From positions 1,782,175 to 1,846,174 of the forward strand of contig NZ_CP036425.1 in the NCBI RefSeq assembly GCF_007747445.1: 64,000 nt of DNA, written 5' to 3'. How positions within the stretch are numbered: position 1 is the first letter of the stretch; each line of letters begins with the position of its first letter. Positions 1 through 64,000 of this stretch are shown here, piece by piece. This DNA is from Poriferisphaera corsica. GTDB taxonomy: Bacteria > Planctomycetota > Phycisphaerae > Phycisphaerales > Phycisphaeraceae. The translations under genes and the position numbers were made by a program. The notes under the pieces were generated by a model, which made no database searches, was not told the origin of the DNA, and saw only the letters and a list, made by a program, of their open reading frames with translations.

Positions 1-906
1 CTTGCTGCCGTCGACACCATGACCAAACTTTGGACAGGCAAGCCTCCTACCAACGCTTGCCCCGAAATCATTGAACTCAAAATCACCAGCGACCATATCG
101 TTGAGCCTAACGATTACATCTCTGCTGAACTCAATGCAATTGATCCAGATAACGACCCACTTGATATTCAGTGGATACTCAGAGCTGCCGACGGCAAAAC
201 CGGCTGGGGTGGTGACGCTGAAGAACGCAACACCGCATTCAACGACGTCATTGAAACCTCAACTGATAAAAGTGTTCGCATCAAAATGCCTGAAAAACAA
301 GGCCCATACCGCCTCTTCGCCTATGTCCGTGACAATAAAGGTAACGGTGCTGTTGGCAATATCCCGATCTTTGTCAGAGTCCAGCAAGCAATGAATGAGA
401 CTCAGCCAGCACCCATTCCTTTCCGTATCTACACGGACACGCAACCCGACATGCCATACCAACCATCTGGCTATATGGGCAATCATTCACAAGTCCAAAT
501 GAATGAAGCTTCAAACCAAAATCAAAATTCTGGCGCCACTTGCATTGAAATCAAATACAACGACCCAGGGCAATGGGCTGGTGTGGTATGGCAGCACCCG
601 TACAACGACTGGGGAGACAAGCCCGGCGGCTATAGCCTGACCGGCGCTAAAAAACTGACATGGTATGCACGAGGTGCCAAAGGTGGTGAAAAAATCAAGT
701 TCGGCTTCGGCCTCCTCGGTATGGATAAAACATATCATGACACCGCCTCTTTCGAATCAGAATACACACTCACGGATCAATGGATGCAATATTCAACCGA
801 TCTCACAGGTAAAGACCTCTCGCGCATCAAGACCGGATTCTACTGGGTTCTTGCCGGGCAAGGCGCCCCAATAACCTTCTACCTGGATGATATTAAATAC
901 GAGTAA
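1..906 (+). CDS. Secreted clan GH-A glycoside hydrolase, C-terminal part (partial)
   Basis: The reading frame is open from base 1, so the gene starts outside the window. Its first visible residues (LAAVDTM) match LAPVDTM near the end of the catalytic domain of the next gene, and the following ~120 residues (Ig-like domain with LRAADGKT and GNGAVGNIP) are closely related to that gene's C-terminus. It is therefore the tail of a paralogue with the catalytic barrel upstream. Unlike the neighbour it has a further ~170-residue C-terminal domain rich in aromatic residues and ending in FYLDDIKYE, which looks like a beta-sandwich carbohydrate-binding module. An internal ATG at 19 could be mistaken for the start. 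The likely role is extracellular polysaccharide binding and cleavage; the substrate is not evident, but the GH16 gene nearby suggests a beta-glucan. Confidence 0.75.
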   Translation, partial: LAAVDTMTKLWTGKPPTNACPEIIELKITSDHIVEPNDYISAELNAIDPDNDPLDIQWILRAADGKTGWGGDAEERNTAFNDVIETSTDKSVRIKMPEKQGPYRLFAYVRDNKGNGAVGNIPIFVRVQQAMNETQPAPIPFRIYTDTQPDMPYQPSGYMGNHSQVQMNEASNQNQNSGATCIEIKYNDPGQWAGVVWQHPYNDWGDKPGGYSLTGAKKLTWYARGAKGGEKIKFGFGLLGMDKTYHDTASFESEYTLTDQWMQYSTDLTGKDLSRIKTGFYWVLAGQGAPITFYLDDIKYE

Positions 907-1043
907 GGCGTCCCTCATCATAAATAATGGGTTACTTGGTATGATAAGACTTCACATCAAATCAATGATGAAAATAAAAACATAGTGCCATTATTGATAT
1001 AAAAACAAGGTGAAGTTTATATAACTATACTGGGATACTACGC

Positions 1044-2333
1044 ATGTTTCGATTCGCCAGAACCATAAGTGTTGTTGCATCTTTACTCCTTACTTTACTC
1101 CTTAATGTCACTCTGAATGCAGAACCAAGCAGCACGAAGCTCGAGAAAAACGGTAAGTTTTGGTCACTCATTCACAACGGAAAACCATACCGTATCAAAG
1201 GCGCTGGTGGCCAGGTATACCTTGAGCAAGTCATTCAAGCTGGCGGCAACTCCATCCGAACATGGGGTGTTAATGACAATACGCAAAACATCCTTGATGA
1301 TGCATTCGCAAAAAATATCACCGTCACCTTCGGTATATGGCTCGGACACGAACGGCACGGATTCGATTACAGCGATCCTGATAAAGTCAAAAAACAGATC
1401 GATAAAGTTGAAAATGCTGTCCTGAAATATAAAGATCACCCCGCATTACTCATCTGGGGGCTCGGCAACGAAATGGAGTGGAAAAATAACAACCCAGATG
1501 TTTACAAAGCCGTTAATGACATCGCAAAACGCGTCAAGCAACTCGACCCCAACCACCCCACCATGACTGTCATCGCCGAACTCGGTAAGAACGGCTCGAA
1601 AATCAATGCACTCAATAAATACTGCCCAGATATCGACATCATCGGCATCAATACCTACGGCGGTGTCAACACGGTACTCAACCGTTACCGCAAAGCCGGT
1701 GGCACACGCCCCGTCATCATCACCGAATATGCCGGCCCCAGAGATAAGGAATCAAAAAAAACATCATGGGACGCTCCCATAGAAGACACCAGTACTCAAA
1801 AAGCCCACGACTACTACAACGGCTACAAGAACACCGTTTTGAGCAATCCTGACCTCACACTAGGTTCTTACGCTTTCAAATGGGGCGAAAAACAACAAAC
1901 AACCGCCACCTGGGTCGGCATGTTCTTACCCGATGGCACAAGACTCGCACCAGTTGACACCATGACGCAGCTCTGGTCAGGCAAGCCTCCAAAAAACAAA
2001 TGCCCCAAAATCACGAAACTCAAACTTTTGGGCGAAGACATTGCTAAACCAAACCAATACATCACCGTCTTACTCAAAGCACACGATCCTGACGACGACC
2101 CGCTTCAGATTGAATGGATTCTCCGTGCAGCAGACGGCAAAACTAAAGATGGTGGTGATTACGAACAATTAAATGCAATCCACACAATCAAACCCGAGCG
2201 CATCTCTGACACAATAGTACGCATCAAAATGCCTCATGCGCAACGCCCCTACCGACTTTTTGTTTACATCCGCGATGGCCAAGGAAACGGAGCCGTTGGT
2301 AATATCCCACTTTTAGTGAAAGCTTTGAAATAA
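1044..2333 (+). CDS. Secreted clan GH-A glycoside hydrolase (GH2 TIM-barrel-like)
   Basis: A 429-residue secreted enzyme. Residues 1-27 form a signal peptide (RFAR, hydrophobic core, LNAEP). Residues ~37-310 look like a TIM barrel: NSIRTWG at ~69-75, the acid/base motif GNE with Glu143 at strand 4, and the nucleophile motif ITEYA with Glu228 at strand 7. These fit a retaining clan GH-A glycosidase. Residues ~315-429 form an Ig-like accessory domain shared with the truncated gene just upstream, so the two are tandem duplicates. The GH16 gene follows after 57 bases on the same strand, which suggests a joint role in breaking down a beta-1,3-glucan such as laminarin. The exact GH family cannot be fixed by eye, so substrate assignment is inference from context. 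Confidence 0.8.
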   Translation: MFRFARTISVVASLLLTLLLNVTLNAEPSSTKLEKNGKFWSLIHNGKPYRIKGAGGQVYLEQVIQAGGNSIRTWGVNDNTQNILDDAFAKNITVTFGIWLGHERHGFDYSDPDKVKKQIDKVENAVLKYKDHPALLIWGLGNEMEWKNNNPDVYKAVNDIAKRVKQLDPNHPTMTVIAELGKNGSKINALNKYCPDIDIIGINTYGGVNTVLNRYRKAGGTRPVIITEYAGPRDKESKKTSWDAPIEDTSTQKAHDYYNGYKNTVLSNPDLTLGSYAFKWGEKQQTTATWVGMFLPDGTRLAPVDTMTQLWSGKPPKNKCPKITKLKLLGEDIAKPNQYITVLLKAHDPDDDPLQIEWILRAADGKTKDGGDYEQLNAIHTIKPERISDTIVRIKMPHAQRPYRLFVYIRDGQGNGAVGNIPLLVKALK

Positions 2334-2390
2334 GCAATCTAAAACATAACGAACAATATATCGATACAGCTTTATCGGAGGTGAGACTCA

Positions 2391-3719
2391 ATGTTAATAG
2401 TGAAACAATCAATACTTACGCTAGTATTAATTTTTGCAGGGTTTATAACCGTGTCCACCACAGCACAGGCAAACTGGGAACTCACATGGTCTGATGAATT
2501 CACAGGCTCCGCGATCAACACCAATCAATGGCACGTTGAAAACCGTGGCTACTGGAATAACAACGAACTCCAATACTATCTCCCGCGCCAAGTCTCCGTT
2601 TCCACGGGCCAACTCTTGATCAAATCAGAAAACATTTCTGTAGCCGGTTATCCGCACCCTTATATCTCAGGTCGCGTCCAAACCAAGTACACCCAAAAAT
2701 TCGGCCGCTTCGAAGTGCGAGCCAAACTACCATCTACAAAAGGCATTTGGCCCGCCATTTGGCTACTCCCCGCCAGCACACCTTGGCCTTCAGGCGGCGA
2801 GATCGACATCATGGAAGCCGGGGGCTCGCAGCCTTTCCGTGTGACCCAAGCCTATCACTGGGGCGCTAACTACGACCAAAGGCAGTACGTCTCAAACGAA
2901 ACATGGGGCAGCACACCTTGGCCAGATGAATTTCACACCTTTGCCGCTGAATGGGAACCCAACGAGATCCGCTACTACGTTGACAACAATCACGTCTATA
3001 CCGTCAACTCGTCCATGGCCCCAATCTCAAATACACCCATGAATCTCATCCTCAACACAGCTGTTGGGGGTTGGTTTGATGGTAATCCCGACAATTCAAC
3101 ACAATTTCCGCAAACATTCGCAATCGATTACGTTCGCATGTATCAAAAATCAGCCCCGCAAACTCACGCTTTACTTAACGCAGCATTTGAAGAGGATGCA
3201 AACGGTTGGAATCTTAGCGGCAACGCCTATATTCAAACCCATAATACAAACACCAATCCTCAAAGCATTGCCTTTGAAGGCGAGGGCGGCGCCGCTCTTA
3301 AACTCTTTGGCTACAGCAATACACACGTCACACAAAACTTGATCGACATCACTCCCAACGAAACAGTCACGCTCTCCGCTCGCGTACGAACGAATGCCGA
3401 CGACACCATCAATAACACCCAAAACTATGTCGGTATGTTCATCAATTTCTATGACCGTTACGATCAAAAGGTAGGCGAAAAATGGGTCAAAATTGCAGAA
3501 AACGGTATGGTTGAAGACCAATGGCTCGAACAATGGATCACCGCCACCGCACCTGAGGACGCAGTCAGCATGGAGGTTGGCTTTAATTTCCTTCAACCTA
3601 ATAATGAAGGCGGCGCAGTGTGGATCGACCATATCGTCATCCCTGAGCCAACCACGTTTCTCACGTTAGCCGTCGCAACAACATTTGTTCTTGTAAAACG
3701 TAAAACCTCATCGCGGTAA
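2391..3719 (+). CDS. GH16 beta-glucanase (laminarinase-like) with PEP-CTERM tail
   Basis: A 442-residue secreted endo-glycosidase. The signal peptide is residues 1-28. The GH16 jelly roll spans ~29-252 and carries GEIDIMEAGG with the catalytic trio Glu137, Asp139 and Glu142. The WSDEF start and the GxWPAxWLLP segment are typical of GH16 beta-1,3(4)-glucanases. Residues ~258-415 form a second beta-sandwich, probably a carbohydrate-binding module. The C-terminus (PEPTTFLTLAV, hydrophobic stretch, then KRKTSSR) is a PEP-CTERM sorting signal, so the enzyme is probably processed by an exosortase-type system. The start is supported by GGAGGTGA nine bases upstream. It follows the GH-A enzyme by 57 bases and ends before a strong hairpin, so the two probably share a transcript. 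Confidence 0.92.
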   Translation: MLIVKQSILTLVLIFAGFITVSTTAQANWELTWSDEFTGSAINTNQWHVENRGYWNNNELQYYLPRQVSVSTGQLLIKSENISVAGYPHPYISGRVQTKYTQKFGRFEVRAKLPSTKGIWPAIWLLPASTPWPSGGEIDIMEAGGSQPFRVTQAYHWGANYDQRQYVSNETWGSTPWPDEFHTFAAEWEPNEIRYYVDNNHVYTVNSSMAPISNTPMNLILNTAVGGWFDGNPDNSTQFPQTFAIDYVRMYQKSAPQTHALLNAAFEEDANGWNLSGNAYIQTHNTNTNPQSIAFEGEGGAALKLFGYSNTHVTQNLIDITPNETVTLSARVRTNADDTINNTQNYVGMFINFYDRYDQKVGEKWVKIAENGMVEDQWLEQWITATAPEDAVSMEVGFNFLQPNNEGGAVWIDHIVIPEPTTFLTLAVATTFVLVKRKTSSR

Positions 3720-3809
3720 TTATCGCAGTAAGAGGATCAATTTTTAAGACATGGATTGGCAGCGTACTTTTTGTCTGGACGCTCAATATTTTTGCAACAA
3801 TAAATTTCC

Positions 3810-3838
3810 AAAAACCCTAATCGACGATTAGGGTTTTT
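3810..3838 (+). terminator. Intrinsic terminator after the GH operon
   Basis: A 12-bp perfect stem (AAAAACCCTAAT / ATTAGGGTTTTT) with a 5-base loop, ending in a T-run. The arms are nearly symmetric, but the convergent gene ends 350 bases away, so its main role is termination of the GH16 transcript. Confidence 0.85.
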
Positions 3839-3898
3839 AATTGTTGTTTTTTATTGCCCCCCCCATCGGTTTCATTTAAACAGATAGATATTGAGATT

Positions 3899-4132
3899 GA
3901 AAATCTTTTAGATTGCGCACAAACACGCATTTCACTCAATTCGCAGTCATGAGGAAAATTCAGTTAGCGCGCGTTTATCACGCAAAGCCTGTGATTGTTT
4001 GAGCATTTCTCTTTGTTTTGAGCTTATTGCAACTTAGGGTAAATCACTGATTCTGTTTTATTGTGCGCACAAACGCGCAGGATCCAGTGGAAAACATCGT
4101 TTTTGTGCGCGCAAAATCAGCTGGTTAACACC
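3899..4132. repeat. Dispersed noncoding element, copy 1
   Basis: A ~233-base noncoding stretch between two convergent genes. Blocks GAAAATCTT (3899), GTTAGCGCGCG (3963), GGGTAAATCACT (4037), TGTGCGCACAAA (4062), TGTGCGCGC (4104) and GTTAACACC (4124) recur in the same order and orientation, with spacing preserved to within 1 base, upstream of recA at 31362-31594. The element contains several TGCGCACAAA motifs, and TGTGCGCACA is a perfect palindrome. It lies at the 3' ends of both flanking genes, so it is not a promoter for either. No open reading frame is conserved between copies. Possible roles are a protein-binding site array, a small RNA or a repeat family. No function is assigned. Confidence 0.75.
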
Positions 4133-4189
4133 TGTTAAATCAGCGAAATTGGCGTACAAACAAAACTGATCACTAGGAAAATCGATTGA

Positions 4190-5425
4190 CTACACGCGCT
4201 TCTTGGGATGCTTTTTCGTCTTATTCCCCTCGTTAGTACCAAGCACCTCATCAGCAAGCTTCTCAGTAACCTCTTCATCATCAACCGTCGCAAAACGGCT
4301 AAAAATCATACGCCCCGCCGAGGTCTGTAACGTGCTGGTCACAATCACATTGCATTCCTCCCCAACGTGATTCTTGCCAGATTCAACGACAACCATCGTC
4401 CCGTCGTCCAGATACCCTACACCCTGTTCTTGGCCTTCACCCTGCTTGGCAATTTTCACGTGCAGTTTCTCGCCAGGCAGAACCACTGGCCGCATTGCCT
4501 TGGACAAGTCATTAATATTGATCACTTCAACACCACGTAACTGAGCGACCTTATTGAGGTTAAAGTCATTCGTCATGACACGCCCCTGCATGTCAGCCGT
4601 CAATGCCAGCAACTTCTGATCGACCGTTCTGCCTTCGATATCGCGGTCTTCGATATGAACCTCGATGGTTTGGCTGTTTTGCATTTTCTTTAATACATCC
4701 AGGCCGCGCCTGCCTCGAGCACGCTTCAGTTTATCATGCGAGTCTGCAATGGTTTGCAGTTCATTCAGGATGAACTTCGGTACCACCAGTGTTCCCTGCA
4801 CGATTTTCGTTTCGATGATGTCCAGAATGCGGCCATCAATAATCACCGAGCTGTCGACGACAATGGGCTTCTGTCCGCGTATTTGTTTCGTAAATTCAAC
4901 ATACGGAATCACAAACCGGAAATCGTCTTTCGTCTGTAAAACCAGCGATATGCCTAAGTAAACGCAAACCAGGCCCGAAAGCACCTTAACGCCTTCGAGC
5001 ATATTCCAAAACACGCGGTTGGCTTCAAATTCCTTATCGTACTCGAGCCATTGATTTTTTAAGTCGATCTGTTCTTCATCGGTCAGTGTTTGATATGCAA
5101 TGCTGTTCTCTTTGATAATCGGCCTTACGACATCCGGTGACGGCTCGTAAATGATGCCAAAGAGGTTGATGACGAATGAAAGCGCGTAAGTTGCCAGTAG
5201 ACCGCCTATTAAGCCAAGAAAGATGCCGGAAACCTGTGAAAGCTTCTTGTCTTTGATACCTGCGTCAATGCCGATGATCGCCAGCATTAAGCCTATGACG
5301 GCCGAAAGGATGATGATGAATTTCACATCATCCACATTCGCTGCCCATTGATTAGACAGCAGGTACAAACTTGCCACAGCCATGGCCAGCAGCAGCAGTG
5401 CACCTCGCATGATTAAGAGAATCAT
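4190..5425 (-). CDS. Membrane-anchored PIN-TRAM domain protein (YacL-like)
   Basis: A 411-residue protein. Four hydrophobic segments (about 5-24, 35-53, 66-92 and 145-163) anchor it in the membrane. A PIN nuclease-fold domain follows at ~187-310, with acidic residues at the expected places (Asp191 in VVDSSVIIDGR, Glu222 in ILNEL, Asp287 in MTNDFNLN). A TRAM domain at ~318-377 (GEKLHVKI, GVGYLDDGTMVVV) suggests RNA binding. This architecture is known from YacL-type proteins of Firmicutes and many planctomycetes, where the biological role is poorly defined. The tail is lysine-rich. The gene is alone on the reverse strand. A 9-bp inverted repeat lies 52 bases upstream of its start. Confidence 0.88.
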   Translation of the reverse strand: MILLIMRGALLLLAMAVASLYLLSNQWAANVDDVKFIIILSAVIGLMLAIIGIDAGIKDKKLSQVSGIFLGLIGGLLATYALSFVINLFGIIYEPSPDVVRPIIKENSIAYQTLTDEEQIDLKNQWLEYDKEFEANRVFWNMLEGVKVLSGLVCVYLGISLVLQTKDDFRFVIPYVEFTKQIRGQKPIVVDSSVIIDGRILDIIETKIVQGTLVVPKFILNELQTIADSHDKLKRARGRRGLDVLKKMQNSQTIEVHIEDRDIEGRTVDQKLLALTADMQGRVMTNDFNLNKVAQLRGVEVININDLSKAMRPVVLPGEKLHVKIAKQGEGQEQGVGYLDDGTMVVVESGKNHVGEECNVIVTSTLQTSAGRMIFSRFATVDDEEVTEKLADEVLGTNEGNKTKKHPKKRV

Positions 5426-5476
5426 CTCGGTAGCTCCAGATTGTCGGATAATAAAACAAAAAATAAATCAGTGGCC

Positions 5477-5511
5477 GATCTGTACGGACAATCTGAATAC
5501 AGGTACAGATC
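5477..5511. promoter_or_regulatory. Inverted repeat upstream of the PIN-TRAM gene
   Basis: Perfect 9-bp arms GATCTGTAC (5477-5485) and GTACAGATC (5503-5511), with a 17-base spacer and no T-run. The arm positions fit a dimeric repressor or activator site in the promoter of the reverse-strand gene starting at 5425. The regulator is unknown. Confidence 0.45.
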
Positions 5512-5635
5512 AGCGCAGTATGTATGCTATGAGAATAAACTGAAAAGCTCGCAAAGCCAAGACAAATACGCACTTGTGAGCGGTTGAGTCACGAAAGACG
5601 CACTTATGCACGGGTTGGGGAGAGAGGCTGATTAT

Positions 5636-5664
5636 TTGAGATATCGCTGATTTCGGGCTATGAT
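5636..5664 (+). promoter_or_regulatory. Sigma70-type promoter for ffs/dnaX
   Basis: A -35 TTGAGA (5636-5641) and a -10 TATGAT (5659-5664) separated by 17 bases. The predicted start near 5671 is ~40 bases upstream of the recognisable SRP RNA helix. Two direct copies of ACGCACTT(G/A)TG lie just upstream at 5568 and 5598. Confidence 0.6.
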
Positions 5665-5711
5665 GCGGGTCTGTAAACGGCCCCAAGCTGTTTTCACGGA
5701 TCGCCGTGAGG

Positions 5712-5819
5712 ATATGTGGCCGGACCCAATGCACGGGTTGGCTCACGAACCGGGTCAGGCCTTGATCGGAGCAGCCCTAAGTGGTTTCAGCCCGGTGCCG
5801 TTGGTGTTCTGGCCACTTA
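5712..5819 (+). ncRNA. ffs: Signal recognition particle RNA (4.5S, small type)
   Basis: The conserved SRP domain is visible. GGGTCAGG (5752-5759) and GGAGCAGCCC (5768-5777) form the asymmetric internal loop that binds Ffh, and GGTGCCG follows on the 3' side. The ends close with GTGGCC (5716-5721) pairing GGCCAC (5811-5816), extended by GGAC/GTTC. The distance from CAGG to AGCAG equals that of E. coli 4.5S RNA (19 bases), but the apical part reads CCTTGATCGG instead of UCCGGAAGGA, so the usual GGAA tetraloop is absent. The RNA guides membrane protein targeting with Ffh and FtsY. The position directly upstream of dnaX is common in bacteria. Exact ends are inferred; the transcript may start near 5671. 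Confidence 0.85.
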
Positions 5820-5878
5820 TCCACGCGGCGTTTTTTCATGCAACATGAGCCGCCGATTTCACTATCATCATTCTTATT

Positions 5879-7822
5879 ATGGGTTACACAGTACTCGCAA
5901 GACGATATCGTTCGCAGTCCTTCGACCAGGTCGTGGGACAGCAACCTATTGCGACGACCCTGAAAAATGCGATTTCGCACGGTCGGGTGGCACATGCATA
6001 TCTGTTCTGTGGGACGCGCGGGGTCGGCAAGACCTCGATGGCCCGTATTTTCGCCCGTGCTTTGAACGCACCCGATACGATTGAAGACGCCCCGAAACAG
6101 GACAGTCTTGAGTATCCGGAGCTTGAGGTTCAGGAGCGGATGGCGAACGCGATCATGCGGGGTGAAGACCTGAACGTGATCGAGATCGACGGTGCGTCGA
6201 ATCGTGGTGTTGACGAAGCGCGACAGTTGATCGCCAATGCGGGGCTCGCGCCGACGGGGAATGCGAATTACAAAGTTTATATTATTGACGAAGTTCACAT
6301 GCTGACGCGTGAAGCGTTTAATGCGCTGCTCAAGACGATGGAGGAGCCGCCTGAGCATGTGAAATTTATTTTGTGTACGACGGAACAGCATAAGGTTCCG
6401 CCGACGATCCAGTCGCGATGTCAGCGGTTTGATTTTCGCAATATCCCAACGGGTCAGATTGCAGATCACTTAACGAATGTTCTGGCTGGTGAAAAGATCG
6501 AGGCGGAGGATGTGGTTGTTTGGCAGATTGCGAGGCTGGGTAATGGGTCGATGCGTGACGCGTTATCGTTGCTTGATCGGTTGATCGCAACGGGGCAGTC
6601 GCCGCTGACTAATCAGACGTTAGAAGAGATGTTTGGTTTGCCTGCGAGTGAGCTTGTCGCGAAGTTGGTGGATGCGATTGCTGGGGGTGATCTGAAGGGG
6701 ACGCTTGAATCCGCAAATGCGGTTCTGACGACAGGGATTTCGCAGGAACAATTTATTGATGTTCTGATTGAACGGTTCAGGCAGTTGATGCTGATTGCGG
6801 CTTGTGGTGCTGATTCGGATCTGGTTGAGCTTTCAGATGAAGCGAAACAGGAAGCGGCAGAGCAAGCGAAAAAGTTTGATGCGCCTGCGATTACATACAT
6901 GATTTCGTTGTGTGAGAACTTGCAGCGGATGACAAAACAGACCGCGAACCCTCGGGCGCTGTTTGACGCGACGATGGTGCGGCTTGCGCTGGCTGAAAAA
7001 TACGCGGATATTTCATCGCTTCTTGCAGGTGGTTCACCTGCCCAAAAAAAAAACATAATTCCTAAGGCTGCAGCGATTGCTGGTGGTCAAGCTGGCGGAA
7101 CCGTTTCGTCTGCTCCTGCTGGTGTTGGTGCGCGTCCAGCGATGGCGGCGGGGCAGGGAGTACAAGGGGGAAGAGGTGTTCAGCCGACGGCGATGCAGCC
7201 GCGTGTGAGTGGCCAGATGAGTGGTGGCCAGCAAGCATCTAATCAACCGCTTCAAAAGGGCGGTGATGTGAGCGTGCCGGGCAGTGGGCCACATGGCGAA
7301 AAGCGTGCGGTTGAGCCGACATCAGATGCGGCGGTTGCTTGGAAGCGATGTAAGGCAGATCTAGGGGCGAAGCCGACGTTTGCGTGGTTGAAATTTTTTG
7401 AGTTAGTGTCTTTGGATGAAACGACAGGTGTGTTGGCGCTAGTGACGGGTGAAGTTGGCATTTTACGGATTGTCAATACGCCTGATCGTATGAAGGCTTT
7501 GGCGGCAGAGATGGAGCGTTATATCGGTAGGCGGGTGACGCTGAAGGTTGATACGTCGATACGTCCAGCTGATGTGGCAGGTAGGAGTGAACGTGGTGGT
7601 GCGGGTGCAGGTGGTGGGCGGCCGCGACAGATGTCGCAGAATGATCGGCAGGATGCGTTGGACTTGCCTTTGGTGAGGAAGGTGCTGGAGGTGTTCCCGG
7701 ATGCGATCATGGTGGGGTTGTCGGATGAGGTGGTTGCTCTGCCGACGGAGGGGTCGATGCCGGAGGCGGGGGATTCTGATGCGGGTGAGGTTGAATCGCT
7801 TTCGGAAGGTGAAGACGCTTGA
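5879..7822 (+). CDS. dnaX: DNA polymerase III subunits gamma and tau
   Basis: The clamp-loader ATPase, 647 residues. The N-terminus MGYTVLARRYRSQSFDQVVG is typical. Walker A GTRGVGKTS is at 45-53, Walker B DEVH at 137-140, and the SRC sensor at 179-181. Clamp-loader domains II and III run to ~380. A Gly/Ala/Gln-rich linker (~395-480) leads to a tau-specific C-terminal domain (~485-647). The four cysteines of the usual DnaX zinc module, expected between residues 60 and 100, are all missing. An A10 run at codons 389-392 has stop codons a few bases behind it in both other frames, which would release a gamma-like product of about 392-395 residues. ybaB follows, as in many bacteria. Confidence 0.95.
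   Translation: MGYTVLARRYRSQSFDQVVGQQPIATTLKNAISHGRVAHAYLFCGTRGVGKTSMARIFARALNAPDTIEDAPKQDSLEYPELEVQERMANAIMRGEDLNVIEIDGASNRGVDEARQLIANAGLAPTGNANYKVYIIDEVHMLTREAFNALLKTMEEPPEHVKFILCTTEQHKVPPTIQSRCQRFDFRNIPTGQIADHLTNVLAGEKIEAEDVVVWQIARLGNGSMRDALSLLDRLIATGQSPLTNQTLEEMFGLPASELVAKLVDAIAGGDLKGTLESANAVLTTGISQEQFIDVLIERFRQLMLIAACGADSDLVELSDEAKQEAAEQAKKFDAPAITYMISLCENLQRMTKQTANPRALFDATMVRLALAEKYADISSLLAGGSPAQKKNIIPKAAAIAGGQAGGTVSSAPAGVGARPAMAAGQGVQGGRGVQPTAMQPRVSGQMSGGQQASNQPLQKGGDVSVPGSGPHGEKRAVEPTSDAAVAWKRCKADLGAKPTFAWLKFFELVSLDETTGVLALVTGEVGILRIVNTPDRMKALAAEMERYIGRRVTLKVDTSIRPADVAGRSERGGAGAGGGRPRQMSQNDRQDALDLPLVRKVLEVFPDAIMVGLSDEVVALPTEGSMPEAGDSDAGEVESLSEGEDA
7044..7065 (+). other. Candidate frameshift/slippage site in dnaX
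   Basis: Ten consecutive A (7044-7053) within codons 389-392. A -1 shift reads AAA CAT AAT TCC TAA (stop 7063-7065). A +1 shift reads ACA TAA (stop 7056-7058). The site sits exactly where domain III passes into the linker. E. coli and Thermus dnaX make gamma by frameshifting and transcript slippage on comparable A-runs. That it works here is inference. Confidence 0.6.
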
Positions 7823-7933
7823 TATTTGGGTGTGTTGGGATGGATGGTTGATGAGCGATATAATTGGAGGTCGGCGGAGAAACGCAGGTGTGCGGCCGAT
7901 AACGAAAAACCCTTTGAGATAAGTCAAAATACT

Positions 7934-8302
7934 ATGTTTGATCAATTGAAGAACTTAAAAAATCTTGCAGGCATGATGGGCAACATGGGGGATATGAAGG
8001 AAAAATTTGAGCAGATGCAGGCTGAGCTTGCTCGGGTGGAGGTGGATGCTGAGGCGGGTGCAGGTGCGGTGCGCGTTACGGTGAATGGCAAGTTTGAAAT
8101 GAAGCGGATTCAGATTGATCCGTCGATGGTCGCAACGCTTGCGGGCGAGGGGTCGGAGGCGGATAAGGAAATGATTGAGGAGTTGATCGTGTCGGCGACG
8201 AATGCGGCGATTGTGAAGGCTCAAGAGCAGATCCGTGAGCAGATGTCAGAAATGACCGGCGGAATGAATATACCGGGGCTGGATGGCTTGTTGGGTAACT
8301 AA
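7934..8302 (+). CDS. YbaB/EbfC family nucleoid-associated protein
   Basis: A 122-residue protein that matches the usual ~105-120 residues of the family. It begins MFDQLKNLKNLAGMMGNM, has an amphipathic helix with EKFEQMQAELARVEV, then AGAGAVRVTVNGKFEMKRI and IDPSMV, and ends with a Gly/Met-rich tail (GGMNIPGLDGLLGN). YbaB/EbfC dimers bind DNA as tweezers and help organise the nucleoid. A longer reading frame from 7826 adds a low-complexity leader without homology, so the ATG at 7934 was chosen; no strong ribosome-binding site precedes it. It lies 111 bases after dnaX, the classic dnaX-ybaB pair. recR, often third in this cluster, is absent. A hairpin terminator follows. Confidence 0.92.
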   Translation: MFDQLKNLKNLAGMMGNMGDMKEKFEQMQAELARVEVDAEAGAGAVRVTVNGKFEMKRIQIDPSMVATLAGEGSEADKEMIEELIVSATNAAIVKAQEQIREQMSEMTGGMNIPGLDGLLGN

Positions 8303-8326
8303 TGGTTAGTTAGATAATTATTATAA

Positions 8327-8354
8327 GACGTCAGTTTTGGCTGGCGTTTTTATT
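8327..8354 (+). terminator. Intrinsic terminator after ybaB
   Basis: Stem ACGTCAG / CTGGCGT with one G-T pair, loop TTTTGG, followed by a T-rich tail (TTTTTATTTT). It closes the ffs-dnaX-ybaB unit. Confidence 0.75.
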
Positions 8355-8409
8355 TTGCGCCCATCGCATGATATGGATTGGTTTATTTTATAGGATTGTG
8401 TGGCTATAG

Positions 8410-8445
8410 AAAAAGACCGGCCCCAACCCGAGGCCAGTCTTTTTT
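8410..8445 (-). terminator. Terminator of the CBM48-like gene (bidirectional shape)
   Basis: Arms AAAAAGAC-C-GGCC (8410-8422) and GGCC-A-GTCTTTTT (8432-8444) with a short loop. A-tract and T-tract on opposite sides let it stop transcription in both directions. It lies 22 bases after the stop of the reverse-strand gene. Confidence 0.75.
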
Positions 8446-8466
8446 AAGATTAAAATGGACGAATTG

Positions 8467-8850
8467 TTAAGCGGAGGCGGCGTTGGAGAATGGTTCGATC
8501 GTGACGTCGTGGTCGCGGTCTGAAATGAGGGTACGTATTAGTCCATAGGATCCACAATTAAAATAGGTACTGCCTGAGGCGGTGTAGTATTTAAAACGGT
8601 ACCAGCCTGCGGCGAGGTGCATTCGGATGGACCATAGGCCACGGCTTTCGAAGACCATTGGGATCCATGCGGAGGTGCCATCGGCTGTTTCGCTGACCAG
8701 GAAGATCTGGTCGACGGGTTCATGGCAGTGAACTTGGAAGTCCCATGTTTCGCCTTGATTGCGTTGCATACCCACACCCTTCAGGTTAATTGCATGTGAT
8801 GCGACGATCACGTCCCGAGCGTGAGCGGCATCATCGGTTTGTGCCTGCAT
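8467..8850 (-). CDS. Small CBM48-like (glycogen-binding E-set) protein
   Basis: A 127-residue protein made of a single beta-sandwich-like domain. Residues ~32-110 show the pattern seen in isoamylase N-terminal and AMPK glycogen-binding domains: WDFQVHCHEPVDQIFLVSE, then WIPMVFESRGLWSIRMHL, then AGWYRFKYY. No catalytic domain and no signal peptide are present, so it would be a free-standing cytoplasmic module, perhaps binding glycogen or another enzyme. The start at 8850 has only a weak ribosome-binding site. The upstream 320 bases hold two large inverted repeats, so its expression may be controlled by RNA structure. The family assignment rests on the general pattern and is moderately sure. 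Confidence 0.65.
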   Translation of the reverse strand: MQAQTDDAAHARDVIVASHAINLKGVGMQRNQGETWDFQVHCHEPVDQIFLVSETADGTSAWIPMVFESRGLWSIRMHLAAGWYRFKYYTASGSTYFNCGSYGLIRTLISDRDHDVTIEPFSNAASA

Positions 8851-8877
8851 AGCTGCTTACCAAGTAAAACTAGAAAG

Positions 8878-8942
8878 ATATCCGGGAACCGATATTTCAC
8901 TGTTGTTGTGAAATAAAAAAACAGGAAATCGGTATCCCATAT
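8878..8942. repeat. Nested inverted repeat in the upstream region of the CBM48-like gene
   Basis: An inner hairpin ATTTCAC (8894-8900) / GTGAAAT (8908-8914) sits inside outer arms GGGAACCGAT / ATCGGTATCCC that continue to ATAT/ATAT at the ends. On the reverse strand it would form a branched RNA just ahead of the CBM48-like gene. No known riboswitch class was recognised. Confidence 0.5.
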
Positions 8943-9008
8943 TTCGGCCATCAACCGCTGGAAGTTCAGGAGTCCAAACAAAAAGCAGGAAGCAACGGCC
9001 CCGGTAGT

Positions 9009-9059
9009 TGTGAATACGATACACACGCCATGAGAGAGAATCGAACTGAGGTATTCACA
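9009..9059. repeat. Inverted repeat with 9-bp arms
   Basis: Perfect arms TGTGAATAC (9009-9017) and GTATTCACA (9051-9059) around a 33-base loop. It lies between the end of the YdjM-like gene and the nested repeat at 8878, both upstream of the CBM48-like gene. Nothing else was recognised in the 320-base gap 8851-9169. Confidence 0.45.
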
Positions 9060-9169
9060 CGTTTCAGTCTTTATTGTATCGGCGCTTTTGTGACTTTTTA
9101 TGTAGTGAACTTTCGGGTTCTGCTTAAGAAAAATGAGAAGAGGACGAGTGCGTTAATTTGGGATAAATA

Positions 9170-9643
9170 TCAGCGGTTATTGGTGGCTGAAGAGGTGCGA
9201 TTATCGGGTTTTGCGAATTGGTTATGGATATGTGCTGAATGGTGTTCGAGTTTTTGGATTTGTTTGCAGAGTTTGTTGCGCTCATGCCTATGTGCGAGGA
9301 GTGAGACGATAGAAGCTGCGAGGTAAAGGATGACGATGAGGGCGAGGCCGTGAAGAGCGTATTCGTGGGGTTGACGGTCGAGGGTGGCGTGTAGGAAGAA
9401 GAGGTCGCCGATGTTGTGCAGCGATTGTTCGAGTGATTTTTCGCCAAGGATTGATGCGAGTGGGAGGGATGGGAAGTCTTCGCGCCAGATGCGTGGGAGG
9501 TCGGGCGTGATGGCAAAGAGCCCACCTGCGGTGATGATGAGGGGGAGGTACTTGGGCGAGCGTTTGAAAAGAAGGCAAGCGGTGGAGGTGAGGAGTGCGG
9601 AGCCAGCCATACCAGTTGCGAAGTGCATACTTGTCCAAGCCAT
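9170..9643 (-). CDS. YdjM-like inner-membrane protein
   Basis: A 157-residue protein. The start MAWTSMHFATGMAGSAL and the segment PLIITAGGLFAITPDLPRI resemble the N-terminus of YdjM/LexA-regulated membrane-bound hydrolase-like proteins (His early, then a helix ending in a TPDLP motif). A second strong hydrophobic segment lies at ~98-117 (LALIVILYLAASIVSLLA), followed by a charged helical tail. It is shorter than the usual family members, so function is uncertain. The start is supported by AGAGG seven bases upstream. It is the last gene of a reverse-strand group of three behind two glycosyltransferases, 38 bases after the second. Confidence 0.6.
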   Translation of the reverse strand: MAWTSMHFATGMAGSALLTSTACLLFKRSPKYLPLIITAGGLFAITPDLPRIWREDFPSLPLASILGEKSLEQSLHNIGDLFFLHATLDRQPHEYALHGLALIVILYLAASIVSLLAHRHERNKLCKQIQKLEHHSAHIHNQFAKPDNRTSSATNNR

Positions 9644-9681
9644 GATGAACCTCTTTCGAGTGGCGGTTGAATGATGTGTGG

Positions 9682-10992
9682 TTAGGCAGCTTTGTTAGAA
9701 CGTTTGTTATGTTGCGTGATTTGGTCAGGTGAGCTGGTGAGTAGGCGTTGGTCGAGTGGGAACATGGTGTTGATGTATCGGATAAGTTCCCGTGCGGCGT
9801 CTTGCCAATTGTGTTTTGCGGTGACCCATTGGCGTGAACGCTGGCTGAGTTGCTGACGGTAGGTGGTGTCATGCCAGAGATGCCAGACGTGATCGGCCCA
9901 GAGGTCGGGGTTGTGTGCGATGTGGAATGGTTTTTCGAGGCAGCTAATGTCTAACCCATGAATAGCCTTAGGAGAGGCGATGGTTGGGATACCCATTGCG
10001 GCGGATTCGAGGAGCTTGTTTTTGATGCCGGCACCGCAACGCATGGGAAGAATGGCGACGGTGGCATTCTGGGCATGGGTACGGATGTCGGGGACGGCTC
10101 CGAGGACGTTGATGCCTGGGATTTGAGTGAGGGCTTGGATGGCGGGTGTTGGGTTTTTGCCGACGATGTTGAAGACGGCGTTTGGTGAGCGTTTGACGAG
10201 TTGTGGCCAAGCATTTTTGGCGAACCATGTGACAGCGTCGATATTGGGTTCGAAATCCATGCGGCCCCAGAAGACGACGGAGTGGTCGTCGGGGAGATTG
10301 GATTTTGGAGAGAAGTATTCGAGGTCAACGCCGTTACGGATGGTATGGATAGATTTGACGGCGGCGATGCGCTTGAGGCGTTTGGAGTCGAGTGGGCTGA
10401 CACCGATGGCGCCGTCGAGGCCACGTGCGAAGAGGCGTTCGATAGCGGCGAAGGTGAGGATGTTCCAGAAGCGAGGTGGCCAATCTTTGATGGGTTCTTG
10501 TTTGAGGCAGGAGAGGTGGAAGGTGATGGGTTCGTCTGCGGCGTACCAGATCATTTTGACGCGGGGAAAAGCTTGTTGAAGGCCTTTGAGGAGGACAGGG
10601 CCGTGGAGGCCGACGGCGATGACTGTTTTAGGTTTGCAACGTTTGATTAGGCTGATAGCGCCGGCGAGTCGGTGGATGTCGATACCTTGATGACTGGCGG
10701 CTTTGTGGCGGAGTTTGGAGAGGGGGCCTGACCAGCCTTCGTGGAAGAGTTGGATGTCATGAGGTGTTGCATTGGGCCAATCGATGATTAGGTCGTTGAG
10801 CCAATCGGGCGCATCGGTGGTAGGTTCGGCAGAAGCGACTTTGGCAGAGATGCCGAGTTGGTGCAGGGATTTGAGCATGTTGCAGCCGTGGACGCGGAAA
10901 CCCTGATCGAGCGGCCACATGGGGCGTTCTGCGAGGAATAGAACGTCGGCGGTCTGGTTGTTGAGATGTTTGTTGAGTTCTAACTGATGCAT
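9682..10992 (-). CDS. Glycosyltransferase, GT4-type (PEP-CTERM/EpsH-associated-like)
   Basis: A 436-residue GT-B glycosyltransferase. The N-terminal domain begins with VLFLAERPMWPLDQGFRVHG, which resembles sugar transferases linked to PEP-CTERM/EpsH systems. The C-terminal nucleotide-sugar domain holds VFWGRMDFEPN, NAVFNIVGKNP, and LLESAAMGIPTIAS with the conserved acidic residue of the GT4 motif. A longer frame to 11121 would overlap the upstream gene by 101 bases and adds a low-complexity leader, so the ATG at 10992 was chosen; it leaves a 28-base gap to the preceding glycosyltransferase. It probably adds a sugar in exopolysaccharide or surface glycan synthesis. Donor and acceptor are unknown. 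Confidence 0.82.
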   Translation of the reverse strand: MHQLELNKHLNNQTADVLFLAERPMWPLDQGFRVHGCNMLKSLHQLGISAKVASAEPTTDAPDWLNDLIIDWPNATPHDIQLFHEGWSGPLSKLRHKAASHQGIDIHRLAGAISLIKRCKPKTVIAVGLHGPVLLKGLQQAFPRVKMIWYAADEPITFHLSCLKQEPIKDWPPRFWNILTFAAIERLFARGLDGAIGVSPLDSKRLKRIAAVKSIHTIRNGVDLEYFSPKSNLPDDHSVVFWGRMDFEPNIDAVTWFAKNAWPQLVKRSPNAVFNIVGKNPTPAIQALTQIPGINVLGAVPDIRTHAQNATVAILPMRCGAGIKNKLLESAAMGIPTIASPKAIHGLDISCLEKPFHIAHNPDLWADHVWHLWHDTTYRQQLSQRSRQWVTAKHNWQDAARELIRYINTMFPLDQRLLTSSPDQITQHNKRSNKAA

Positions 10993-11020
10993 AGTTGATA
11001 TTTGTGTATTGGGTAATGGG

Positions 11021-12226
11021 TCAGGCTGCGATATTTTGGTCTTGTGATCTGGCGATTGTTTCGATGGTTTGAGCGAAACGTTCGGCGCATTGCTGCCAGG
11101 AGAAATCGGCGAGGCGTTCATTGCCTTTGGCGATAAGTTGATTGCGAAGTTTGGTGTTGCTCATGACAGCGTTCAGAGTTTGGGTCATCTGCTGTGCATC
11201 GGTTGGGTCAACGAAAGCGGCGGCATCAGAGGCGATTTCGGGGAGGCATGTACGGTCGCTTGTGATGACGGCGGTGTTGGCGGCGAAAGCTTCGAGTATG
11301 GGGAGGCCGAAGCCTTCGGAGAGGCTGGGGTAGGCGAGGACGTCGGACGCGTGCATGAGGCTGGTAAGGTCGTTGGCGTCGATGAAATCGTAGAGGAGAA
11401 CTGAATTGCCGAGATTGAGTGAGGAGGCGTAGCGTTTGAGTTCGTAGAGTGTTTGGAAATCGAGGCCGACGACGATGAGTTGCCATTGCTCCTGGAGGTT
11501 GTATGGGAGCATGGACCAACTTTTGATCAGGCGGCGTGTATTTTTGCGGACTTCACCTGCGCCGAAGTGAAGGATCGTGTTGGGGCTGGCGATGCCGAAC
11601 TTGTCTTTGATTTGAGCTTGATTGGAGATTGGTGTTGAATCGGTGGTGACAGACCAATGCGTGGTGGTGATGAGATCAGGATTGGCGTGATAATCGGCGA
11701 TGAGGCGATCACGGGTGTAGTTGCTGGGACAGGTGATGGCGTCGGCGCGTTGACATGCGTGTTTGACGGATTGATCGAAGCGTTTGATGAGTCCGGGCTG
11801 CTGGCCGTGGGGCATGTCGATGGGGATGAGGTCGTGTATGGTCACGACGGTGGGGACGGGCATCCATTTGGGGCATATGTTGGCGGGACAGTGGAGTACG
11901 TCGACGTGATCCTGGACGGCTGCGAGGGGTAGACGCATTTTCATCCATGCATCGAAGCGATCGCCAGGCATTTCGATGAAGCGGGTGTCGAGCCAATCGG
12001 CGGGGATGTTGTCTGGGAGTAAGGGGCTGTCTTCGCGGTGATAGGCGATGACGTGCCAATTGGGACGGATCTGAGCGAGATGACGATACATCTGGACGAG
12101 GCTACGGGCGATGCCGCGTTGCTCGGGTGCGAAGATCGTTCTTGCGTCCAGTCCGATGAGCATTTGATTGGGGTCTTTCTGAGATGCTTTACGCAGCCAG
12201 GAGTTGGCGTAGCGACCGAAATGCAT
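11021..12226 (-). CDS. Glycosyltransferase family 4 protein
   Basis: A 401-residue GT-B enzyme. The Rossmann domain starts at MLIGLDARTIF and contains PTVVTIHDLIPI, typical of family 4 mannosyl/rhamnosyl-type transferases. The C-terminal domain has ILHFGAGEVRKNTRRLI and the donor-site motif SLSEGFGLPILEAFA, with the EGFGLPxxE signature intact. A GGAGG sequence nine bases upstream of the ATG at 12226 supports this start over one at 12259. It heads a three-gene reverse-strand unit with a second glycosyltransferase and a membrane protein, which points to cell-surface polysaccharide assembly. Its promoter shares the intergenic region with the divergent squalene genes. Confidence 0.88.
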   Translation of the reverse strand: MHFGRYANSWLRKASQKDPNQMLIGLDARTIFAPEQRGIARSLVQMYRHLAQIRPNWHVIAYHREDSPLLPDNIPADWLDTRFIEMPGDRFDAWMKMRLPLAAVQDHVDVLHCPANICPKWMPVPTVVTIHDLIPIDMPHGQQPGLIKRFDQSVKHACQRADAITCPSNYTRDRLIADYHANPDLITTTHWSVTTDSTPISNQAQIKDKFGIASPNTILHFGAGEVRKNTRRLIKSWSMLPYNLQEQWQLIVVGLDFQTLYELKRYASSLNLGNSVLLYDFIDANDLTSLMHASDVLAYPSLSEGFGLPILEAFAANTAVITSDRTCLPEIASDAAAFVDPTDAQQMTQTLNAVMSNTKLRNQLIAKGNERLADFSWQQCAERFAQTIETIARSQDQNIAA

Positions 12227-12608
12227 TGTCTCTCCTCCAGCTGCGAGATTAATTGACACGACACCGTATCGTGAACTGAATAACTAACTTACGAACCGCG
12301 TCCGCATTGGTTATATCGACAGTCGTCACAGATGTCTTAATCGGCTAATCGTCAAAAACGTTGAATAACATTGGGCGGACGTCGAGTTATCCGGACGGAG
12401 GCTAACTTATTTGTCTGGGCATAAGTTACGCACCGGATGTGTGCTGTTTATTAGTAAGGCATAACCCCTAATACGGGTGTTATGGATTCCACAATTGCTG
12501 TAAACCTTTCCCAAAGAGCGGTGTATCAAATATCATAAGCGTGTCAGGGCAGCAGGGGAGGGCATCGTTCGCTCCACTCTGACGCCAGCCAAGAAGCTAG
12601 CGAGCAAT
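12227..12608. other. Divergent intergenic region, glycosyltransferases / hpnC
   Basis: A 382-base region that must hold the promoters of two opposite operons. A short direct repeat CGGACG (around 12375 and 12393) and no clear -35/-10 pair were seen. No gene or RNA was recognised. Confidence 0.5.
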
Positions 12609-13625
12609 ATGAACTTCTCGATTCATGACCAACTGAAACAATACGGCCCGGAGCGTCTGAATGGCCACATATTGACGCTTGAGGAAGCAACGGCGTATAC
12701 GCGCTCGTTGACGCTATCGCATTATGAGAATTTCACGGTTGTGTCGTGGTTCTTGCCGAAGCGGCTGCGTGCGGATTTTTCAAATGTGTATGCATTTTGC
12801 CGATGGGCTGATGATTTGGGGGATGAGATTGGGGATCAGGAGCGATCGCTTGAATTGCTGGAGTGGTTTGAGCAGGAATTGGATGCTTGTTATGCGGGGC
12901 GGCCACGTCACCCGGTTTTTGTGGCCCTGTCGCCGACGATCGAGAAGCATGATATTCCGAAGAAGCCGTTCCGTGATTTGATTGATGCGTTCAAGCAGGA
13001 CCAGCGTGTGACCCGGTATGACAACTGGGCGCAGGTGGTGGATTACTGCACACGATCAGCGAATCCGGTTGGGCACTTAGTGCTGTATATGTGCGGCTAT
13101 CGTGATGCGTATCGCCAACAGTTGTCTGATTCGACATGTACGGCATTGCAATTAGCGAATTTTTGGCAGGATATTCGCAGGGACATTATTGAGCGTGATC
13201 GGGTCTATATCCCGTCTGATATTGCGTCGAAGCATGATCTGTCTGTTGAGAGTCTTGTTTCGGCAATCTTGCATGATCATGCACATAAGAATCCAAACAG
13301 TTGTGCGGCTTGTCCGACGACTACGGTTGCGCTTTCAGCGTTGCGTGGGCCGGCGGAAAAGACGGTGCGCGAATTGGTGCAGAAGACGTGGCCGTTGTTT
13401 GAACAAGGTGCGGAGTTGTTGCCATTGATTGCGCCGGATGTGCGGTTGGATATTAAGCTGTTTTCAATGGGTGGCGAGTCGATTTTGCGGATGATTGAGC
13501 GGAACGGTTATGACACGCTGACGAGAAGGCCGTCGTTATCGAAACCTGCTAAAATGTCATTGATGATGCGTGCATTTGTAGGCAAGATATTGACGCCGTT
13601 TGCGACGCCTCAGACGTCAATCTGA
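12609..13625 (+). CDS. hpnC: Squalene synthase HpnC (hydroxysqualene synthase)
   Basis: A 338-residue all-helical prenyl synthase-fold enzyme. The family start LTLSHYENFTVVSWFLP (35-51) is diagnostic for HpnC. The first Asp-rich motif is ADDLGDE (67-73) and the second is WQDIRRDIIERDRVYIP (186-202); both bind diphosphate through magnesium. In the HpnCDE pathway HpnD makes presqualene diphosphate from two farnesyl diphosphates, HpnC converts it to hydroxysqualene, and HpnE reduces this to squalene. The three genes lie in order on one strand here. Squalene would feed hopanoid or sterol synthesis, though no cyclase lies in the window. Confidence 0.93.
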   Translation: MNFSIHDQLKQYGPERLNGHILTLEEATAYTRSLTLSHYENFTVVSWFLPKRLRADFSNVYAFCRWADDLGDEIGDQERSLELLEWFEQELDACYAGRPRHPVFVALSPTIEKHDIPKKPFRDLIDAFKQDQRVTRYDNWAQVVDYCTRSANPVGHLVLYMCGYRDAYRQQLSDSTCTALQLANFWQDIRRDIIERDRVYIPSDIASKHDLSVESLVSAILHDHAHKNPNSCAACPTTTVALSALRGPAEKTVRELVQKTWPLFEQGAELLPLIAPDVRLDIKLFSMGGESILRMIERNGYDTLTRRPSLSKPAKMSLMMRAFVGKILTPFATPQTSI

Positions 13626-13751
13626 CATTAATGAGTGAAAGACTCATGCAATATTAGATTACCCTGTGACGTGATGGCCAAACTACTGCGGCATCCGGTT
13701 TGATGGTCAATGAAAACGTAACGAAATACAGAAGCCGCTTTAGAAAAATCT

Positions 13752-14708
13752 ATGCCTGAATCCCCCACACAATCTATTCAGCCAGTCAATGCGAAGATCG
13801 AAGCTTCGTTTACGCATTGTCATGAGGTTTCGAAGAACCGGGCTAAGAACTTTTATTACGGGATGAAGTTAACGCCGGAGCCGAAACGCTCAGCTCTTTA
13901 TACGATCTATGCTTTTATGCGTGAGTGTGATGATTTGGCTGACGAGCCATTGGATGGTCGTGGTCAAATGGAAGAAGGTGTGGCTGAGATTGAAGCCAGC
14001 CCGGAGATTCGGCGTGAACGCATCAATCAATTCCGATCACAGATGCAGAATGTAATCGATCATCCGCTTGACGATCTTCCAGAAGATTTATCATGGGAAG
14101 CGTTTCGGTATGTCATGCAGACGTATCCGATTGATCCGGCCCATCTACACCACATGTTAGATGGACAGATTGCAGATTTGCGGCAGCATCGTTACTCGAA
14201 TTTCGATGCGCTTTATCAGTATTGCTACAACGTTGCTTCGACCGTTGGACTAACGTGTACGGCGATTTGGGGATTTCTCCCGGGTACTGATATGACGGAG
14301 AATTTAATGTTGGCGGAGTATCGCGGGATTGCTTTGCAGTTGACGAATATTCTGCGGGATATTGCAGAGGATGCTGAGCGAGATCGGATCTATTTACCGT
14401 TAGATGAGTTGGCTTCGTATGGGTATGCTGAGGACGATTTGTTGGGGCTGCGTGTGAATGAAGCTTATGACCGGTTCATGAAGTTTCAGATTGATCGTGC
14501 GTATGATTATTATGAAAAATCACGCACGCTTGAGCAGCGATTGACGCCAAATTGTCGAGGAACGTGTTGGGCGATGATGCGAATTTATCGTGGTCTTTTG
14601 GATCAGATTGCGGCTGACCCCAGACGGGTGATGCATGAGCGGGTACGGTTGTCGACGCCGGCTAAACTGCGGATTATGCTTGCGGCAAAGCTAAAACGTC
14701 GCTACTAA
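13752..14708 (+). CDS. hpnD: Presqualene diphosphate synthase HpnD
   Basis: A 318-residue trans-isoprenyl synthase. The first Asp-rich motif CDDLADE is at 59-65, and the second, LRDIAEDAERDRIYLP, at ~201-216. The segment YRGIALQLTNI preceding it is typical of HpnD and phytoene synthases. It condenses two farnesyl diphosphates to presqualene diphosphate, the first step of squalene formation in HpnCDE bacteria. It follows hpnC after 126 bases and precedes hpnE almost directly, so at least hpnD and hpnE should be co-transcribed. Phytoene synthase is the alternative, but the flanking HpnC and HpnE make HpnD far more likely. Confidence 0.92.
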   Translation: MPESPTQSIQPVNAKIEASFTHCHEVSKNRAKNFYYGMKLTPEPKRSALYTIYAFMRECDDLADEPLDGRGQMEEGVAEIEASPEIRRERINQFRSQMQNVIDHPLDDLPEDLSWEAFRYVMQTYPIDPAHLHHMLDGQIADLRQHRYSNFDALYQYCYNVASTVGLTCTAIWGFLPGTDMTENLMLAEYRGIALQLTNILRDIAEDAERDRIYLPLDELASYGYAEDDLLGLRVNEAYDRFMKFQIDRAYDYYEKSRTLEQRLTPNCRGTCWAMMRIYRGLLDQIAADPRRVMHERVRLSTPAKLRIMLAAKLKRRY

Positions 14709-14753
14709 TCGTTGATTAGGCAAGATAATGGTTTGGCAGTCAGTGATATTTGT

Positions 14754-16289
14754 ATGAGTGAATGTATACCCGAAAAATTACCGAAGGATTTATTTGCCGA
14801 TCAACGTGTTGCGATCATCGGAGGGGGTGTCGCGGGTATTGCGGCGGCAGTTCGGCTTGCAGAGTGGCATGTCCCGGTAACGTTGGTTGAAACACGCACG
14901 AAGCTCGGCGGGCGGGCAACATCTTTTCTGGACCCCAAAACTAAAGATCCATTGGATAATTGCCAGCATGTTCTGATGGGATGTTGTACGAACCTGATTG
15001 ATCTATATAAACGGTTGGGGGTCTACGATAAGATTGAGTGGCATGATCAACTCTATTTTGCGAATAGTAAAAAAACTGAGTTGGATGGTGAGTTGTCGGT
15101 TGACGTGATGAAAGCTGATCCATTGCCGGCGCCATTACATTTGGCACGTGCGATGCTTGGGTTTAACGGCTTGACGATGCGAGAAAAAATTGCGATTGCA
15201 TCAGCGATGTCTGCGATTATTCGAACGAGTTTTGATAAGCGGAATGAATTAGACTCGTTATCTTTTTTGGATTGGCTCAAGCAACATAAGCAGCCGGATT
15301 CTGCGATCAAGAAATATTGGGAAGTGGTGATTGTTTCCGCTTGTAACGAATCGCTTGATCGATGTTCAACGCGCTATGCGATGCAGGTTTTGCAGGAAGG
15401 CTTTTTGCACCATCGTGATGCGTGGCGGATGGGGCTTTCGGTTGTGCCATTGCTTGATTTATATGATCCTGCTGAGGCATTGCTACGAAGAGCAGGGGGG
15501 ACACTGGATTTATCGATGGGTGTGCAATCATTGGATTACACGATGAGTACGGGTCTGATCGAATCGATTACGTTAAGTAAATCAGAGAAGCAGCTTGCAG
15601 CCGATGCATTTGTTTCAACGGTACCGTTTGATCGTTTGGATAAGCTGACCTCAGAGCAATGCAAAGATGCTGATTCGCGTCTTGTTCATCTGGACAAGTT
15701 TACGGTTTCGCCGATCATCGGTATTCATGTTTATTTGCGGTCAATTGATGGTAAGGCGGTTATGAAGCTGCCGCATCTAATTCTGAACGATTCGCCGATC
15801 CAATGGATATTCAACAAAGGGATGAACGATGATAGTACGCAGCATCTGCATTGTGTGATTTCCGCGGCGTATGAGTTGGTTGATGCTTCCGTGAATGAGA
15901 TGCGAACACTTGTTGAAAGCGAGATTAGACGTGTTTTCTCGATATCAGATCAGGTAGAAATTGTGCATATTCGGCCAGTTAAGGAAAAACGTGCGACGTT
16001 TTCTGTGTATGCTGGATTAGATCAGTACAGGCCAACAACGTCGCCGAATGAGCAACAGATTCAAAACCTTTTTGTTGCTGGCGATTGGGTTGATACAGGT
16101 TGGCCTGCGACGATGGAGGGGGCTGCTCGTTCAGGTTATAACGCTGCGCTCGATGCGATACATTTTCTTTTATCACGATCTAAGCATGCTGAGGCATCGC
16201 GTATTCTAGTCACAATGCCTGATACATTTTTGTGCAGCGATCTGCCTTCTTCGCCGCTATATCGCTCAATCAGTAAATTGCCGGGTTGA
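14754..16289 (+). CDS. hpnE: Hydroxysqualene dehydroxylase HpnE (FAD amine oxidase-like)
   Basis: A flavoenzyme of ~511 residues. The dinucleotide motif VAIIGGGVAGIAAAVRLAEW is followed by VTLVETRTKLGGRATSF, and the C-terminal FAD segment reads NLFVAGDWVDTGWPATMEGA. These are the marks of squalene-associated FAD-dependent desaturase-like proteins that reduce hydroxysqualene to squalene. A TTG at 14712, three bases after the hpnD stop, is an alternative start giving 525 residues; the ATG at 14754 was chosen because the homology starts after it. Neither has a clear ribosome-binding site. A long tail of ~45 residues follows the FAD motif. It is the last gene of the squalene set, facing a convergent redoxin gene. 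Confidence 0.9.
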   Translation: MSECIPEKLPKDLFADQRVAIIGGGVAGIAAAVRLAEWHVPVTLVETRTKLGGRATSFLDPKTKDPLDNCQHVLMGCCTNLIDLYKRLGVYDKIEWHDQLYFANSKKTELDGELSVDVMKADPLPAPLHLARAMLGFNGLTMREKIAIASAMSAIIRTSFDKRNELDSLSFLDWLKQHKQPDSAIKKYWEVVIVSACNESLDRCSTRYAMQVLQEGFLHHRDAWRMGLSVVPLLDLYDPAEALLRRAGGTLDLSMGVQSLDYTMSTGLIESITLSKSEKQLAADAFVSTVPFDRLDKLTSEQCKDADSRLVHLDKFTVSPIIGIHVYLRSIDGKAVMKLPHLILNDSPIQWIFNKGMNDDSTQHLHCVISAAYELVDASVNEMRTLVESEIRRVFSISDQVEIVHIRPVKEKRATFSVYAGLDQYRPTTSPNEQQIQNLFVAGDWVDTGWPATMEGAARSGYNAALDAIHFLLSRSKHAEASRILVTMPDTFLCSDLPSSPLYRSISKLPG

Positions 16290-16301
16290 AAGATATAAAA
16301 T

Positions 16302-16331
16302 AATCGGCCGCCCAAAATGGACGACCGATTT
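16302..16331. terminator. Hairpin between convergent hpnE and redoxin genes
   Basis: Arms AATCGG-C-CG and CG-A-CCGATT with an 11-base loop; only short T and A stretches flank it. It may terminate both converging transcripts. Confidence 0.5.
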
Positions 16332-16377
16332 CACATCAATCATATAGATAGATCAAATATTGATCTTTAGAAAAACA

Positions 16378-17013
16378 TTAGCTTGCGCGCTTGATGCCAC
16401 AGCCTTTGCTCTTGGTAACTTTATACGGCAGCTCTTTGCCTTCAATCTCTGCGTTTAACACAGGGACGAGATATGGCGTATCCATATGTCCGCAATTTTC
16501 TGGTGTGTTCGGTGCATTTTCGAATCCACCCATGTAGACAAGCTTGCCGTCTTTATCAATCACGTAAAAATGAGGTGTTGTACGGCCACCATACTCGTCA
16601 GCCACAACATTGCCTGGATCTTTTAGGATTGGGTAAGGTACTTTGCTTTCGCGTGCATAGGATGCCACTTCTTCGACAGTCTCGTTTGCGTTGGAGTTGA
16701 TCGCGATAAACTGCACGCCTTTGTCAGTGTACTCGGGGGCTAGTTTGCTTAGGATTCGCTGATAACCGCCTTCTTCACGGTATCGATCCCAAGGGCAGTT
16801 TATGCTTTGGAACGTCATGACAACGATCTTGCCCTTGTAATCATCAAGGCTGATTTCTTTGCCGGTTGTAACATCTTTGAGCGTAAAGTCTGGGGCTTGC
16901 GCTCCGACTTTCGCTTTCATTTCATCCGCTGCATTTGTAACGCTGACGCCGGCCACAATAATCAATGCGACCAACATTAAACCTAAAATACTTCCCGTCA
17001 GTTTTTTCATCAC
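16378..17013 (-). CDS. Exported redoxin / thioredoxin-like protein
   Basis: A 211-residue protein with an N-terminal signal peptide (MMKKLTGSILGLMLVALIIV, cleavage near TNAADE). A peroxiredoxin/AhpC-TSA fold follows: VGAQAPDFTLKDVTTGKEI, IVVMTFQSINCPWDR, VQFIAINSN, and the cis-Pro region GGRTTPHFYVIDKDGKLVY. The active site has one cysteine (NCPWDR) instead of a CxxC pair, so it is closer to redoxins than to classic thioredoxins. C-terminal cysteines (ENCGHMD, KGCGIK) could serve as resolving residues. It probably acts outside the cytoplasm in thiol redox control or peroxide removal. It stands alone; the upstream 253 bases hold no other gene. Confidence 0.82.
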   Translation of the reverse strand: MMKKLTGSILGLMLVALIIVAGVSVTNAADEMKAKVGAQAPDFTLKDVTTGKEISLDDYKGKIVVMTFQSINCPWDRYREEGGYQRILSKLAPEYTDKGVQFIAINSNANETVEEVASYARESKVPYPILKDPGNVVADEYGGRTTPHFYVIDKDGKLVYMGGFENAPNTPENCGHMDTPYLVPVLNAEIEGKELPYKVTKSKGCGIKRAS

Positions 17014-17266
17014 ACAGGCTCCTTCATGTCTTCATGAATTGCTCATGAAGTGATTGGATATCAAGAATCGAGAACAATTAGTAGCTACCGTATTGCATCT
17101 ATTGCTTGGTAACAACAGATTAACGTGTATCTATACTCTAAAAATTCCCACTTAACCAATATTTTGTCAATCCAGTAGTCGTTAGCAAGAATTTCGCTAA
17201 AAATGATAATTTAAGCGATATAAAACAAAGTCAATAATTTGATCATTAGTCATATCACTTAGACGA

Positions 17267-18397
17267 TTAATTTGTAGCCCCATTGTTAACCATTCGAACA
17301 TCAACGGTGCCGATGCCGTTTAGATGCACATCACGCTGAGGATACGCAATAACGATCTCTGCTTCTTTAAATTCGCGATCAATCGAGAACCTGATATCAC
17401 TCTGAAGTATCAATCGCTGCATAGGTCTTTTTAGCTTTGCCCAAAAATACACTTCGAACATCAGCGCATTGTCGCCAAAGTCATCAAATACAACAATCGG
17501 TTTGTGTGTATCCAAGATCTGCTGATGTGCCTCAACAACTTTCATTAGCAACGATTTTACTAGTTCAACATCACTTCCATAGGCGACCCCAACACATACG
17601 CAACTGCGAATCACATCATCACTCAAAGTCCAATTTGTTACAGACTGATCCACAAACTTACTGTTTGGCACAATCACGTCTACACCATCAATCCGTCTGA
17701 CTCGCGTCGATCTTTGCCCAATATCCTCGACTAATCCTTCCATCCCACCTTCCAGCACGATCGTGTCTCCTAACCGAATTGGCCGTTCGGTCATGACAAT
17801 GATCCCCGAGATAAAATTGCCAATCACATTCTGTGCGCCAAAACTAACGCCAATCGCAACCGCACCGCCTAGCACTGTAAACAGTGTGATTGGTATCCCC
17901 ATCAGTTGCAATGCAAACAGTGTTACAAAAATGGCCAACAGGTAGAACAATAATTTTTGAGCTTGCAATGCGGTCGTAGCGCTTACCCGTTTCATTTTTC
18001 TAAGTCTGTGATAGACCATCATACTAGCACGTTTGCTTAGCCAGAATCCGATGACCGCCGCCAAAAGCGCAACCACCATATGCTGGATAGAGATGTCGCT
18101 TTCACCCACCTCGTATATGGGGGTATACCAAATCTTTTTTGTAATATAAACGATCTTCCGCCAAACTCGCTTCCAGCCTTCCACGCTCACCGCATCGCCT
18201 GCTGTCAGATCAATGTCATCACCCAGCAGTAGCATCGGATCTACGTCATCTGTCGCATCGCTCATTTCTTGAGTAGCCTGATGAACGTCTACTTCCGGCG
18301 CACCAAAACTTTCGCTTAGATCAATCCCAATCAAGCAAAAAAAGCCAATCACAATCAACATAAGGTAAAAAGGCCATCGACCGAAAATATGCTTCAT
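17267..18397 (-). CDS. MscS family mechanosensitive channel
   Basis: A protein of ~376 residues. After an N-terminal hydrophobic segment comes a soluble ~90-residue stretch, then transmembrane helices at ~100-190 and the MscS core. The pore helix TM3 reads GGAVAIGVSFGAQNVIGNFI, followed by the beta domain RPIRLGDTIVLEGG, VEDIGQRSTRVRRIDGVDVIVPNS and VTNW. These are family signatures. It opens under membrane tension to release solutes on osmotic downshock. The ATG at 18397 has GGAG nine bases upstream and was preferred over one at 18418. The extra N-terminal soluble part suggests a periplasmic domain of unknown role. Confidence 0.92.
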   Translation of the reverse strand: MKHIFGRWPFYLMLIVIGFFCLIGIDLSESFGAPEVDVHQATQEMSDATDDVDPMLLLGDDIDLTAGDAVSVEGWKRVWRKIVYITKKIWYTPIYEVGESDISIQHMVVALLAAVIGFWLSKRASMMVYHRLRKMKRVSATTALQAQKLLFYLLAIFVTLFALQLMGIPITLFTVLGGAVAIGVSFGAQNVIGNFISGIIVMTERPIRLGDTIVLEGGMEGLVEDIGQRSTRVRRIDGVDVIVPNSKFVDQSVTNWTLSDDVIRSCVCVGVAYGSDVELVKSLLMKVVEAHQQILDTHKPIVVFDDFGDNALMFEVYFWAKLKRPMQRLILQSDIRFSIDREFKEAEIVIAYPQRDVHLNGIGTVDVRMVNNGATN

Positions 18398-18479
18398 CCC
18401 AAACTCCCATGTATACACAGATATGATTCAAAAACCGTTATGAGCTTAGCACCGCGACATCAATATCACAACGATTTTC

Positions 18480-20177
18480 TCACCCCAAATCCGGTTTACG
18501 TAAGAGCTCAATTTTCACCCTCGCTGCTTCTTCTTTGATCATCTTCATATCGCTTACAGATTTTCGTTTCAGGTTGGCAATCTGAAACTTCATCCGTATA
18601 TTTTTTTCAAATTGCTTTTCATGTCGTCCCAAGAAATCCCAATACAGCACCGTCATAGGGCACGCCTTCTCACCCGAAGCTAGCTTCGGATCATACCGAC
18701 ACCCTTTGCAATAATTCGACATCTTGTTGATGTAATTTCCGCTTGCACAATACGGCTTGGTTCCCACTACACCGCCATCGCCCCATTGACTCATCCCCAA
18801 AGTATTCGGCAATGACACCCAATCGATCGCATCCAAATACATTCCCATATGCCATTCATGAAATTTGTATGGGTGCACGCCAACCAACTGTGCAAGCAAT
18901 CCCAGCACCATTAACCGATGTATATGGTGTGCATACCCATGATCAATCACATGCTTCATCGAATCCGCCACACATTTCATGTCTGTCTCACCATCCCAAA
19001 AGCAGCCCGGCACATCCGTCTTTTCAGAACATTTCAACGCATTACTCTTCGCATACTCTGGCATCTTCAACCAATAAATCCCTCTGATAAACTCACGCCA
19101 CCCAGCGACCTGTCGAACGAACCCTTCTGTTGATTCGATTCCAACCTTCCCATTACGATATGCCTCAATCGCCAAATCTATGACGCGCTTAGGGTCTAGT
19201 AATTTCACATTCAACAGACACGAAATCCGAGAATGGTACAAAAAAGCCTCGCCTTCCCACATCGCATCCTCATACTTACCGAACAGCTTGAGTCTGTTCG
19301 CTATGAAGTCCTTTAAATATGTTTCCGCGTCTTTTCGTGTCACAGGTAAATTGAAATGCTCTAGTGATCCTGGATGGCATGAAAAACGCTGTCTGACCAT
19401 TGTGACTACATCCTCACTGATCCGATCGAGCTTAAATTTTTTAGGATCGCTCATTTTGTCCCCTGGCCCATCCTTCCCAAAGCTATCCCGATTCTCTGAA
19501 TCGTAATTCCATTCGCCACCTTCAGGTTTTCCATCCTCACGTATCAGATAGCCATATTTTTTGCGAACACCACGATAGAAGCCTTCCATCACAAGCTGTT
19601 TTTTCCCTTTTGCCCAATCTCCAAACGCATCTACGCTCATTAAAAAGTGCTTATCCTCCAAGACCTCAAGCTCAATCTTCATACGTTTGCACAATTTCCT
19701 TAACCCATCTAATACACGCCAATCGCCTGGCCTTACGCATCTTACACGCTTTATTTTTTTCGCTCGTAAATCTATCTCCAACATTTCCATCAGCCCATAT
19801 CCTTCTCCTTTTTTCTTACGCGCACTTATTTCGCGATACATGACCTCATAACCAGCTTGCTTCAACTCTTCACGAAAGTGCCGCATGGTCGAAAAGAAGA
19901 ATGCCAGCCTGAGTTGATGACTCCACACATACTCAGCTTCCTCTATCGCTTCCGCCATCCACACCAATCCAGCCGGCTTACCATCATCACGTAATGCAAC
20001 CGAATGAATATCCAATTGATCGCCAAACACAACAACAAACGTTTGTTTATTTTGTAGGTTATTCAAACGATCCCAATCCCATTCGAAATGCATACTTGCA
20101 TTCTCATCGAAAAACAAACGAAAATGTTTGTGCCCGTATGCTCTTGTTTTTCCTGTGAAAGATACATGCCCATCCAA
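18480..20177 (-). CDS. Fe-S cryptochrome/photolyase-like protein (PhrB type)
   Basis: A 565-residue deoxyribodipyrimidine photolyase-related protein. The start FVVVFGDQLDIHSVAL and AEYVWSHQLRLAFFFSTMRH are typical of the FeS-BCP/prokaryotic (6-4) photolyase group. Cys402, Cys490, Cys493 and Cys506 have the spacing 88-3-13, the same as the four [4Fe-4S] ligands described for Agrobacterium PhrB. The FAD domain includes DHGYAHHIHRLMVLG and FHEWHMGMYLDAIDWV. The family repairs (6-4) UV photoproducts with light. The N-terminal ~30 residues before the domain are unusual, and Met29 (20093) may be the true start; neither has a clear ribosome-binding site. It stands alone between mscS and a PEP-CTERM gene on the other strand. 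Confidence 0.88.
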   Translation of the reverse strand: MDGHVSFTGKTRAYGHKHFRLFFDENASMHFEWDWDRLNNLQNKQTFVVVFGDQLDIHSVALRDDGKPAGLVWMAEAIEEAEYVWSHQLRLAFFFSTMRHFREELKQAGYEVMYREISARKKKGEGYGLMEMLEIDLRAKKIKRVRCVRPGDWRVLDGLRKLCKRMKIELEVLEDKHFLMSVDAFGDWAKGKKQLVMEGFYRGVRKKYGYLIREDGKPEGGEWNYDSENRDSFGKDGPGDKMSDPKKFKLDRISEDVVTMVRQRFSCHPGSLEHFNLPVTRKDAETYLKDFIANRLKLFGKYEDAMWEGEAFLYHSRISCLLNVKLLDPKRVIDLAIEAYRNGKVGIESTEGFVRQVAGWREFIRGIYWLKMPEYAKSNALKCSEKTDVPGCFWDGETDMKCVADSMKHVIDHGYAHHIHRLMVLGLLAQLVGVHPYKFHEWHMGMYLDAIDWVSLPNTLGMSQWGDGGVVGTKPYCASGNYINKMSNYCKGCRYDPKLASGEKACPMTVLYWDFLGRHEKQFEKNIRMKFQIANLKRKSVSDMKMIKEEAARVKIELLRKPDLG

Positions 20178-20276
20178 TTAAACCAAGCGATACACCTGTT
20201 ACATCGTGTTTCTGGTAGCTCTTATCATAAAAAACATTGTTTTTAATAAAAAAGAAGTGTAACAAACTGTAACCGA

Positions 20277-20306
20277 TTGAAGCTTAATATCGAGGTTTTC
20301 TAGAAT
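20277..20306 (+). promoter_or_regulatory. Sigma70-type promoter for the PEP-CTERM gene
   Basis: TTGAAG (20277-20282) and TAGAAT (20301-20306) with an 18-base spacer. The leader would be ~95 bases long before the ATG at 20408. Confidence 0.5.
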
Positions 20307-20407
20307 ACCTTCATCATTAAATCATGAAGACGGATATCACTATCTGGTCACATCTAAGAGACTTATTTGAATCTAAAGAGAGAGACAGAAACACTAAGGA
20401 GGTTCCT

Positions 20408-21022
20408 ATGTATCGTACATTACTCGCACTTTCAGCAGCTGCACTTTTCTGCACATCCGTAACTCAAGCCAATATGCTTGAAAACCCCGGCTTCGAAGAA
20501 GGCGATTATCAGCGTTTAAACGAAAATAAATTGCCCGGTTGGGAAACCTGGGGATGGAACGGTTGGCAGTTTGGTGATGAAGGCTACACCTTCGGCGATA
20601 AGTCCATCAAGCTCTGGGGCAACCATACCGGCATTTTTCAAGACGTCGCAATCAATGCAGGTGATACTGTGTCCTTTGGTATCAAAGGCAATCTGCCAAA
20701 TGACAACCCCGCCAATTGGGACATGGAGCTAAAGATGGAATTCTATAACAGCTCCGATATGGGATTCATGCTCGATAAGGTGACTGTTAATTTCGATCCA
20801 CAAGGGTTAGATTCAGATACTTGGTATGACATCGAAGGAACCGCAGTTGCTCCGGAGAACGCTGATACTGTTCGTTTCGTGTTTATGTTCTCAGATCCAG
20901 CAGAGGGTGATAATCATTCCGGCGATATATACATTGATGATGCCTATATCACTGTCCCTGAACCCGCCAGCCTCGCACTCTTCGGTCTTGGCGGCCTTGC
21001 CATGCTCCGTCGTCGTAAATAA
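20408..21022 (+). CDS. PEP-CTERM sorting domain secreted protein
   Basis: A 204-residue secreted protein. The ATG at 20408 is preceded by AAGGAGG at ideal distance, so a longer frame from 20324 was rejected. Residues 1-22 are a signal peptide (TLLALSAAALFCTSVTQA). The mature part starts NMLENPGFEEGDY and resembles the beta-sandwich, carbohydrate-binding-like modules common in such proteins (FGDKSIKLWGNHTGIFQDV). The C-terminus VPEPASLALFGLGGLAMLRR is a perfect PEP-CTERM signal, which targets the protein to exosortase-type processing. Ligand and function are unknown. A terminator follows directly, so it is a single-gene unit. Confidence 0.88.
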   Translation: MYRTLLALSAAALFCTSVTQANMLENPGFEEGDYQRLNENKLPGWETWGWNGWQFGDEGYTFGDKSIKLWGNHTGIFQDVAINAGDTVSFGIKGNLPNDNPANWDMELKMEFYNSSDMGFMLDKVTVNFDPQGLDSDTWYDIEGTAVAPENADTVRFVFMFSDPAEGDNHSGDIYIDDAYITVPEPASLALFGLGGLAMLRRRK

Positions 21023-21062
21023 TTAGTTCATAACCTAATTTATAGTTAGTAGCACAACACAA

Positions 21063-21089
21063 AAGCTTGCCGTCATAATCGGCAAGCTT
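21063..21089 (+). terminator. Intrinsic terminator after the PEP-CTERM gene
   Basis: A perfect 10-bp stem AAGCTTGCCG / CGGCAAGCTT with loop TCATAAT, followed by ATTTAATA. The T-run is weak but the stem is strong. Confidence 0.7.
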
Positions 21090-21326
21090 ATTTAATATAT
21101 GATCATAAAAATCTCAGATGCGAAGCTCTTGAAATCATCACACTTAGTAGGCTAGCCTGTTGCGTGTAATGATTTCTTAATTTCATTAAAAATTAATTAG
21201 TAGACACATGTATGTGTGCGAGTTACTATCCAGTAAATTGACAAATAGTTTAGGATTTAATCTAAATTAATTTCTGTTTCATATCATTTGCGATTCAGCA
21301 TTTAGAAATTGTAAAAGGGCAAATCG
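21090..21326. other. AT-rich upstream region of the first cysteine-rich gene
   Basis: AT-rich leader of the accessory region. It holds a small palindrome-like ACACATGTATGTGT (21204-21217) and CCAGTAAATT (21230-21239). CCAGTAAATT recurs upstream of the paralogous gene at 34859, suggesting that promoter sequence was duplicated with the gene. No coding sequence was recognised. Confidence 0.4.
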
Positions 21327-23339
21327 ATGAAAAGTGGGCAAAATTCACGTCTTAGCGAATCCGATTTGAACGCATATGTTTCCCATAAAAATATACTTTC
21401 GAAAGTTAATAATGCTATTTCGGGTGCAACGCACGGTGTAAAAAGCACATTAAAAACACAAGTGCTTAGACGTGATCGCGCAGATGAGTCAGTCTATCTA
21501 AAAAGATTGGATGTTTGTCGTAATTGCCCAGGCGGGTATGTCGTAGTCAATGACGCCGGTGGCGTACAGACATGTGGTCATATGTTGCAATCAATGATAA
21601 GTAAAGGAGGCAAAAAACCATGTGGCTGTATTCTCAGCCAAAAGGCGCGTGATATTAAAGAGGTTTGTCCATTTGGCTATTGGCCGAAGGAACACCCCGC
21701 TGAAACATCACCAGATTCAATCGTGTCGTTACCAGTTGCGACAACAGGAGCAATAGATAGCTATCATAAAGGCTTAACACGACGGCACTTTATATCTCAG
21801 GCTTTTGCGGGAACAGCGATTGGCGTCTTAGCGACAAATAAGTTGTGGGCTAGTTCAACAGAGAATAGCACGGTCGACGATTTAACTTGTTATGTCGAGT
21901 TAACGCCATGCCTAGCATCAAAAGAAACAATTTATACAGAATGCAGCAACGTTGAAGGGTTGCTATATGAATCGATTTTGCGTATTGAAAATGAAGACAA
22001 AGATATACAAGGATGCTATACGATAGGTTTAGCGGAGCCAAAATCTAAGCAGCAGATTGGCGCAGAAGCAACAGTCATTGCAAATGTCGGTGATTTGTAT
22101 AACTATGAAGACTGTGACACATGTGGTTGTCTCAGGGAGCTTCAAAGTTGCGAAGGAAGTGAGAAGAAGTGGGTTCCTTGTGATGGATCAGAAAGTGCAG
22201 TTATAGGAAATGTATATCAGTTTGATGGTGACTGTTTTGTCCTATCCAATACAACAAAGAAGTACGGCGAAATAGATGAAAACGATGAATTGATTCATGG
22301 GATAGGTGGTAACGGATTCGATTCCTGTAATGAATGCAATGGATATGAAGCGTGGGATATCTATACACCATGTCCTGGTGAAAGTGGTGGTACATATCAG
22401 AGAAGACGAAACGCTCCCGATGACCCAGGTCCGTCTGTAATAAAGAAGGATGGTGTCTGTTATCAAAGAAGCGGAAGTGTTACAAGTGATCCTGGATATT
22501 CAACTATTTCCGGTGAACGATTTAATAATTGCGATGAGTGTGGCAAAAAATGGGATATATACAAGCAATGTTCAGATGAAGGAAGTAGCTACTATCAACG
22601 TTTACATTATCCCTCTGAGGAAGAAGATTATTCTGTCATAAAAAGTGGTGAAACATGCTATAGCCGAATAAATACCGTGAGTGAAAATCCAGGTTTACCG
22701 CCAATCGGCGGCAGTTCTTACTCATCTTGCGAAGATTGTGAAAAAGAAGATATCTGGGATATCTATATACCTTGTCCAGGCGAAGATGCTAGTGGTGAAT
22801 TACAGAGGTATCGTAACAATACAACAGAGCCTCATCGGCCAAGATTCTTGAAGACATCAGGCGGAAAATGCTATCGTTGGACGCGGTACAGTACGACTGA
22901 TTTGGGCTTACCAACAATAAATGGTCAAGAGTATGACAACTGCAAAGCATGTATGTGTTGTGTTGTTGGTGATTGTAAGTTTGACAAAGAGAGCACGATT
23001 AACGGATTAATTCAAGCAATTGATGAGAGTTATAATCAAGGTGAAGGTAAGTATGAATTTAGCGAGTTGCCTATGACAGCATGCGGGACATGGTCAGGCG
23101 ATGCTCAGTTTACGCCTTGGGAAAGGAATACCGATGATAGTGGCGGGCATTGGGGCGAAACACTTACAAAGTCAATTACCATTAAATTTGATGGTAGCTG
23201 GAGTTATCCACTTAAATTTTATCCATCAAATTCAACGTCATGTAATGGAGCGGATTTATCAGGTGTGTTTGATGATGGTGATGTATATATAGTTTGGACA
23301 GTAAATTTTAGTGTGAGCAATAATAATTCTTGTGAGTAA
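21327..23339 (+). CDS. Cysteine-rich Tat-anchored repeat protein, family of unknown function
   Basis: A 670-residue protein, paralogous to the one at 34921. Residues 33-120 carry a cysteine motif (C64-x2-C67, C83, C99-G-C101, C114-PFGYWP). It resembles the CGC-xL-xxK...CPxGxW pattern of small phage-type metal-binding proteins. At 150-175 a twin-arginine signal follows (LTRRHFIS, hydrophobic core, ASS), so the cysteine domain would stay inside and the rest be exported. The exported part has one diverged and three clear ~66-residue repeats (343-408, 409-476, 477-545) with WDIY, CY and CxxC positions, then a ~125-residue end domain starting at CGTWSG. The Rhs gene follows by 123 bases. The family was not recognised; an internal Tat signal this far from the N-terminus is unusual. 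Confidence 0.85.
   Translation: MKSGQNSRLSESDLNAYVSHKNILSKVNNAISGATHGVKSTLKTQVLRRDRADESVYLKRLDVCRNCPGGYVVVNDAGGVQTCGHMLQSMISKGGKKPCGCILSQKARDIKEVCPFGYWPKEHPAETSPDSIVSLPVATTGAIDSYHKGLTRRHFISQAFAGTAIGVLATNKLWASSTENSTVDDLTCYVELTPCLASKETIYTECSNVEGLLYESILRIENEDKDIQGCYTIGLAEPKSKQQIGAEATVIANVGDLYNYEDCDTCGCLRELQSCEGSEKKWVPCDGSESAVIGNVYQFDGDCFVLSNTTKKYGEIDENDELIHGIGGNGFDSCNECNGYEAWDIYTPCPGESGGTYQRRRNAPDDPGPSVIKKDGVCYQRSGSVTSDPGYSTISGERFNNCDECGKKWDIYKQCSDEGSSYYQRLHYPSEEEDYSVIKSGETCYSRINTVSENPGLPPIGGSSYSSCEDCEKEDIWDIYIPCPGEDASGELQRYRNNTTEPHRPRFLKTSGGKCYRWTRYSTTDLGLPTINGQEYDNCKACMCCVVGDCKFDKESTINGLIQAIDESYNQGEGKYEFSELPMTACGTWSGDAQFTPWERNTDDSGGHWGETLTKSITIKFDGSWSYPLKFYPSNSTSCNGADLSGVFDDGDVYIVWTVNFSVSNNNSCE
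22353..22961 (+). repeat. Three tandem ~66-codon repeats in the cysteine-rich gene
   Basis: Units start WDIYTPCPGE, WDIYKQCSDE and WDIYIPCPGE and end in NNCDEC, SSCEDC and DNCKAC. The DNA has diverged far more than the protein pattern, so the repeats are old and under protein-level selection. The paralogue at 34921 has only one related unit. Confidence 0.8.
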
Positions 23340-23462
23340 TAAGGTATCGGATTTACATGATGTTACATCACAAGTATCGCAGTCAAAATGAAGTAAAGTG
23401 TTAGTTATATATAAATTCAATATTCGACAAGTAGTTTTATATATCCGGACAAGGGTAATGTC

Positions 23463-26400
23463 ATGGCAGCACGCAAATTAGATTTTATAGTTATCAGGTT
23501 TTTCTTTACCTATATTCTTATACTTGTCTGCGTTAATTCAGTGATAGCGAATGAGGATGATGGCCCTGTGGTAATCTGCCAAGTTCGACTGAAAGAAAAG
23601 ATGGCGGAGAATAAAGAATGGTTGGATGCACAAAGGCATGGTGTTTCGATAGGCGATGAGTATTATTTTAGACCTGGTGTCGGAAGTGTAGGGACACCAC
23701 TCAATGATATTCAAGAATTTCAGTTCAAACTGTATTTACAGGAATACACTGGAATTGCGAGCAATCCATTTGAAAATATTTCTAATTTGGGGAATAACGA
23801 ATCACCACTGGATGATGAAATATCATTATTTTATAAAGGTGAGCGGATTACTGAATTTCCTTTTACTTTTAATGTTCATATAAGCGAGGTACATGATTGG
23901 GGTAACTATGGGGCATATCCACAGTTTACATTAACTGTGAATAAACGCCGTAAATCTAAAAGGTTTCTTTTGGAACTGCAGACTAGTTCTAAAGTAAAAT
24001 ACAATCTGACTGATGATCTATCATTCAAAGTACGAGATATTCCTGATATTTCACCTCAAGGTGATAGCATCAGCCTTCAGTCAAATATGCGTGTAGATAT
24101 TCATGGTGTTCCACTGCCAGATCCCAGCCCAATTGGTGAAGGTGAATCTGATCGTACTCCAAACATGGCTTCTATTGACATGTTTAGTTTGCAGCCAACT
24201 TTCAGTACAACTGATTTAGCTGTTCCTATGCCTGGTGGTGAAATGCTCTTAGAGTTTCGAAGAACTTTGAGAGTTGGTTCGCGTGTAGACTCAGGTTCAG
24301 ATGGTTTTGATGATGACGAATTGCCATGGCCGGGTGAAAATATTCTTGGCGAGGCATGGAGTACGAATATAGGCTCCAGAGTAATTGTTCGGGAGCGAAC
24401 TGGGGCAGATGCATGGCGCAATATGTATGATCCACGTGAAACCGCAATGGTTTATGATGAGGTGGGTGCTGCTGCAAGGTATAATCTTGATGCAATAATA
24501 AAAGGTGACGATGGAAATATTATTACTTTCTATCCCGATGTACGTAGTAATTTTTCAAATGCTGCGTTAAGAGGAACTCTTAAAAAAGATGGAGACGGCT
24601 TTGTTTATACAAAAAAATACGGAACTAAGCTGTATTTTGAAACTGTGCCCGGACTTACTAGAACAAAAACTGGATTGAAAGAAATTTACTATCGATTGTC
24701 ACGAATTGTTGATAGAAATGAAAATCAAATTACCTATGAATACGATGAACTGAGCCCAACATTAGTATCGAAAATATTAGATGAAAATTATCAGGCAAGA
24801 AATATTGAATTTACGTATACAGATGGAAAATTAACGAAAATTGTAGGTCCGCTTGGACAGGATCAATCATTTTTATATGAATACGATGATATTGAGAAGA
24901 ATAATTTTACGACAAAAATACTAGCTTCTGTAAAGAAACCAGAAGTCCAGCATCCAGTTTCGGGTGCGCTTGTACGTCCTGAAATTCAATTCGAATACGA
25001 AGCACAGGTAAAAGATAGGCAATTATTAACGAAGTTTGACGGTCTTGAGTCTATCAAAGCTGATGATAAGGTTTATTGGTACTATCCAACAAAGATCATT
25101 GATGCAAGAGGTCATGAGACTGATTTTGATTATATTTTCAGACAAACACCTACCAACATCCAAGCCGTTCCAATGGTTGCTGGCAGAATAATATTAGCAT
25201 ATATACCCATCAAGCAATTTGAAGAACAGCCTCGTATTACATCTGTGACCACAGCTGATAGCGTTTTAAATGGTGGATCCCCAGTTACTTTTATTGAAGA
25301 TGATGATCGTTCACACATATATGCGAGAACACTCGTTGCTGATACAAGAGGTGTATCTACTGAGTATATATTTGAGGGAGAAGCAATTACAACGGATAAC
25401 GACCTCAATCATGCCATTGCTTTGACAAAAGTGACCAGAAACACGAAAAGTATTCTAATCCCAGATCAAAATATTTTGTCTATAGCATATGAATATGCAA
25501 AGGATCTTCATGGTAATTTGATTAAGGTAACCGATAATTGGGGAAATATTGTTGAGTTTGGATATGACCCAAACAACATGCAAAATGATGAGTATGGCGA
25601 AGAACAATATAAACTGGCGAATATTGAATTAACTGATGATGACTATTCCGCTGATGAAGGCAGTGAAGTATACAGTGCGTGGGGAAATCAATACCAAATC
25701 TATGGCAATCCGTCAGATAGTACTATCTATGCTGACGGTATTATGTGTAAAACTAGATATAGTTATGATGTCACTTATAACAAGCTAATTGAAACTATAG
25801 ATCCTGAGAATATTAAAACACTGTATATCTTAGACGATAATGGAAATCGTAAAAAGATGATTTCGGCAGCAGAGACATCAATTGCAACAACAACCGAATT
25901 TCAGTATGACGATGATGGTTTTCTTAATAGTATTATCGATCATGAAGGAAGAACGACAGAATACTATAAGAACGAGTTTGGTTTTAATGAATATACAGTT
26001 CAGTTATCAAATATATCGGAAGACCTAAGTCCATTAGATGATAATAGTTCTTACATTCTAGGAAGTGAGTTGACTGATTTAAGAAATCAAATAGGTGCGA
26101 GTCAGCTTGATAATTATTTAATCACTAAGCGTGTAGCAGATATCATGGACCGTGATATCTATGTATTTGATGGATTAGGAAATAAGATTACATATGAATA
26201 CGATAATTTAAGTCGTATAAAAAGTATTGAGTATCCCCCATCTCAATATATTAATCCTTTTGATCCCGCCCCAGAAACATACCCAACTAACATTATTCAA
26301 ACAAATGATTCAATACTTAATATAGTTAGATTTAAGTATGACTTAAATTCGAATGAAATTTGGATACGTGATCAACATGGTGTTGAATCCTCAAAAGTAT

Positions 26401-29400
26401 ACGATGATTTCGGAAGAGTGAAAAAATCAACCTTAACAATGTTGGAAATTCCAAACATAGTTACTGAGTATGGTTACAATCCTGTAGGACTTCTTGAGTG
26501 GGAAAAGGATGCTAATGGGAACATTACGAATTATGAGTATGACGAACTGCTTCGCCTGAAAAAAACATATTTACCATCAGTCAAAGTTTCTAATTCAGAG
26601 AGCACGACAGCACGCTTTACAGAAATTTATGAATATAATAGAAATAGTGGTTCGGGAGCATTTACGCTAAGCGGCTTCAACCCAACTAGAGTTATAAATA
26701 CGAGAGGCTATGTAACTGATACGCAATACGATACTGCTTATAGAACGAAGCGTATCATAGAACGAAAATTACATGCTGATATATTGTCTGCAACGTCGGA
26801 ATCTAACCCAGAATCAGATGATGCGGTTGTTGAAACTGAATACAACAAATCGCATAAGCCAATAAAGGTGATGGTTTATAATAAAGATTCTAATGGTAAT
26901 GATATAAATAAATCACGGTACACATTCTACGATGCTCTTTATAGAAAAACGCTCGAAATTATTGACTCAGATGGTGACGGAATTGGAACAACAGTTTCGA
27001 CTCCACTTAATAATCCGTCTGATGTAGGCGGTATTGATTCGAGCGATATTGTAAATAAAAAATATTATGATTATAGCGGCAATGTATTAAAAATTGTTGA
27101 TGCTGAAGGTAATGAAACCGCATTTAAATATGATGGTGCTTCGAGATTAATCGAAACAAAATTACCAGCCATCCCCGTGCATGGCGTTGATTGGTTAGCT
27201 AGTCATCACCCAATTACAAAGTATACGTACGATGCCCGGAGCAACCAAGCTATAGTAGCTAACCCTCGAGGAGCGAAGACCAAAACATACTACGACAATT
27301 TAAATCGCCCTATACGTACGGTATTAGATCTAAATGGTGATGATCAGTTTGAATATTTTGATAATCCAGTTGATTATGAATCTGGAGAAGATGTTGTTAA
27401 TACGACTATCTACGATCTTAAGGGCAATGTCGTTTCGACAACAGATCCACGAGGAAATCAATCGTTTGTTAAATACGATCAAGCTTATAGGCCAGTTAAA
27501 AATTATTCACCCCTAGTTCAGGATCCTCAACAAAATAATTTGTCTGTAAGACCGGTAGTCATTACCGCTTATGACCAAAACGGGAATATTGTAAAGATTA
27601 CTGACCCACTCGGTGTGACTACAAAAACAGAATACGATGCTCTCAATAGAATTCGTAAAGTTATTGCTGCATTTGACTCGAACGAATCCATCGTAACGGA
27701 AAAAGAATACGATAATGCAGGCAATGCTCTCTCAATTACACTTAACAATAATCTATTTAATACAGACCCAGTTACAGATAAGCCTCAGACGACGACCTAC
27801 GAATACGATGCATTCAACAAGCAGACCAAAGAAATATTACCAGCTGTTGAAGATGGTCAGCCGCGGGTAACAATCACTGAATATAGTCCCGCAGGTGACA
27901 TTACTCGTGTAGTCAAGCCATCAGGCAAAAAGCATGAGTATGACTACAACAGACTAGGCCAAAAGGTAACGTCTAAACACTATCAGCCAAACACGAGTAC
28001 ACCCGAGGAAACACGTACCTTTACTTATGATAAGGTTGGTAATCTGCTTGAAGTTACTGATATTTCAGGCACAGTCGAATATGAATATGATGCTGTATAT
28101 AACTTGCGTAAAGAAGCAGTGTCAAGAACTGCGGATGCAGGGGGTGATAGTTATGACATCGAATATAGATATGATGCCGTAGGTAATAAAACAGGCGTCG
28201 CTTATCCATATAATGACGGTGTTTCATCCTTTGGCGGTTTTGATACAGTTCTTTATACTTACGATAATCGAAATTTAATGAAATCTGTTACTGGCTACCA
28301 TTTGGCCTCCAGTATTCTGCGCACAACCGAATACCAATACGACCTGGCCGGTAACCAAAAAATCAGAACATTGCCCAATGGCAGTACGACCACATCCGTA
28401 TTTGATAGCTTAAATCGCGTTACGTCTATGACTAACGCCAAAGCTAACGGCGACCTTATCCTTAAATTTGACTACACATACGATCTTGTAGGCAATAAAC
28501 TTACAATTGATGAAACTGGCCTGAATAACTCAGAGGCGAAAAATTGGGTCTATGAAGTTGGCATGGAAGATATGCCTCAAAGGAAAATATACTACACTTA
28601 CAATAAGCATTATTGGCTAACTAAAGAATCAATAAAACATAACAACGAAATCTCACAAGTTCATAATTATCAATACGATAAATCAGGCAATCGGGTCAGG
28701 TATCAGCATCCAACAAAATTTTACGAGGATATGGAAACTGGCTACACAGTTGAAGCAAATTATATTGACAGCTATGAATACGATGATCTGAATCAACTTA
28801 AGAATACTGTACGTACGGGTACTAGGGAGATTAATTCCAATATAGAATCCATTGACCCGATTACTACGACCTATCACCATGACCTTGATGGCAACATGCT
28901 CGTAGGCTGCAATTACGATGCGCATAATAGAATCACTTCCTTCAATAAAGAATACACAGAAACTATCGGCGGAGGTGAAACTGGCCCAGGGCCCGTTGTC
29001 GAACAACGCCGTGATGAATGGAATTACATCTATGATTATCGCACAAGGCGTGTAGCCAAAGATTACAAGAAGATCAATGTGACTGCCGATGAAGTCATGG
29101 ATCATAAGATTACGAAGTTTAGATATGATGGCGGCGTTAGCGTCCAAGAAGTTGATATAGATAATCTGATCACCAACATACTCGTTCGAGGCACCGGTAA
29201 AGGTGGCGGCATTGGTTCCATTCTCTACCAGTTTAGCCCGAACATTAATTACAACAGTGGCGATGTCTTTAACACCAGATATTTCATCTATAACGCAGTC
29301 GGTACCACAACTGTTCTTCAGCAACAAGATGAAACCGCCGTCAAAGTCACGCTCTTCGATGCCTTCGGCAATGATGATATTAGCAGCAATTATTCAAACG

Positions 29401-30425
29401 ACAATTTCTTTGGTTTTGGTGCAACTTCAATCACCAATCGACTTTTCACAACCAAGGAGCGCGACACTGAACTCGGCTTAGATAACCACGGCTTCCGATA
29501 CTACAACCCAGTTCTTGGTCGTTACATTACCCGTGACCTCATCGGCTATGGCGATGGACTGAATGTATATCTCTATGTTCAAAACAATCCAATTAATCAT
29601 ATTGATCCATTAGGACTAGCGCGAAAAATACCTCGCATGAGCAGGCAGCAATGGGCAAAAGCAATGTCAAGGGTAAAATCGATTAATAAACTAACAATGA
29701 GGAACAAGCAGTATGCTGGAAAAACGATCAAAATGAGGACGCATTTGAATAATGCCAAGGATAGAGGTGCTAAACTTAAAAGTGATACACCTGCATTTCG
29801 TAAAGAATACGGTGATAGGGATTTAACATTTGATAAAGATGGTTTTCTAGATATGTCGAACCATCGCATTGGTAAACCTGCGAAATTCGAACCTGGTGAG
29901 CTTACAGGCAATTCGAGAATAGATAGTAAAAAATCATGGGACAAGTATGATGCTGATTCTAGTAATCCAGAGATTCCAGCATCTAAACGAAAAAATTATG
30001 CTTGGCATCACGAGGCGGATGGCTTGACAACATCGTTAGTTCCAAAGCCATTGCATCAGGCAATTGGTCATACAGGTGGTGCAAGTACAATTAGGGGAGC
30101 ATTGGCTACAGGTGGTAAGCTAACAGTTACTGTTGCAATGACCCACTTCCTTACCAATAACGCGCAGGCCAGAAATTATGGGTCGAAGGAGCAGATGTTT
30201 TTGATGGAAGCGGCCAGAGTGTCGGATGCTATTGCGGATGGCCGAGTACAGCATGCAAGTGATTTGGCTGGTTATGAATTCAGATTAGAATACGATGACT
30301 CCATGGGATTAAATCATGGAGGAGAATTTCAAGCGGGTGCAATTATACATTATGTAGAATATGAGGCACTGAAGCAGAAACAGCGGTTGGATAAAATCGC
30401 GGAACAAGATAAAGATGATGATTAA
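23463..30425 (+). CDS. Rhs/YD-repeat polymorphic toxin with WHH nuclease C-terminus
   Basis: A 2320-residue secreted giant. It has an N-terminal hydrophobic signal (to ~28), a ~200-residue head, an Rhs-type start (DLAVPMPGGEMLLEFRR), and dozens of YD repeats (for example YEYDDLNQL, FKYDGASRLIE, TYDKVGNLLE). The Rhs core ends RYYNPVLGRYITRD...NPINHIDPLGLA at residue 2053. The variable 267-residue C-terminus has WHH (2181-2183), LVPKPLHQAIGH and HTGG, the signature of the HNH/EndoVII WHH nuclease toxins. About 115 further residues follow the nuclease core, which is unusual. The putative immunity gene follows by 60 bases. The core part from ~28.3 to 29.6 kb is visibly richer in G+C than the rest, hinting at mosaic origin. 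The role is probably contact-dependent killing of competitors. Confidence 0.92.
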   Translation: MAARKLDFIVIRFFFTYILILVCVNSVIANEDDGPVVICQVRLKEKMAENKEWLDAQRHGVSIGDEYYFRPGVGSVGTPLNDIQEFQFKLYLQEYTGIASNPFENISNLGNNESPLDDEISLFYKGERITEFPFTFNVHISEVHDWGNYGAYPQFTLTVNKRRKSKRFLLELQTSSKVKYNLTDDLSFKVRDIPDISPQGDSISLQSNMRVDIHGVPLPDPSPIGEGESDRTPNMASIDMFSLQPTFSTTDLAVPMPGGEMLLEFRRTLRVGSRVDSGSDGFDDDELPWPGENILGEAWSTNIGSRVIVRERTGADAWRNMYDPRETAMVYDEVGAAARYNLDAIIKGDDGNIITFYPDVRSNFSNAALRGTLKKDGDGFVYTKKYGTKLYFETVPGLTRTKTGLKEIYYRLSRIVDRNENQITYEYDELSPTLVSKILDENYQARNIEFTYTDGKLTKIVGPLGQDQSFLYEYDDIEKNNFTTKILASVKKPEVQHPVSGALVRPEIQFEYEAQVKDRQLLTKFDGLESIKADDKVYWYYPTKIIDARGHETDFDYIFRQTPTNIQAVPMVAGRIILAYIPIKQFEEQPRITSVTTADSVLNGGSPVTFIEDDDRSHIYARTLVADTRGVSTEYIFEGEAITTDNDLNHAIALTKVTRNTKSILIPDQNILSIAYEYAKDLHGNLIKVTDNWGNIVEFGYDPNNMQNDEYGEEQYKLANIELTDDDYSADEGSEVYSAWGNQYQIYGNPSDSTIYADGIMCKTRYSYDVTYNKLIETIDPENIKTLYILDDNGNRKKMISAAETSIATTTEFQYDDDGFLNSIIDHEGRTTEYYKNEFGFNEYTVQLSNISEDLSPLDDNSSYILGSELTDLRNQIGASQLDNYLITKRVADIMDRDIYVFDGLGNKITYEYDNLSRIKSIEYPPSQYINPFDPAPETYPTNIIQTNDSILNIVRFKYDLNSNEIWIRDQHGVESSKVYDDFGRVKKSTLTMLEIPNIVTEYGYNPVGLLEWEKDANGNITNYEYDELLRLKKTYLPSVKVSNSESTTARFTEIYEYNRNSGSGAFTLSGFNPTRVINTRGYVTDTQYDTAYRTKRIIERKLHADILSATSESNPESDDAVVETEYNKSHKPIKVMVYNKDSNGNDINKSRYTFYDALYRKTLEIIDSDGDGIGTTVSTPLNNPSDVGGIDSSDIVNKKYYDYSGNVLKIVDAEGNETAFKYDGASRLIETKLPAIPVHGVDWLASHHPITKYTYDARSNQAIVANPRGAKTKTYYDNLNRPIRTVLDLNGDDQFEYFDNPVDYESGEDVVNTTIYDLKGNVVSTTDPRGNQSFVKYDQAYRPVKNYSPLVQDPQQNNLSVRPVVITAYDQNGNIVKITDPLGVTTKTEYDALNRIRKVIAAFDSNESIVTEKEYDNAGNALSITLNNNLFNTDPVTDKPQTTTYEYDAFNKQTKEILPAVEDGQPRVTITEYSPAGDITRVVKPSGKKHEYDYNRLGQKVTSKHYQPNTSTPEETRTFTYDKVGNLLEVTDISGTVEYEYDAVYNLRKEAVSRTADAGGDSYDIEYRYDAVGNKTGVAYPYNDGVSSFGGFDTVLYTYDNRNLMKSVTGYHLASSILRTTEYQYDLAGNQKIRTLPNGSTTTSVFDSLNRVTSMTNAKANGDLILKFDYTYDLVGNKLTIDETGLNNSEAKNWVYEVGMEDMPQRKIYYTYNKHYWLTKESIKHNNEISQVHNYQYDKSGNRVRYQHPTKFYEDMETGYTVEANYIDSYEYDDLNQLKNTVRTGTREINSNIESIDPITTTYHHDLDGNMLVGCNYDAHNRITSFNKEYTETIGGGETGPGPVVEQRRDEWNYIYDYRTRRVAKDYKKINVTADEVMDHKITKFRYDGGVSVQEVDIDNLITNILVRGTGKGGGIGSILYQFSPNINYNSGDVFNTRYFIYNAVGTTTVLQQQDETAVKVTLFDAFGNDDISSNYSNDNFFGFGATSITNRLFTTKERDTELGLDNHGFRYYNPVLGRYITRDLIGYGDGLNVYLYVQNNPINHIDPLGLARKIPRMSRQQWAKAMSRVKSINKLTMRNKQYAGKTIKMRTHLNNAKDRGAKLKSDTPAFRKEYGDRDLTFDKDGFLDMSNHRIGKPAKFEPGELTGNSRIDSKKSWDKYDADSSNPEIPASKRKNYAWHHEADGLTTSLVPKPLHQAIGHTGGASTIRGALATGGKLTVTVAMTHFLTNNAQARNYGSKEQMFLMEAARVSDAIADGRVQHASDLAGYEFRLEYDDSMGLNHGGEFQAGAIIHYVEYEALKQKQRLDKIAEQDKDDD

Positions 30426-30460
30426 AGCTATGGTTTATGGATAGATTTGATATATTTTCA

Positions 30461-30474
30461 ATGTACTAGTACAT
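30461..30474. repeat. 14-bp palindrome between toxin and immunity genes
   Basis: ATGTACTAGTACAT is a perfect palindrome 12 bases ahead of the immunity start. It could be a regulator site giving the immunity gene its own control. Confidence 0.35.
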
Positions 30475-30485
30475 AGATTCTTGTT

Positions 30486-31205
30486 ATGGATATGATCCCA
30501 CATAAAACAGTCGAATTTCATAGGATTTTGTCACAAAAATACGAGTTATTAAGTGCCAAAATCAATAATAATTATGCTACTGTAATGGCATGTTCATTTA
30601 CCGACCAAAATGGTTATGAAGGTGTTTATCCAATCATACCGCTCGATCGAGATTTGATTGAAATAAGTAAACTGAATCCAAGTTGCTATGAAGTTGCGTT
30701 CGATGATCTGGGAAATAGATTCGGTATTACTTTGCATGATCAATCAATAATGTATTTAGATTACCTAAATTCGTGTTACGAAACGATAGCTTCCAGTACT
30801 AGAAGTTTTTATAAAATGCTATTCGCTCCAGATGATTTATGTGATCCAGTTGAGAAAGCAGTTATTCGAAAATATTCAAAAAAAGAAGTTCTAAGAATAT
30901 TATTTGACAGTGGTTACACCCTAGATTCGTATTCATCACATAAAGGCCGTAGTTTTTTGCACACAGTGTCTACGTTCGGTCATTTAGAATTAGTAGAATA
31001 CTTGATCGATGAATGCGAATTTTCTGTGAATGGCTTATTGCCTATTGCAGCAATTAATAATCAAATTGAGATTGTTCAATATTTATTGGGTAAGAAAGTA
31101 AATGCATTCGCGATGTACGAAGGTAGAGATTATTTAGATACTGTTAAATTATTGGGCTATAGTGACATAGTATCGTTGATAGAGGATACACGTAACAAGA
31201 AGTGA
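30486..31205 (+). CDS. Putative immunity protein with ankyrin-like repeats
   Basis: A 239-residue protein without signal peptide. Residues ~1-130 form a domain not recognised. Residues ~135-235 show helical-hairpin repeats of ankyrin type: RSFLHTVSTFGHLELVEYLI, then PIAAINNQIEIVQYLL, then DYLDTVKLLGYSDIVSLI. Ankyrin-type proteins are among the known immunity families of polymorphic toxin systems. The position 60 bases behind the Rhs-WHH toxin gene, on the same strand, is the classical place for an immunity gene. Function is therefore inferred from location and fold: cytoplasmic binding and neutralisation of the WHH nuclease. It is AT-rich like the toxin end. Confidence 0.72.
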   Translation: MDMIPHKTVEFHRILSQKYELLSAKINNNYATVMACSFTDQNGYEGVYPIIPLDRDLIEISKLNPSCYEVAFDDLGNRFGITLHDQSIMYLDYLNSCYETIASSTRSFYKMLFAPDDLCDPVEKAVIRKYSKKEVLRILFDSGYTLDSYSSHKGRSFLHTVSTFGHLELVEYLIDECEFSVNGLLPIAAINNQIEIVQYLLGKKVNAFAMYEGRDYLDTVKLLGYSDIVSLIEDTRNKK

Positions 31206-31361
31206 TATTTTATATGGTGTACAATTGAAAATGAATATTATCGCAACAGATTTACAACGCATAAATACCTTGTATTTCCAGCAGTGACCTACGCGTGGTA
31301 TGTAGATCTATACTATGTCCAACTAAGATTATATCAGTAATCAAATCCCCATTTGAATACT

Positions 31362-31594
31362 GAAAATCTTCTAGAATGCGCACAAATGCGCCGTTCATCC
31401 TTTTCGCACTTGCGCGGAATATTCGGTTAGCGCGCGGTTATCACGTAAAGTTCGTTATTCTTTGATCATTTTAATCAATATTCAACTGTTTTAGTTAGGG
31501 GTAAATCACTAATTCAGAGGTTTTGTGCGCACAAAGCCGGATTTTTATGCTTCAAAGCGCGCGTTTGTGCGCGCATTTAACGCCAGTTAACACC
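31362..31594. repeat. Dispersed noncoding element, copy 2 (upstream of recA)
   Basis: Second copy of the element at 3899-4132, same orientation. GAAAATCTT (31362), GTTAGCGCGCG (31426), GGGTAAATCACT (31499), TGTGCGCACAAA (31524), TGTGCGCGC (31566) and GTTAACACC (31586) match the other copy in order and, within one base, in spacing. TTTGTGCGCACAAA at 31522-31535 is a perfect 14-bp palindrome. A further TGCGCACAA occurs at 31614. It lies ~300 bases before recA and behind the immunity gene. Sequence between blocks has diverged, which argues for selection on the blocks. Confidence 0.75.
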
Positions 31595-31760
31595 CCCCTC
31601 TCATAGAATTCTCTGCGCACAATAGCGGCATGTGAGGTTTAGCGTTTTTCCACAATCGGGTAAAGCGAAATCCACCGCACCCGAACAAACCAACTCTTAA
31701 ACCCAAACAAAACGCTGCTCGATCAAGCTCAAACTGACATGAGGGTGTCATTAATCACAA

Positions 31761-31785
31761 TGTTTGGGGTACGTTAACCCAAACA
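31761..31785. promoter_or_regulatory. Inverted repeat upstream of the recA promoter
   Basis: Perfect arms TGTTTGGG (31761-31768) and CCCAAACA (31778-31785), with a 9-base spacer, 29 bases before the -35 box. AACCCAAACAAAA also occurs as a direct copy near 31699. A regulator site is likely; its protein is unknown. Confidence 0.45.
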
Positions 31786-31813
31786 AAAACTTAAAATAAA
31801 GAAGATAACACCC

Positions 31814-31842
31814 TTGACAGAACCCGAACACAAGTTACTGTA
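31814..31842 (+). promoter_or_regulatory. recA promoter with SOS-box-like palindrome
   Basis: A perfect -35 TTGACA (31814-31819) and a weak -10 TACTGT (31836-31841). Between them lies GAACACAAGTTA (31826-31837), one base from the Gram-positive LexA consensus GAAC-N4-GTTC. Placement inside the promoter fits LexA repression, but the LexA box of this group is not known to me, so this is inference. Confidence 0.5.
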
Positions 31843-31900
31843 AGGTCAACAACGAACCAACGACAGGTCAACGAACTTTTAACCTAGCTGGGAGTGCGAT

Positions 31901-32977
31901 ATGGCACGTAAGAAAAATCTACAAAGTACTATCGTTAAAGAAGATGCAGGCCGTGAGCAAGCCCTCGAACGCGCCCTCGGTCAGATCGAACGCTCCTTCG
32001 GTAAAGGCTCGATCATGCGGCTTGATGACGATCCGACCAATCTCCCTGTAGGCATCCCTACGGGCGCTCTCAGCCTCGATCTCGCCCTTGGTGGTCGTGG
32101 TATTCCCAAAGGCCGTATCATCGAAGTCTACGGCCCGGAAAGCTCTGGTAAAACAACACTTAGCCTTCATGTCGCGGCTTCCTGTCAGAAAGGTGGCGGC
32201 GTCGCAGCCTTCATCGACGCAGAGCACGCACTTGATCCATCATGGGCTCGCCGCCTTGGGGTTAACCTCGAAGATTTACTCGTTTCGCAGCCAGATACCG
32301 GCGAGCAAGCCCTGGAAATCGTTGAAATGCTCGTCCGTTCCAACGCAATCGACATCATTGTTGTCGACTCTGTGGCTGCTTTGATCCCGAGATCGGAAAT
32401 TGAAGGCGAGATGGGCGATGCGCATGTCGGTTTGCAGGCAAGGCTTATGTCGCAGGCAATGCGTAAATTGACTGGCGCAATTGCTCGTTCGAACTGTACG
32501 GTGATCTTCATTAATCAGATCCGTGAAAAGATCGGCGTGATGTTTGGTAATCCGGAAACGACACCGGGTGGTCGTGCACTTAAGTTCTATTCATCAGTTA
32601 GAATTGATATTCGTCGTACAGGCAGTATTAAAGATGGTGATACACCGATCGGCAACCGTGTTCGCGCTAAGGTCGTAAAAAACAAAGTTGCACCGCCGTT
32701 CCGTCAGGCGGAGTTCGACATTATGTTTAACGAAGGCATCAGTGTTACGGGTGACCTGATTGACTTGGCTGTAGCCGAGAATGTGGTTCAGAAATCCGGC
32801 GCGTGGTTTAGCTTCGGCGAGGTTCGTTTGGGGCAGGGCCGAGAGAATTCGAAGAACTTTATCAAAGAAAACCCGGAACTATTCGATGAAATCAAGCAAT
32901 TGGTTTTGAAAGCAAAAGGCATTTTACCTGAGTCAGAGGCGCCTGCTGAAGTTGAAGCGGAAGCTGAAATGGGTTGA
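31901..32977 (+). CDS. recA: Recombinase RecA
   Basis: A 358-residue recombinase. Conserved features: the N-terminal [20 protein letters not shown], Walker [11 protein letters not shown], Walker [21 protein letters not shown], the loop [21 protein letters not shown], and [15 protein letters not shown]. The C-terminal tail is acidic ([13 protein letters not shown]), as usual. It forms filaments on single-stranded DNA for strand exchange and triggers LexA self-cleavage in the SOS response. GGGAG seven bases before the ATG supports the start. It is flanked on both sides by accessory genes but its own base composition is that of core genes. No recX follows. Confidence 0.98.
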
Positions 32978-33737
32978 TCGATCGTTGGATAGTAAATGGA
33001 TTGTTGGTGTAGCCTTCTTGGGGTTATAGCTAATAGTGCATTGTGAAGGATTGTCGCGATTAAATAATGAGACGTGACGATTTAGAAGCTTAGGGAGAGG
33101 GATTTGTGGGGGAAAAGAGAGTGTGAGTGTGAGAGGGGGGGGAGGTGTTGGGAGATTCATTTGCAGCTAGGTAGCCTCGCGCGTCGGTCACGATGTGCGA
33201 GGCTTCATTTTAGTTAGACGCTTTTGTAGGCCATTCCCATGCGGTGTGTGTAACGGTCTTGTCTATTGTGTCATGTATTTGTAGAACTCAATCTTGATGC
33301 GTTTTGTGTGTACGTTTTGTTTGTTATCAATATTGTGATTTGCATATCATCCACCGGCTTGAGATGCGGGTATGTCTATGGATTATTTTAGCTGCGAGTT
33401 TTGCATTCACAGTCGAATGTATTGATTGGCTTCGTTGGTATCTGTATAGAGCGATGCTAACTGAAATATTGATGCGAACTTCCAAAGGATTCGTTATGCA
33501 AGTGCTGCACTGTTGGGCGTGAAGCCTGTTTGATCTCGTCGCAGTGTATTCGGTTTGCAGGCTGTGATGTTTGAGGTATTTCAAAAATGAGATAGAGAGT
33601 GCAAGTAATTCTGGCAATTTTGCCATATGGAACTAGAAAAGTATGGTTCGCAGTCAGACTGTTGAGAGATTAGTGTTGTTTGGAAATGATGCTTGGGTTG
33701 TCTGTTGTGATGCTGGTTGATTGGTTATAATTACGGG
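32978..33737. other. Long noncoding stretch after recA
   Basis: 760 bases without a convincing gene. Short open frames exist (for example 33304-33522), but they lack a ribosome-binding site and have no recognisable protein pattern. It contains a purine-rich tract with G8 near 33136-33143 and the hairpin at 33173. TATAAT at 33726-33731 serves the next gene. Confidence 0.5.
33173..33212 (+). terminator. Possible recA terminator
   Basis: Perfect arms AGCCTCGC (33173-33180) and GCGAGGCT (33197-33204), followed by TCATTTTAG. The loop is 16 bases and the distance from recA ~195 bases, so confidence is moderate. Confidence 0.5.
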
Positions 33738-34034
33738 ATGCGTGAAGAAGATTACATCTTGGATTTGAGTAGTATGCGCTCGAGAGATCAGGAAGATACC
33801 GCGAATGAGGGTGTTGCTAATCAGGAAGTAGATGGGCAGGTGGGGAGTGGCGGTGCTGAGATGAAGGGGCGGAAGTGGATTGCGGTTAAATGGAAGTGTT
33901 GCGGGGCGTATAGTCGTGTGTATAGAAATCGGGTGGGGGATGCGTATGAGGGACGATGTCCGAAATGTATGAAGCCGTTGAAGGTACAGATCGGGCCGGG
34001 GGGAACAAGTGATCGGTTTTTTGAGGCAAATTAG
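33738..34034 (+). CDS. Small conserved zinc-ribbon-like protein
   Basis: A protein of 98 residues from the ATG at 33738. The first ~40 residues are acidic and variable (MREEDYILDLSSMR). The second half, WIAVKWKCCGAYSRVYRNR then AYEGRCPKCMKPLKVQIGPGG, has two cysteine pairs (CC and CPKC) that could bind zinc. I believe similar small proteins are widespread in planctomycetes, with no known function. A perfect TATAAT ends only six bases before the ATG, which suggests a leaderless transcript; this also speaks against the in-frame upstream start at 33717, which would lie inside the promoter. Confidence 0.72.
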   Translation: MREEDYILDLSSMRSRDQEDTANEGVANQEVDGQVGSGGAEMKGRKWIAVKWKCCGAYSRVYRNRVGDAYEGRCPKCMKPLKVQIGPGGTSDRFFEAN

Positions 34035-34529
34035 TTTGCTGGTTCTTCGTGTGCTGGTTGGCTAATCAAACAATAAATTCATGTTTGGTTGTGATAAGGG
34101 CATCACTTTGATTCGTGATCTTTACGAGGTTATGAATTTAATGATTGAAATGGGCCTTAGTTTTGGTGCGTCTTGTGTGGTTATTCATGTGTTGATTAGT
34201 AGGCCGATCGTATAAAACAAAAGTATTTCATTGATTCTTTACTGCTGTTATTCATAGGCAAGACCTATGGGTATTCATGCAGACTACTCTAGTGCATGGG
34301 AATACATGAGTATTGAGTTGACATCTAACTGACTGAAGATATTTACGTTTTCCTCGTGAGGTCTACATCGTCCACGATTTGATATTCCACTGGCTCAAAC
34401 TTAATCCAGCCATGAAAATATTCTTGCATCCAATTAAGTGTATCGCCTTCTGCCAATGTCATCCTCCTTAAAACTGACTCACTTAAAAGTAGAGGCTCTG
34501 TTACGATTTCCCTAACCAAGGAGCCTTTG
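34035..34529. other. Gap before the IS remnant
   Basis: About 500 AT-rich bases. Besides the small reverse-strand frame at 34343-34462 only unsupported short frames are seen (for example 34081-34215). The left end of the IS3 relict probably lies near ACTGACTCACTTAAAAGT (~34471-34488). Confidence 0.4.
34343..34462 (-). CDS. Possible small or relict protein, 39 residues
   Basis: An open frame reading MTLAEGDTLNWMQEYFHGWI and ending DDVDLTRKT, with GGAGG directly abutting its ATG; that spacing suits the TTG seven bases further better. Composition is protein-like (Trp, Phe, acidic residues). It sits next to the IS3 remnant and may be the fragment of a larger lost gene. No homology was recognised. 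Confidence 0.25.
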   Translation of the reverse strand: MTLAEGDTLNWMQEYFHGWIKFEPVEYQIVDDVDLTRKT

Positions 34530-34709
34530 ATGAAGAGCAGTAAGTTCAGTGAATCTCAGATTGTTTCGATCCTTAAGCAACAGGAAGCCGGTGTGAAGGT
34601 GGCGGATATTTGCCGTGAGTACGAGATCAGCTAAGCAACGTTTTGCAAGTGGCGTAGCAAGTACGGCGGGATGGATGCGTCGATGCTCAAGCGGGTCAAA
34701 GAACTTGAA
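34530..34709 (+). pseudogene. IS3-family transposase OrfA remnant
   Basis: The start ATG at 34530 gives MKSSKFSESQIVSILKQQEA and VKVADICREYEIS, the helix-turn-helix N-terminus of IS3-family OrfA. An in-frame TAA (34632-34634) interrupts it; the frame then continues ATFCKWRSKYGGMDAS and LKRVKELE. Homology stops at 34709 and the OrfB part is missing. It is a decayed fragment with both a nonsense mutation and a 3' truncation. It marks past transposition between recA and the second cysteine-rich gene. Confidence 0.85.
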
Positions 34710-34920
34710 ATAGATACTAATTAATAACTAGTGCCATCTAAGCAATTTTCTAATACTATAATGATGAAATATTTTATCAATCTTTATAGTAAAAAGCTGA
34801 GTTATAGAATTTTAATATGCCTGTGTATAAACAATTAAACAAGAAACTGGTGTATTGTCCAGTAAATTCAATTATATAATATTTTAAACATTTAATTTTT
34901 TCTATTTTCTGGTGGCTAAA

Positions 34921-36426
34921 ATGAGTACTAATGAACGTGAAAATGCAGAAATAAAATCAAAACTGTTCTCAAAATTTGGAACTGCTTTTAATGCTTTAAC
35001 CCATGGCGCAAAAAGCACAATTAAGACACAAGTGTTACGTAAGGATAGACTCGATTCTGAACTCTATAATAAAAGACTTGATATTTGTCGATCATGCCCC
35101 GGCGAATACGCACAATTCACTGCTTCAGGTGAATTGTATACATGCGGCCCTATGATTAAATCGATCACGACTCAAGGTGAATCAAAGCCATGCGGCTGTA
35201 TCTTAAAGCAGAAAACGCAAGATGTTAAAGAGGTTTGTCCCTTTGGTTATTGGCCTGAAATCAGCTCGACATCTACACCTACATCTCTTGGAAAATATGA
35301 GCCATTAACGCGCAGACATTTTATATCTACTTCGCTTACAACCACAGCTATCATGTTGTTTTCCAAGAACATACTTTGGGGAAGCGAAAAAATAAACATT
35401 GAGGATTTCTGTTACTTGAAATTAGATGCATGCAATTCAACCTCTGGTCCGGTACATTTTTGCTGTAAACATATTGAAGGTGCAAGTTATAATTCCATCA
35501 TAAGACTCAGCTTTTCACGTGGGTATGAAATAATAAGAGGTTGCTATAATATTTCAGATTTGCCTCCGATTTCATTCAGTAGCCCAGAAGAAATATTACA
35601 GCTACCTAATGTAGTAGGACCAAATCAAAACTGGGATACGGGCTCTGTTAAGAATAAATTTTTTCAATTTTTTGATGACTGTGAAACTTGTAATTGTGTT
35701 AGGCAATTAACAGATTGCAGCAATAGAAAAATGCTATTAGATTGTACCGATGCCGAAGATTTGATTGATGGTAAATATTACCGTTTATCAAGAGATTGGA
35801 AATGCTTCAGATTAGATCAAACCCAACCTTCATCTTTTCATGATTCAGAAGGATCATACTATTCTGCTAACCCACTATGGATTAGCCAAGATGGCTATGA
35901 CGCCGGCTTCGACAACTGTGATGATTGTCGAAACTGTTGCCATGCAGGTGGCTGTATGTATCCTTTACCTTATTGGAAAATACAAGAAGATTATACCCAG
36001 GATATGGTACCTTCTACATATATTGAGTATTATGAGTATATAGAATGGGTCCATAAAGACTATACAGAATATAAAAAGAAGGATTATAATTTATACAGCA
36101 ATACGAATGTATGCGGTACATGGGCAGGCGGCGGTACACATACTGAATACAAAGTACATTTTGGTGATTCAGAGCCTACACTCAAACACATATTTTCAAA
36201 TACAAATGCAAGCATTAATGGCTGGCCATGGACCCTCAACTGCAATAACAATGCCTCTCCTAATGTTTTTTGTGAAATAAGTAAAAGCTGTAGACATTAC
36301 AACAGAACATATATTGTTAGAAAAAATGGCGAGATAGAGCACCAACATATCATTAAAATGCAAGTTAAAATTGCAGATGGTGATTTTGGTTATCAATCGG
36401 GACCACCGAATGATTGTGCGACTTAA
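34921..36426 (+). CDS. Cysteine-rich Tat-anchored protein, paralogue of 21327
   Basis: A 501-residue protein from the ATG at 34921 (an in-frame GTG lies at 34912). Its first ~160 residues align with the 21327 gene: HGAKSTIKTQVLRKDR, CRSCPGEY, CG, PCGCILKQK, KEVCPFGYWP, then the twin-arginine signal LTRRHFIST with RR131-132. The exported part has one cysteine unit (CVRQLTDC...NCDDCRNCC) instead of four, and ends in a domain starting CGTWAGG that matches CGTWSG of the paralogue. The protein thus keeps both ends and differs in repeat number. It lies alone between the IS remnant and a sugar isomerase-like gene. Function is unknown; a cell-surface or envelope role is inferred from the Tat signal. 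Confidence 0.85.
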   Translation: MSTNERENAEIKSKLFSKFGTAFNALTHGAKSTIKTQVLRKDRLDSELYNKRLDICRSCPGEYAQFTASGELYTCGPMIKSITTQGESKPCGCILKQKTQDVKEVCPFGYWPEISSTSTPTSLGKYEPLTRRHFISTSLTTTAIMLFSKNILWGSEKINIEDFCYLKLDACNSTSGPVHFCCKHIEGASYNSIIRLSFSRGYEIIRGCYNISDLPPISFSSPEEILQLPNVVGPNQNWDTGSVKNKFFQFFDDCETCNCVRQLTDCSNRKMLLDCTDAEDLIDGKYYRLSRDWKCFRLDQTQPSSFHDSEGSYYSANPLWISQDGYDAGFDNCDDCRNCCHAGGCMYPLPYWKIQEDYTQDMVPSTYIEYYEYIEWVHKDYTEYKKKDYNLYSNTNVCGTWAGGGTHTEYKVHFGDSEPTLKHIFSNTNASINGWPWTLNCNNNASPNVFCEISKSCRHYNRTYIVRKNGEIEHQHIIKMQVKIADGDFGYQSGPPNDCAT

Positions 36427-36811
36427 TCAAAACATGTTGTTTGTTTAGCAAACAATCGACAAAGCGCGCATTAATTCGTACTTTATCAATCGATAAGATG
36501 GACGACTCTTGGGAGATACGCTGCAATGTGCTTAAGGGCAGATATTATGCAAAAATCCAGGCTATTTTGATGGCAGTATATTGCATATCACAAACGATTC
36601 ACCCGAGACTGCCAAGGAATGTGGTTTTCTTTGAAGCATTTGCTGTTGGTGTAATCCTCCCCATCTTTAGCGCTAGCAGATGCTTTGGTCATTAGGCTGG
36701 ACGGAATGATAAATATGAGTGAGGTATTGCAGTTTAATCACTAGAATGTGTGGATGTTTATTTTATTGTGGTATGTCGCTTGTTTTAGAGTTATGACCTT
36801 AGGAGGTCGTG
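36427..36811. other. Intergenic region at the right edge of the accessory region
   Basis: 385 bases in which base composition returns to that of core genes. A 93-codon frame starting inside the upstream gene (36414) has no protein-like pattern and was not accepted. Nothing else was recognised. Confidence 0.45.
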
Positions 36812-37624
36812 ATGCTTTTCGGTGGGCTTGTCTCAATTACGTTTAGACAGTTGGGGGTGAGGGATATCGTTGAGCTTGTGAAAGAAGCGGGTTTAAAATG
36901 TATTGAATGGGGTAGTGATGTACATGTGCCGACGGGGGATGTGAAGGTTGCGGATGAAGTGCGAAAGATGATGAGAGATGAGGGGCTACGTACAGCGGCG
37001 TATGGATCTTATTACAGGGTTGGTGAAGGTAAACAAAAGGCGAGCCAATTTGAACGTGTGTTGGAAAGCGCGGTTGCGTTGGGTGCGCCTGTGGTGCGAG
37101 TTTGGGCGGGGAGTGTGGGGACTGAGGAGGCGAGTGAAGAGCAATGGGGCAGGGTGATTGAAGATGGGAAACGGATTGCGGCGTTGTCGAATGATGTAGG
37201 GGTTGGTATTTCGTTTGAATTTCACAATCAAACGCTCACTGATCACGGTGAGGCTGCGGTGCGGTTAGTCACCTCCATTGGATGTGAGAATGTGAGCCTG
37301 TATTGGCAGCCATTGGATCATGCGATGGGGAGGAATCCGATGGATGATTTGAATTGTGTGGCGGATTGGCTGAGAGATGTACATGTTTTTAGTTGGGCTA
37401 AAGGGGCAGATGGTGGCGGCATTGAGCGGCAGGCATTAGTTGAGCGGGAAGATGATTGGCGTGGTTATTTGAAGCAGATTTCGGGAGTTAGTGGGGATCA
37501 TTGCGTGATGATTGAGTTTGTGAAGGGGGATGATCCAGGGCAGTTTTTAGAAGATGCGGCGGTTTTGAGGAAGTGGATTGATGAGGTTTCAGGAGGTGTA
37601 AAGGAGGATGCAGCGGATGATTAG
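36812..37624 (+). CDS. Sugar phosphate isomerase/epimerase-like protein (AP endonuclease 2 fold)
   Basis: A 270-residue xylose isomerase-like TIM barrel. It begins MLFGGLVSITFRQLGVRDI, followed by LKCIEWGSDVHVP. Putative metal ligands are the Glu of GISFEFHN, the His of RDVHVFSW and the Glu of CVMIEFVKGDD. Members isomerise or epimerise sugars, or act on inositol derivatives; the substrate is not visible here. AGGAGG five bases before the ATG at 36812 supports this start over a GTG at 36809. The next gene overlaps by 8 bases, so both are translated from one message. Confidence 0.82.
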   Translation: MLFGGLVSITFRQLGVRDIVELVKEAGLKCIEWGSDVHVPTGDVKVADEVRKMMRDEGLRTAAYGSYYRVGEGKQKASQFERVLESAVALGAPVVRVWAGSVGTEEASEEQWGRVIEDGKRIAALSNDVGVGISFEFHNQTLTDHGEAAVRLVTSIGCENVSLYWQPLDHAMGRNPMDDLNCVADWLRDVHVFSWAKGADGGGIERQALVEREDDWRGYLKQISGVSGDHCVMIEFVKGDDPGQFLEDAAVLRKWIDEVSGGVKEDAADD

Positions 37625-38402
37625 TCGAGAAAATCGAGATGAGATGATTGGGCTCATTGATGGTGGATTGGATGGCCGAATCAAGCCCGATGCTTTGGGG
37701 GAGCGGGTTGAGTGGTTGCTTGAGAATACTGAGGATCAGTCGATTAAGCTGAGCTATGAATATCTGTCGGGTTGGTTTGAGGAGTGGGAGGATTGGGGTG
37801 ATGTGGAATCAGATCAATATGGTTGGGATGTTGCGCAGCGCGTGTTGCTTTTATTGCATTCGAATGAAGAGATAGCGTGTCGAACGTTTTGGAGGTGGTC
37901 GTGGCGGCAGGTGATGGGGATTGGATTACTGGTCGTGTGGTGTGTTTGGGCTTATCGATATGGGTTGAGCTATGCGATGTTTGAAATGGGGTGGATGCAT
38001 GTCGTTTTGTCGGCAGCTTTGTCGGGGATGTGGAGCTGGGAGTATCGGGAGGAGTTGGCGTTATGGGGCGGTTTAGGATATCGATCGCGCGAGTGTCAGC
38101 CGTTTGGGAGTTTGGGCGAGATGCGGCGAGTGCGGCGAGAGGTTACGGCATTTAAGAAGCAGCGGTATTGTGCTGAAGATGTGCCGATTCGCCGCGGTTT
38201 GTCTTTCTGGATGATGCGGTATTTAGGGTACAGTCTTGTCTTGTTGCTGCTCGTCGCGATTGTGTTGGGTGTTATTTGGTGGTCGTCGGTCGTGATGCCT
38301 GCGCTGCTATTGATTACGGTAATGCCGGTGCGTGCGAAGATCTATCGGTTGATTAGTGGTGAGGATGCTGCGATGAGTGATGAATGTGCCGAGATGAAGT
38401 AG
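37617..38402 (+). CDS. Hypothetical membrane protein
   Basis: A protein of ~261 residues. The N-terminal ~95 residues are soluble and acidic (EWLLENTEDQSIKLSYEYL, a segment that also recalls anti-sigma/zinc-free helical domains). Hydrophobic segments follow at ~100-118, 125-140, and 205-245 with many Trp. No known family was recognised. The ATG at 37617 has GGAGG nine bases upstream and overlaps the end of the preceding isomerase-like gene (ATGATTAG), a sign of translational coupling. An ATG at 37608 touches the ribosome-binding site and was rejected. The terminator behind it closes the two-gene unit. Confidence 0.7.
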   Translation: MISRENRDEMIGLIDGGLDGRIKPDALGERVEWLLENTEDQSIKLSYEYLSGWFEEWEDWGDVESDQYGWDVAQRVLLLLHSNEEIACRTFWRWSWRQVMGIGLLVVWCVWAYRYGLSYAMFEMGWMHVVLSAALSGMWSWEYREELALWGGLGYRSRECQPFGSLGEMRRVRREVTAFKKQRYCAEDVPIRRGLSFWMMRYLGYSLVLLLLVAIVLGVIWWSSVVMPALLLITVMPVRAKIYRLISGEDAAMSDECAEMK

Positions 38403-38601
38403 TGATGTTGGCGCGTCTGCAAGGATTTGTGGGATGTGTGGGGTGTTGAGGGAGGCATTATTTGCTCGTTCGAAGACCGGTGACCTGTCAGGTCGCGGCT
38501 ACTTGAATGGGAAGTGCGGGATGTGGAATTTGTTGGATATTAAGTAATGGGGGGGAGGTACTCTCTTGGATCGGTGCTGCAAGGCCTGATTATTTGCATG
38601 A

Positions 38602-38636
38602 AAAAGACTGTCGCTGGGTGAGCGTGACAGTCTTTT
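38602..38636. terminator. Bidirectional terminator
   Basis: A perfect 11-bp stem AAAAGACTGTC / GACAGTCTTTT with loop GCTGGGTGAGCGT. It separates the convergent membrane protein gene and antiporter gene and can serve both. Confidence 0.85.
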
Positions 38637-38666
38637 ACTTCTTCAGTTGGGTTGTCTGAGAGGTAG

Positions 38667-40511
38667 TTAGTGGGGTGAGGTGGCTTCGGCTTCTTCGGCG
38701 GCGGCTTGGTTGAGGACAGCGAGGAACTCGGTGGGGGATTTGATTTCGAGTGCGCGCTGGCGGATCTCGTTGCGAGAGAATGATTTTGCGAAGAGGGACA
38801 GGAGTTCGATCTGGGTTTCAGGTTGATCGGTTGGTGTGAGAAGGAGGCCAATGATTTGAGCGGGTTTGCCGTCGGGTGCATCGAAGTCGATACCATTGCG
38901 GTGACGGGCGATGACGACACATGGTTTAGGAAGGTTGTCGAGACGAGCGTGAGGTACGGCGAGTCCGCCGGGGAGGCCGGTGTGCATGATGCGTTCACGC
39001 TGGAGGACGGCTTTGTAGATGTCGTGAGCTTTGAGGTTTGTGATTTCGGCGGCACGTTTGGAAAGTTCGCCGATGGTTTGCATGATGTCGGTGGAAGTGG
39101 GGTCGATGATGACTTGTTTGTCGGTGAGGAAGTCGATGAGTTTGCGTTGATGTTGGAGACGGAGAATGATCTGCATGATCGGGCCGGAGATGAGTGAGGT
39201 GGTGAGGGCCATGACGACGATGGCGACCATGAGTTCGTCGTTGATGAGTCCGGCTTCACGGGCAAGTTGTCCGAGGATGATGCCGACGGCGCCTTGTGCG
39301 GCCATGCCGAAGGAGAGTGCGGATGCTTCACGTTTGCCGAGTTTAGCGAGGCGAGCGCCGAAGTATGAGCCGGAGACTTTGCCGACGGTTGCGAGGACGA
39401 GAACAAGCAAAACGATGGAGATGTTGAACTCACTAATGAAGTTGATGCGCAGGCCAATGGAAGCGAAGAAGATGGGTGAGAAGATGTTCATGATGAACTG
39501 GTTGATGGTATCGCGTGTGCGTTCGCTGAGGTGAGTGGAGTCGCCGATGGCAACGCCTGCGACAAAAGCGCCGAAGATGGAGTGGATGCCGAGGTATTCG
39601 GTGAATGCGGCACAGATGAGTGAGATACAGATGACGAAAGAGAGAACGCCGCCGGGCCATGACCAACGTGCTTGTACGTAGGGTAGTGCTTTATGGCAGG
39701 CGAGTCGGCCGAGGGTGAGCATGAGTGCGAGGAAGACGAGTGTGATGAGGATGGTGGTGACGACTTGGGATGAGCCGGTGTTGTTGACCGCATCGGTGAC
39801 GACTTCGGTAGCAGAATGGATGGCAGCGGGGTCGGGAATCACCATGGCGGTGACGGGTAGGAGGGCAAGGACAATGGCGAAGCCGATCCAGCCGACGAGG
39901 TCGTTGAGCATAGCGGAGGAAATGATGAGCATGCCCATGTCGGATTTGGCGATGTTGAGGTCAAGCAGGATTTTTGCGATGACGGGTAGGGCGGTGATCG
40001 ACATGGCGATGCCGAGGAAGATGGCGAATGGGAGTTGTCCATCTTCACCTATGCCACGGGGGCCTGCGCCGAGGAAGTCGGGGAGATACCAGGCGATGAC
40101 GAAGCCGAAGGTGAAGGGGAGGACAATGCCTGCGAGTGAAACAGCGATCGCCTCTTTGCCTTGGCGGATGACGGTGGAGAGATCGACTTCTAGGCCGACG
40201 ACGAATAGGAGTAGGGTTGCTGAGATGGTGATGAAGCCGTCGAGGGCGATTTTTTCACCGCCTTCGAGTGGGAAGATGAGTTCGAAGAGGTTGTGTGAAA
40301 GGAAGCCTTTGGCGACGAGGTAAGTTGAGAGGGCGCCGAAGATTGTTGGGCCAAGGATGATGCCTGCGAGGATTTCGCCTAATACGGAGGGTTGGCGATA
40401 ACGGCGAGCGCGCTCACCGAGGATTCGGGCGAGGCCAAGAAGGATGGCGATGCCGAGGAGCAGGGCGGTGATATCGTTGGCTGAGAGTGAAGAAGCACCT
40501 AGCTGAAGCAT
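38667..40511 (-). CDS. CPA2 cation/proton antiporter fused to PTS EIIA domain
   Basis: A 614-residue membrane protein. Residues ~10-420 are a Kef/CPA2-type antiporter with about 12 hydrophobic helices: VLGEILAGIILGPTIFG, the ion-site region DLVGWIGFAIVLALLP, and GAFVAGVAIGD. Residues ~455-605 form a PTS fructose-type EIIA domain with the phospho-accepting His in GGLAVPHARLDN and the later GLLLTPTDQPETQIELLSL. The EIIA part probably reports phosphoenolpyruvate/nitrogen state and adjusts ion exchange; fusions of this kind are known, while the mechanism here is inference. No other PTS genes are in the window. It is transcribed alone and faces divergent signalling genes. Confidence 0.92.
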   Translation of the reverse strand: MLQLGASSLSANDITALLLGIAILLGLARILGERARRYRQPSVLGEILAGIILGPTIFGALSTYLVAKGFLSHNLFELIFPLEGGEKIALDGFITISATLLLFVVGLEVDLSTVIRQGKEAIAVSLAGIVLPFTFGFVIAWYLPDFLGAGPRGIGEDGQLPFAIFLGIAMSITALPVIAKILLDLNIAKSDMGMLIISSAMLNDLVGWIGFAIVLALLPVTAMVIPDPAAIHSATEVVTDAVNNTGSSQVVTTILITLVFLALMLTLGRLACHKALPYVQARWSWPGGVLSFVICISLICAAFTEYLGIHSIFGAFVAGVAIGDSTHLSERTRDTINQFIMNIFSPIFFASIGLRINFISEFNISIVLLVLVLATVGKVSGSYFGARLAKLGKREASALSFGMAAQGAVGIILGQLAREAGLINDELMVAIVVMALTTSLISGPIMQIILRLQHQRKLIDFLTDKQVIIDPTSTDIMQTIGELSKRAAEITNLKAHDIYKAVLQRERIMHTGLPGGLAVPHARLDNLPKPCVVIARHRNGIDFDAPDGKPAQIIGLLLTPTDQPETQIELLSLFAKSFSRNEIRQRALEIKSPTEFLAVLNQAAAEEAEATSPH

Positions 40512-40848
40512 ATATAAAGATCTCTTAAGTGGTGAAGCGTGCTTGCTTGATTGAAACGAGTGATTGGCAAGGTTGCGGCACCTGAATGCGTTTTCCGGAT
40601 CGCATTTTACATGGGTAAAGCGTCAGAGGCGACATGAAAAGGCGGAGATGTGGAGGGTTGGTTGTGAATTTGAAATGTTGGATATAGTTCGATGATTGTA
40701 CGGATAAGAACGATTGTACGGCGGCGATGTTAAAGTGGGCGGATTATGTGGAGGAAATGGGTTCGAATGGGTTTAGGATGAGAGAAAAGTGAGTGAAAGG
40801 AGCTGGTAGGGTAGGTTATCGGGAGTTGTGAGGTTAGAATGGGGGCTG
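40512..40848. other. Divergent intergenic region
   Basis: 337 bases between the antiporter gene and the receiver-like gene. The part near 40600-40830 is rich in G and A on the forward strand. No clear promoter pair or RNA was recognised. Confidence 0.4.
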
Positions 40849-41310
40849 ATGGGAAATGATAGGGATAACCCGCTGATTGGTGATGAGGGTCGCTTGAACG
40901 AGAAAAAGCGGCTTGTGGTTTTGTATGGGGGTGAGAAGCGAGATGTGGGTGAGATTGTGGCTGGACTGCAACGAAGGGGTGGTGAGGTGATGCTGGCGGA
41001 TAAGGCTGCGGATGTGATGGTATTGGCAGCAGGGCGAGAGATTGACGGTGTGGTTTTGGCGGTGGGCGAGAAGGATGGTGTGGCGTATGGGCAGGAGATG
41101 GTGCGAGCGATAGAAGCATATTGGCCTTGGGTTGGATGTTTGAAGGTGATGGTTGGGGGGAAAGATGGAGTGGGGCAGCAGATGGATCGCGTGAGGTTGG
41201 AGCAGATGGATGATGTGATTGAGGTGAAGGTGGATGAACGCGGTGATACTGGCGTTTTGGTGAGTGAGGAGGAGTTGGATATGCTGCTTGGCCCGATTGA
41301 GGTTGAGTAG
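40849..41310 (+). CDS. Receiver-like small protein without phospho-site
   Basis: A protein of 153 residues from the ATG at 40849 with GGGGG upstream; a GTG at 40828 is an alternative. The pattern KKRLVVLYGGEKRDVGEIVA then GEVMLADKAADVMVLAA, with DGVVLAV and CLKVMVGG, alternates strands and helices like a response-regulator receiver or flavodoxin fold. The aspartate normally phosphorylated is not seen at the end of the third strand. It lies 60 bases ahead of the GGDEF gene, whose N-terminal ~100 residues show a similar degenerate fold. The two may form one regulatory unit. The call rests on pattern only. Confidence 0.6.
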   Translation: MGNDRDNPLIGDEGRLNEKKRLVVLYGGEKRDVGEIVAGLQRRGGEVMLADKAADVMVLAAGREIDGVVLAVGEKDGVAYGQEMVRAIEAYWPWVGCLKVMVGGKDGVGQQMDRVRLEQMDDVIEVKVDERGDTGVLVSEEELDMLLGPIEVE

Positions 41311-41370
41311 ATGTAGCGGATGGGATGGGATAAGCGAAACGTTGGGTGGTGATTGAGAGTGGAGAGAAGC

Positions 41371-42738
41371 ATGACATCGCATGTGCGAGACGAGTTGCAA
41401 ATTGAGATTGAGCGTAGCGAGATGTTGCGTGGTGAGCGACGATTGCGCGTGTTGTGTGTGGGGGGTGGGGAGTTGATCTCAGCGGTGAGCAAGATTGGAG
41501 ATCGGGTTGAGATTGCGTGTTGTGAAAATTACATGATGGCGCTTGGTGAGTTAGCGAAGCGTGAGGTTGATGTGGTGATTGGTCAGGCGAGTGGATTGGT
41601 GCTTGCGGCGGGATCGATTGCGAGAGGGTTGAAGCGTCTTGCGCCTAATGCACGATTAGTCATGGTTGCAGATGTGGATGAAGGAGTTTTGCGGGAGGCG
41701 GCTGAAAATGGATTTGATGCGATGGTGGGGTGGCCGTTGGATACTGAACTTTTGAGGGTAGCGTTGATGGGTGGTAGTATTCAGCAAGTGACTGAGCCTG
41801 ATGTTGTGGTTCATGAGCTTAAGCCTATAGAACAAGATGAAAATGCTGATCACGACATCGATCCGAGTGAAGATATTGATGCGGATGATGCGTTGGGTGA
41901 TGTGGATTTAGTGGATGCTCTTTTAGATGATGAAGGCGGGTTGCGGAAGATGGCGATGCGTTTGATTGCACAGCAATCTGGGATGGATGGGATGAGATTG
42001 GTTGGGCCAAGCGATGAAGTGAATGGAGGGGAAAGTAGTGTTGCGGTGGAATATGGGGGACGCGTGTTTGGCGTGTTGTGCGGGCCGAGGGATGTGATGG
42101 GTGAAGATGATCTCGCGATGTGGAGCGCGTGGTTGTCACGTTGGCTTGCATTAGAAGATCAGGTACGACAGTTGCATATGGCGGCGATGAAAGATGATCT
42201 TACGGGTGCGTGGAATAGGCGGTATTTTTATCGATTCCTTGAGAAGATTATGGTGAGGGCGCGGAGTGATCGTTCACAGGTAACGGTAATGGTTTTTGAT
42301 ATTGATGATTTTAAGAAGTATAACGATCGATACGGCCATGCGGCTGGAGATGAGATACTAAGTGAGACGGTGAGGTTGATGAATTCGGTGGTGCGTGAGC
42401 ATGATGTGGTTGCGCGGATAGGTGGGGATGAGTTTGCTGTTATATTTTGGGATGCGGACGGGCCGAGAAAAGCGAATAGCCGACATCCGGAGGATGTGAT
42501 TATGGCGGCGAGACGTTTTCAGAAAGCTGTGTGTGGATGCGAGTTTCCGAAATTGGCGGACGAGTCGAAGGGTACATTAACGGTAAGTGGTGGTCTTGCG
42601 AGCTATCCATGGGACGGGTGTACGGGCGAGGCATTGGTGGAGAAAGCGGATGGGATGGCGTTGGAGTCGAAGCGTAAGGGGAAGAATGCGATTATGTATG
42701 GGCAAGGGGGCGATACGGCTTGCGGGCATCGCGTATAG
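41371..42738 (+). CDS. Diguanylate cyclase (GGDEF) with degenerate receiver domain
   Basis: A protein of 455 residues from the ATG at 41371, which follows GGAGAG; an in-frame TTG at 41353 was not used. Residues ~25-130 look like a degenerate receiver domain (LRVLCVGGGELISAVS, ARLVMVADVDEGVL). An acidic linker (~145-180) leads to a GAF-like part. The GGDEF domain (~275-450) starts DDLTGAWNRRYFYRFL and has FDIDDFKKYNDRYGHAAGD and the intact active site GGDEF. RxxD (REHD) lies exactly five residues before it, the canonical product-inhibition site. It should make cyclic di-GMP from GTP. The input signal is unknown. Confidence 0.93.
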   Translation: MTSHVRDELQIEIERSEMLRGERRLRVLCVGGGELISAVSKIGDRVEIACCENYMMALGELAKREVDVVIGQASGLVLAAGSIARGLKRLAPNARLVMVADVDEGVLREAAENGFDAMVGWPLDTELLRVALMGGSIQQVTEPDVVVHELKPIEQDENADHDIDPSEDIDADDALGDVDLVDALLDDEGGLRKMAMRLIAQQSGMDGMRLVGPSDEVNGGESSVAVEYGGRVFGVLCGPRDVMGEDDLAMWSAWLSRWLALEDQVRQLHMAAMKDDLTGAWNRRYFYRFLEKIMVRARSDRSQVTVMVFDIDDFKKYNDRYGHAAGDEILSETVRLMNSVVREHDVVARIGGDEFAVIFWDADGPRKANSRHPEDVIMAARRFQKAVCGCEFPKLADESKGTLTVSGGLASYPWDGCTGEALVEKADGMALESKRKGKNAIMYGQGGDTACGHRV

Positions 42739-42808
42739 GGTTTTGGGTGAAATGACTAGCAAAAGGATGTGGATTAAAGAATTCTTGATCTGAATAAACG
42801 AATTTTAC

Positions 42809-42838
42809 TTGACTAAATGCTTTTATTTAGTTTAAATT
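42809..42838 (+). promoter_or_regulatory. Promoter of the LacI-family gene
   Basis: TTGACT (42809-42814) and TAAATT (42833-42838) with an 18-base spacer. CTAAAT / ATTTAG arms (42813-42830) lie inside the spacer and could be an operator for self-control. Confidence 0.5.
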
Positions 42839-42935
42839 ACCCTATCGTAGAGCAGAATTAGAGCATATCACGTAGATTTATACGGCTTAGAATTGGTTAT
42901 TAAGTAGTAAAATCGTTCGTTCAGGACCGTTATTC

Positions 42936-43982
42936 ATGGGTACAGACACACCGACAAAGAAGCAGGAACGTATTACCACGTTGAGTGGTTTGGCGAAAAA
43001 CCTTGGGTTGTCGCCGACGACGGTTTCGTTTGTTTTGAATGGTCAGGCGAAGGAACGGAAGATATCAGATGCGACGGTTCAGCGGGTGTTGGAATATGTT
43101 CGTGAGGTTGATTATGTGCCGAATGCTTTGGCGCGTGGGTTGAGGCAGAAGCGAACGCATGCGGTGGGTGTTGTGTTTCCGCATTTACGAGGAGACTGGG
43201 CGCACCGGATTATGCAGGGGATTGTGGATGTGTTGGGCGAGTCGCGAACTGTGCCGTTGATTGTGTGTCATCATGGTTCGGGCGAGCATGAGATTGAACT
43301 GTTGAAGTCGTTGGTTGAGCGAAGAGTTGACGGGATTATTTGTAACCCGATTGCGGATGGTTTTAGACGATACAGGCAAGTGATAGAGCGTGGGACACCG
43401 ATGGTTTTTTTAGGCGATTCACCGCGTAATTTGGATGAAATCAGTTATGTCGGGTGGGACCCGGGTGCGGTTGAGATTGCGGTTAAGCATTTGATTGAGT
43501 TGGGCCATAAACGAATTGGATATTTGGGGATTAAAGATGATCGGAAGATGGCTCGGATGCGTCAGCAAGCGTTTCGCCAGACAATAGAGGAGGCGGGGTT
43601 GAAATGCCGTGATGGCGATATTGTTTTGAATGATGCAGGGGTAGAATTTGATCATGAAGTTGATCGATTGATATCGGGTGAGGATGGTTGTACCGCTATG
43701 TTTGCGCTTTACGATGATATTGCGATTAGTGTTTTAACGTATTTGCGCAATAAGGGCGTTCGTTGTCCTGAGGATGTTTCGTTGGCAACGATCGGGGATG
43801 CACCGTTGGTGTCTGCACCGGGTTATGAGATTACGACAGTGCATGCGCCGGTTGAAGATGAAGGGCGAGCTGCGGCTGAATGCTTGAATGAATTGATCAA
43901 GCAGCCGAAGCGTGGAGCGATTCATCGAATCGTTCCGGGTGGTTATTTGATTCGTGGGGCGACAACGACGACTGTTTCTTGA
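42936..43982 (+). CDS. LacI-family transcriptional regulator
   Basis: A 348-residue repressor. The helix-turn-helix at ~18-40 (TTLSGLAKNLGLSPTTVSFV) and the hinge helix VPNALARGLRQKRTHAVGVV are typical. The periplasmic-binding-protein-like core follows, with VDGIICNP, HKRIGYLGI and TAMFALYDDIAISVL. Members sense sugars and bind palindromes with a central CG. Two such sites, TAAAACGATTAA and TAAATCGTTTTA, lie directly behind the gene at 44027-44061, before the prepilin-like gene, so that gene is a likely target. The inducer is unknown. Confidence 0.93.
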   Translation: MGTDTPTKKQERITTLSGLAKNLGLSPTTVSFVLNGQAKERKISDATVQRVLEYVREVDYVPNALARGLRQKRTHAVGVVFPHLRGDWAHRIMQGIVDVLGESRTVPLIVCHHGSGEHEIELLKSLVERRVDGIICNPIADGFRRYRQVIERGTPMVFLGDSPRNLDEISYVGWDPGAVEIAVKHLIELGHKRIGYLGIKDDRKMARMRQQAFRQTIEEAGLKCRDGDIVLNDAGVEFDHEVDRLISGEDGCTAMFALYDDIAISVLTYLRNKGVRCPEDVSLATIGDAPLVSAPGYEITTVHAPVEDEGRAAAECLNELIKQPKRGAIHRIVPGGYLIRGATTTTVS

Positions 43983-44026
43983 TTTAAAGGTGTTTGCAAA
44001 GCCTTAGTGTTGGTTTTGCTGCTAAC

Positions 44027-44061
44027 TAAAACGATTAACCACTTTGAGCTAAATCGTTTTA
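44027..44061. promoter_or_regulatory. Pair of LacI-type operator candidates
   Basis: TAAAACGATTAA (44027-44038) and TAAATCGTTTTA (44050-44061) are inverted copies. Each has a central CG as in LacI-family operators, and the centres lie 23 bases apart, about two helical turns. Alternatively the 9-bp arms (AAAACGATT / AATCGTTTT) form a terminator stem, but no T-run follows. Confidence 0.45.
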
Positions 44062-44104
44062 TCAGATAAGAGGTCACTTCTTTTTTTAGAGGAATTCAAG
44101 GGTT

Positions 44105-44920
44105 ATGAAAACAAAAAAAGCATTTACGCTAATTGAATTGTTAGTTGTAATTTCAATTATTTCACTACTGATAGGTATCTTGCTGCCTGCTCTGGGTGCT
44201 GCGAGAAAGACGGCGAGTAAGTTGTCATGTATGTCGCAGATGAGACAGATCGGGACTGCGAATCAGATTTTTGCGGTTGATCACGATGATTTTCTGGTGA
44301 AGCATTGGGAAAATAGAGGGCCGTTGGATGCAGACCCATCTGGATATGGCGGGGATGCATCTTGGGGTTACGAATTTCCCTTTCAGAGTTGGGATTACAT
44401 TTTGTCGCAAGTTGTGAGTAATAAATCAATTTTCAAATGCCCTGATGAAGATGGTGAAGTGATGTATAGCTCATGGGTTGGAGATTGGGCAGGCCCGAAT
44501 TTTGCGGATGCTCATATCCATGCCTCATATCGGCTTAATATGGGCCACCATGCAGACACGCGAAAAGGGATGCGTGTAAGTGATTTTAAGAATCCGTCAT
44601 CTTCTATGGTTATTGCGGAAGGTTTGAACGCTGAAGATCCGGAACGCTATCTTGCTCAATGGGTTTCTGATATGAAGTCTCGAGTTGGCGAACTAGTGGT
44701 CGATAATACGGCGTTCAATCGTCATGGCGGCGGTACGACAGAATCGATTAAGGATGGTATTTCAAATTATGTTTTTGTTGATGGTCATGCTGAATCAATG
44801 GCATGGGGCGTGAGTTGGGATCGATTGGGCGGTACGGATAGCAAGCCAGAAACGATTTGGCGAATGGAATATGAGGATAGTCGTTACAACAATGGTCAGC
44901 CTTTGACGAACCAGAACTGA
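44105..44920 (+). CDS. Prepilin-like protein with type II N-methylation signal
   Basis: A 271-residue protein. The N-terminus MKTKKAFTLIELLVVISIIS is a classic type IV pilin/type II secretion signal with Phe after the cleavage point and Glu at +5. The remainder has the planctomycete pattern of pseudopilin-like proteins: LLPALGAARKTASKLSCMSQ, and near the end YVFVDGHAESMAW, the so-called H-x9-DG motif. Such proteins occur in large families in Planctomycetota and Lentisphaerae/Verrucomicrobiota. Their role is unclear, perhaps linked to polysaccharide uptake or surface structures. The LacI regulator upstream and the operator-like pair suggest sugar-dependent expression. A lipid- or membrane-anchored partner may be the next gene. 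Confidence 0.88.
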   Translation: MKTKKAFTLIELLVVISIISLLIGILLPALGAARKTASKLSCMSQMRQIGTANQIFAVDHDDFLVKHWENRGPLDADPSGYGGDASWGYEFPFQSWDYILSQVVSNKSIFKCPDEDGEVMYSSWVGDWAGPNFADAHIHASYRLNMGHHADTRKGMRVSDFKNPSSSMVIAEGLNAEDPERYLAQWVSDMKSRVGELVVDNTAFNRHGGGTTESIKDGISNYVFVDGHAESMAWGVSWDRLGGTDSKPETIWRMEYEDSRYNNGQPLTNQN

Positions 44921-44964
44921 TTGAGAATTAGTTAGATTATTCTTTGCACTTTTAGGTGATCATT

Positions 44965-45462
44965 ATGAGTTTAAAAGAAAAGCTTGAACAAAATAAGCCG
45001 CTGAGCATGATAGTAATGTTGTGTGTGATAGGACTATCTTTGAGTTCTGTGTGTTACTACATGCTTGGCGGTGGTGGGGTCGTGAGAGATTACGAGCAGG
45101 CGTTCTTTACGGTTGATGATGGCGTGAACTATTTCGCGGCAGATGCGATGAATGTGACGGGGTTTGAGCATGAGGGGCAGATCGCGTATCGAGCGTATAT
45201 ATTCCGTGACGGAGATGGGGAGCCGTTTGTGGGGTATATGGAACGGTATACTGCTGCAGGTCGCAAAGCTGCACTGAAAGCGATGGCGGATTCAAAGGCT
45301 GGGAAGCCTACAAGCTTGAGTTTGCCGTTGGTCGATCAGGAGGTCAAGAAGCCGGGCGATAAGTCTTGGACGAAACGATCAAATCCAAGAATTGGTCGGG
45401 TGGTCCGTGTGGTTGGGGTGGATGGTTCGAGTCGAAAGATCGAGCCGGTTTACCCTGATTAA
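44965..45462 (+). CDS. Hypothetical single-pass membrane protein
   Basis: A protein of 165 residues from the ATG at 44965, with AGGTGA eight bases upstream; a GTG at 44956 is less likely. Residues ~14-32 (SMIVMLCVIGLSLSSVCYY) are one membrane helix, and the remaining ~130 residues are probably outside. They include FFTVDDGVNYFAADAMNVTG and GQIAYRAYIFRDGDGEPFVG. I recall similar small proteins beside prepilin-like genes in planctomycetes but know no function. It lies 44 bases after the prepilin-like gene and before a strong terminator, so both share a transcript. Confidence 0.68.
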   Translation: MSLKEKLEQNKPLSMIVMLCVIGLSLSSVCYYMLGGGGVVRDYEQAFFTVDDGVNYFAADAMNVTGFEHEGQIAYRAYIFRDGDGEPFVGYMERYTAAGRKAALKAMADSKAGKPTSLSLPLVDQEVKKPGDKSWTKRSNPRIGRVVRVVGVDGSSRKIEPVYPD

Positions 45463-45489
45463 GTTTAGTGACGTTTATGTAAAGTGTGA

Positions 45490-45516
45490 AAGCTCAGCTG
45501 ATAGGCTGAGCTTTTT
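45490..45516 (+). terminator. Intrinsic terminator
   Basis: A perfect 9-bp stem AAGCTCAGC / GCTGAGCTT with a 6-base loop and six T. It closes the prepilin-like gene pair. Confidence 0.88.
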
Positions 45517-45748
45517 TGTGGTGGTTGTTTGTGTAATTGGAGTTGGCGAAGCGTGAGTGAGGTTTGCTGTCTGGTGGAAATTGTCGATAATCGAGACTAT
45601 CCAAATAGATGAAGTATGGGGCTGGGGAGGAATTGGGGAGGATATCCCGTTGAGGGTGTTTGGGGGTGTCTAGGATGGGGGGTGTGTTGTTGGGCAAAAA
45701 TAAAGTAGTTTGGAAATATAACATAGTATTTTAAAAGGGTTTACCGAT

Positions 45749-47716
45749 ATGTCGCTCGATTCAACTATTCATGCTAAGGCAATTGAACTCATCAAGCTGA
45801 ATTACGAAATGACAAGTGCGGCAGGATCGGGTCATCCGACGAGCGGTGCAAGTTTGGGGCATTTGGTCACAGCGCTAATGTACGCGCATATGCGGTACGA
45901 GCCGAGCAATCCGAGTCATCCGGGGTCGGATCGATTGGTTTTGAGTGAAGGGCATGCTGTACCCATTGTATATGCGGCGTGTGCTGACAAGGGGGTGATG
46001 ATTGGAAAGGATAAAGAGAGTTGGCGGGCGATGACGCGGGCAGATGCATTGACGCTGCGTCAGTTGGATTCTGTCGTGGATGGGCATCCGAATCCTGTAG
46101 AAGGGTTCCCATTTTTTGACGCGGCAACCGGCTCTTTAGGGCAAGGGTTAAGTGTTGCTGCTGGGCTTGCGATTGCAGCTCGCGCGGATCAATTAGATAA
46201 GCGGATTTTTGTATTGATCGGTGACGGTGAATCACGTGAGGGACAGATTTGGGAGGCGGTTGATTTTTTAAAGGACCATGACCTGAAGGCAGTATGTCCG
46301 ATTTTCAATTGCAATGTATATGCACAGTCTGACAAGGTGAGTCCACAGCAGGGTTGGGAGACGACGGAGAAGAAACTAGCTGCGGTGGGTTATGAAGTTT
46401 TGGTGATTGATGGTCATGATCCGAAGCAGATTATGGATGCGCTGAATCGTCATGCTGAGGTACAAGCGAGTGGTGTTGGTGAGCCTGTGGCAATTGTCGC
46501 TAAGACAGTGAAAGGATGGGGAGCTGAATCGCAGCAAGGGAATGGTCATCATGGTTCTGCAGTGAAAGCTGGAGAAGCTCTTGAAGCGGTGCTAGCGGAA
46601 TATGATGAGAAGGGTAAAGCGTTGGGTGCGTACGCATTGGGTGGTTTACGCGTACCGGATATGTCGCCTCGGAAGAGTGTGAAACGTGAGACAGGTGATT
46701 CGGTCGGATTTGATAAAGCGCTTGAGCAGTTTGGGATGGGCGATGTGATTGAGAAGGGGCAGATCGCGACGCGGAAAGCGTACGGTGTGGCAGTCAAGGC
46801 GCTTGGGCATGTGAATACTGAAGTGTTCAGCTTGGATTGTGATGTTCAGGGCTCAACATTTGCGAGTATGTTTGCGAAAGATGAGTCAATCAATAGCCGC
46901 TTTGTTGAGTGCCGAATTGCAGAGCAGAATATGATGTCAGTTGCAGCGGGTTTGAGTGCAGGTGGTAAGATTCCATTTGCATCAACGTTCGCGAAGTTTG
47001 CTGCAAGGGGATATGACCAGATTGAGATGGCGGTGAATAGTGGTGCAAATCTGAAGGTTGTCGGATCACATGCGGGGATTACATTGGGAGCGGATGGCCC
47101 GAGCCAGATGGGGATGAGTGACGTGGGCTGGTTCCGAACATTTACGACGATGAAACGGCCTAATGGCGAGCCAGGTTTTTATGTGCTGACGCCGAGTGAT
47201 GGGTACCAATGCTATTCGCTAGTTAGAGAGATGGCGAAGTATGACGGGCCATGCTATTTACGGACGTTGCGTTCTGATACGGAATTTTTGTACAGTGATG
47301 ATGATGAATTCAAATTGGGTGGGCATGAAGTGCTGTGTAAAGGAAAAGATTTATTGATCTGTGCGAGTGGGCATATGGTGCATGTGGCAAGTGCGGCGTT
47401 GGAGCAGTTGTATGATGAGGGCGTTGATGTGACGCTGGTTGATATGTATTCATTGCCGTTTGATGGGGATGCGATTTTGGACTTGGCGAATGAGTGTGAA
47501 GGTCGAATTTTAACACTTGAAGATAATTATGGTGGCGGAATGGGGAGCGCGGTTGCCGACGTGATCGCGGCAGATGGCGGGGGTTTTGAAGTGAACCAGA
47601 TGTATGTGAAGAAGTGTCCGAAGAGTGCACTGAGCGGAGAAGAAACTTTACGTGCTTGTGGTTTAGGGATCGAGGATGTCGTGCGTGAAGCGAAGGAAAT
47701 GCTTGGAATTAGTTGA
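45749..47716 (+). CDS. tkt: Transketolase
   Basis: A 655-residue enzyme containing both the N-terminal thiamine diphosphate-binding half and the pyrimidine-binding half in one chain. Conserved parts are SAAGSGHPTSGASLG, LVLSEGHAVPIVYA, GSLGQGLSVAAGLAIA, the TPP motif GDGESREGQIWEA through NCN, RFVECRIAEQNMMSVAAGL and HAGITLGADGPSQMG. It moves two-carbon units between ketoses and aldoses in the pentose phosphate pathway, needing thiamine diphosphate and magnesium. The NCN in place of the common DxN is a minor variation. It is a stand-alone gene between two terminators. Confidence 0.95.
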   Translation: MSLDSTIHAKAIELIKLNYEMTSAAGSGHPTSGASLGHLVTALMYAHMRYEPSNPSHPGSDRLVLSEGHAVPIVYAACADKGVMIGKDKESWRAMTRADALTLRQLDSVVDGHPNPVEGFPFFDAATGSLGQGLSVAAGLAIAARADQLDKRIFVLIGDGESREGQIWEAVDFLKDHDLKAVCPIFNCNVYAQSDKVSPQQGWETTEKKLAAVGYEVLVIDGHDPKQIMDALNRHAEVQASGVGEPVAIVAKTVKGWGAESQQGNGHHGSAVKAGEALEAVLAEYDEKGKALGAYALGGLRVPDMSPRKSVKRETGDSVGFDKALEQFGMGDVIEKGQIATRKAYGVAVKALGHVNTEVFSLDCDVQGSTFASMFAKDESINSRFVECRIAEQNMMSVAAGLSAGGKIPFASTFAKFAARGYDQIEMAVNSGANLKVVGSHAGITLGADGPSQMGMSDVGWFRTFTTMKRPNGEPGFYVLTPSDGYQCYSLVREMAKYDGPCYLRTLRSDTEFLYSDDDEFKLGGHEVLCKGKDLLICASGHMVHVASAALEQLYDEGVDVTLVDMYSLPFDGDAILDLANECEGRILTLEDNYGGGMGSAVADVIAADGGGFEVNQMYVKKCPKSALSGEETLRACGLGIEDVVREAKEMLGIS

Positions 47717-47744
47717 GAATTTTAAATAGTACGAATAATATTTG

Positions 47745-47776
47745 AAGCGGCAATGTTGTGCATTGTCGCTTTTTTT
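47745..47776 (+). terminator. Transketolase terminator
   Basis: Stem AAGCGGCAATG / CATTGTCGCTT with one G-T pair and loop TTGTG, then seven T. Confidence 0.88.
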
Positions 47777-47801
47777 ATTTTTCGTTTTAAGGAGGTGAAT
47801 T

Positions 47802-48407
47802 ATGGTTGAATGGAAGCAGATGTGGGATGAGCGTTATTCTGAGAAAGAATATATATATGGGAGGGAGCCGAACGAATTTTTGGCAAGTGTGACAGATCGG
47901 TTACCTCAGGGTGGCCGTGCGCTGTGTTTGGCTGAAGGGGAAGGGCGTAATGCGGTGTGGCTGGCAAAACAGGGGTTTGATGTTGTGGCTGTTGATATGT
48001 CAGCGGTTGGTCTGGCGAAAGCGGAACAGTTAGCTGAAGATGAGGGTGTTTCGATCGAAACAGTCTGTACAGATCTTGAGAATTTCGAGATCGGTCATGA
48101 GCAATGGGATGTGATTGTAGTGATTTTTGTGCCGGTGCAGCCAGCACTGCGCAAGAAAATTTATCAATCAGTTAGGGATGGATTAAAAGCGGGAGGTAAG
48201 TTTGTGATTGAGATGTATACGCCGCGCCAACTAGAAAAAGGGACTGGCGGTGGATCGGATATCAATGTGATGGTCGATGAATCGATCATCCGTAAGGAAT
48301 TAGTTGGATTAGATTATGAGATTCTCGAAGAAATGGATCGTGAGATCATTGAGGGAAGCTATCACACAGGTGATAGTGCGGTCATCCAAGTGTTAGCAGT
48401 AAAATAG
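47802..48407 (+). CDS. SAM-dependent methyltransferase, TehB-like
   Basis: A 201-residue class I methyltransferase. It begins MWDERYSEKEYIYGREPNEF, as in TehB/thiopurine-type enzymes. The SAM-binding motif I is ALCLAEGEGRNAVWLA, followed by FDVVAVDMS, where Asp contacts the ribose. VIVVIFVPVQ is motif IV and LKAGGKFVIEMYTP motif VI. Relatives methylate small molecules such as tellurite, selenite or thiols; the substrate cannot be read from the sequence. AAGGAGGTGA in front of the ATG is a near-perfect ribosome-binding site. It is a single-gene unit between two terminators. Confidence 0.88.
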   Translation: MVEWKQMWDERYSEKEYIYGREPNEFLASVTDRLPQGGRALCLAEGEGRNAVWLAKQGFDVVAVDMSAVGLAKAEQLAEDEGVSIETVCTDLENFEIGHEQWDVIVVIFVPVQPALRKKIYQSVRDGLKAGGKFVIEMYTPRQLEKGTGGGSDINVMVDESIIRKELVGLDYEILEEMDREIIEGSYHTGDSAVIQVLAVK

Positions 48408-48433
48408 TTGATAGAAGTGAATTGTAGAATACT

Positions 48434-48467
48434 AAAAGGGCAGCGAATCATCGTTGCCCTTTTCTTT
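48434..48467. terminator. Bidirectional terminator
   Basis: Stem AAAAGGGCA-G-CG / CG-T-TGCCCTTTT followed by CTTTT. It lies between the convergent methyltransferase and sigma-factor genes. Confidence 0.85.
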
Positions 48468-48476
48468 TGATGTTGC

Positions 48477-49943
48477 TTAGGTGTAGGTCATTGCTTGCAA
48501 CTTTTGGTTGAGTCGAGGTTCAGCGAGGTAATTGAGCATGTTGAGGGTGAAGTCACCTTGCATGGATTTATGTGAGCCGATGCTGTCGAAGAAGAAAGAT
48601 GTATTGACGATGACGCGGCCGCTACCGATATTACCAACGACAAGGATTGGTTTACGTGTTGGTTTAGGGCATGCGATACGGTAATGGTGGCTTGTTGGTA
48701 GGACGGCTTGATCGTTTTGTAGGAGTATTGTGGTTTCGGGCTTTGGGATGAAGACCGGGCCGCAGCCGGGGATGCTGAGTGAGTCGCCGGGGGCGAGACC
48801 TTGGATGATGGGGTGACGTTTTAGGACGGTGCTTTTGAGGGGGATGTGGCAAATGTTGGGGTGGACGTGGTGGTAGCCGAGGTACGACTGGGCGAGCATA
48901 AGATTTTGTAAGCTGTGGTGATGGTGGCCAGGGATTGCGCCGCCACAATGCCCTTCGTTGAGCAGGCCAACACCTGATTCGACGGCTTCGGTGATGGCAC
49001 GGATGATGGTTGGGCTGATGGCGAAGTTGTAGCCAAGGGTGATAACATCGAGTGTCTTGAGTGCTTCGGCGTTAGTCGCGTCCATGTAACCTGCGTTGAA
49101 GGAGAATTCGCGGAGTGAGGCTTCAACGGGGCCGTAGTCGATGGACCCGGGTTCGATGAGGCCTACGATGTGGAGGTTGGGATGAGTGATGCGGCCCATA
49201 TTGATGAGTTGGAAGGCGAAGTGTAATCGTGTGCCATGCTTACTGCGGAGCATGTGTGATTGTTGAGAGATAAAGATACCGATGCGGATGGGTTTGAGCG
49301 TGCGGTCGCGTTTGTGAGGAGACATGGGGAGTAGGTGAGTGTTTGTTGGGGCAACGTGTTCGGGTGTGTAATTGAGGACAGCGGATACGAAGAGATGATC
49401 GTTGCACAAATCGTCATAAGTATCGAGCTGCATCTCTTTGAATGTTGAGCGCAAAGCGTATTGTGCATCTGCGAGTCGGCGTGATGCGGTAGATTTTGAG
49501 ATCTGTTTTTGTTCTGCAATTTGGTAGAGCGGTTTGTGTTGGATGTGGTGATGGATGATGTAGGACTGATATTCTTTGGAGATTTGGTTTAGTGCGTGGT
49601 CGAGTCTGTAATAGAGCGATTCCCAAGGAATGGTATGCTCGGGAAGGGTTGCTTTTGTTTCACGGCGGAGGCGTTGGGATTGCTGGTGTCGGTTGATGGA
49701 GATGGCGGTATTGCGAGCAGTGCGCGCGAGCCAAGCGAGGTGGTTGCTATGAATGTTTTGAAGATGGTTCGCGAATTTAATGAGTGTTTCTTGGATCGCA
49801 TCGTCGGTATCAGCAGAATCTTCGATGTATTTACGGCAGATGCTAGTGATGTATGGGGTGACTTCACTGACAAGGTCTGCAAAAGTATTTTCATCCAGCG
49901 TTTGGATGTAGCGGTTTACGAGTTCTTGAAGTCGTTCCTGCAT
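48477..49943 (-). CDS. Sigma-70 ECF-like factor fused to ThuA/GATase1-like domain (third of three)
   Basis: A 488-residue protein. The N-terminal MQERLQELVNRYIQTLDENT leads into sigma region 2 (~25-90: DTDDAIQETLIKFANHL, AWLARTARNTAISINRHQQ) and region 4 (~115-170: YQIAEQKQISKSTASRRLAD). After a conserved linker (DHLFVSAVLNYTP) a ~260-residue alpha/beta domain follows: IRIGIFISQQ, TLDVITLGYN, SGVGLLNEG, HPIIQGLAPGDSL and GSGRVIVNTS. This resembles the ThuA/GATase1-like fold. The ATG at 49943 lies two bases after the upstream stop; a longer frame from 50003 overlaps that gene and was rejected. Last gene of the triplet. The sensor role of the C-terminus is inference. Confidence 0.85.
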   Translation of the reverse strand: MQERLQELVNRYIQTLDENTFADLVSEVTPYITSICRKYIEDSADTDDAIQETLIKFANHLQNIHSNHLAWLARTARNTAISINRHQQSQRLRRETKATLPEHTIPWESLYYRLDHALNQISKEYQSYIIHHHIQHKPLYQIAEQKQISKSTASRRLADAQYALRSTFKEMQLDTYDDLCNDHLFVSAVLNYTPEHVAPTNTHLLPMSPHKRDRTLKPIRIGIFISQQSHMLRSKHGTRLHFAFQLINMGRITHPNLHIVGLIEPGSIDYGPVEASLREFSFNAGYMDATNAEALKTLDVITLGYNFAISPTIIRAITEAVESGVGLLNEGHCGGAIPGHHHHSLQNLMLAQSYLGYHHVHPNICHIPLKSTVLKRHPIIQGLAPGDSLSIPGCGPVFIPKPETTILLQNDQAVLPTSHHYRIACPKPTRKPILVVGNIGSGRVIVNTSFFFDSIGSHKSMQGDFTLNMLNYLAEPRLNQKLQAMTYT

Positions 49944-49945
49944 GG

Positions 49946-51421
49946 CTATTGGTGTGCTGTTAGTAATGATTGTTTTTGTTTGATGCGAGGTTCGGCGAGC
50001 CAATTAAGCATTTGGCGGATGAAGTTGTTGTTACCACCTCGAAATTTTGGATGTTCGCCGATGCTGTGAAAATAGAATGACGTATTAATAATGATTCTAC
50101 CAGACCCCAGATGGCCTGTAAGAAGTACGGGTTTTTTGATTGGAGTTGGGTGCTCTACATATTGTGAAGCAGGTGAAGGTCGTACGGGTTGTATGTCTTC
50201 GATGAGAATTTTGGCATTCGCTTTTGGGATAAACACTGGTCCACATCCAGGTATAGGTAATTCGGTGCCTTTTGATAAGCCCGGGATGATTTTATGTGAA
50301 TGCTTGACGCAGCTTTGGGTTGGTATATGACATCGGTAAGGGTGTGTGTGGTGGTATCCCAAGTATGTGTCAGAGAGTAGGAGTTGCTGGATTTTAGGAT
50401 GATGTAATCCTGGGAAAATAACACCTGCGTGGCCCTCATTGAGAAGTCCGACTCCGGATTTGACGGCTTCATGTATAGCATCGATCACGGATGTAGCTAA
50501 CACACTGTTGTAGCCGAGTGTAATCACGTCGAGTGTTTTCAATGCTTCGGTATCAGTTGCATCCATATATCCGGCATTGAAAGCGTACTCGCGGAGCGTA
50601 GATTCGATCGGACCATATTCGATTGTTCTGGGTTCAATCAGCCCAACGATCCGGACGTTTGGATGCTCGAAACTACGTAGATTTACGATCTGAAAACGCA
50701 TGAGTGAATGATTACCGTTGCGATTCTTTTTAAAAAAAGATTGATGTGAAATAAAAACACCAATACGAAGTGGTGTTGATTGATTGTTGTGTGCGGTAAG
50801 TGATTCAATTTCAAAAGAATTGGGTACGGGCGTGTGTTGAGGTGTGTAATTGGCTATCGCTGTAACGAACAAATGATCATTGCATAAGTCTTCGAATGTA
50901 TCGAGTCCGAGATCTATGAAGGTGGTGCGGAGTTGATGTTGAGCTGCTGCCAATCTACGTGAAGCTGTTGCACGTGAGATGTGCATTGTGTTGGCAATTT
51001 CATAGAGAGGAGTGTGTTGGAAGTGGTGTTGAATGATATAGAATTGGTGTTCTTGTGTAAGGTTATTAAGGGCTTGATCGAGTCGATAGTAGAGTGATTC
51101 CCAGGGGATGGTATATTCGGGGAGTGTGGCTCTCGCTTCACGGCGAAGGCGTTGAGATTGCTGATGACGGTTGATTGAGATGGTGGTATTTCGCGCGGTA
51201 CGAGCGAGCCAAGCGAGATGGTTATTGTTGATGTTGAGGATATTGTTAGCGAACTTAATTAGTACTTCCTGAACGGCATCGTCGGTGTCGGAATTATCTT
51301 GGGCATACTTTCGGCAGACACTATAGATGAAGGGTGTTACTTCATTAACAAGCTCCGCAAAGGTGTTCTCGTCCATTGCGTGGATGTAGCGATTAATGAG
51401 TTCTTGAAGACGTTCCTGCAT
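49946..51421 (-). CDS. Sigma-70 ECF-like factor fused to ThuA/GATase1-like domain (second of three)
   Basis: A 491-residue protein. Region 2 is at ~22-91 (DTDDAVQEVLIKFANN, AWLARTARNTTISINRHQQ), with region 4 at ~115-167 (IANTMHISRATASRRLAAAQ). The linker DHLFVTAIANYTP is shared with both neighbours. The C-terminal domain (~218-480) has LRIGVFISHQ, NVRIVGLIEP, FNAGYMDATDTEALKTLDVI, GVGLLNEGHAG, IPGCGPVFIPK, GSGRIIINTSFYF and MLNWLAEPRIKQKQ. It is the closest relative of the third gene: the first ten residues are nearly identical. It starts two bases after the stop of the first gene (TAA TT ATG), so translation is coupled. A typical ECF factor has under 200 residues, so the extension more than doubles the length. 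Confidence 0.85.
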   Translation of the reverse strand: MQERLQELINRYIHAMDENTFAELVNEVTPFIYSVCRKYAQDNSDTDDAVQEVLIKFANNILNINNNHLAWLARTARNTTISINRHQQSQRLRREARATLPEYTIPWESLYYRLDQALNNLTQEHQFYIIQHHFQHTPLYEIANTMHISRATASRRLAAAQHQLRTTFIDLGLDTFEDLCNDHLFVTAIANYTPQHTPVPNSFEIESLTAHNNQSTPLRIGVFISHQSFFKKNRNGNHSLMRFQIVNLRSFEHPNVRIVGLIEPRTIEYGPIESTLREYAFNAGYMDATDTEALKTLDVITLGYNSVLATSVIDAIHEAVKSGVGLLNEGHAGVIFPGLHHPKIQQLLLSDTYLGYHHTHPYRCHIPTQSCVKHSHKIIPGLSKGTELPIPGCGPVFIPKANAKILIEDIQPVRPSPASQYVEHPTPIKKPVLLTGHLGSGRIIINTSFYFHSIGEHPKFRGGNNNFIRQMLNWLAEPRIKQKQSLLTAHQ

Positions 51422-51423
51422 AA

Positions 51424-52875
51424 TTATTGGTGGACTGTCAGTGATGATTGTTTTTGTTTAAGGCGAGGCTCAGCGAGCCAATTAATACAATTGGCAAGGA
51501 AGTTGCCTTGTATTTTTGGATGATTGTTCATGTGACTGATGTTGGTCATGTTGCAGATGACGGTTCGGCCTTTACCGATGTGACCAGAGACGATCGCGGG
51601 GCAACGTATTGGGCGATCGATGGGAAATTTGTTGTTGTAAGATGAAGCTAATAGATTTTTTTCGACAATCAATTGTGCATCGGGTTTGGGAATGAAGATC
51701 GTACCGCATCCAATAGCTGTGATTGAATCTCCAGGCTGAAGGCCTTTTAGGATAGGGTGTTTCTTACGAACTGTTGCAGGACATGGCTGGCAGCACTGAA
51801 TGCCAGCTCCTGGGACATGATGAAAACCGAAACATTTTTGTGCAAGCATCAAGCGGTGTAAGCGGGGTGAATGGTAACCGGGTATACGACTACCGATGCG
51901 GGATTCACTGAAGAAACCGACCCCTGAATGGACTGCGTCATAGATGGAGTCAAGCACTGCATTTGGGGTGGCGTAATTCGTGCTAACGAAAATGACATCA
52001 AGTGTTTTTAGATTTTCCGTGTTGGTAATGTCCATGTAGCCACCAGTAAATTCACGCTCACGAAGCGTTGCTTCAATTTGAGGGCATTTAATAGAGCCGG
52101 GCTCGATGAGGCCGATTATACGGACGTTGGAGCAATTTTTGAGGAATGTGGTATTGTAAAGTTGAAACCATGTGCTGAGGTAGATCTGTTTAAAGTGGTA
52201 GTTTTCGGGGGTTTCTAAGGAAAATTGTGAGATGTATACGCCAACGTTAATCGTAGGGGTATTAGGATCGTAATCAGTTGTTCTGTAAGTTGGGGCAGGG
52301 GTATAGTTGAGTATGGCGTGGGTGAAGAGGGCGTCAGTACAAATTTCATCAAGTGTATTGAGATTAAGACCACGGAACACATTACGGAGTTTTTTGCTGG
52401 CGGCGGCGAGCCTACGTGAGATGGTGGCTACTGAGCATGATCGCTGACTGGCAATAGCCGAAAGAGTTTGGTGTTGAAGAAAATGCGAGAGGATGAGTGT
52501 GCGTTCTTCGTCTGTAAGCTGTTCTAGAGCAATATCGAGTCGTGTATAGATAGCATCCCAAGCGATAGACTCTTCGGGCATGGTTGCGAGATGCTGGATA
52601 CGTTGGCGTTGTGATTGAGCTTTACGGTTGTAGCTAATGGCGATGTTGCGCGCGGTGACAGCGATCCAAGCTTTGAGATTGGTGTTGATGTTTTGTGCAT
52701 GTTGGGCGAGTTTGATGAAGGCGTCTTGGATGACATCTTCGTGATTGGCCTTGTCGACGAGATATTTATTGGTGACGCTTGAGACGAGGGGATATAGCTG
52801 GTCGACAAGCTCCGCAAAGCACTGCTCGTCGCAAGTCACCTGATAATGGCATAATGTCTTATTGATGTCTGCCAA
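51424..52875 (-). CDS. Sigma-70 ECF-like factor fused to ThuA/GATase1-like domain (first of three)
   Basis: A 483-residue protein, first in the operon. Region 2 (~18-88) reads NHEDVIQDAFIKLAQHAQNI and AWIAVTARNIAISYNRKAQ; region 4 (~112-168) has AIASQRSCSVATISRRLAAA. The C-terminal domain has INVGVYISQF, NVRIIGLIEPGSI, GGYMDITNTENLKTLDVIFV, GVGFFSESRIG, HPILKGLQPGDSI, IGCGTIFIPK and GKGRTVICNM. It is the most divergent of the three and contains extra cysteines (GIQCCQPCPATV, IGCGTIF). The HPIxxGL and GxGR patterns are those of ThuA-like proteins. Promoter and pyrR start lie in the divergent 222-base gap. No anti-sigma factor gene is adjacent, so the C-terminus may regulate the sigma part directly. 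Confidence 0.85.
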   Translation of the reverse strand: MADINKTLCHYQVTCDEQCFAELVDQLYPLVSSVTNKYLVDKANHEDVIQDAFIKLAQHAQNINTNLKAWIAVTARNIAISYNRKAQSQRQRIQHLATMPEESIAWDAIYTRLDIALEQLTDEERTLILSHFLQHQTLSAIASQRSCSVATISRRLAAASKKLRNVFRGLNLNTLDEICTDALFTHAILNYTPAPTYRTTDYDPNTPTINVGVYISQFSLETPENYHFKQIYLSTWFQLYNTTFLKNCSNVRIIGLIEPGSIKCPQIEATLREREFTGGYMDITNTENLKTLDVIFVSTNYATPNAVLDSIYDAVHSGVGFFSESRIGSRIPGYHSPRLHRLMLAQKCFGFHHVPGAGIQCCQPCPATVRKKHPILKGLQPGDSITAIGCGTIFIPKPDAQLIVEKNLLASSYNNKFPIDRPIRCPAIVSGHIGKGRTVICNMTNISHMNNHPKIQGNFLANCINWLAEPRLKQKQSSLTVHQ

Positions 52876-53064
52876 ATTTGCCCCGAGAAAATGGAATTGC
52901 GCTTACGGAAAGCGGGATGCACCGCATTGGATTAAATCATGGGATAAAGCAGGTAGATCGTCAAGCATGGTGGGAAATCAATATATCAAGGGTGATTGAT
53001 TGTGAGAATGGGTAAAAAATGGCAATAAAGCATGTTTGAGCTTGGGGATATAGTTGGGGCGCTT

Positions 53065-53076
53065 TATAGAGAGGGC
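53065..53076 (+). promoter_or_regulatory. Possible PyrR-binding RNA motif in the pyrR leader
   Basis: TATAGAGAGGGC resembles the core AGAGAGG of the Bacillus PyrR-binding loop (UCCAGAGAGGCU). It lies 21 bases before the pyrR start, where binding could block translation. No full antiterminator/terminator pair was seen, so this is tentative. Confidence 0.35.
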
Positions 53077-53097
53077 GGTGTTGAGTAAGATTGCAGT

Positions 53098-53652
53098 ATG
53101 AAGAAGCTAGCAGATGCACAAGAGGTCGGAAAACTTGTTAGTGAGCTTGCTGGAAAAGTGAGTGGGCGGTTATTGGGTAATGGAGGCAAAGCATCTGATT
53201 GGGCATTGGTGGGGATCAGGAATCGCGGAGATAAGCTAGCTGAGCGGTTGGCAAAGGCGATTGGAGAAGAAAAATTTGCAGATCGTGTTGGCGTGCTGGA
53301 TATCACGTTGTACCGAGACGATTTGTCGGAAGTGGCGGCTCAGCCGATCGTACAGACGACAGAAATCCCGTTTAGTGTGGATGGAAAAGATGTGGTTTTG
53401 GTGGATGACGTACTGATGACGGGGCGGTCAGTGCGGGCAGCGTTGGCATCATTGATGGATTTTGGGCGGCCTAAGCGGGTGTGGTTAGCGGTTTTGGTAG
53501 ACCGAGGTGGCAGAGAATTGCCGATTCGTGCGGATTTTGTTGGTTTAGATCTATCCAAGGGAGCTGTTGGGTTGGAAGATGGGGATCATGTGCAGGTATT
53601 ATTAGATGAGGTGGATGAAGTGGATGCGATTGAGGTGCGTGAAGCAAATTAA
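53098..53652 (+). CDS. pyrR: Bifunctional pyr operon regulator / uracil phosphoribosyltransferase PyrR
   Basis: A 184-residue type I phosphoribosyltransferase. The PRPP-binding motif VVLVDDVLMTGRSVRAAL (~99-116) is characteristic of PyrR. WALVGIRNRGDKLAERLA, VGVLDITLYRDDLSE and LVDRGGRELPIRADFVG complete the family pattern. It binds pyr mRNA when UMP is plentiful and can also make UMP from uracil. It is directly followed by pyrB, the usual arrangement. A motif like the PyrR target lies just upstream. The ribosome-binding site is weak (GAGTAAGA). Confidence 0.93.
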   Translation: MKKLADAQEVGKLVSELAGKVSGRLLGNGGKASDWALVGIRNRGDKLAERLAKAIGEEKFADRVGVLDITLYRDDLSEVAAQPIVQTTEIPFSVDGKDVVLVDDVLMTGRSVRAALASLMDFGRPKRVWLAVLVDRGGRELPIRADFVGLDLSKGAVGLEDGDHVQVLLDEVDEVDAIEVREAN

Positions 53653-53714
53653 GTGTAAATCCGTCAGAACGGAAGCAAAACAGAAATAATGGAGGGGCGG
53701 GATTGGGTTGAGAC

Positions 53715-54716
53715 ATGAATCCCGATTTGAAGGGTAATGCGATCGTGAATAGCGAGCTGAATGTAAAGAGCGAATATCAATGGCAGCATAAGCATCTGCT
53801 GGGTATTGAGGGGCTGGATGCGGAGGATGTTCGTTTTCTTTTGAAGACGGCTTTGAGCTTCGAGAGTGTATCGACACGGAGTGTGAAGAAGGTCCCAGCT
53901 CTGCGAGGCAGGGTTGTGGTGAATCTGTTTTTTGAAGATTCGACACGCACACGCGCAAGTTTTAATCTCGCGGCCAGCCGATTGAGCGCCGATGTACTGG
54001 ATTTTTCAGCAAAAGCATCCAGCGCATCCAAAGGGGAAACGTTGAGTGATACCGTAAGAACAATTGAGGCGATGGGGATTGATGCGATTGTTTGTCGTCA
54101 TAGCTTAAGCGGGGCGGCAGTACAGATTGCAAAATCCGTCAAATGCTCTGTCGTGAATGCTGGGGATGGGCAACATGCTCACCCGACGCAGGCATTACTG
54201 GATGCATACACGATTGCAAAACGTAAGGGATTAACCGATACCTTTGATTTCACGGGATTGAAGGTGGCGATTGTGGGCGACATTGCTCACAGCCGAGTGG
54301 CGAGATCAAATATTAAGTGTTTGCAGAAATTGGGGGCAGAAGTGATTCTGGTTGGACCACCAATGCTGGTGCCGAGCACTTTTGAAGCTCTGGGTTGCCG
54401 TATTTCTCACCGATTAGATGAAGTACTACCGGAGGTTGATGTCGTGAATATGCTTCGCGTGCAGTTTGAACGGTTGGAAAGTCAAGCGTTTGCGAGCAAG
54501 CGTGAGTATGCTGCATTTTATGGGCTAACGGAGGAAAAAATGAAACTGGCGAAGAATGATTTGCTGGTGATGCACCCGGGCCCAATGAACCGTGGATTGG
54601 AGATTGAGTCTCCGGTAGCAGATGGACCGAACTCGGCAGTACTCGAGCAGGTCGCAAATGGATTAGCAGTCAGGATGGCAACGCTATTCTTGGTGACTGG
54701 GGTGAATGACGCCTGA
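53715..54716 (+). CDS. pyrB: Aspartate carbamoyltransferase catalytic subunit
   Basis: A 333-residue enzyme of ~310 expected plus a short N-terminal extension. The carbamoyl-phosphate motif FFEDSTRTRASF has STRTR at 76-80. SASKGETLSDTVRTIEAMG, HPTQALLDAYTI, VAIVGDIAHSRVARSN, the aspartate-binding VVNMLRVQFER, and VMHPGPMNRGLEI are all present. It joins carbamoyl phosphate and aspartate, the first committed step of pyrimidine synthesis. No pyrI (regulatory subunit) or pyrC is adjacent. It lies 62 bases after pyrR and 32 before gmk, in a nucleotide-synthesis operon. Confidence 0.96.
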   Translation: MNPDLKGNAIVNSELNVKSEYQWQHKHLLGIEGLDAEDVRFLLKTALSFESVSTRSVKKVPALRGRVVVNLFFEDSTRTRASFNLAASRLSADVLDFSAKASSASKGETLSDTVRTIEAMGIDAIVCRHSLSGAAVQIAKSVKCSVVNAGDGQHAHPTQALLDAYTIAKRKGLTDTFDFTGLKVAIVGDIAHSRVARSNIKCLQKLGAEVILVGPPMLVPSTFEALGCRISHRLDEVLPEVDVVNMLRVQFERLESQAFASKREYAAFYGLTEEKMKLAKNDLLVMHPGPMNRGLEIESPVADGPNSAVLEQVANGLAVRMATLFLVTGVNDA

Positions 54717-54748
54717 TTTGTTGATACTAATACTGGAACCGAAAAGAG

Positions 54749-55387
54749 TTGAATGTGAGTCAAGAATTGCAAGACAATATCGATGCCATCCGAGAGCAAG
54801 CTAAGAGCCAAGGCTTGCTGTTGATCATTTCCGGCCCGAGTGGTGTTGGAAAGACAACGATCACGACGCAGGTCGTAAAAAAGCTTGAAGCGGCTTTTAG
54901 TGTTTCTATGACGACACGGCCGATGACACATGAAGATGTTGATGGGCGTGATTACCACTTTGTTTCGGAAGAGCAATTTCGCCAGGCCGTAGCGAGTGGT
55001 GATTTACTTGAATGGGCAGAGGTGTTTGGAAATCTATATGGCACACCGCGTGGAGCCGTCGTGAAGCAGTTGAATGAAGGCAAGATCGTCATTCTCGAGA
55101 TTGATGTTGAAGGTGCGATTTTGGTTAAACAGAATATGCCTGAAGCGTTTGCGTTGTTTGTATTGCCACCAAGTGAAGAGGAACTTTTGGGACGATTGCG
55201 TAAGCGGCAGCGTGAATCTGAAGAGATTATTCTGCGACGGTTTGCAAAATCAAAAGCAGAAATTGAACGCGCAAAAGCAAGCAGTGTTTACGATTGTTTT
55301 CTTACGAATGATATTCTCGAGCACACAATTCAAGAGGCTGTGCGGGTCGTGGAATCAGAACGGATGCGCCGTGTTATTGCTGAGTGA
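54749..55387 (+). CDS. gmk: Guanylate kinase
   Basis: A 212-residue kinase. Walker A SGPSGVGKTTI is at ~29-39. The GMP-binding part is SVSMTTRPMTHEDVDGRDYHF with the later LLEWAEVFGNLYGTPR, and IVILEIDVEGAILVKQNMP follows. The lid residues RLRKRQRESEEIILRR fit. It converts GMP to GDP with ATP and so supplies GTP and cyclic di-GMP precursors. The start is TTG at 54749 or GTG at 54755; both are non-ATG and neither has a clear ribosome-binding site. It sits 32 bases after pyrB and before the GmhB-like gene. Confidence 0.95.
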   Translation: MNVSQELQDNIDAIREQAKSQGLLLIISGPSGVGKTTITTQVVKKLEAAFSVSMTTRPMTHEDVDGRDYHFVSEEQFRQAVASGDLLEWAEVFGNLYGTPRGAVVKQLNEGKIVILEIDVEGAILVKQNMPEAFALFVLPPSEEELLGRLRKRQRESEEIILRRFAKSKAEIERAKASSVYDCFLTNDILEHTIQEAVRVVESERMRRVIAE

Positions 55388-55427
55388 TCTGGTTGAGTAC
55401 AACAGCATACGATGAACAGGATAAGCC

Positions 55428-56822
55428 TTGAACGAGCCAATAAAGAAAAAAAATGCAGCGGTGTTTCTGGATCGAGACGACACTTTGATTCATAACAGTG
55501 GCGATCTTGGTGACCCTGCTGATGTAGAATTGATTCAAGGAGCTGCGAGCGCAATCGCTTCATTACGTGGGCTTGGATATAAGATCGTGGTGGTAACGAA
55601 TCAAGGTGGAGTGGCTCGAGGTAAGTACACCGAATCTGATGTCGATGCTGTCCATCAACGGTTAAGCGAGTTGCTTGAAGAGCAGACCAGTGGTGCGAAG
55701 GTCGATCAATATTATTACTGTCCATACCATCCACAGGGATTGGTTGAAGAATACAAGCATGAGCATCCGGATCGCAAGCCGGCACCGGGAATGTTGCTTC
55801 GTGGTGCTGAAGATCTAGAGCTAGATCTTTCTAGTTGTTGGATGGTTGGCGATCAAATGCGTGATGTTCAGGCAGGTGCAGCCGCGGGCACACGAACAAT
55901 CTTAATTCGCGAAGATGCTGACCGTTTAGCCCCGTTAACGATTAGCCAGATGGAGAACGTGAAATCTGAAGCGGACAACGAGATCGTCAAGCCAGATTAC
56001 ATGGCAAAGAATGTCGTAGAAGCGGTCAGGATTATTGCCCAGCAACGTAAGCCCGAGACTAGCGAAGAAATCAATCGCGGCAAAGGCAATAGGCGTTGGG
56101 ATGCAGAAGCTGTCGCTGCACTTCAGAAAAAAAAGAAGGCAGAAACGGAAGAAGATAAAAAAAAACAAAACCAGGCCGATCGAATGACAGGTAATCGGCC
56201 GTTCAAGCCGTGGGCGAGTCAAGAAGCAAATTATGATGTTGATGAACGTGGTTGGATTAAGAAACCTGCCGCGGTCCTAAAAGAAGAGCAATTACACGAT
56301 CGCAAACTCAAACCATCAGAAGCCATAGATAAAAATAAGCCGGAAGCAGCTATCAAAACGATTGAGGGTAAAAACGAAACTCAACCCTTGATTGAAGAAA
56401 ATACAGATAAACCGGCTAAGACGAAGCAAAATCTGATAAATGAAAATATGCCAAGTGAACCCGCCACTGCGGTCAAGGTGAATGAACGGACTGTCCCCGC
56501 AAATCAGAAAATTGAGGCAGCTGCAGGGATCAGTAGCCAAACCGAGCCGGTTGCTACGAATCGCACACATGTGTCAACCGAGTCAGAACGAACACTCAAG
56601 CTAATTCTCAAAGAACTCAGACAGCTTAAAGGTGTGGATGAGCTATCAGCGCTTAAGGTTTTTGCAGTTGTGCTTCAAATGGCAGGTGTGCTGTGCTATA
56701 TCGGTGGGATTTGGCTCGGACAGCAGGACATGACCATCTTCGCAAAATGTGTAGCGGCAGGGATAATGATCCAACTTGGCACGATCGCCATGCTGCTGAC
56801 GGTGAATAGTCGACGTGGTTGA
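55428..56822 (+). CDS. GmhB-like HAD phosphatase with long linker and C-terminal membrane anchor
   Basis: A 464-residue protein. Residues ~10-170 are a HisB/GmhB-type HAD phosphatase: FLDRDDT (Asp15, Asp17), VVTNQGGVARG, RKPAPGM with the conserved Lys117, and MVGDQMRD. GmhB removes phosphate from heptose bisphosphate in lipopolysaccharide core synthesis, and a heptosyltransferase gene follows. The zinc loop is changed: Cys98 is kept, but the next His position is Tyr and the usual CxC before RKP is absent. Residues ~195-390 form a charged, disordered linker. Two helices at ~405-428 and ~433-457 are membrane segments. Such an extension is unusual for this family. The start is TTG, after AGGATAAG. 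Confidence 0.82.
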   Translation: MNEPIKKKNAAVFLDRDDTLIHNSGDLGDPADVELIQGAASAIASLRGLGYKIVVVTNQGGVARGKYTESDVDAVHQRLSELLEEQTSGAKVDQYYYCPYHPQGLVEEYKHEHPDRKPAPGMLLRGAEDLELDLSSCWMVGDQMRDVQAGAAAGTRTILIREDADRLAPLTISQMENVKSEADNEIVKPDYMAKNVVEAVRIIAQQRKPETSEEINRGKGNRRWDAEAVAALQKKKKAETEEDKKKQNQADRMTGNRPFKPWASQEANYDVDERGWIKKPAAVLKEEQLHDRKLKPSEAIDKNKPEAAIKTIEGKNETQPLIEENTDKPAKTKQNLINENMPSEPATAVKVNERTVPANQKIEAAAGISSQTEPVATNRTHVSTESERTLKLILKELRQLKGVDELSALKVFAVVLQMAGVLCYIGGIWLGQQDMTIFAKCVAAGIMIQLGTIAMLLTVNSRRG

Positions 56823-56878
56823 TCCATTCTGTGGGAAATTCACCAGAGATTAACTACAGGGCGACATTTTGTCTCTGT

Positions 56879-56887
56879 TGGTATAAT
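56879..56887 (+). promoter_or_regulatory. Extended -10 promoter of the heptosyltransferase gene
   Basis: TGGTATAAT (TGn plus perfect TATAAT, 56882-56887) ends seven bases before the ATG at 56895. Transcription would start at or next to the start codon, giving a leaderless message. Confidence 0.6.
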
Positions 56888-56894
56888 TCTCTTT

Positions 56895-57965
56895 ATGACC
56901 ATATCGCAGGATCAGAATATACAAAAGCTTCTCGTCTATATGCCAACCTGGCTGGGCGACTGTGTCATGGCTATCCCCACGCTTCGCAGCCTGAGGGAGA
57001 TTTATCCAAAGGCTCAGATTACGTTGTTGATTCGTGCAAACGTGAAGCCGCTTTTTTTAGATTTGCCTTGGGTCGACCGAATTGTCACTGTTCGATCGAA
57101 AAAAGGTGTGAAGGAGTCAGATGGTCGGCGAGGATCGCTTGTCAAACTTGCTCGTAGACTGTCAGTTCGAAAATTCGACCTTGTAGTTTTGCTGCCCAAT
57201 AGTTTCAAATCAGCTTTGGTGGCGAAGTTGTCAGGTGCCAAGCGAGTAGTGGGTTACGAACGTGATGGCCGCGGCTTTATGCTGACTGATCGTTTGATTC
57301 CAAGAAAAAATCCAGACGGTTTCGTACCTGTGCCAACGCTTGATTATTACCTCGGCATTGCCCGTTATCTTGGCGCAACAAAAGTCGATCATGACATGGT
57401 CCTTTTTACGCGTGAAGAAGATGATAAGCAGATTGATTCTATGCTTGAAAAAAATGGTATTAATCTGGCTGCAGGTGATGAGTTCGTTCTATTAAATCCC
57501 GGTGCTCAAAAATTAATGAAGCGTTGGCCTGCGCCACAATTTTCTGAGATTGCGAACAAACTGTACGAACAGCATGGCCTGAAAATTGCGATTACCGGAT
57601 CACCTTCAGAGCATGGTATTCTTGAGTCCATCGAAACGGGAACAAACGTTCCTGTTGTGAATTTTGCGAAGCTGGGAATGAACTTGAGATTGCTGAAAAG
57701 TGCAGTCAAATTTAGCCGCTTGATGATTACTAATGATACGGGTCCGCGTCATATCGCTGCAGCAATGGGTACGCCGGTTGTGAGTCTATTCGGCCCCACC
57801 GGGCCTGAATGGACAAAGATCTATTTCGAAGATGAAATTGAATTATCTGCTCCCGGGATTTGTGATGCTTGCAAAAGCGAATCATGGGCAAAAACAGGCA
57901 GATGCATGCACACGATCACGGTTGATGCTGTGTATGACAGTGCAACTGAACTGTTGGGTTTCTAG
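56895..57965 (+). CDS. waaF: Lipopolysaccharide heptosyltransferase II-like (GT9)
   Basis: A 356-residue GT-B enzyme. The N-terminus LLVYMPTWLGDCVMAIPTLR is the WaaF signature, with Asp in WLGD probably catalytic. The C-terminal nucleotide-sugar domain has VLLNPGAQKLMKRWP, ITNDTGPRHIAAAMGTPVVS and LFGPTGPEWTK. The family transfers L-glycero-D-manno-heptose to the inner core of lipopolysaccharide. The GmhB-like phosphatase gene upstream would supply the donor pathway, and a further glycosyltransferase gene follows by 22 bases. Whether the acceptor is lipid A core here is inference. Translation may be leaderless. Confidence 0.9.
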   Translation: MTISQDQNIQKLLVYMPTWLGDCVMAIPTLRSLREIYPKAQITLLIRANVKPLFLDLPWVDRIVTVRSKKGVKESDGRRGSLVKLARRLSVRKFDLVVLLPNSFKSALVAKLSGAKRVVGYERDGRGFMLTDRLIPRKNPDGFVPVPTLDYYLGIARYLGATKVDHDMVLFTREEDDKQIDSMLEKNGINLAAGDEFVLLNPGAQKLMKRWPAPQFSEIANKLYEQHGLKIAITGSPSEHGILESIETGTNVPVVNFAKLGMNLRLLKSAVKFSRLMITNDTGPRHIAAAMGTPVVSLFGPTGPEWTKIYFEDEIELSAPGICDACKSESWAKTGRCMHTITVDAVYDSATELLGF

Positions 57966-57987
57966 AACTGCGATCAAAGGATATCTC

Positions 57988-59172
57988 ATGAAAATCGCAG
58001 TTGCGATCGAACATTTCAATCCCATGGAAGGCGGCGCAGAACGTTCAACCGCAGAGACCGTGCGAGAACTTCTTGCACGCGATCATGAAGTGACAGTCAT
58101 TGCAGGATCTGCGAAGGCAAGCACGTTACCAGACGGTGTGAAGTTGTTGGCAATGCGCGAGAAAAAATCCAGCGGAGCATTACAACTCAAACGTTTCTCT
58201 TTATGGGCTAATCATCAGATAGATAATGGTGGTTTTGACACCACTTTGTCAATCACGATGGCTGTCGGTGCTCATGTGCTTCAACCACGTGGCGGAACGG
58301 TTCGTGAGACGCTCGAACGTAATATTGCTTTGCGTAAAGGCGCGATGAAGCAGCAATGGAAAAGGTGGATGATCTCACTGAATCCCAAGCAGCGGGCATT
58401 GCTGAAACTTGAACGTCAGCACCTTGCGCCGGATAGCCGTGTGAAGAAAATAGTAGCGCTCAGCGAATATGTCGTTGAGCAATTACGAATTCATTACAAC
58501 GTAGCAGATGATCGTATCGTCGTTATCCCGAATGCCGCGGCTATGCCTGAAGCTAGTCATCAATTGAAATCACAATGGCGGCAGGCGGTTCATCAACAAT
58601 ATGCAATCCCTGAAGACGCTACCGGCATCTATCTTTATGCTGCACAGAATCCTCGGTTGAAGGGCTTCGGTACTATTCTCGAAGCTGTGCGATTAATGGT
58701 AAAGGCTGGCCAGAGGCCAGTCGTTCTTTTAGCCGGCCGATTTGGATATAAAGACCAAGATGTAGCGGCAAGAATGGGCATACGCGATAATTTGCGTTTC
58801 ATTGGTGAAACCAGCCAGATGGCCACGCTCTACGCCGCCGCAGATGTAACCGTGCTGCCTAGTTACTATGATCCTTCCAGCAAAGTCGTGATCGAGAGTT
58901 TGATGATGGGCCGGCCCGCGATCAGTTCCGGCTTTAATGGGGCGAGTGACTTTCTTTCACCCGTGATTGATGCAGATGGGAACTCAGCCGATCGGGGAAT
59001 TGTCGTCAATGACCCTGGAGACGCGCCCGGCTGGGCTCAGGCCATGACTGCGATCGTTGAAAAATCGCAATACGATGCATTTGCCGCCGCCACCGATGGA
59101 TTGCGTGAACAGCTCTCCATGAAACGTCATGTGGATCAGCTAGAAAAAGTACTATCCGACGCATGTGGTTGA
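57988..59172 (+). CDS. Glycosyltransferase family 4 (WaaG-like)
   Basis: A 394-residue GT-B enzyme. It starts MKIAVAIEHFNPMEGGAERS, the pattern of LPS glucosyltransferase I-like proteins. The acceptor domain contains HVLQPRGGTVRETLERN. The C-terminal domain has YAAQNPRLKGFGTILEAVRL, LLAGRFG, LRFIGETSQMATLYAAADV and PSYYDPSSKVVIESLMMGRP, with the conserved Glu of the donor site. The ATG at 57988 is preceded by AAAGGAT; a longer frame from 57832 lies inside waaF and was rejected. It probably adds a hexose next to the heptose transferred by the upstream enzyme. Confidence 0.88.
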   Translation: MKIAVAIEHFNPMEGGAERSTAETVRELLARDHEVTVIAGSAKASTLPDGVKLLAMREKKSSGALQLKRFSLWANHQIDNGGFDTTLSITMAVGAHVLQPRGGTVRETLERNIALRKGAMKQQWKRWMISLNPKQRALLKLERQHLAPDSRVKKIVALSEYVVEQLRIHYNVADDRIVVIPNAAAMPEASHQLKSQWRQAVHQQYAIPEDATGIYLYAAQNPRLKGFGTILEAVRLMVKAGQRPVVLLAGRFGYKDQDVAARMGIRDNLRFIGETSQMATLYAAADVTVLPSYYDPSSKVVIESLMMGRPAISSGFNGASDFLSPVIDADGNSADRGIVVNDPGDAPGWAQAMTAIVEKSQYDAFAAATDGLREQLSMKRHVDQLEKVLSDACG

Positions 59173-59278
59173 AAGCTGTAAGTGTTTATTTTGAAATGAA
59201 TTATGTGATTGTTTGGTGGGGCTGAGCTTTGCCAAATGTTTTTAAGTGTTAGTACCCTGAGGTCTGACCGGTCACGAT

Positions 59279-59308
59279 TTGCAAAATTGCCCCTCTGACG
59301 GATATAAT
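59279..59308 (+). promoter_or_regulatory. Promoter of the rpsL-rpsG operon
   Basis: TTGCAA (59279-59284) and a perfect TATAAT (59303-59308), spacer 18 bases. The leader before rpsL is ~33 bases. Confidence 0.65.
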
Positions 59309-59347
59309 GCCCGACTCGACTTATAACTGGAAGACTTAGGAAAAGTT

Positions 59348-59722
59348 ATGCCAACTATTAACCAACTCGTACGAAGCCCTCGCGTCACACCGAAGGCCAA
59401 GTCAAAGGTCAAAGACCTTGATGCATGCCCACAACGTCGTGGTGTGTGTCTGCAGGTGAAGACTGTCACCCCTAAGAAGCCAAACTCCGCTCTCCGTAAG
59501 GTCGCACGTGTGCGTCTCTCGAACGGTAAGGAAATCACGGCTTACATCGGTGGTGAAGGTCACAACCTTCAGGAACACAGTATCGTACTCGTCCGTGGCG
59601 GTCGTGTTCGCGACCTTCCCGGTGTACGTTACCACGTTGTTCGCGGTGCTCTCGACTGCCTCGGCGTCGAAAACCGCAAAAAGGGCCGCTCGAAGTACGG
59701 CGTCAAGAAGCCTAAGGGCTAA
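59348..59722 (+). CDS. rpsL: 30S ribosomal protein S12
   Basis: A 124-residue ribosomal protein of normal length. It begins [12 protein letters not shown] and contains [68 protein letters not shown] and ends in a [14 protein letters not shown] tail. The lysine of TPKKPNSA corresponds to the streptomycin-resistance position; it is the wild-type residue. S12 sits at the decoding centre. rpsG follows after 128 bases, as in the str operon. Confidence 0.98.
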
Positions 59723-59850
59723 TTGACCGAACGGATTCGTGATCGTTGATGTGTCTTCACGATAACAATCACGGCAAGTAATTGTCTTTCACAAGACAGT
59801 GAACATGATCCTGCTTCACCGCAGGATGGATGAGCCAAAAAGGAAACAAA

Positions 59851-60327
59851 ATGGCAGGTAGAATTACCAAAGCAGAACAGCAATTAAAGCCAGATCCAAA
59901 ATATAAGGATTTGGTTCTCTCACGCTTCATTAACTGCGTGATGCTCGACGGCAAAAAGTCCGTCGCCCAACGAGTCATCTATGATGCACTCGATATCATC
60001 GAAGATCGCATGAAGGGCAAGCCCGCTGCGATCGAAGTCTTCCACAAAGCCCTCGATAACGTGCGTCCGAACGTCGAAGTTCGCTCAAAGCGTGTCGGTG
60101 GTACCAACTATCAAGTACCTATGCAGGTCAACAAGAAGCGTCAGCAATCATTGGCCTTCCGTTGGATCATCAAAGCATGCCGTGCAGACCGTGGTAAGCC
60201 AATGTCTGTCCGTCTTGCGAATGAATTGATGAATGCGTTTAAGGGTGAAGGTAAGGCCATGAACACGCGTGACCAAACGCACCGCATGGCAGAAGCGAAC
60301 AAAGCTTTCGCTCACTTCGCTTGGTAA
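59851..60327 (+). CDS. rpsG: 30S ribosomal protein S7
   Basis: A 158-residue ribosomal protein (156 is common). MAGRITKAEQQLKPDPKYKD is followed by FINCVMLDGKKSVAQRVIYD, ALDNVRPNVEVRSKRVGG, TNYQVPMQV and LAFRWIIKACR. The end, RDQTHRMAEANKAFAHFAW, is typical. S7 nucleates assembly of the 30S head and contacts tRNA in the exit site. AAAGGAAA precedes the ATG at 59851, so an upstream in-frame ATG at 59830 was not used. The usual str-operon partners fusA and tuf are not downstream; a terminator is. Confidence 0.97.
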   Translation: MAGRITKAEQQLKPDPKYKDLVLSRFINCVMLDGKKSVAQRVIYDALDIIEDRMKGKPAAIEVFHKALDNVRPNVEVRSKRVGGTNYQVPMQVNKKRQQSLAFRWIIKACRADRGKPMSVRLANELMNAFKGEGKAMNTRDQTHRMAEANKAFAHFAW

Positions 60328-60413
60328 TTTATGTAATCCAGCTGCTTCGAGAGCTCGCTTTGAATCAAACTCAAATCTAGTAGCGCCGAAGCATGCCAGT
60401 ATTAAAGTCGAGG

Positions 60414-60442
60414 CCCTTCCATTTTTCAATGGAAGGGTTTTT
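60414..60442 (+). terminator. Intrinsic terminator after rpsG
   Basis: A perfect 10-bp stem CCCTTCCATT / AATGGAAGGG with loop TTTC and a T-run. It ends the two-gene ribosomal operon. Confidence 0.9.
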
Positions 60443-60537
60443 ATTTGTACCCATTCACCGCTATCATTGATGATTGTTAATTTGCTTACAAGCCCACACA
60501 CTTTGTGTATGGGATAACTAATCGCGAGTTAGATCAC

Positions 60538-61632
60538 ATGGACCTCCACCGCTATCATCGCCAAATGCTCCTCCCCGACATCGGTGAGCAAGGCCAGCAA
60601 AGCCTTCTCTCATCCACCGCACTCATCGTCGGTTGTGGCGCGCTTGGCTGTATGATCGCCAGTATGCTCGTTCGCGCAGGTGTCGGCAAGATCATTCTTG
60701 TCGATCGTGACTTTGTGGATCTCACTAATCTGCAACGACAGGTTCTTTTTAACGAAGATGACGTTAAAATAGGTCTTCCAAAAGCCATAGCTGCACAAGA
60801 AAAACTCTCGCGCATCAATTCCAATGTCGAGATTCAAGCTGAAGTTGCTGACATCAACTTCATGAACATCGAAACCTATCTCAAGGACTGCGACATCGTC
60901 ATCGACGGCGTCGACAATTTTGAAACCCGCTACGTCGTGAATGACGCTGCTGTCAAGCACGCAATCCCCTACGTCTATGGCGGAGCAGTCGGCACCACAG
61001 GCACCATCTATCCCATCTTGCCGCATACTCCTGACCAGTCCGCTCGCTGGGAAGCAGAACCGGACGTTTCCATCGCAGGCCCATGCCTTCGTTGTATTCA
61101 TGAAAGCATGCCAGCCCCGGGCTCAACGCCGACCTGTGATACTGCAGGCGTTCTTGGCCCAATTGTTTCTATTATTGCGAACCTGCAAGTGTCTGAAGCG
61201 ATCAAGCTTCTCACAAAGAATTGGCAACGGGTAAATAGGTCGATGGTTCATTTGGATCTATGGCTTAATCGATTTAATCAATTCGATGTTGCGGATCTTT
61301 ACCGACATAATGATTGCATCTGTTGCAAACAACGTCATTTCGAATTTCTTGATGGTCAGTATTCCAGCCAAACCACGACGATGTGCGGACGAGAAGCCGT
61401 GCAAATACTGCCTACTCAAGAAATGGTGTCAATCGATTTAAACAAAATCAAACAACAACTCCAATCTTCATCGCATATTGAAAAACATAATCCATATATG
61501 CTTCAAATTAAGCTTGAAGAGCAGGGCAAAATGATCAACTTATCCATTTTCTCAGATGGAAGAGCCTTAATTCAAGGCACCCGTGATGAATCAATTGCGA
61601 AAAGCATCTATGCGAGATATGTCGGTAACTAA
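60538..61632 (+). CDS. ThiF/MoeB/HesA-type adenylyltransferase
   Basis: A protein of 364 residues from the ATG at 60538. The start HRYHRQMLLPDIGEQGQQSL and the nucleotide motif ALIVGCGALGCMIASMLVRA are those of E1-like activating enzymes. ILVDRDFVDLTNLQRQVLFN, DCDIVIDGVDNFETRYVVND and PYVYGGAVGTTGTI follow. Zinc ligands are CLRC near 181 and CICC near 270. The family adenylates the C-terminal glycine of ThiS or MoaD-like proteins in thiamin or molybdopterin synthesis. The C-terminal ~90 residues resemble the place of a rhodanese domain but carry no clear active-site cysteine. No sulfur-carrier gene is adjacent, so the partner is unknown. Confidence 0.9.
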   Translation: MDLHRYHRQMLLPDIGEQGQQSLLSSTALIVGCGALGCMIASMLVRAGVGKIILVDRDFVDLTNLQRQVLFNEDDVKIGLPKAIAAQEKLSRINSNVEIQAEVADINFMNIETYLKDCDIVIDGVDNFETRYVVNDAAVKHAIPYVYGGAVGTTGTIYPILPHTPDQSARWEAEPDVSIAGPCLRCIHESMPAPGSTPTCDTAGVLGPIVSIIANLQVSEAIKLLTKNWQRVNRSMVHLDLWLNRFNQFDVADLYRHNDCICCKQRHFEFLDGQYSSQTTTMCGREAVQILPTQEMVSIDLNKIKQQLQSSSHIEKHNPYMLQIKLEEQGKMINLSIFSDGRALIQGTRDESIAKSIYARYVGN

Positions 61633-61633
61633 C

Positions 61634-62389
61634 TCATACATTGAATTGCTTCATAGAAACATGTTTACGCTCTAGATCAACATCATAAATCCGATACGCA
61701 TGTGGTTGGTTGCAAAATGCAGTACCCGTTGCAAAGTACGCATATTTCATATGCAATAATTCAGTCCCCTGATGATAATGCCCTGACAATGAGAGAATCA
61801 CGCGTTCTGATTCATCTACTTTCTCGGTGATTGTGCGGTCATCAAGATAGGAATGCGGATAACCTTCATGCAATGTGGGTGTCAAAACATAATGCTGGAG
61901 ATGGACTTGTGGCATCTCAGACACACAATGCAACGTCTCTTCAAATCGCTCACGTTCCAACCCAAGCCGTTGCGGCATATGGTTCTCAGTTTCTTCATCA
62001 TGAAATGCGATAAATTTGAAACCATTCAATGACAAGTCATCAAACCGTTCAAATATCTGCCACAAAAGATTTGGCAAATCATGATTACCCGCAACGACCA
62101 TATAAGGCAGCTCCGAGTTATCAAGCACATCTTTGATGTATAGATAATCTGCAAGGCATGCTAGCGTTTCCTCTTCCCCAAGCATGCCATTCGCTTGAGC
62201 CGAAATCCAATCATCTGGTACGTCTAGCAGATCACCCGTTACAACAATGATATCCGGTGAATGCTCTTTTGCTGACCTGACTGCTTTAGCAAAAAGACTC
62301 GGCACTTCTCGGACCAAACGCTCCGAGTGCGTTGTCACACCCGGTATCGCTTGCCTTAAGTGCAAATCAGTAATCTGTGCGATTCTCAT
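61634..62389 (-). CDS. Calcineurin-like metallophosphoesterase
   Basis: A 251-residue protein from the ATG at 62389 (a longer frame starts at 62431). The five metal-site motifs are present in order: MRIAQITDLHL, IIVVTGDLLD, MVVAGNHDLPN, a histidine in QVHLQHYVL, and LSLSGHYHQG. These define the phosphoesterase superfamily. Relatives cleave cyclic nucleotides, phospholipids or nucleic acid ends; the substrate is not evident. It ends one base from the convergent adenylyltransferase gene, with no space for a terminator, so the transcripts overlap. Confidence 0.88.
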   Translation of the reverse strand: MRIAQITDLHLRQAIPGVTTHSERLVREVPSLFAKAVRSAKEHSPDIIVVTGDLLDVPDDWISAQANGMLGEEETLACLADYLYIKDVLDNSELPYMVVAGNHDLPNLLWQIFERFDDLSLNGFKFIAFHDEETENHMPQRLGLERERFEETLHCVSEMPQVHLQHYVLTPTLHEGYPHSYLDDRTITEKVDESERVILSLSGHYHQGTELLHMKYAYFATGTAFCNQPHAYRIYDVDLERKHVSMKQFNV

Positions 62390-62495
62390 AACGATTGATT
62401 TTACCTCAAACCGATCTGATAGACGACTCATTGTTCAGCATCGGTGAATTGCCCATGTCGCTTGATCACACATTGATCATCACACGCAATTATAA

Positions 62496-62523
62496 ACAGC
62501 AGGCAATGTTACTTGCCTGCTGT
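62496..62523 (-). terminator. Terminator of the outer-membrane protein gene
   Basis: A perfect 11-bp stem ACAGCAGGCAA / TTGCCTGCTGT with a 6-base loop. On the reverse strand it is followed by TTATAATT, a weak T-run. Confidence 0.55.
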
Positions 62524-62566
62524 CTGGAAACGGATCATGTTGACCGTTGTATCAATGTTAAATCAA

Positions 62567-63508
62567 TCAAAAACTCATACTCAATCCAGCCGACATAATC
62601 ACACGTGTCTCATCATCACCCGTACCCGCTGCAACGCTGATATCACGTAATTGGTCCGATAGCATTAAGTAATCAACACCACAATATCCTTCCCACGATC
62701 CATCCATCTGAATCACATCATCTAGTGGCATCGACGCATGAAAACCAACACTTGCGTAACCAAAAAAATCACCGTCACCATTACTCCCCGTTTGATAGTA
62801 ATCGTTCAAGTTCAACCCAAATGTCACTGGAACCGACAACGTTATCGGCGTACTCTCAGATTCTATGATCAGTATTGAAGGCGATATGCCAATTTCCAGA
62901 TATACCCCATCTGCATTTCCTATCCCATCAGCTGCCGAGCTCGTTTCGAAAGCAACAAGCCCATATGGTTGTAATCCTTCAAAGCCCGGTATCACAATCC
63001 CAGCTTCTTCCCACATCCCCGTATCATCGAATGCTAAGCTCACATCAAGTTCTTGATTAAACTCACCGCCACCCGCGGGATTCTCTAACCATATGTAAGT
63101 TGCATCGAACGACAATGTATCACTCAACGCAAAATTGATTCCCGCTGTTAAGTCCGCTTCATACCAAGCAGATTCGCCGCCACGATCTTGTGACGAAAAA
63201 CTTGACCATACCCCAAAGGTTGTGGAGACCTGTTCATTCACTTGATAAGTGACCGCTGCAGATGGCTGTACAATCAACCCATTCACATTCTGCTTCCCCT
63301 GTGAAATCCCTCTAAACCAATATTCAGTCGTAAAGTGTGTATTTGCCTCAAACGACCATTTCGAACTAGCTTCAGTTGTCGCTGTTAACTCTTCTATAAC
63401 ACCCGGCTCAGCAAATTCATTCTGCGCATAAGTCGGCAAGCAAATTCCTATCGAAGCAATCGGCAATGCACAGACAACAGCACGCAAGGGGTTAGCCTTG
63501 TAAAACAT
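62567..63508 (-). CDS. Outer-membrane beta-barrel protein (TorF/porin-like)
   Basis: A 313-residue exported protein from the ATG at 63508, which has GAGGAA upstream; an in-frame ATG at 63601 would put a non-signal leader ahead. Residues 1-28 form the signal peptide (AVVCALPIASIGICLPTYA). From ~55 on, alternating amphipathic strands such as HFTTEYWFRGISQGKQN, PSAAVTYQV and ADLTAGINFAL indicate a barrel. The RGISQ pattern near the start recalls the TIGR02001/TorF family of putative porins. The C-terminus ends RVIMSAGLSMSF, with a final Phe as usual for outer-membrane proteins. The transported solute is unknown. It is transcribed alone. Confidence 0.82.
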   Translation of the reverse strand: MFYKANPLRAVVCALPIASIGICLPTYAQNEFAEPGVIEELTATTEASSKWSFEANTHFTTEYWFRGISQGKQNVNGLIVQPSAAVTYQVNEQVSTTFGVWSSFSSQDRGGESAWYEADLTAGINFALSDTLSFDATYIWLENPAGGGEFNQELDVSLAFDDTGMWEEAGIVIPGFEGLQPYGLVAFETSSAADGIGNADGVYLEIGISPSILIIESESTPITLSVPVTFGLNLNDYYQTGSNGDGDFFGYASVGFHASMPLDDVIQMDGSWEGYCGVDYLMLSDQLRDISVAAGTGDDETRVIMSAGLSMSF

Positions 63509-63755
63509 AATATTCCTCTTTCTATAACTTTCTTGGGACCTACTGACTAAAAAACATACAAATACGCTTTCACCATTACCTCTAAGCAACCCGTGTGCCA
63601 AACATTGATTTGTTGTATTTCAGTATTGCTTTTGAGGGTTAATGATATGAAATTGCATTTTTATCGCTTTTACCGCCCACATTCATTGCCTGAATATCGC
63701 GCAGTCGTCCAACATCGCCTATAAGTTGCGCAATTATGCAACTAACAACCCGCGC
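63509..63755. other. Intergenic region before the edge gene
   Basis: About 250 bases. A hairpin-like GTTGC-N8-GCAAC (63725-63742) and a 25-codon frame at 63647-63724 were seen; the latter has no supporting signal. No further features. Confidence 0.35.
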
Positions 63756-63780
63756 AAAAAAAAAGCGACCTAAGCCGCTT
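63756..63780 (-). terminator. Terminator of the partial gene at the right edge
   Basis: On the reverse strand AAGCG / CGCTT forms the stem with an 8-base loop, followed by nine T (63756-63764). It lies 20 bases after the stop of the partial gene. Confidence 0.7.
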
Positions 63781-63800
63781 CGAATAATTCAGGTTCAATA

Positions 63801-64000
63801 TTAACCCGGCCCCAATCCCCTTGAAAAATCCTGCATCCGCTGAACATGATCCCGCCGCACTGTATCAAGTGTCAGTTTCGCGATCAAGTAATTTTGATCC
63901 TCATCAGAGACCTGCCTGCAATGTTCCTGAATCACATCATACAAAAACTTAAACGCGTCCCTTGGCTGGTGCATTTGTTCCAGCCCATCAATAATACCTT
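63801..64000 (-). CDS. Hypothetical protein, C-terminal part (partial)
   Basis: A frame open to the right edge of the window encodes at least 65 residues ending in GLGPG. The visible part reads GIIDGLEQMHQPRDAFKFLY and continues with charged helical segments (QEHCRQVSDEDQNYLIAKL, DTVRRDHVQRMQDF). It is rich in acidic, Gln and Arg residues and looks like a helical soluble domain. No family was recognised. A strong terminator directly behind its stop supports that it is a real gene whose start lies beyond the window. Confidence 0.6.
   Translation of the reverse strand, partial: GIIDGLEQMHQPRDAFKFLYDVIQEHCRQVSDEDQNYLIAKLTLDTVRRDHVQRMQDFSRGLGPG

Follow-up and report, generated by a model that had tools for sequence, protein, structure and literature searches.

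A tandem array of ECF sigma factors joined to GATase1-like modules in Poriferisphaera corsica, with a candidate metal site

Results

Three adjacent minus-strand genes of Poriferisphaera corsica KS4, at 48477-52875 of the window (the whole 64,000-nucleotide stretch analysed here), each join an ECF-type sigma factor to a C-terminal GATase1-like domain (Table 1). The window genome is a single contig, reported as 4,291,168 bases (PMC7783415). Inspection of the open reading frames found no ATG near the start of P0003. The genes are separated by only two bases, and the junctions TAA-TT-ATG and TAG-CC-ATG given in a first-pass annotation of this DNA are exact. In pairs the three proteins are 41-60% identical over nearly their full length, P0001 and P0002 being 60% identical, implying that their common C-terminal domain is not a chance resemblance. 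The annotation had also described two patterns shared by all three: GxGR is indeed present in each, but P0001 and P0003 alone match HPIxxGL exactly, P0002 having HKIIPGL.

Table 1. Features of the array and its surroundings, in window coordinates
Feature	Position	Strand	Evidence or remark
Inverted repeat, 13 pairs	48434-48463	.	between convergent genes, behind the last gene; scored as terminator-like for the + strand alone
P0001	48477-49943	(-)	third gene; ECF sigma + GATase1-like module; 488 aa; start codon ATG, homologous to the P0002 start
P0001 GATase1-like module, residues about 217-485	48489-49295	(-)	by homology
P0001 quartet stretch, H359, C365, H377, C394	48762-48869	(-)	module alignment
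P0001 sigma half, residues 1-172	49428-49943	(-)	Pfam/NCBIfam matches
P0002	49946-51421	(-)	second gene; ECF sigma + GATase1-like module; 491 aa
P0002 GATase1-like module, residues about 216-484	49970-50776	(-)	profile, structure model, Foldseek, VIA
P0002 quartet stretch, H358, C364, H376, C393	50243-50350	(-)	module alignment
P0002 sigma half, residues 1-172	50906-51421	(-)	Pfam/NCBIfam matches, structure model, Foldseek
P0003	51424-52875	(-)	first gene; ECF sigma + GATase1-like module; 483 aa; TTG start, uncertain
P0003 GATase1-like module, residues about 208-480	51436-52254	(-)	profile, structure model, Foldseek
P0003 quartet stretch, H353, C361, H373, C390	51706-51819	(-)	module alignment
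P0003 sigma half, residues 1-171	52363-52875	(-)	Pfam/NCBIfam matches, structure model, Foldseek
Divergent intergenic region	52876-53097	(-)	array promoter should lie here; conserved motif not found

The array is flanked by a methyltransferase gene on one side and by phosphoribosyltransferase, carbamoyltransferase and guanylate kinase genes on the other. No anti-sigma gene adjoins it, the immediate neighbours being the methyltransferase and the phosphoribosyltransferase; this check covered seven flanking proteins other than the transketolase-like ORF at 45749-47716. Among the proteins scanned, no metal-related gene was recognised near the array, and the protein at 44956-45462 had no match at all. 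Also near the array is a gene (window 44105-44920) that has a prepilin-type N-terminal methylation motif and matches DUF1559 weakly.

From the gene spacing, P0003, P0002 and P0001 are probably co-transcribed as one operon. Two minus-strand terminator-like sites inside the genes (51507-51493 and 50777-50756) count against a single unbroken transcript; the region holds 11 such sites where 4.5 are expected, and chance occurrence is common here. That the inverted repeat behind P0001 serves as a terminator for the minus-strand genes is a guess. A conserved self-promoter was sought in two ways and rejected: upstream of the array the two Poriferisphaera species resemble each other only at the start of the phosphoribosyltransferase gene, and a scan with the sigma-70 consensus gave 8 sites against 7.2 expected. 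No RNA family matched within 47600-53800.

All three proteins begin with the ECF-type sigma part that had been proposed, of about 172 residues, as both sequence and fold matches confirm. Sigma70_r2 (PF04542) exceeds the Pfam cut-off in each, and TIGR02937 (sigma70-ECF) exceeds the NCBIfam cut-off in each over approximately residues 20-166; region 4 alone passes its Pfam cut-off in P0003 only. In Foldseek, the models of P0002 and P0003 match E. coli sigmaE, SigW and SigK. The proteins belong to the ECF (group 4) sigma-70 factors, having region 2, and region 4 within a compact two-domain protein. In PHROGs they match sigma and transcription-regulation families and one family of unknown function, with no match for the module. 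Sigma-70 region 2 gives 21 matches in the window genome at E 0.01, 20 of them above the cut-off. The next best sigma match in this genome (L004:874-2115 (-)) is an ECF factor of tethered design: it has a hydrophobic stretch, and its outer part is of another kind.

The annotation had assigned the C-terminal domain, about 265 residues long, to a GATase1/ThuA-like fold. Predicted structure and fold comparison support this for P0002 (mean pLDDT 80.5, pTM 0.61) and P0003 (82.5 and 0.64), the two proteins that were folded; pTM values of 0.61-0.64 say little about how the sigma and module halves would pack against each other. A profile search with the module matches 3rht, a GATase1-like protein, at E 5.6e-4. 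The best Foldseek match of the P0002 module is again 3rht (E 2.0e-7), and that of the P0003 module is the ThuA-like 4jqs (E 5.1e-8); for both models, the top of the list is made up of 3rht and ThuA-like chains. VIA on P0002 returns GH42 domains, GATase1-like and ThuA-like proteins and an acylase in its first 22 rows, with Z between 13.9 and 16.5; a dimethylformamidase-like iron site, an idea raised by this list, was considered. Family profiles do not claim the domain. None of 14 modules reaches the Pfam cut-off for ThuA (PF06283) or GATase1_like (PF07090), ThuA giving E 0.23 in one of them, and no convincing NCBIfam match was found among 22 modules (best E 0.024).

This fold class includes active enzymes, which raises the question of whether a working amidotransferase or hydrolase has been joined to the sigma factor. 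That seems very improbable. The elbow columns, 151-153 of the alignment, lack cysteine in all 26 aligned modules, making an amidotransferase unlikely, and the module evidently has, on alignment and structure model together, a GATase1-like fold without the nucleophile cysteine.

How widely is this architecture distributed? A genome-wide search, which the annotation had called for, found the module in the window genome in P0001, P0002 and P0003 only. Soluble fusions of sigma factor and module total 20 modules in 14 genomes: the window genome has three, ZRK32 four, G428 two and 11 others one each. The triplet is not a fixed unit. Strain ZRK32, a sister species in the same genus (G001; genome reported as 5,234,020 bases, PMC10945688), has four genes at the corresponding position (L033), flanked by the same neighbours as the window array, and elsewhere there are two copies or one. 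A second tandem case, of two adjoining sigma-module genes, occurs in G428 (L121:3339-8335 (-)).

Matches were found in 10 of 51 genomes surveyed in the family (E 1e-6), 13 of 251 in the order (E 1e-10), 40 of 397 in the class (E 1e-3, mostly weak) and 5 of 392 in the phylum (E 1e-6); in the order, class and phylum samples only the best 6-9 candidates per genome were scored, and rare copies may be missed. Two of the five from the phylum sample are short stand-alone frames resembling ThuA-like proteins. The only soluble fusion found outside the order, in the class sample, is that of G114. In draft contigs of G017 and G791 the sigma and module parts are in separate frames, and the frame in G792 runs to the end of its locus.

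The module could instead bind no ligand and act through a separate protein, which it recruits or by which it is inhibited. The extensions of ECF42 and ECF57 are thought to act in this way (PMC8999054). Across ten loci, however, crude gene calls show no common partner: the only shared neighbours are the sigma gene itself, in nine of the ten, and one set of three long frames. The exception is L097, where an overlapping frame was called instead of the sigma gene. An unlinked partner would be compatible with this result, but we consider such an interaction module unlikely.

The same module family also occurs in tethered or exported form. It lies behind a membrane helix on ECF factors at L027, L044 and L047 and, as the outer part, on a Ser/Thr kinase at L043:1507-3630 (-). 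Profile E values of 2e-13 to 2e-27 place these four in the family, but unlike the soluble fusions they carry the module beyond the helix and lack the His/Cys quartet described below. At L046 the module follows a helix in a frame without any other domain, and at L045 it follows an export-signal-like start. These six modules make up the tethered/exported set; further matches lie outside it, two more in G149 among them. The end of the module profile, from GxGR to WLA, is also weakly matched by very long, apparently exported proteins (L055:1012-3153 and L063:976-3171).

The best 19-residue hydropathy value is 0.85-1.60 in the frames of all 20 soluble modules, against 2.06-2.72 in five of the six tethered or exported ones; the sixth, at 1.26, begins with an export-signal-like stretch. 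The soluble fusions have no membrane helix and are most likely cytosolic. In the module tree the 20 soluble and six tethered/exported modules fall on opposite sides of a branch (support 85/81), although the branch to L027 is very long. In the sigma tree the soluble fusions (19 rows) lie on one side of a branch (77/71); L044 and L047 pair at 100/97, with L027 apart from both, at a position without branch support. Together, the trees and domain layouts imply that the module has been joined to partners of no fewer than two kinds: ECF factors on the one hand and a kinase on the other. As such it appears to be an exchangeable sensor.

A quartet of His and Cys residues is common to the soluble modules. 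The unedited alignment of all 26 modules (20 soluble, six tethered or exported) has five columns with H or C in 15 or more of the 20 soluble rows, and four of these (186, 202, 215 and 236) span 51 columns. Column 215 is H and column 236 is C in every soluble row; columns 186 and 202 have H or C in 17 and 18 rows, and each of the five leftover cells has an H within two columns. In the tethered and exported modules the corresponding counts are 6, 0, 1 and 0 of six at columns 215, 236, 186 and 202. The quartet histidine that belongs to HP is present in all six of them and is, alone, unspecific. On a tree built without the quartet columns, H and C have interchanged at least five and at least four times at the first two positions (states scored by eye; 20 and 19 rows). 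Such interchange is usual for metal ligands, and the conservation pattern suggests that the quartet is a candidate metal site. The four residues may nevertheless lie apart in the folded protein, and the prediction is poor in the loop that joins the first two (pLDDT below 50 at residues 357-359 of P0003).

The annotation had imagined a sugar or metabolite signal. Nothing here speaks for sugar sensing in particular: ThuA resembles the module in fold, and its Pfam model reaches only E 0.23 in one of 14 modules. What is conserved is the quartet, and it points to a metal or redox input. Under a redox reading, conserved cysteines would act as a switch, either through a disulfide that can form and open again or by reacting with oxidants; some soluble anti-sigma factors work in this way. 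The cysteine invariant in 20 of 20 soluble modules, and absent from that column in all six tethered ones, would fit. But it is the only invariant cysteine, and since H and C are exchanged at the other positions a fixed disulfide is impossible in many members, leaving a redox switch quite improbable.

A more serious alternative is that the GATase1-like pocket binds a sugar or other small molecule and that the quartet is a structural zinc site holding a loop. Structural zinc sites of His/Cys make-up are common, and ThuA-like proteins and a GH42 galactosidase domain are among the structures of similar fold. A common fold proves no ligand, however, and the single ThuA match is no firmer than given above; moreover, the fold persists in the tethered modules, which have no quartet, implying that it can do without one. 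We regard such a metabolite sensor as rather doubtful, and metal as a first guess for the signal.

Finally, we compared the histories of the two halves. The two gene junctions agree at 98 of 120 bases, making tandem duplication the evident origin of P0001, P0002 and P0003. In the module tree P0003 pairs with Z1 of ZRK32 (100/99), implying that the first duplication took place before the two Poriferisphaera species separated. In trees of nine rows each, the two halves disagree. The sigma halves group P0001 with P0002, weakly (74/78), and reject P0002 with Z3 (p-AU 0.0006), whereas the module halves support P0002 with Z3 (98/96) and reject P0001 with P0002 (p-AU 0.003). These groupings were named for testing after the trees had been seen, and a module tree without the quartet stretch does not recover P0002 with Z3 with support. 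In amino-acid sequence P0001 and P0002 are 62-82% identical in windows of residues 1-200; in windows 176-225, 201-250 and 226-275 they are 46, 28 and 42% identical, against 54, 60 and 84% for P0002 and Z3.

It appears from these comparisons that the sigma halves of P0001 and P0002 have stayed alike within the genome, while their sensor halves are older and have diverged. Gene conversion of the sigma halves would be the simplest reading. Synonymous sites are saturated or nearly so while dN is 0.18-0.62, which shows that purifying selection acts on the genes. The conflict between sigma and sensor trees lends some weight to the earlier proposal that the genes may work together.

Discussion

Overall, the best reading of the array is the one-component regulator first proposed for it: an ECF half, a GATase1-like half and no adjoining anti-sigma gene. 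Our full explanation, to which we give a probability of about 0.5, is that these are cytosolic one-component ECF sigma factors that respond to different inputs and use partly shared promoters. As in other members of its family, the sigma2-sigma4 half would bind RNA polymerase and promoters, with the GATase1-like half built in as its regulator, taking the role that an anti-sigma factor would otherwise play. A ligand at or near the His/Cys quartet, most likely a metal ion, would alter the packing of the module on sigma2/sigma4, and this change would switch promoter use in one direction or the other. The tree conflict suggests that different inputs probably reach overlapping sets of promoters through P0001 and P0002.

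More tentatively, the array may belong to a cytosolic metal-sensing sigma lineage. The fold of a dead amidotransferase, which on membrane-tethered ECF factors and a kinase would serve as an extracytoplasmic sensor, would here operate in the cytoplasm and have a His/Cys metal site; within the tandem array, gene conversion would keep some sigma halves alike while the sensors diversify, bringing several inputs to one promoter set. If the array does feed several inputs into one regulon, the design is a simple one, with one gene per signal.

ECF factors with a regulatory extension and no anti-sigma factor are an open area; extensions are known in 26 ECF groups, 15 of them unstudied (PMC8999054). 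We found no description of ECF factors joined to GATase1/ThuA-like domains in the open-licence literature; papers on planctomycete genomes (2012, 2020) and on ECF re-classification (2021) may contain one, and a word search of PMC11266412 gave no mention of sigma factors. The idea of an on-board sensor is directly testable, with an identifiable fold and a short list of candidate ligands. The tethered relatives, which lack the quartet, are natural controls, and both the host and its sister species have been cultured.

Several known systems are instructive. By sequence profile, the closest solved structure is the 3rht-type GATase1-like protein of Planctomyces limnophilus; it stands alone, without a sigma half, and Pfam places the modules outside PF07090. 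In being soluble ECF factors with a folded C-terminal regulatory domain, P0001-P0003 are like ECF41 (PMC8999054). They are not members of that family: its extension is SnoaL-like where theirs is GATase1-like, and none of the three has a SnoaL Pfam match. By analogy, they may work like CorE or OrbS. The metal-sensing CorE and CorE2 (ECF238, formerly ECF44) have a short cysteine-rich domain as their extension and a CXC in the linker between sigma2 and sigma4 (PMC8999054), whereas the extension here is a 265-residue GATase1-like domain. Linker residues 91-110 contain no cysteine, and no CXC, in any of the three proteins, excluding them from the CorE-like group (ECF238/ECF44). In OrbS of Burkholderia cenocepacia, from a different phylum, C-terminal cysteines sense a metal, iron, and act like an on-board anti-sigma factor; the abstract describes no folded GATase1-like domain (PMC9023288).
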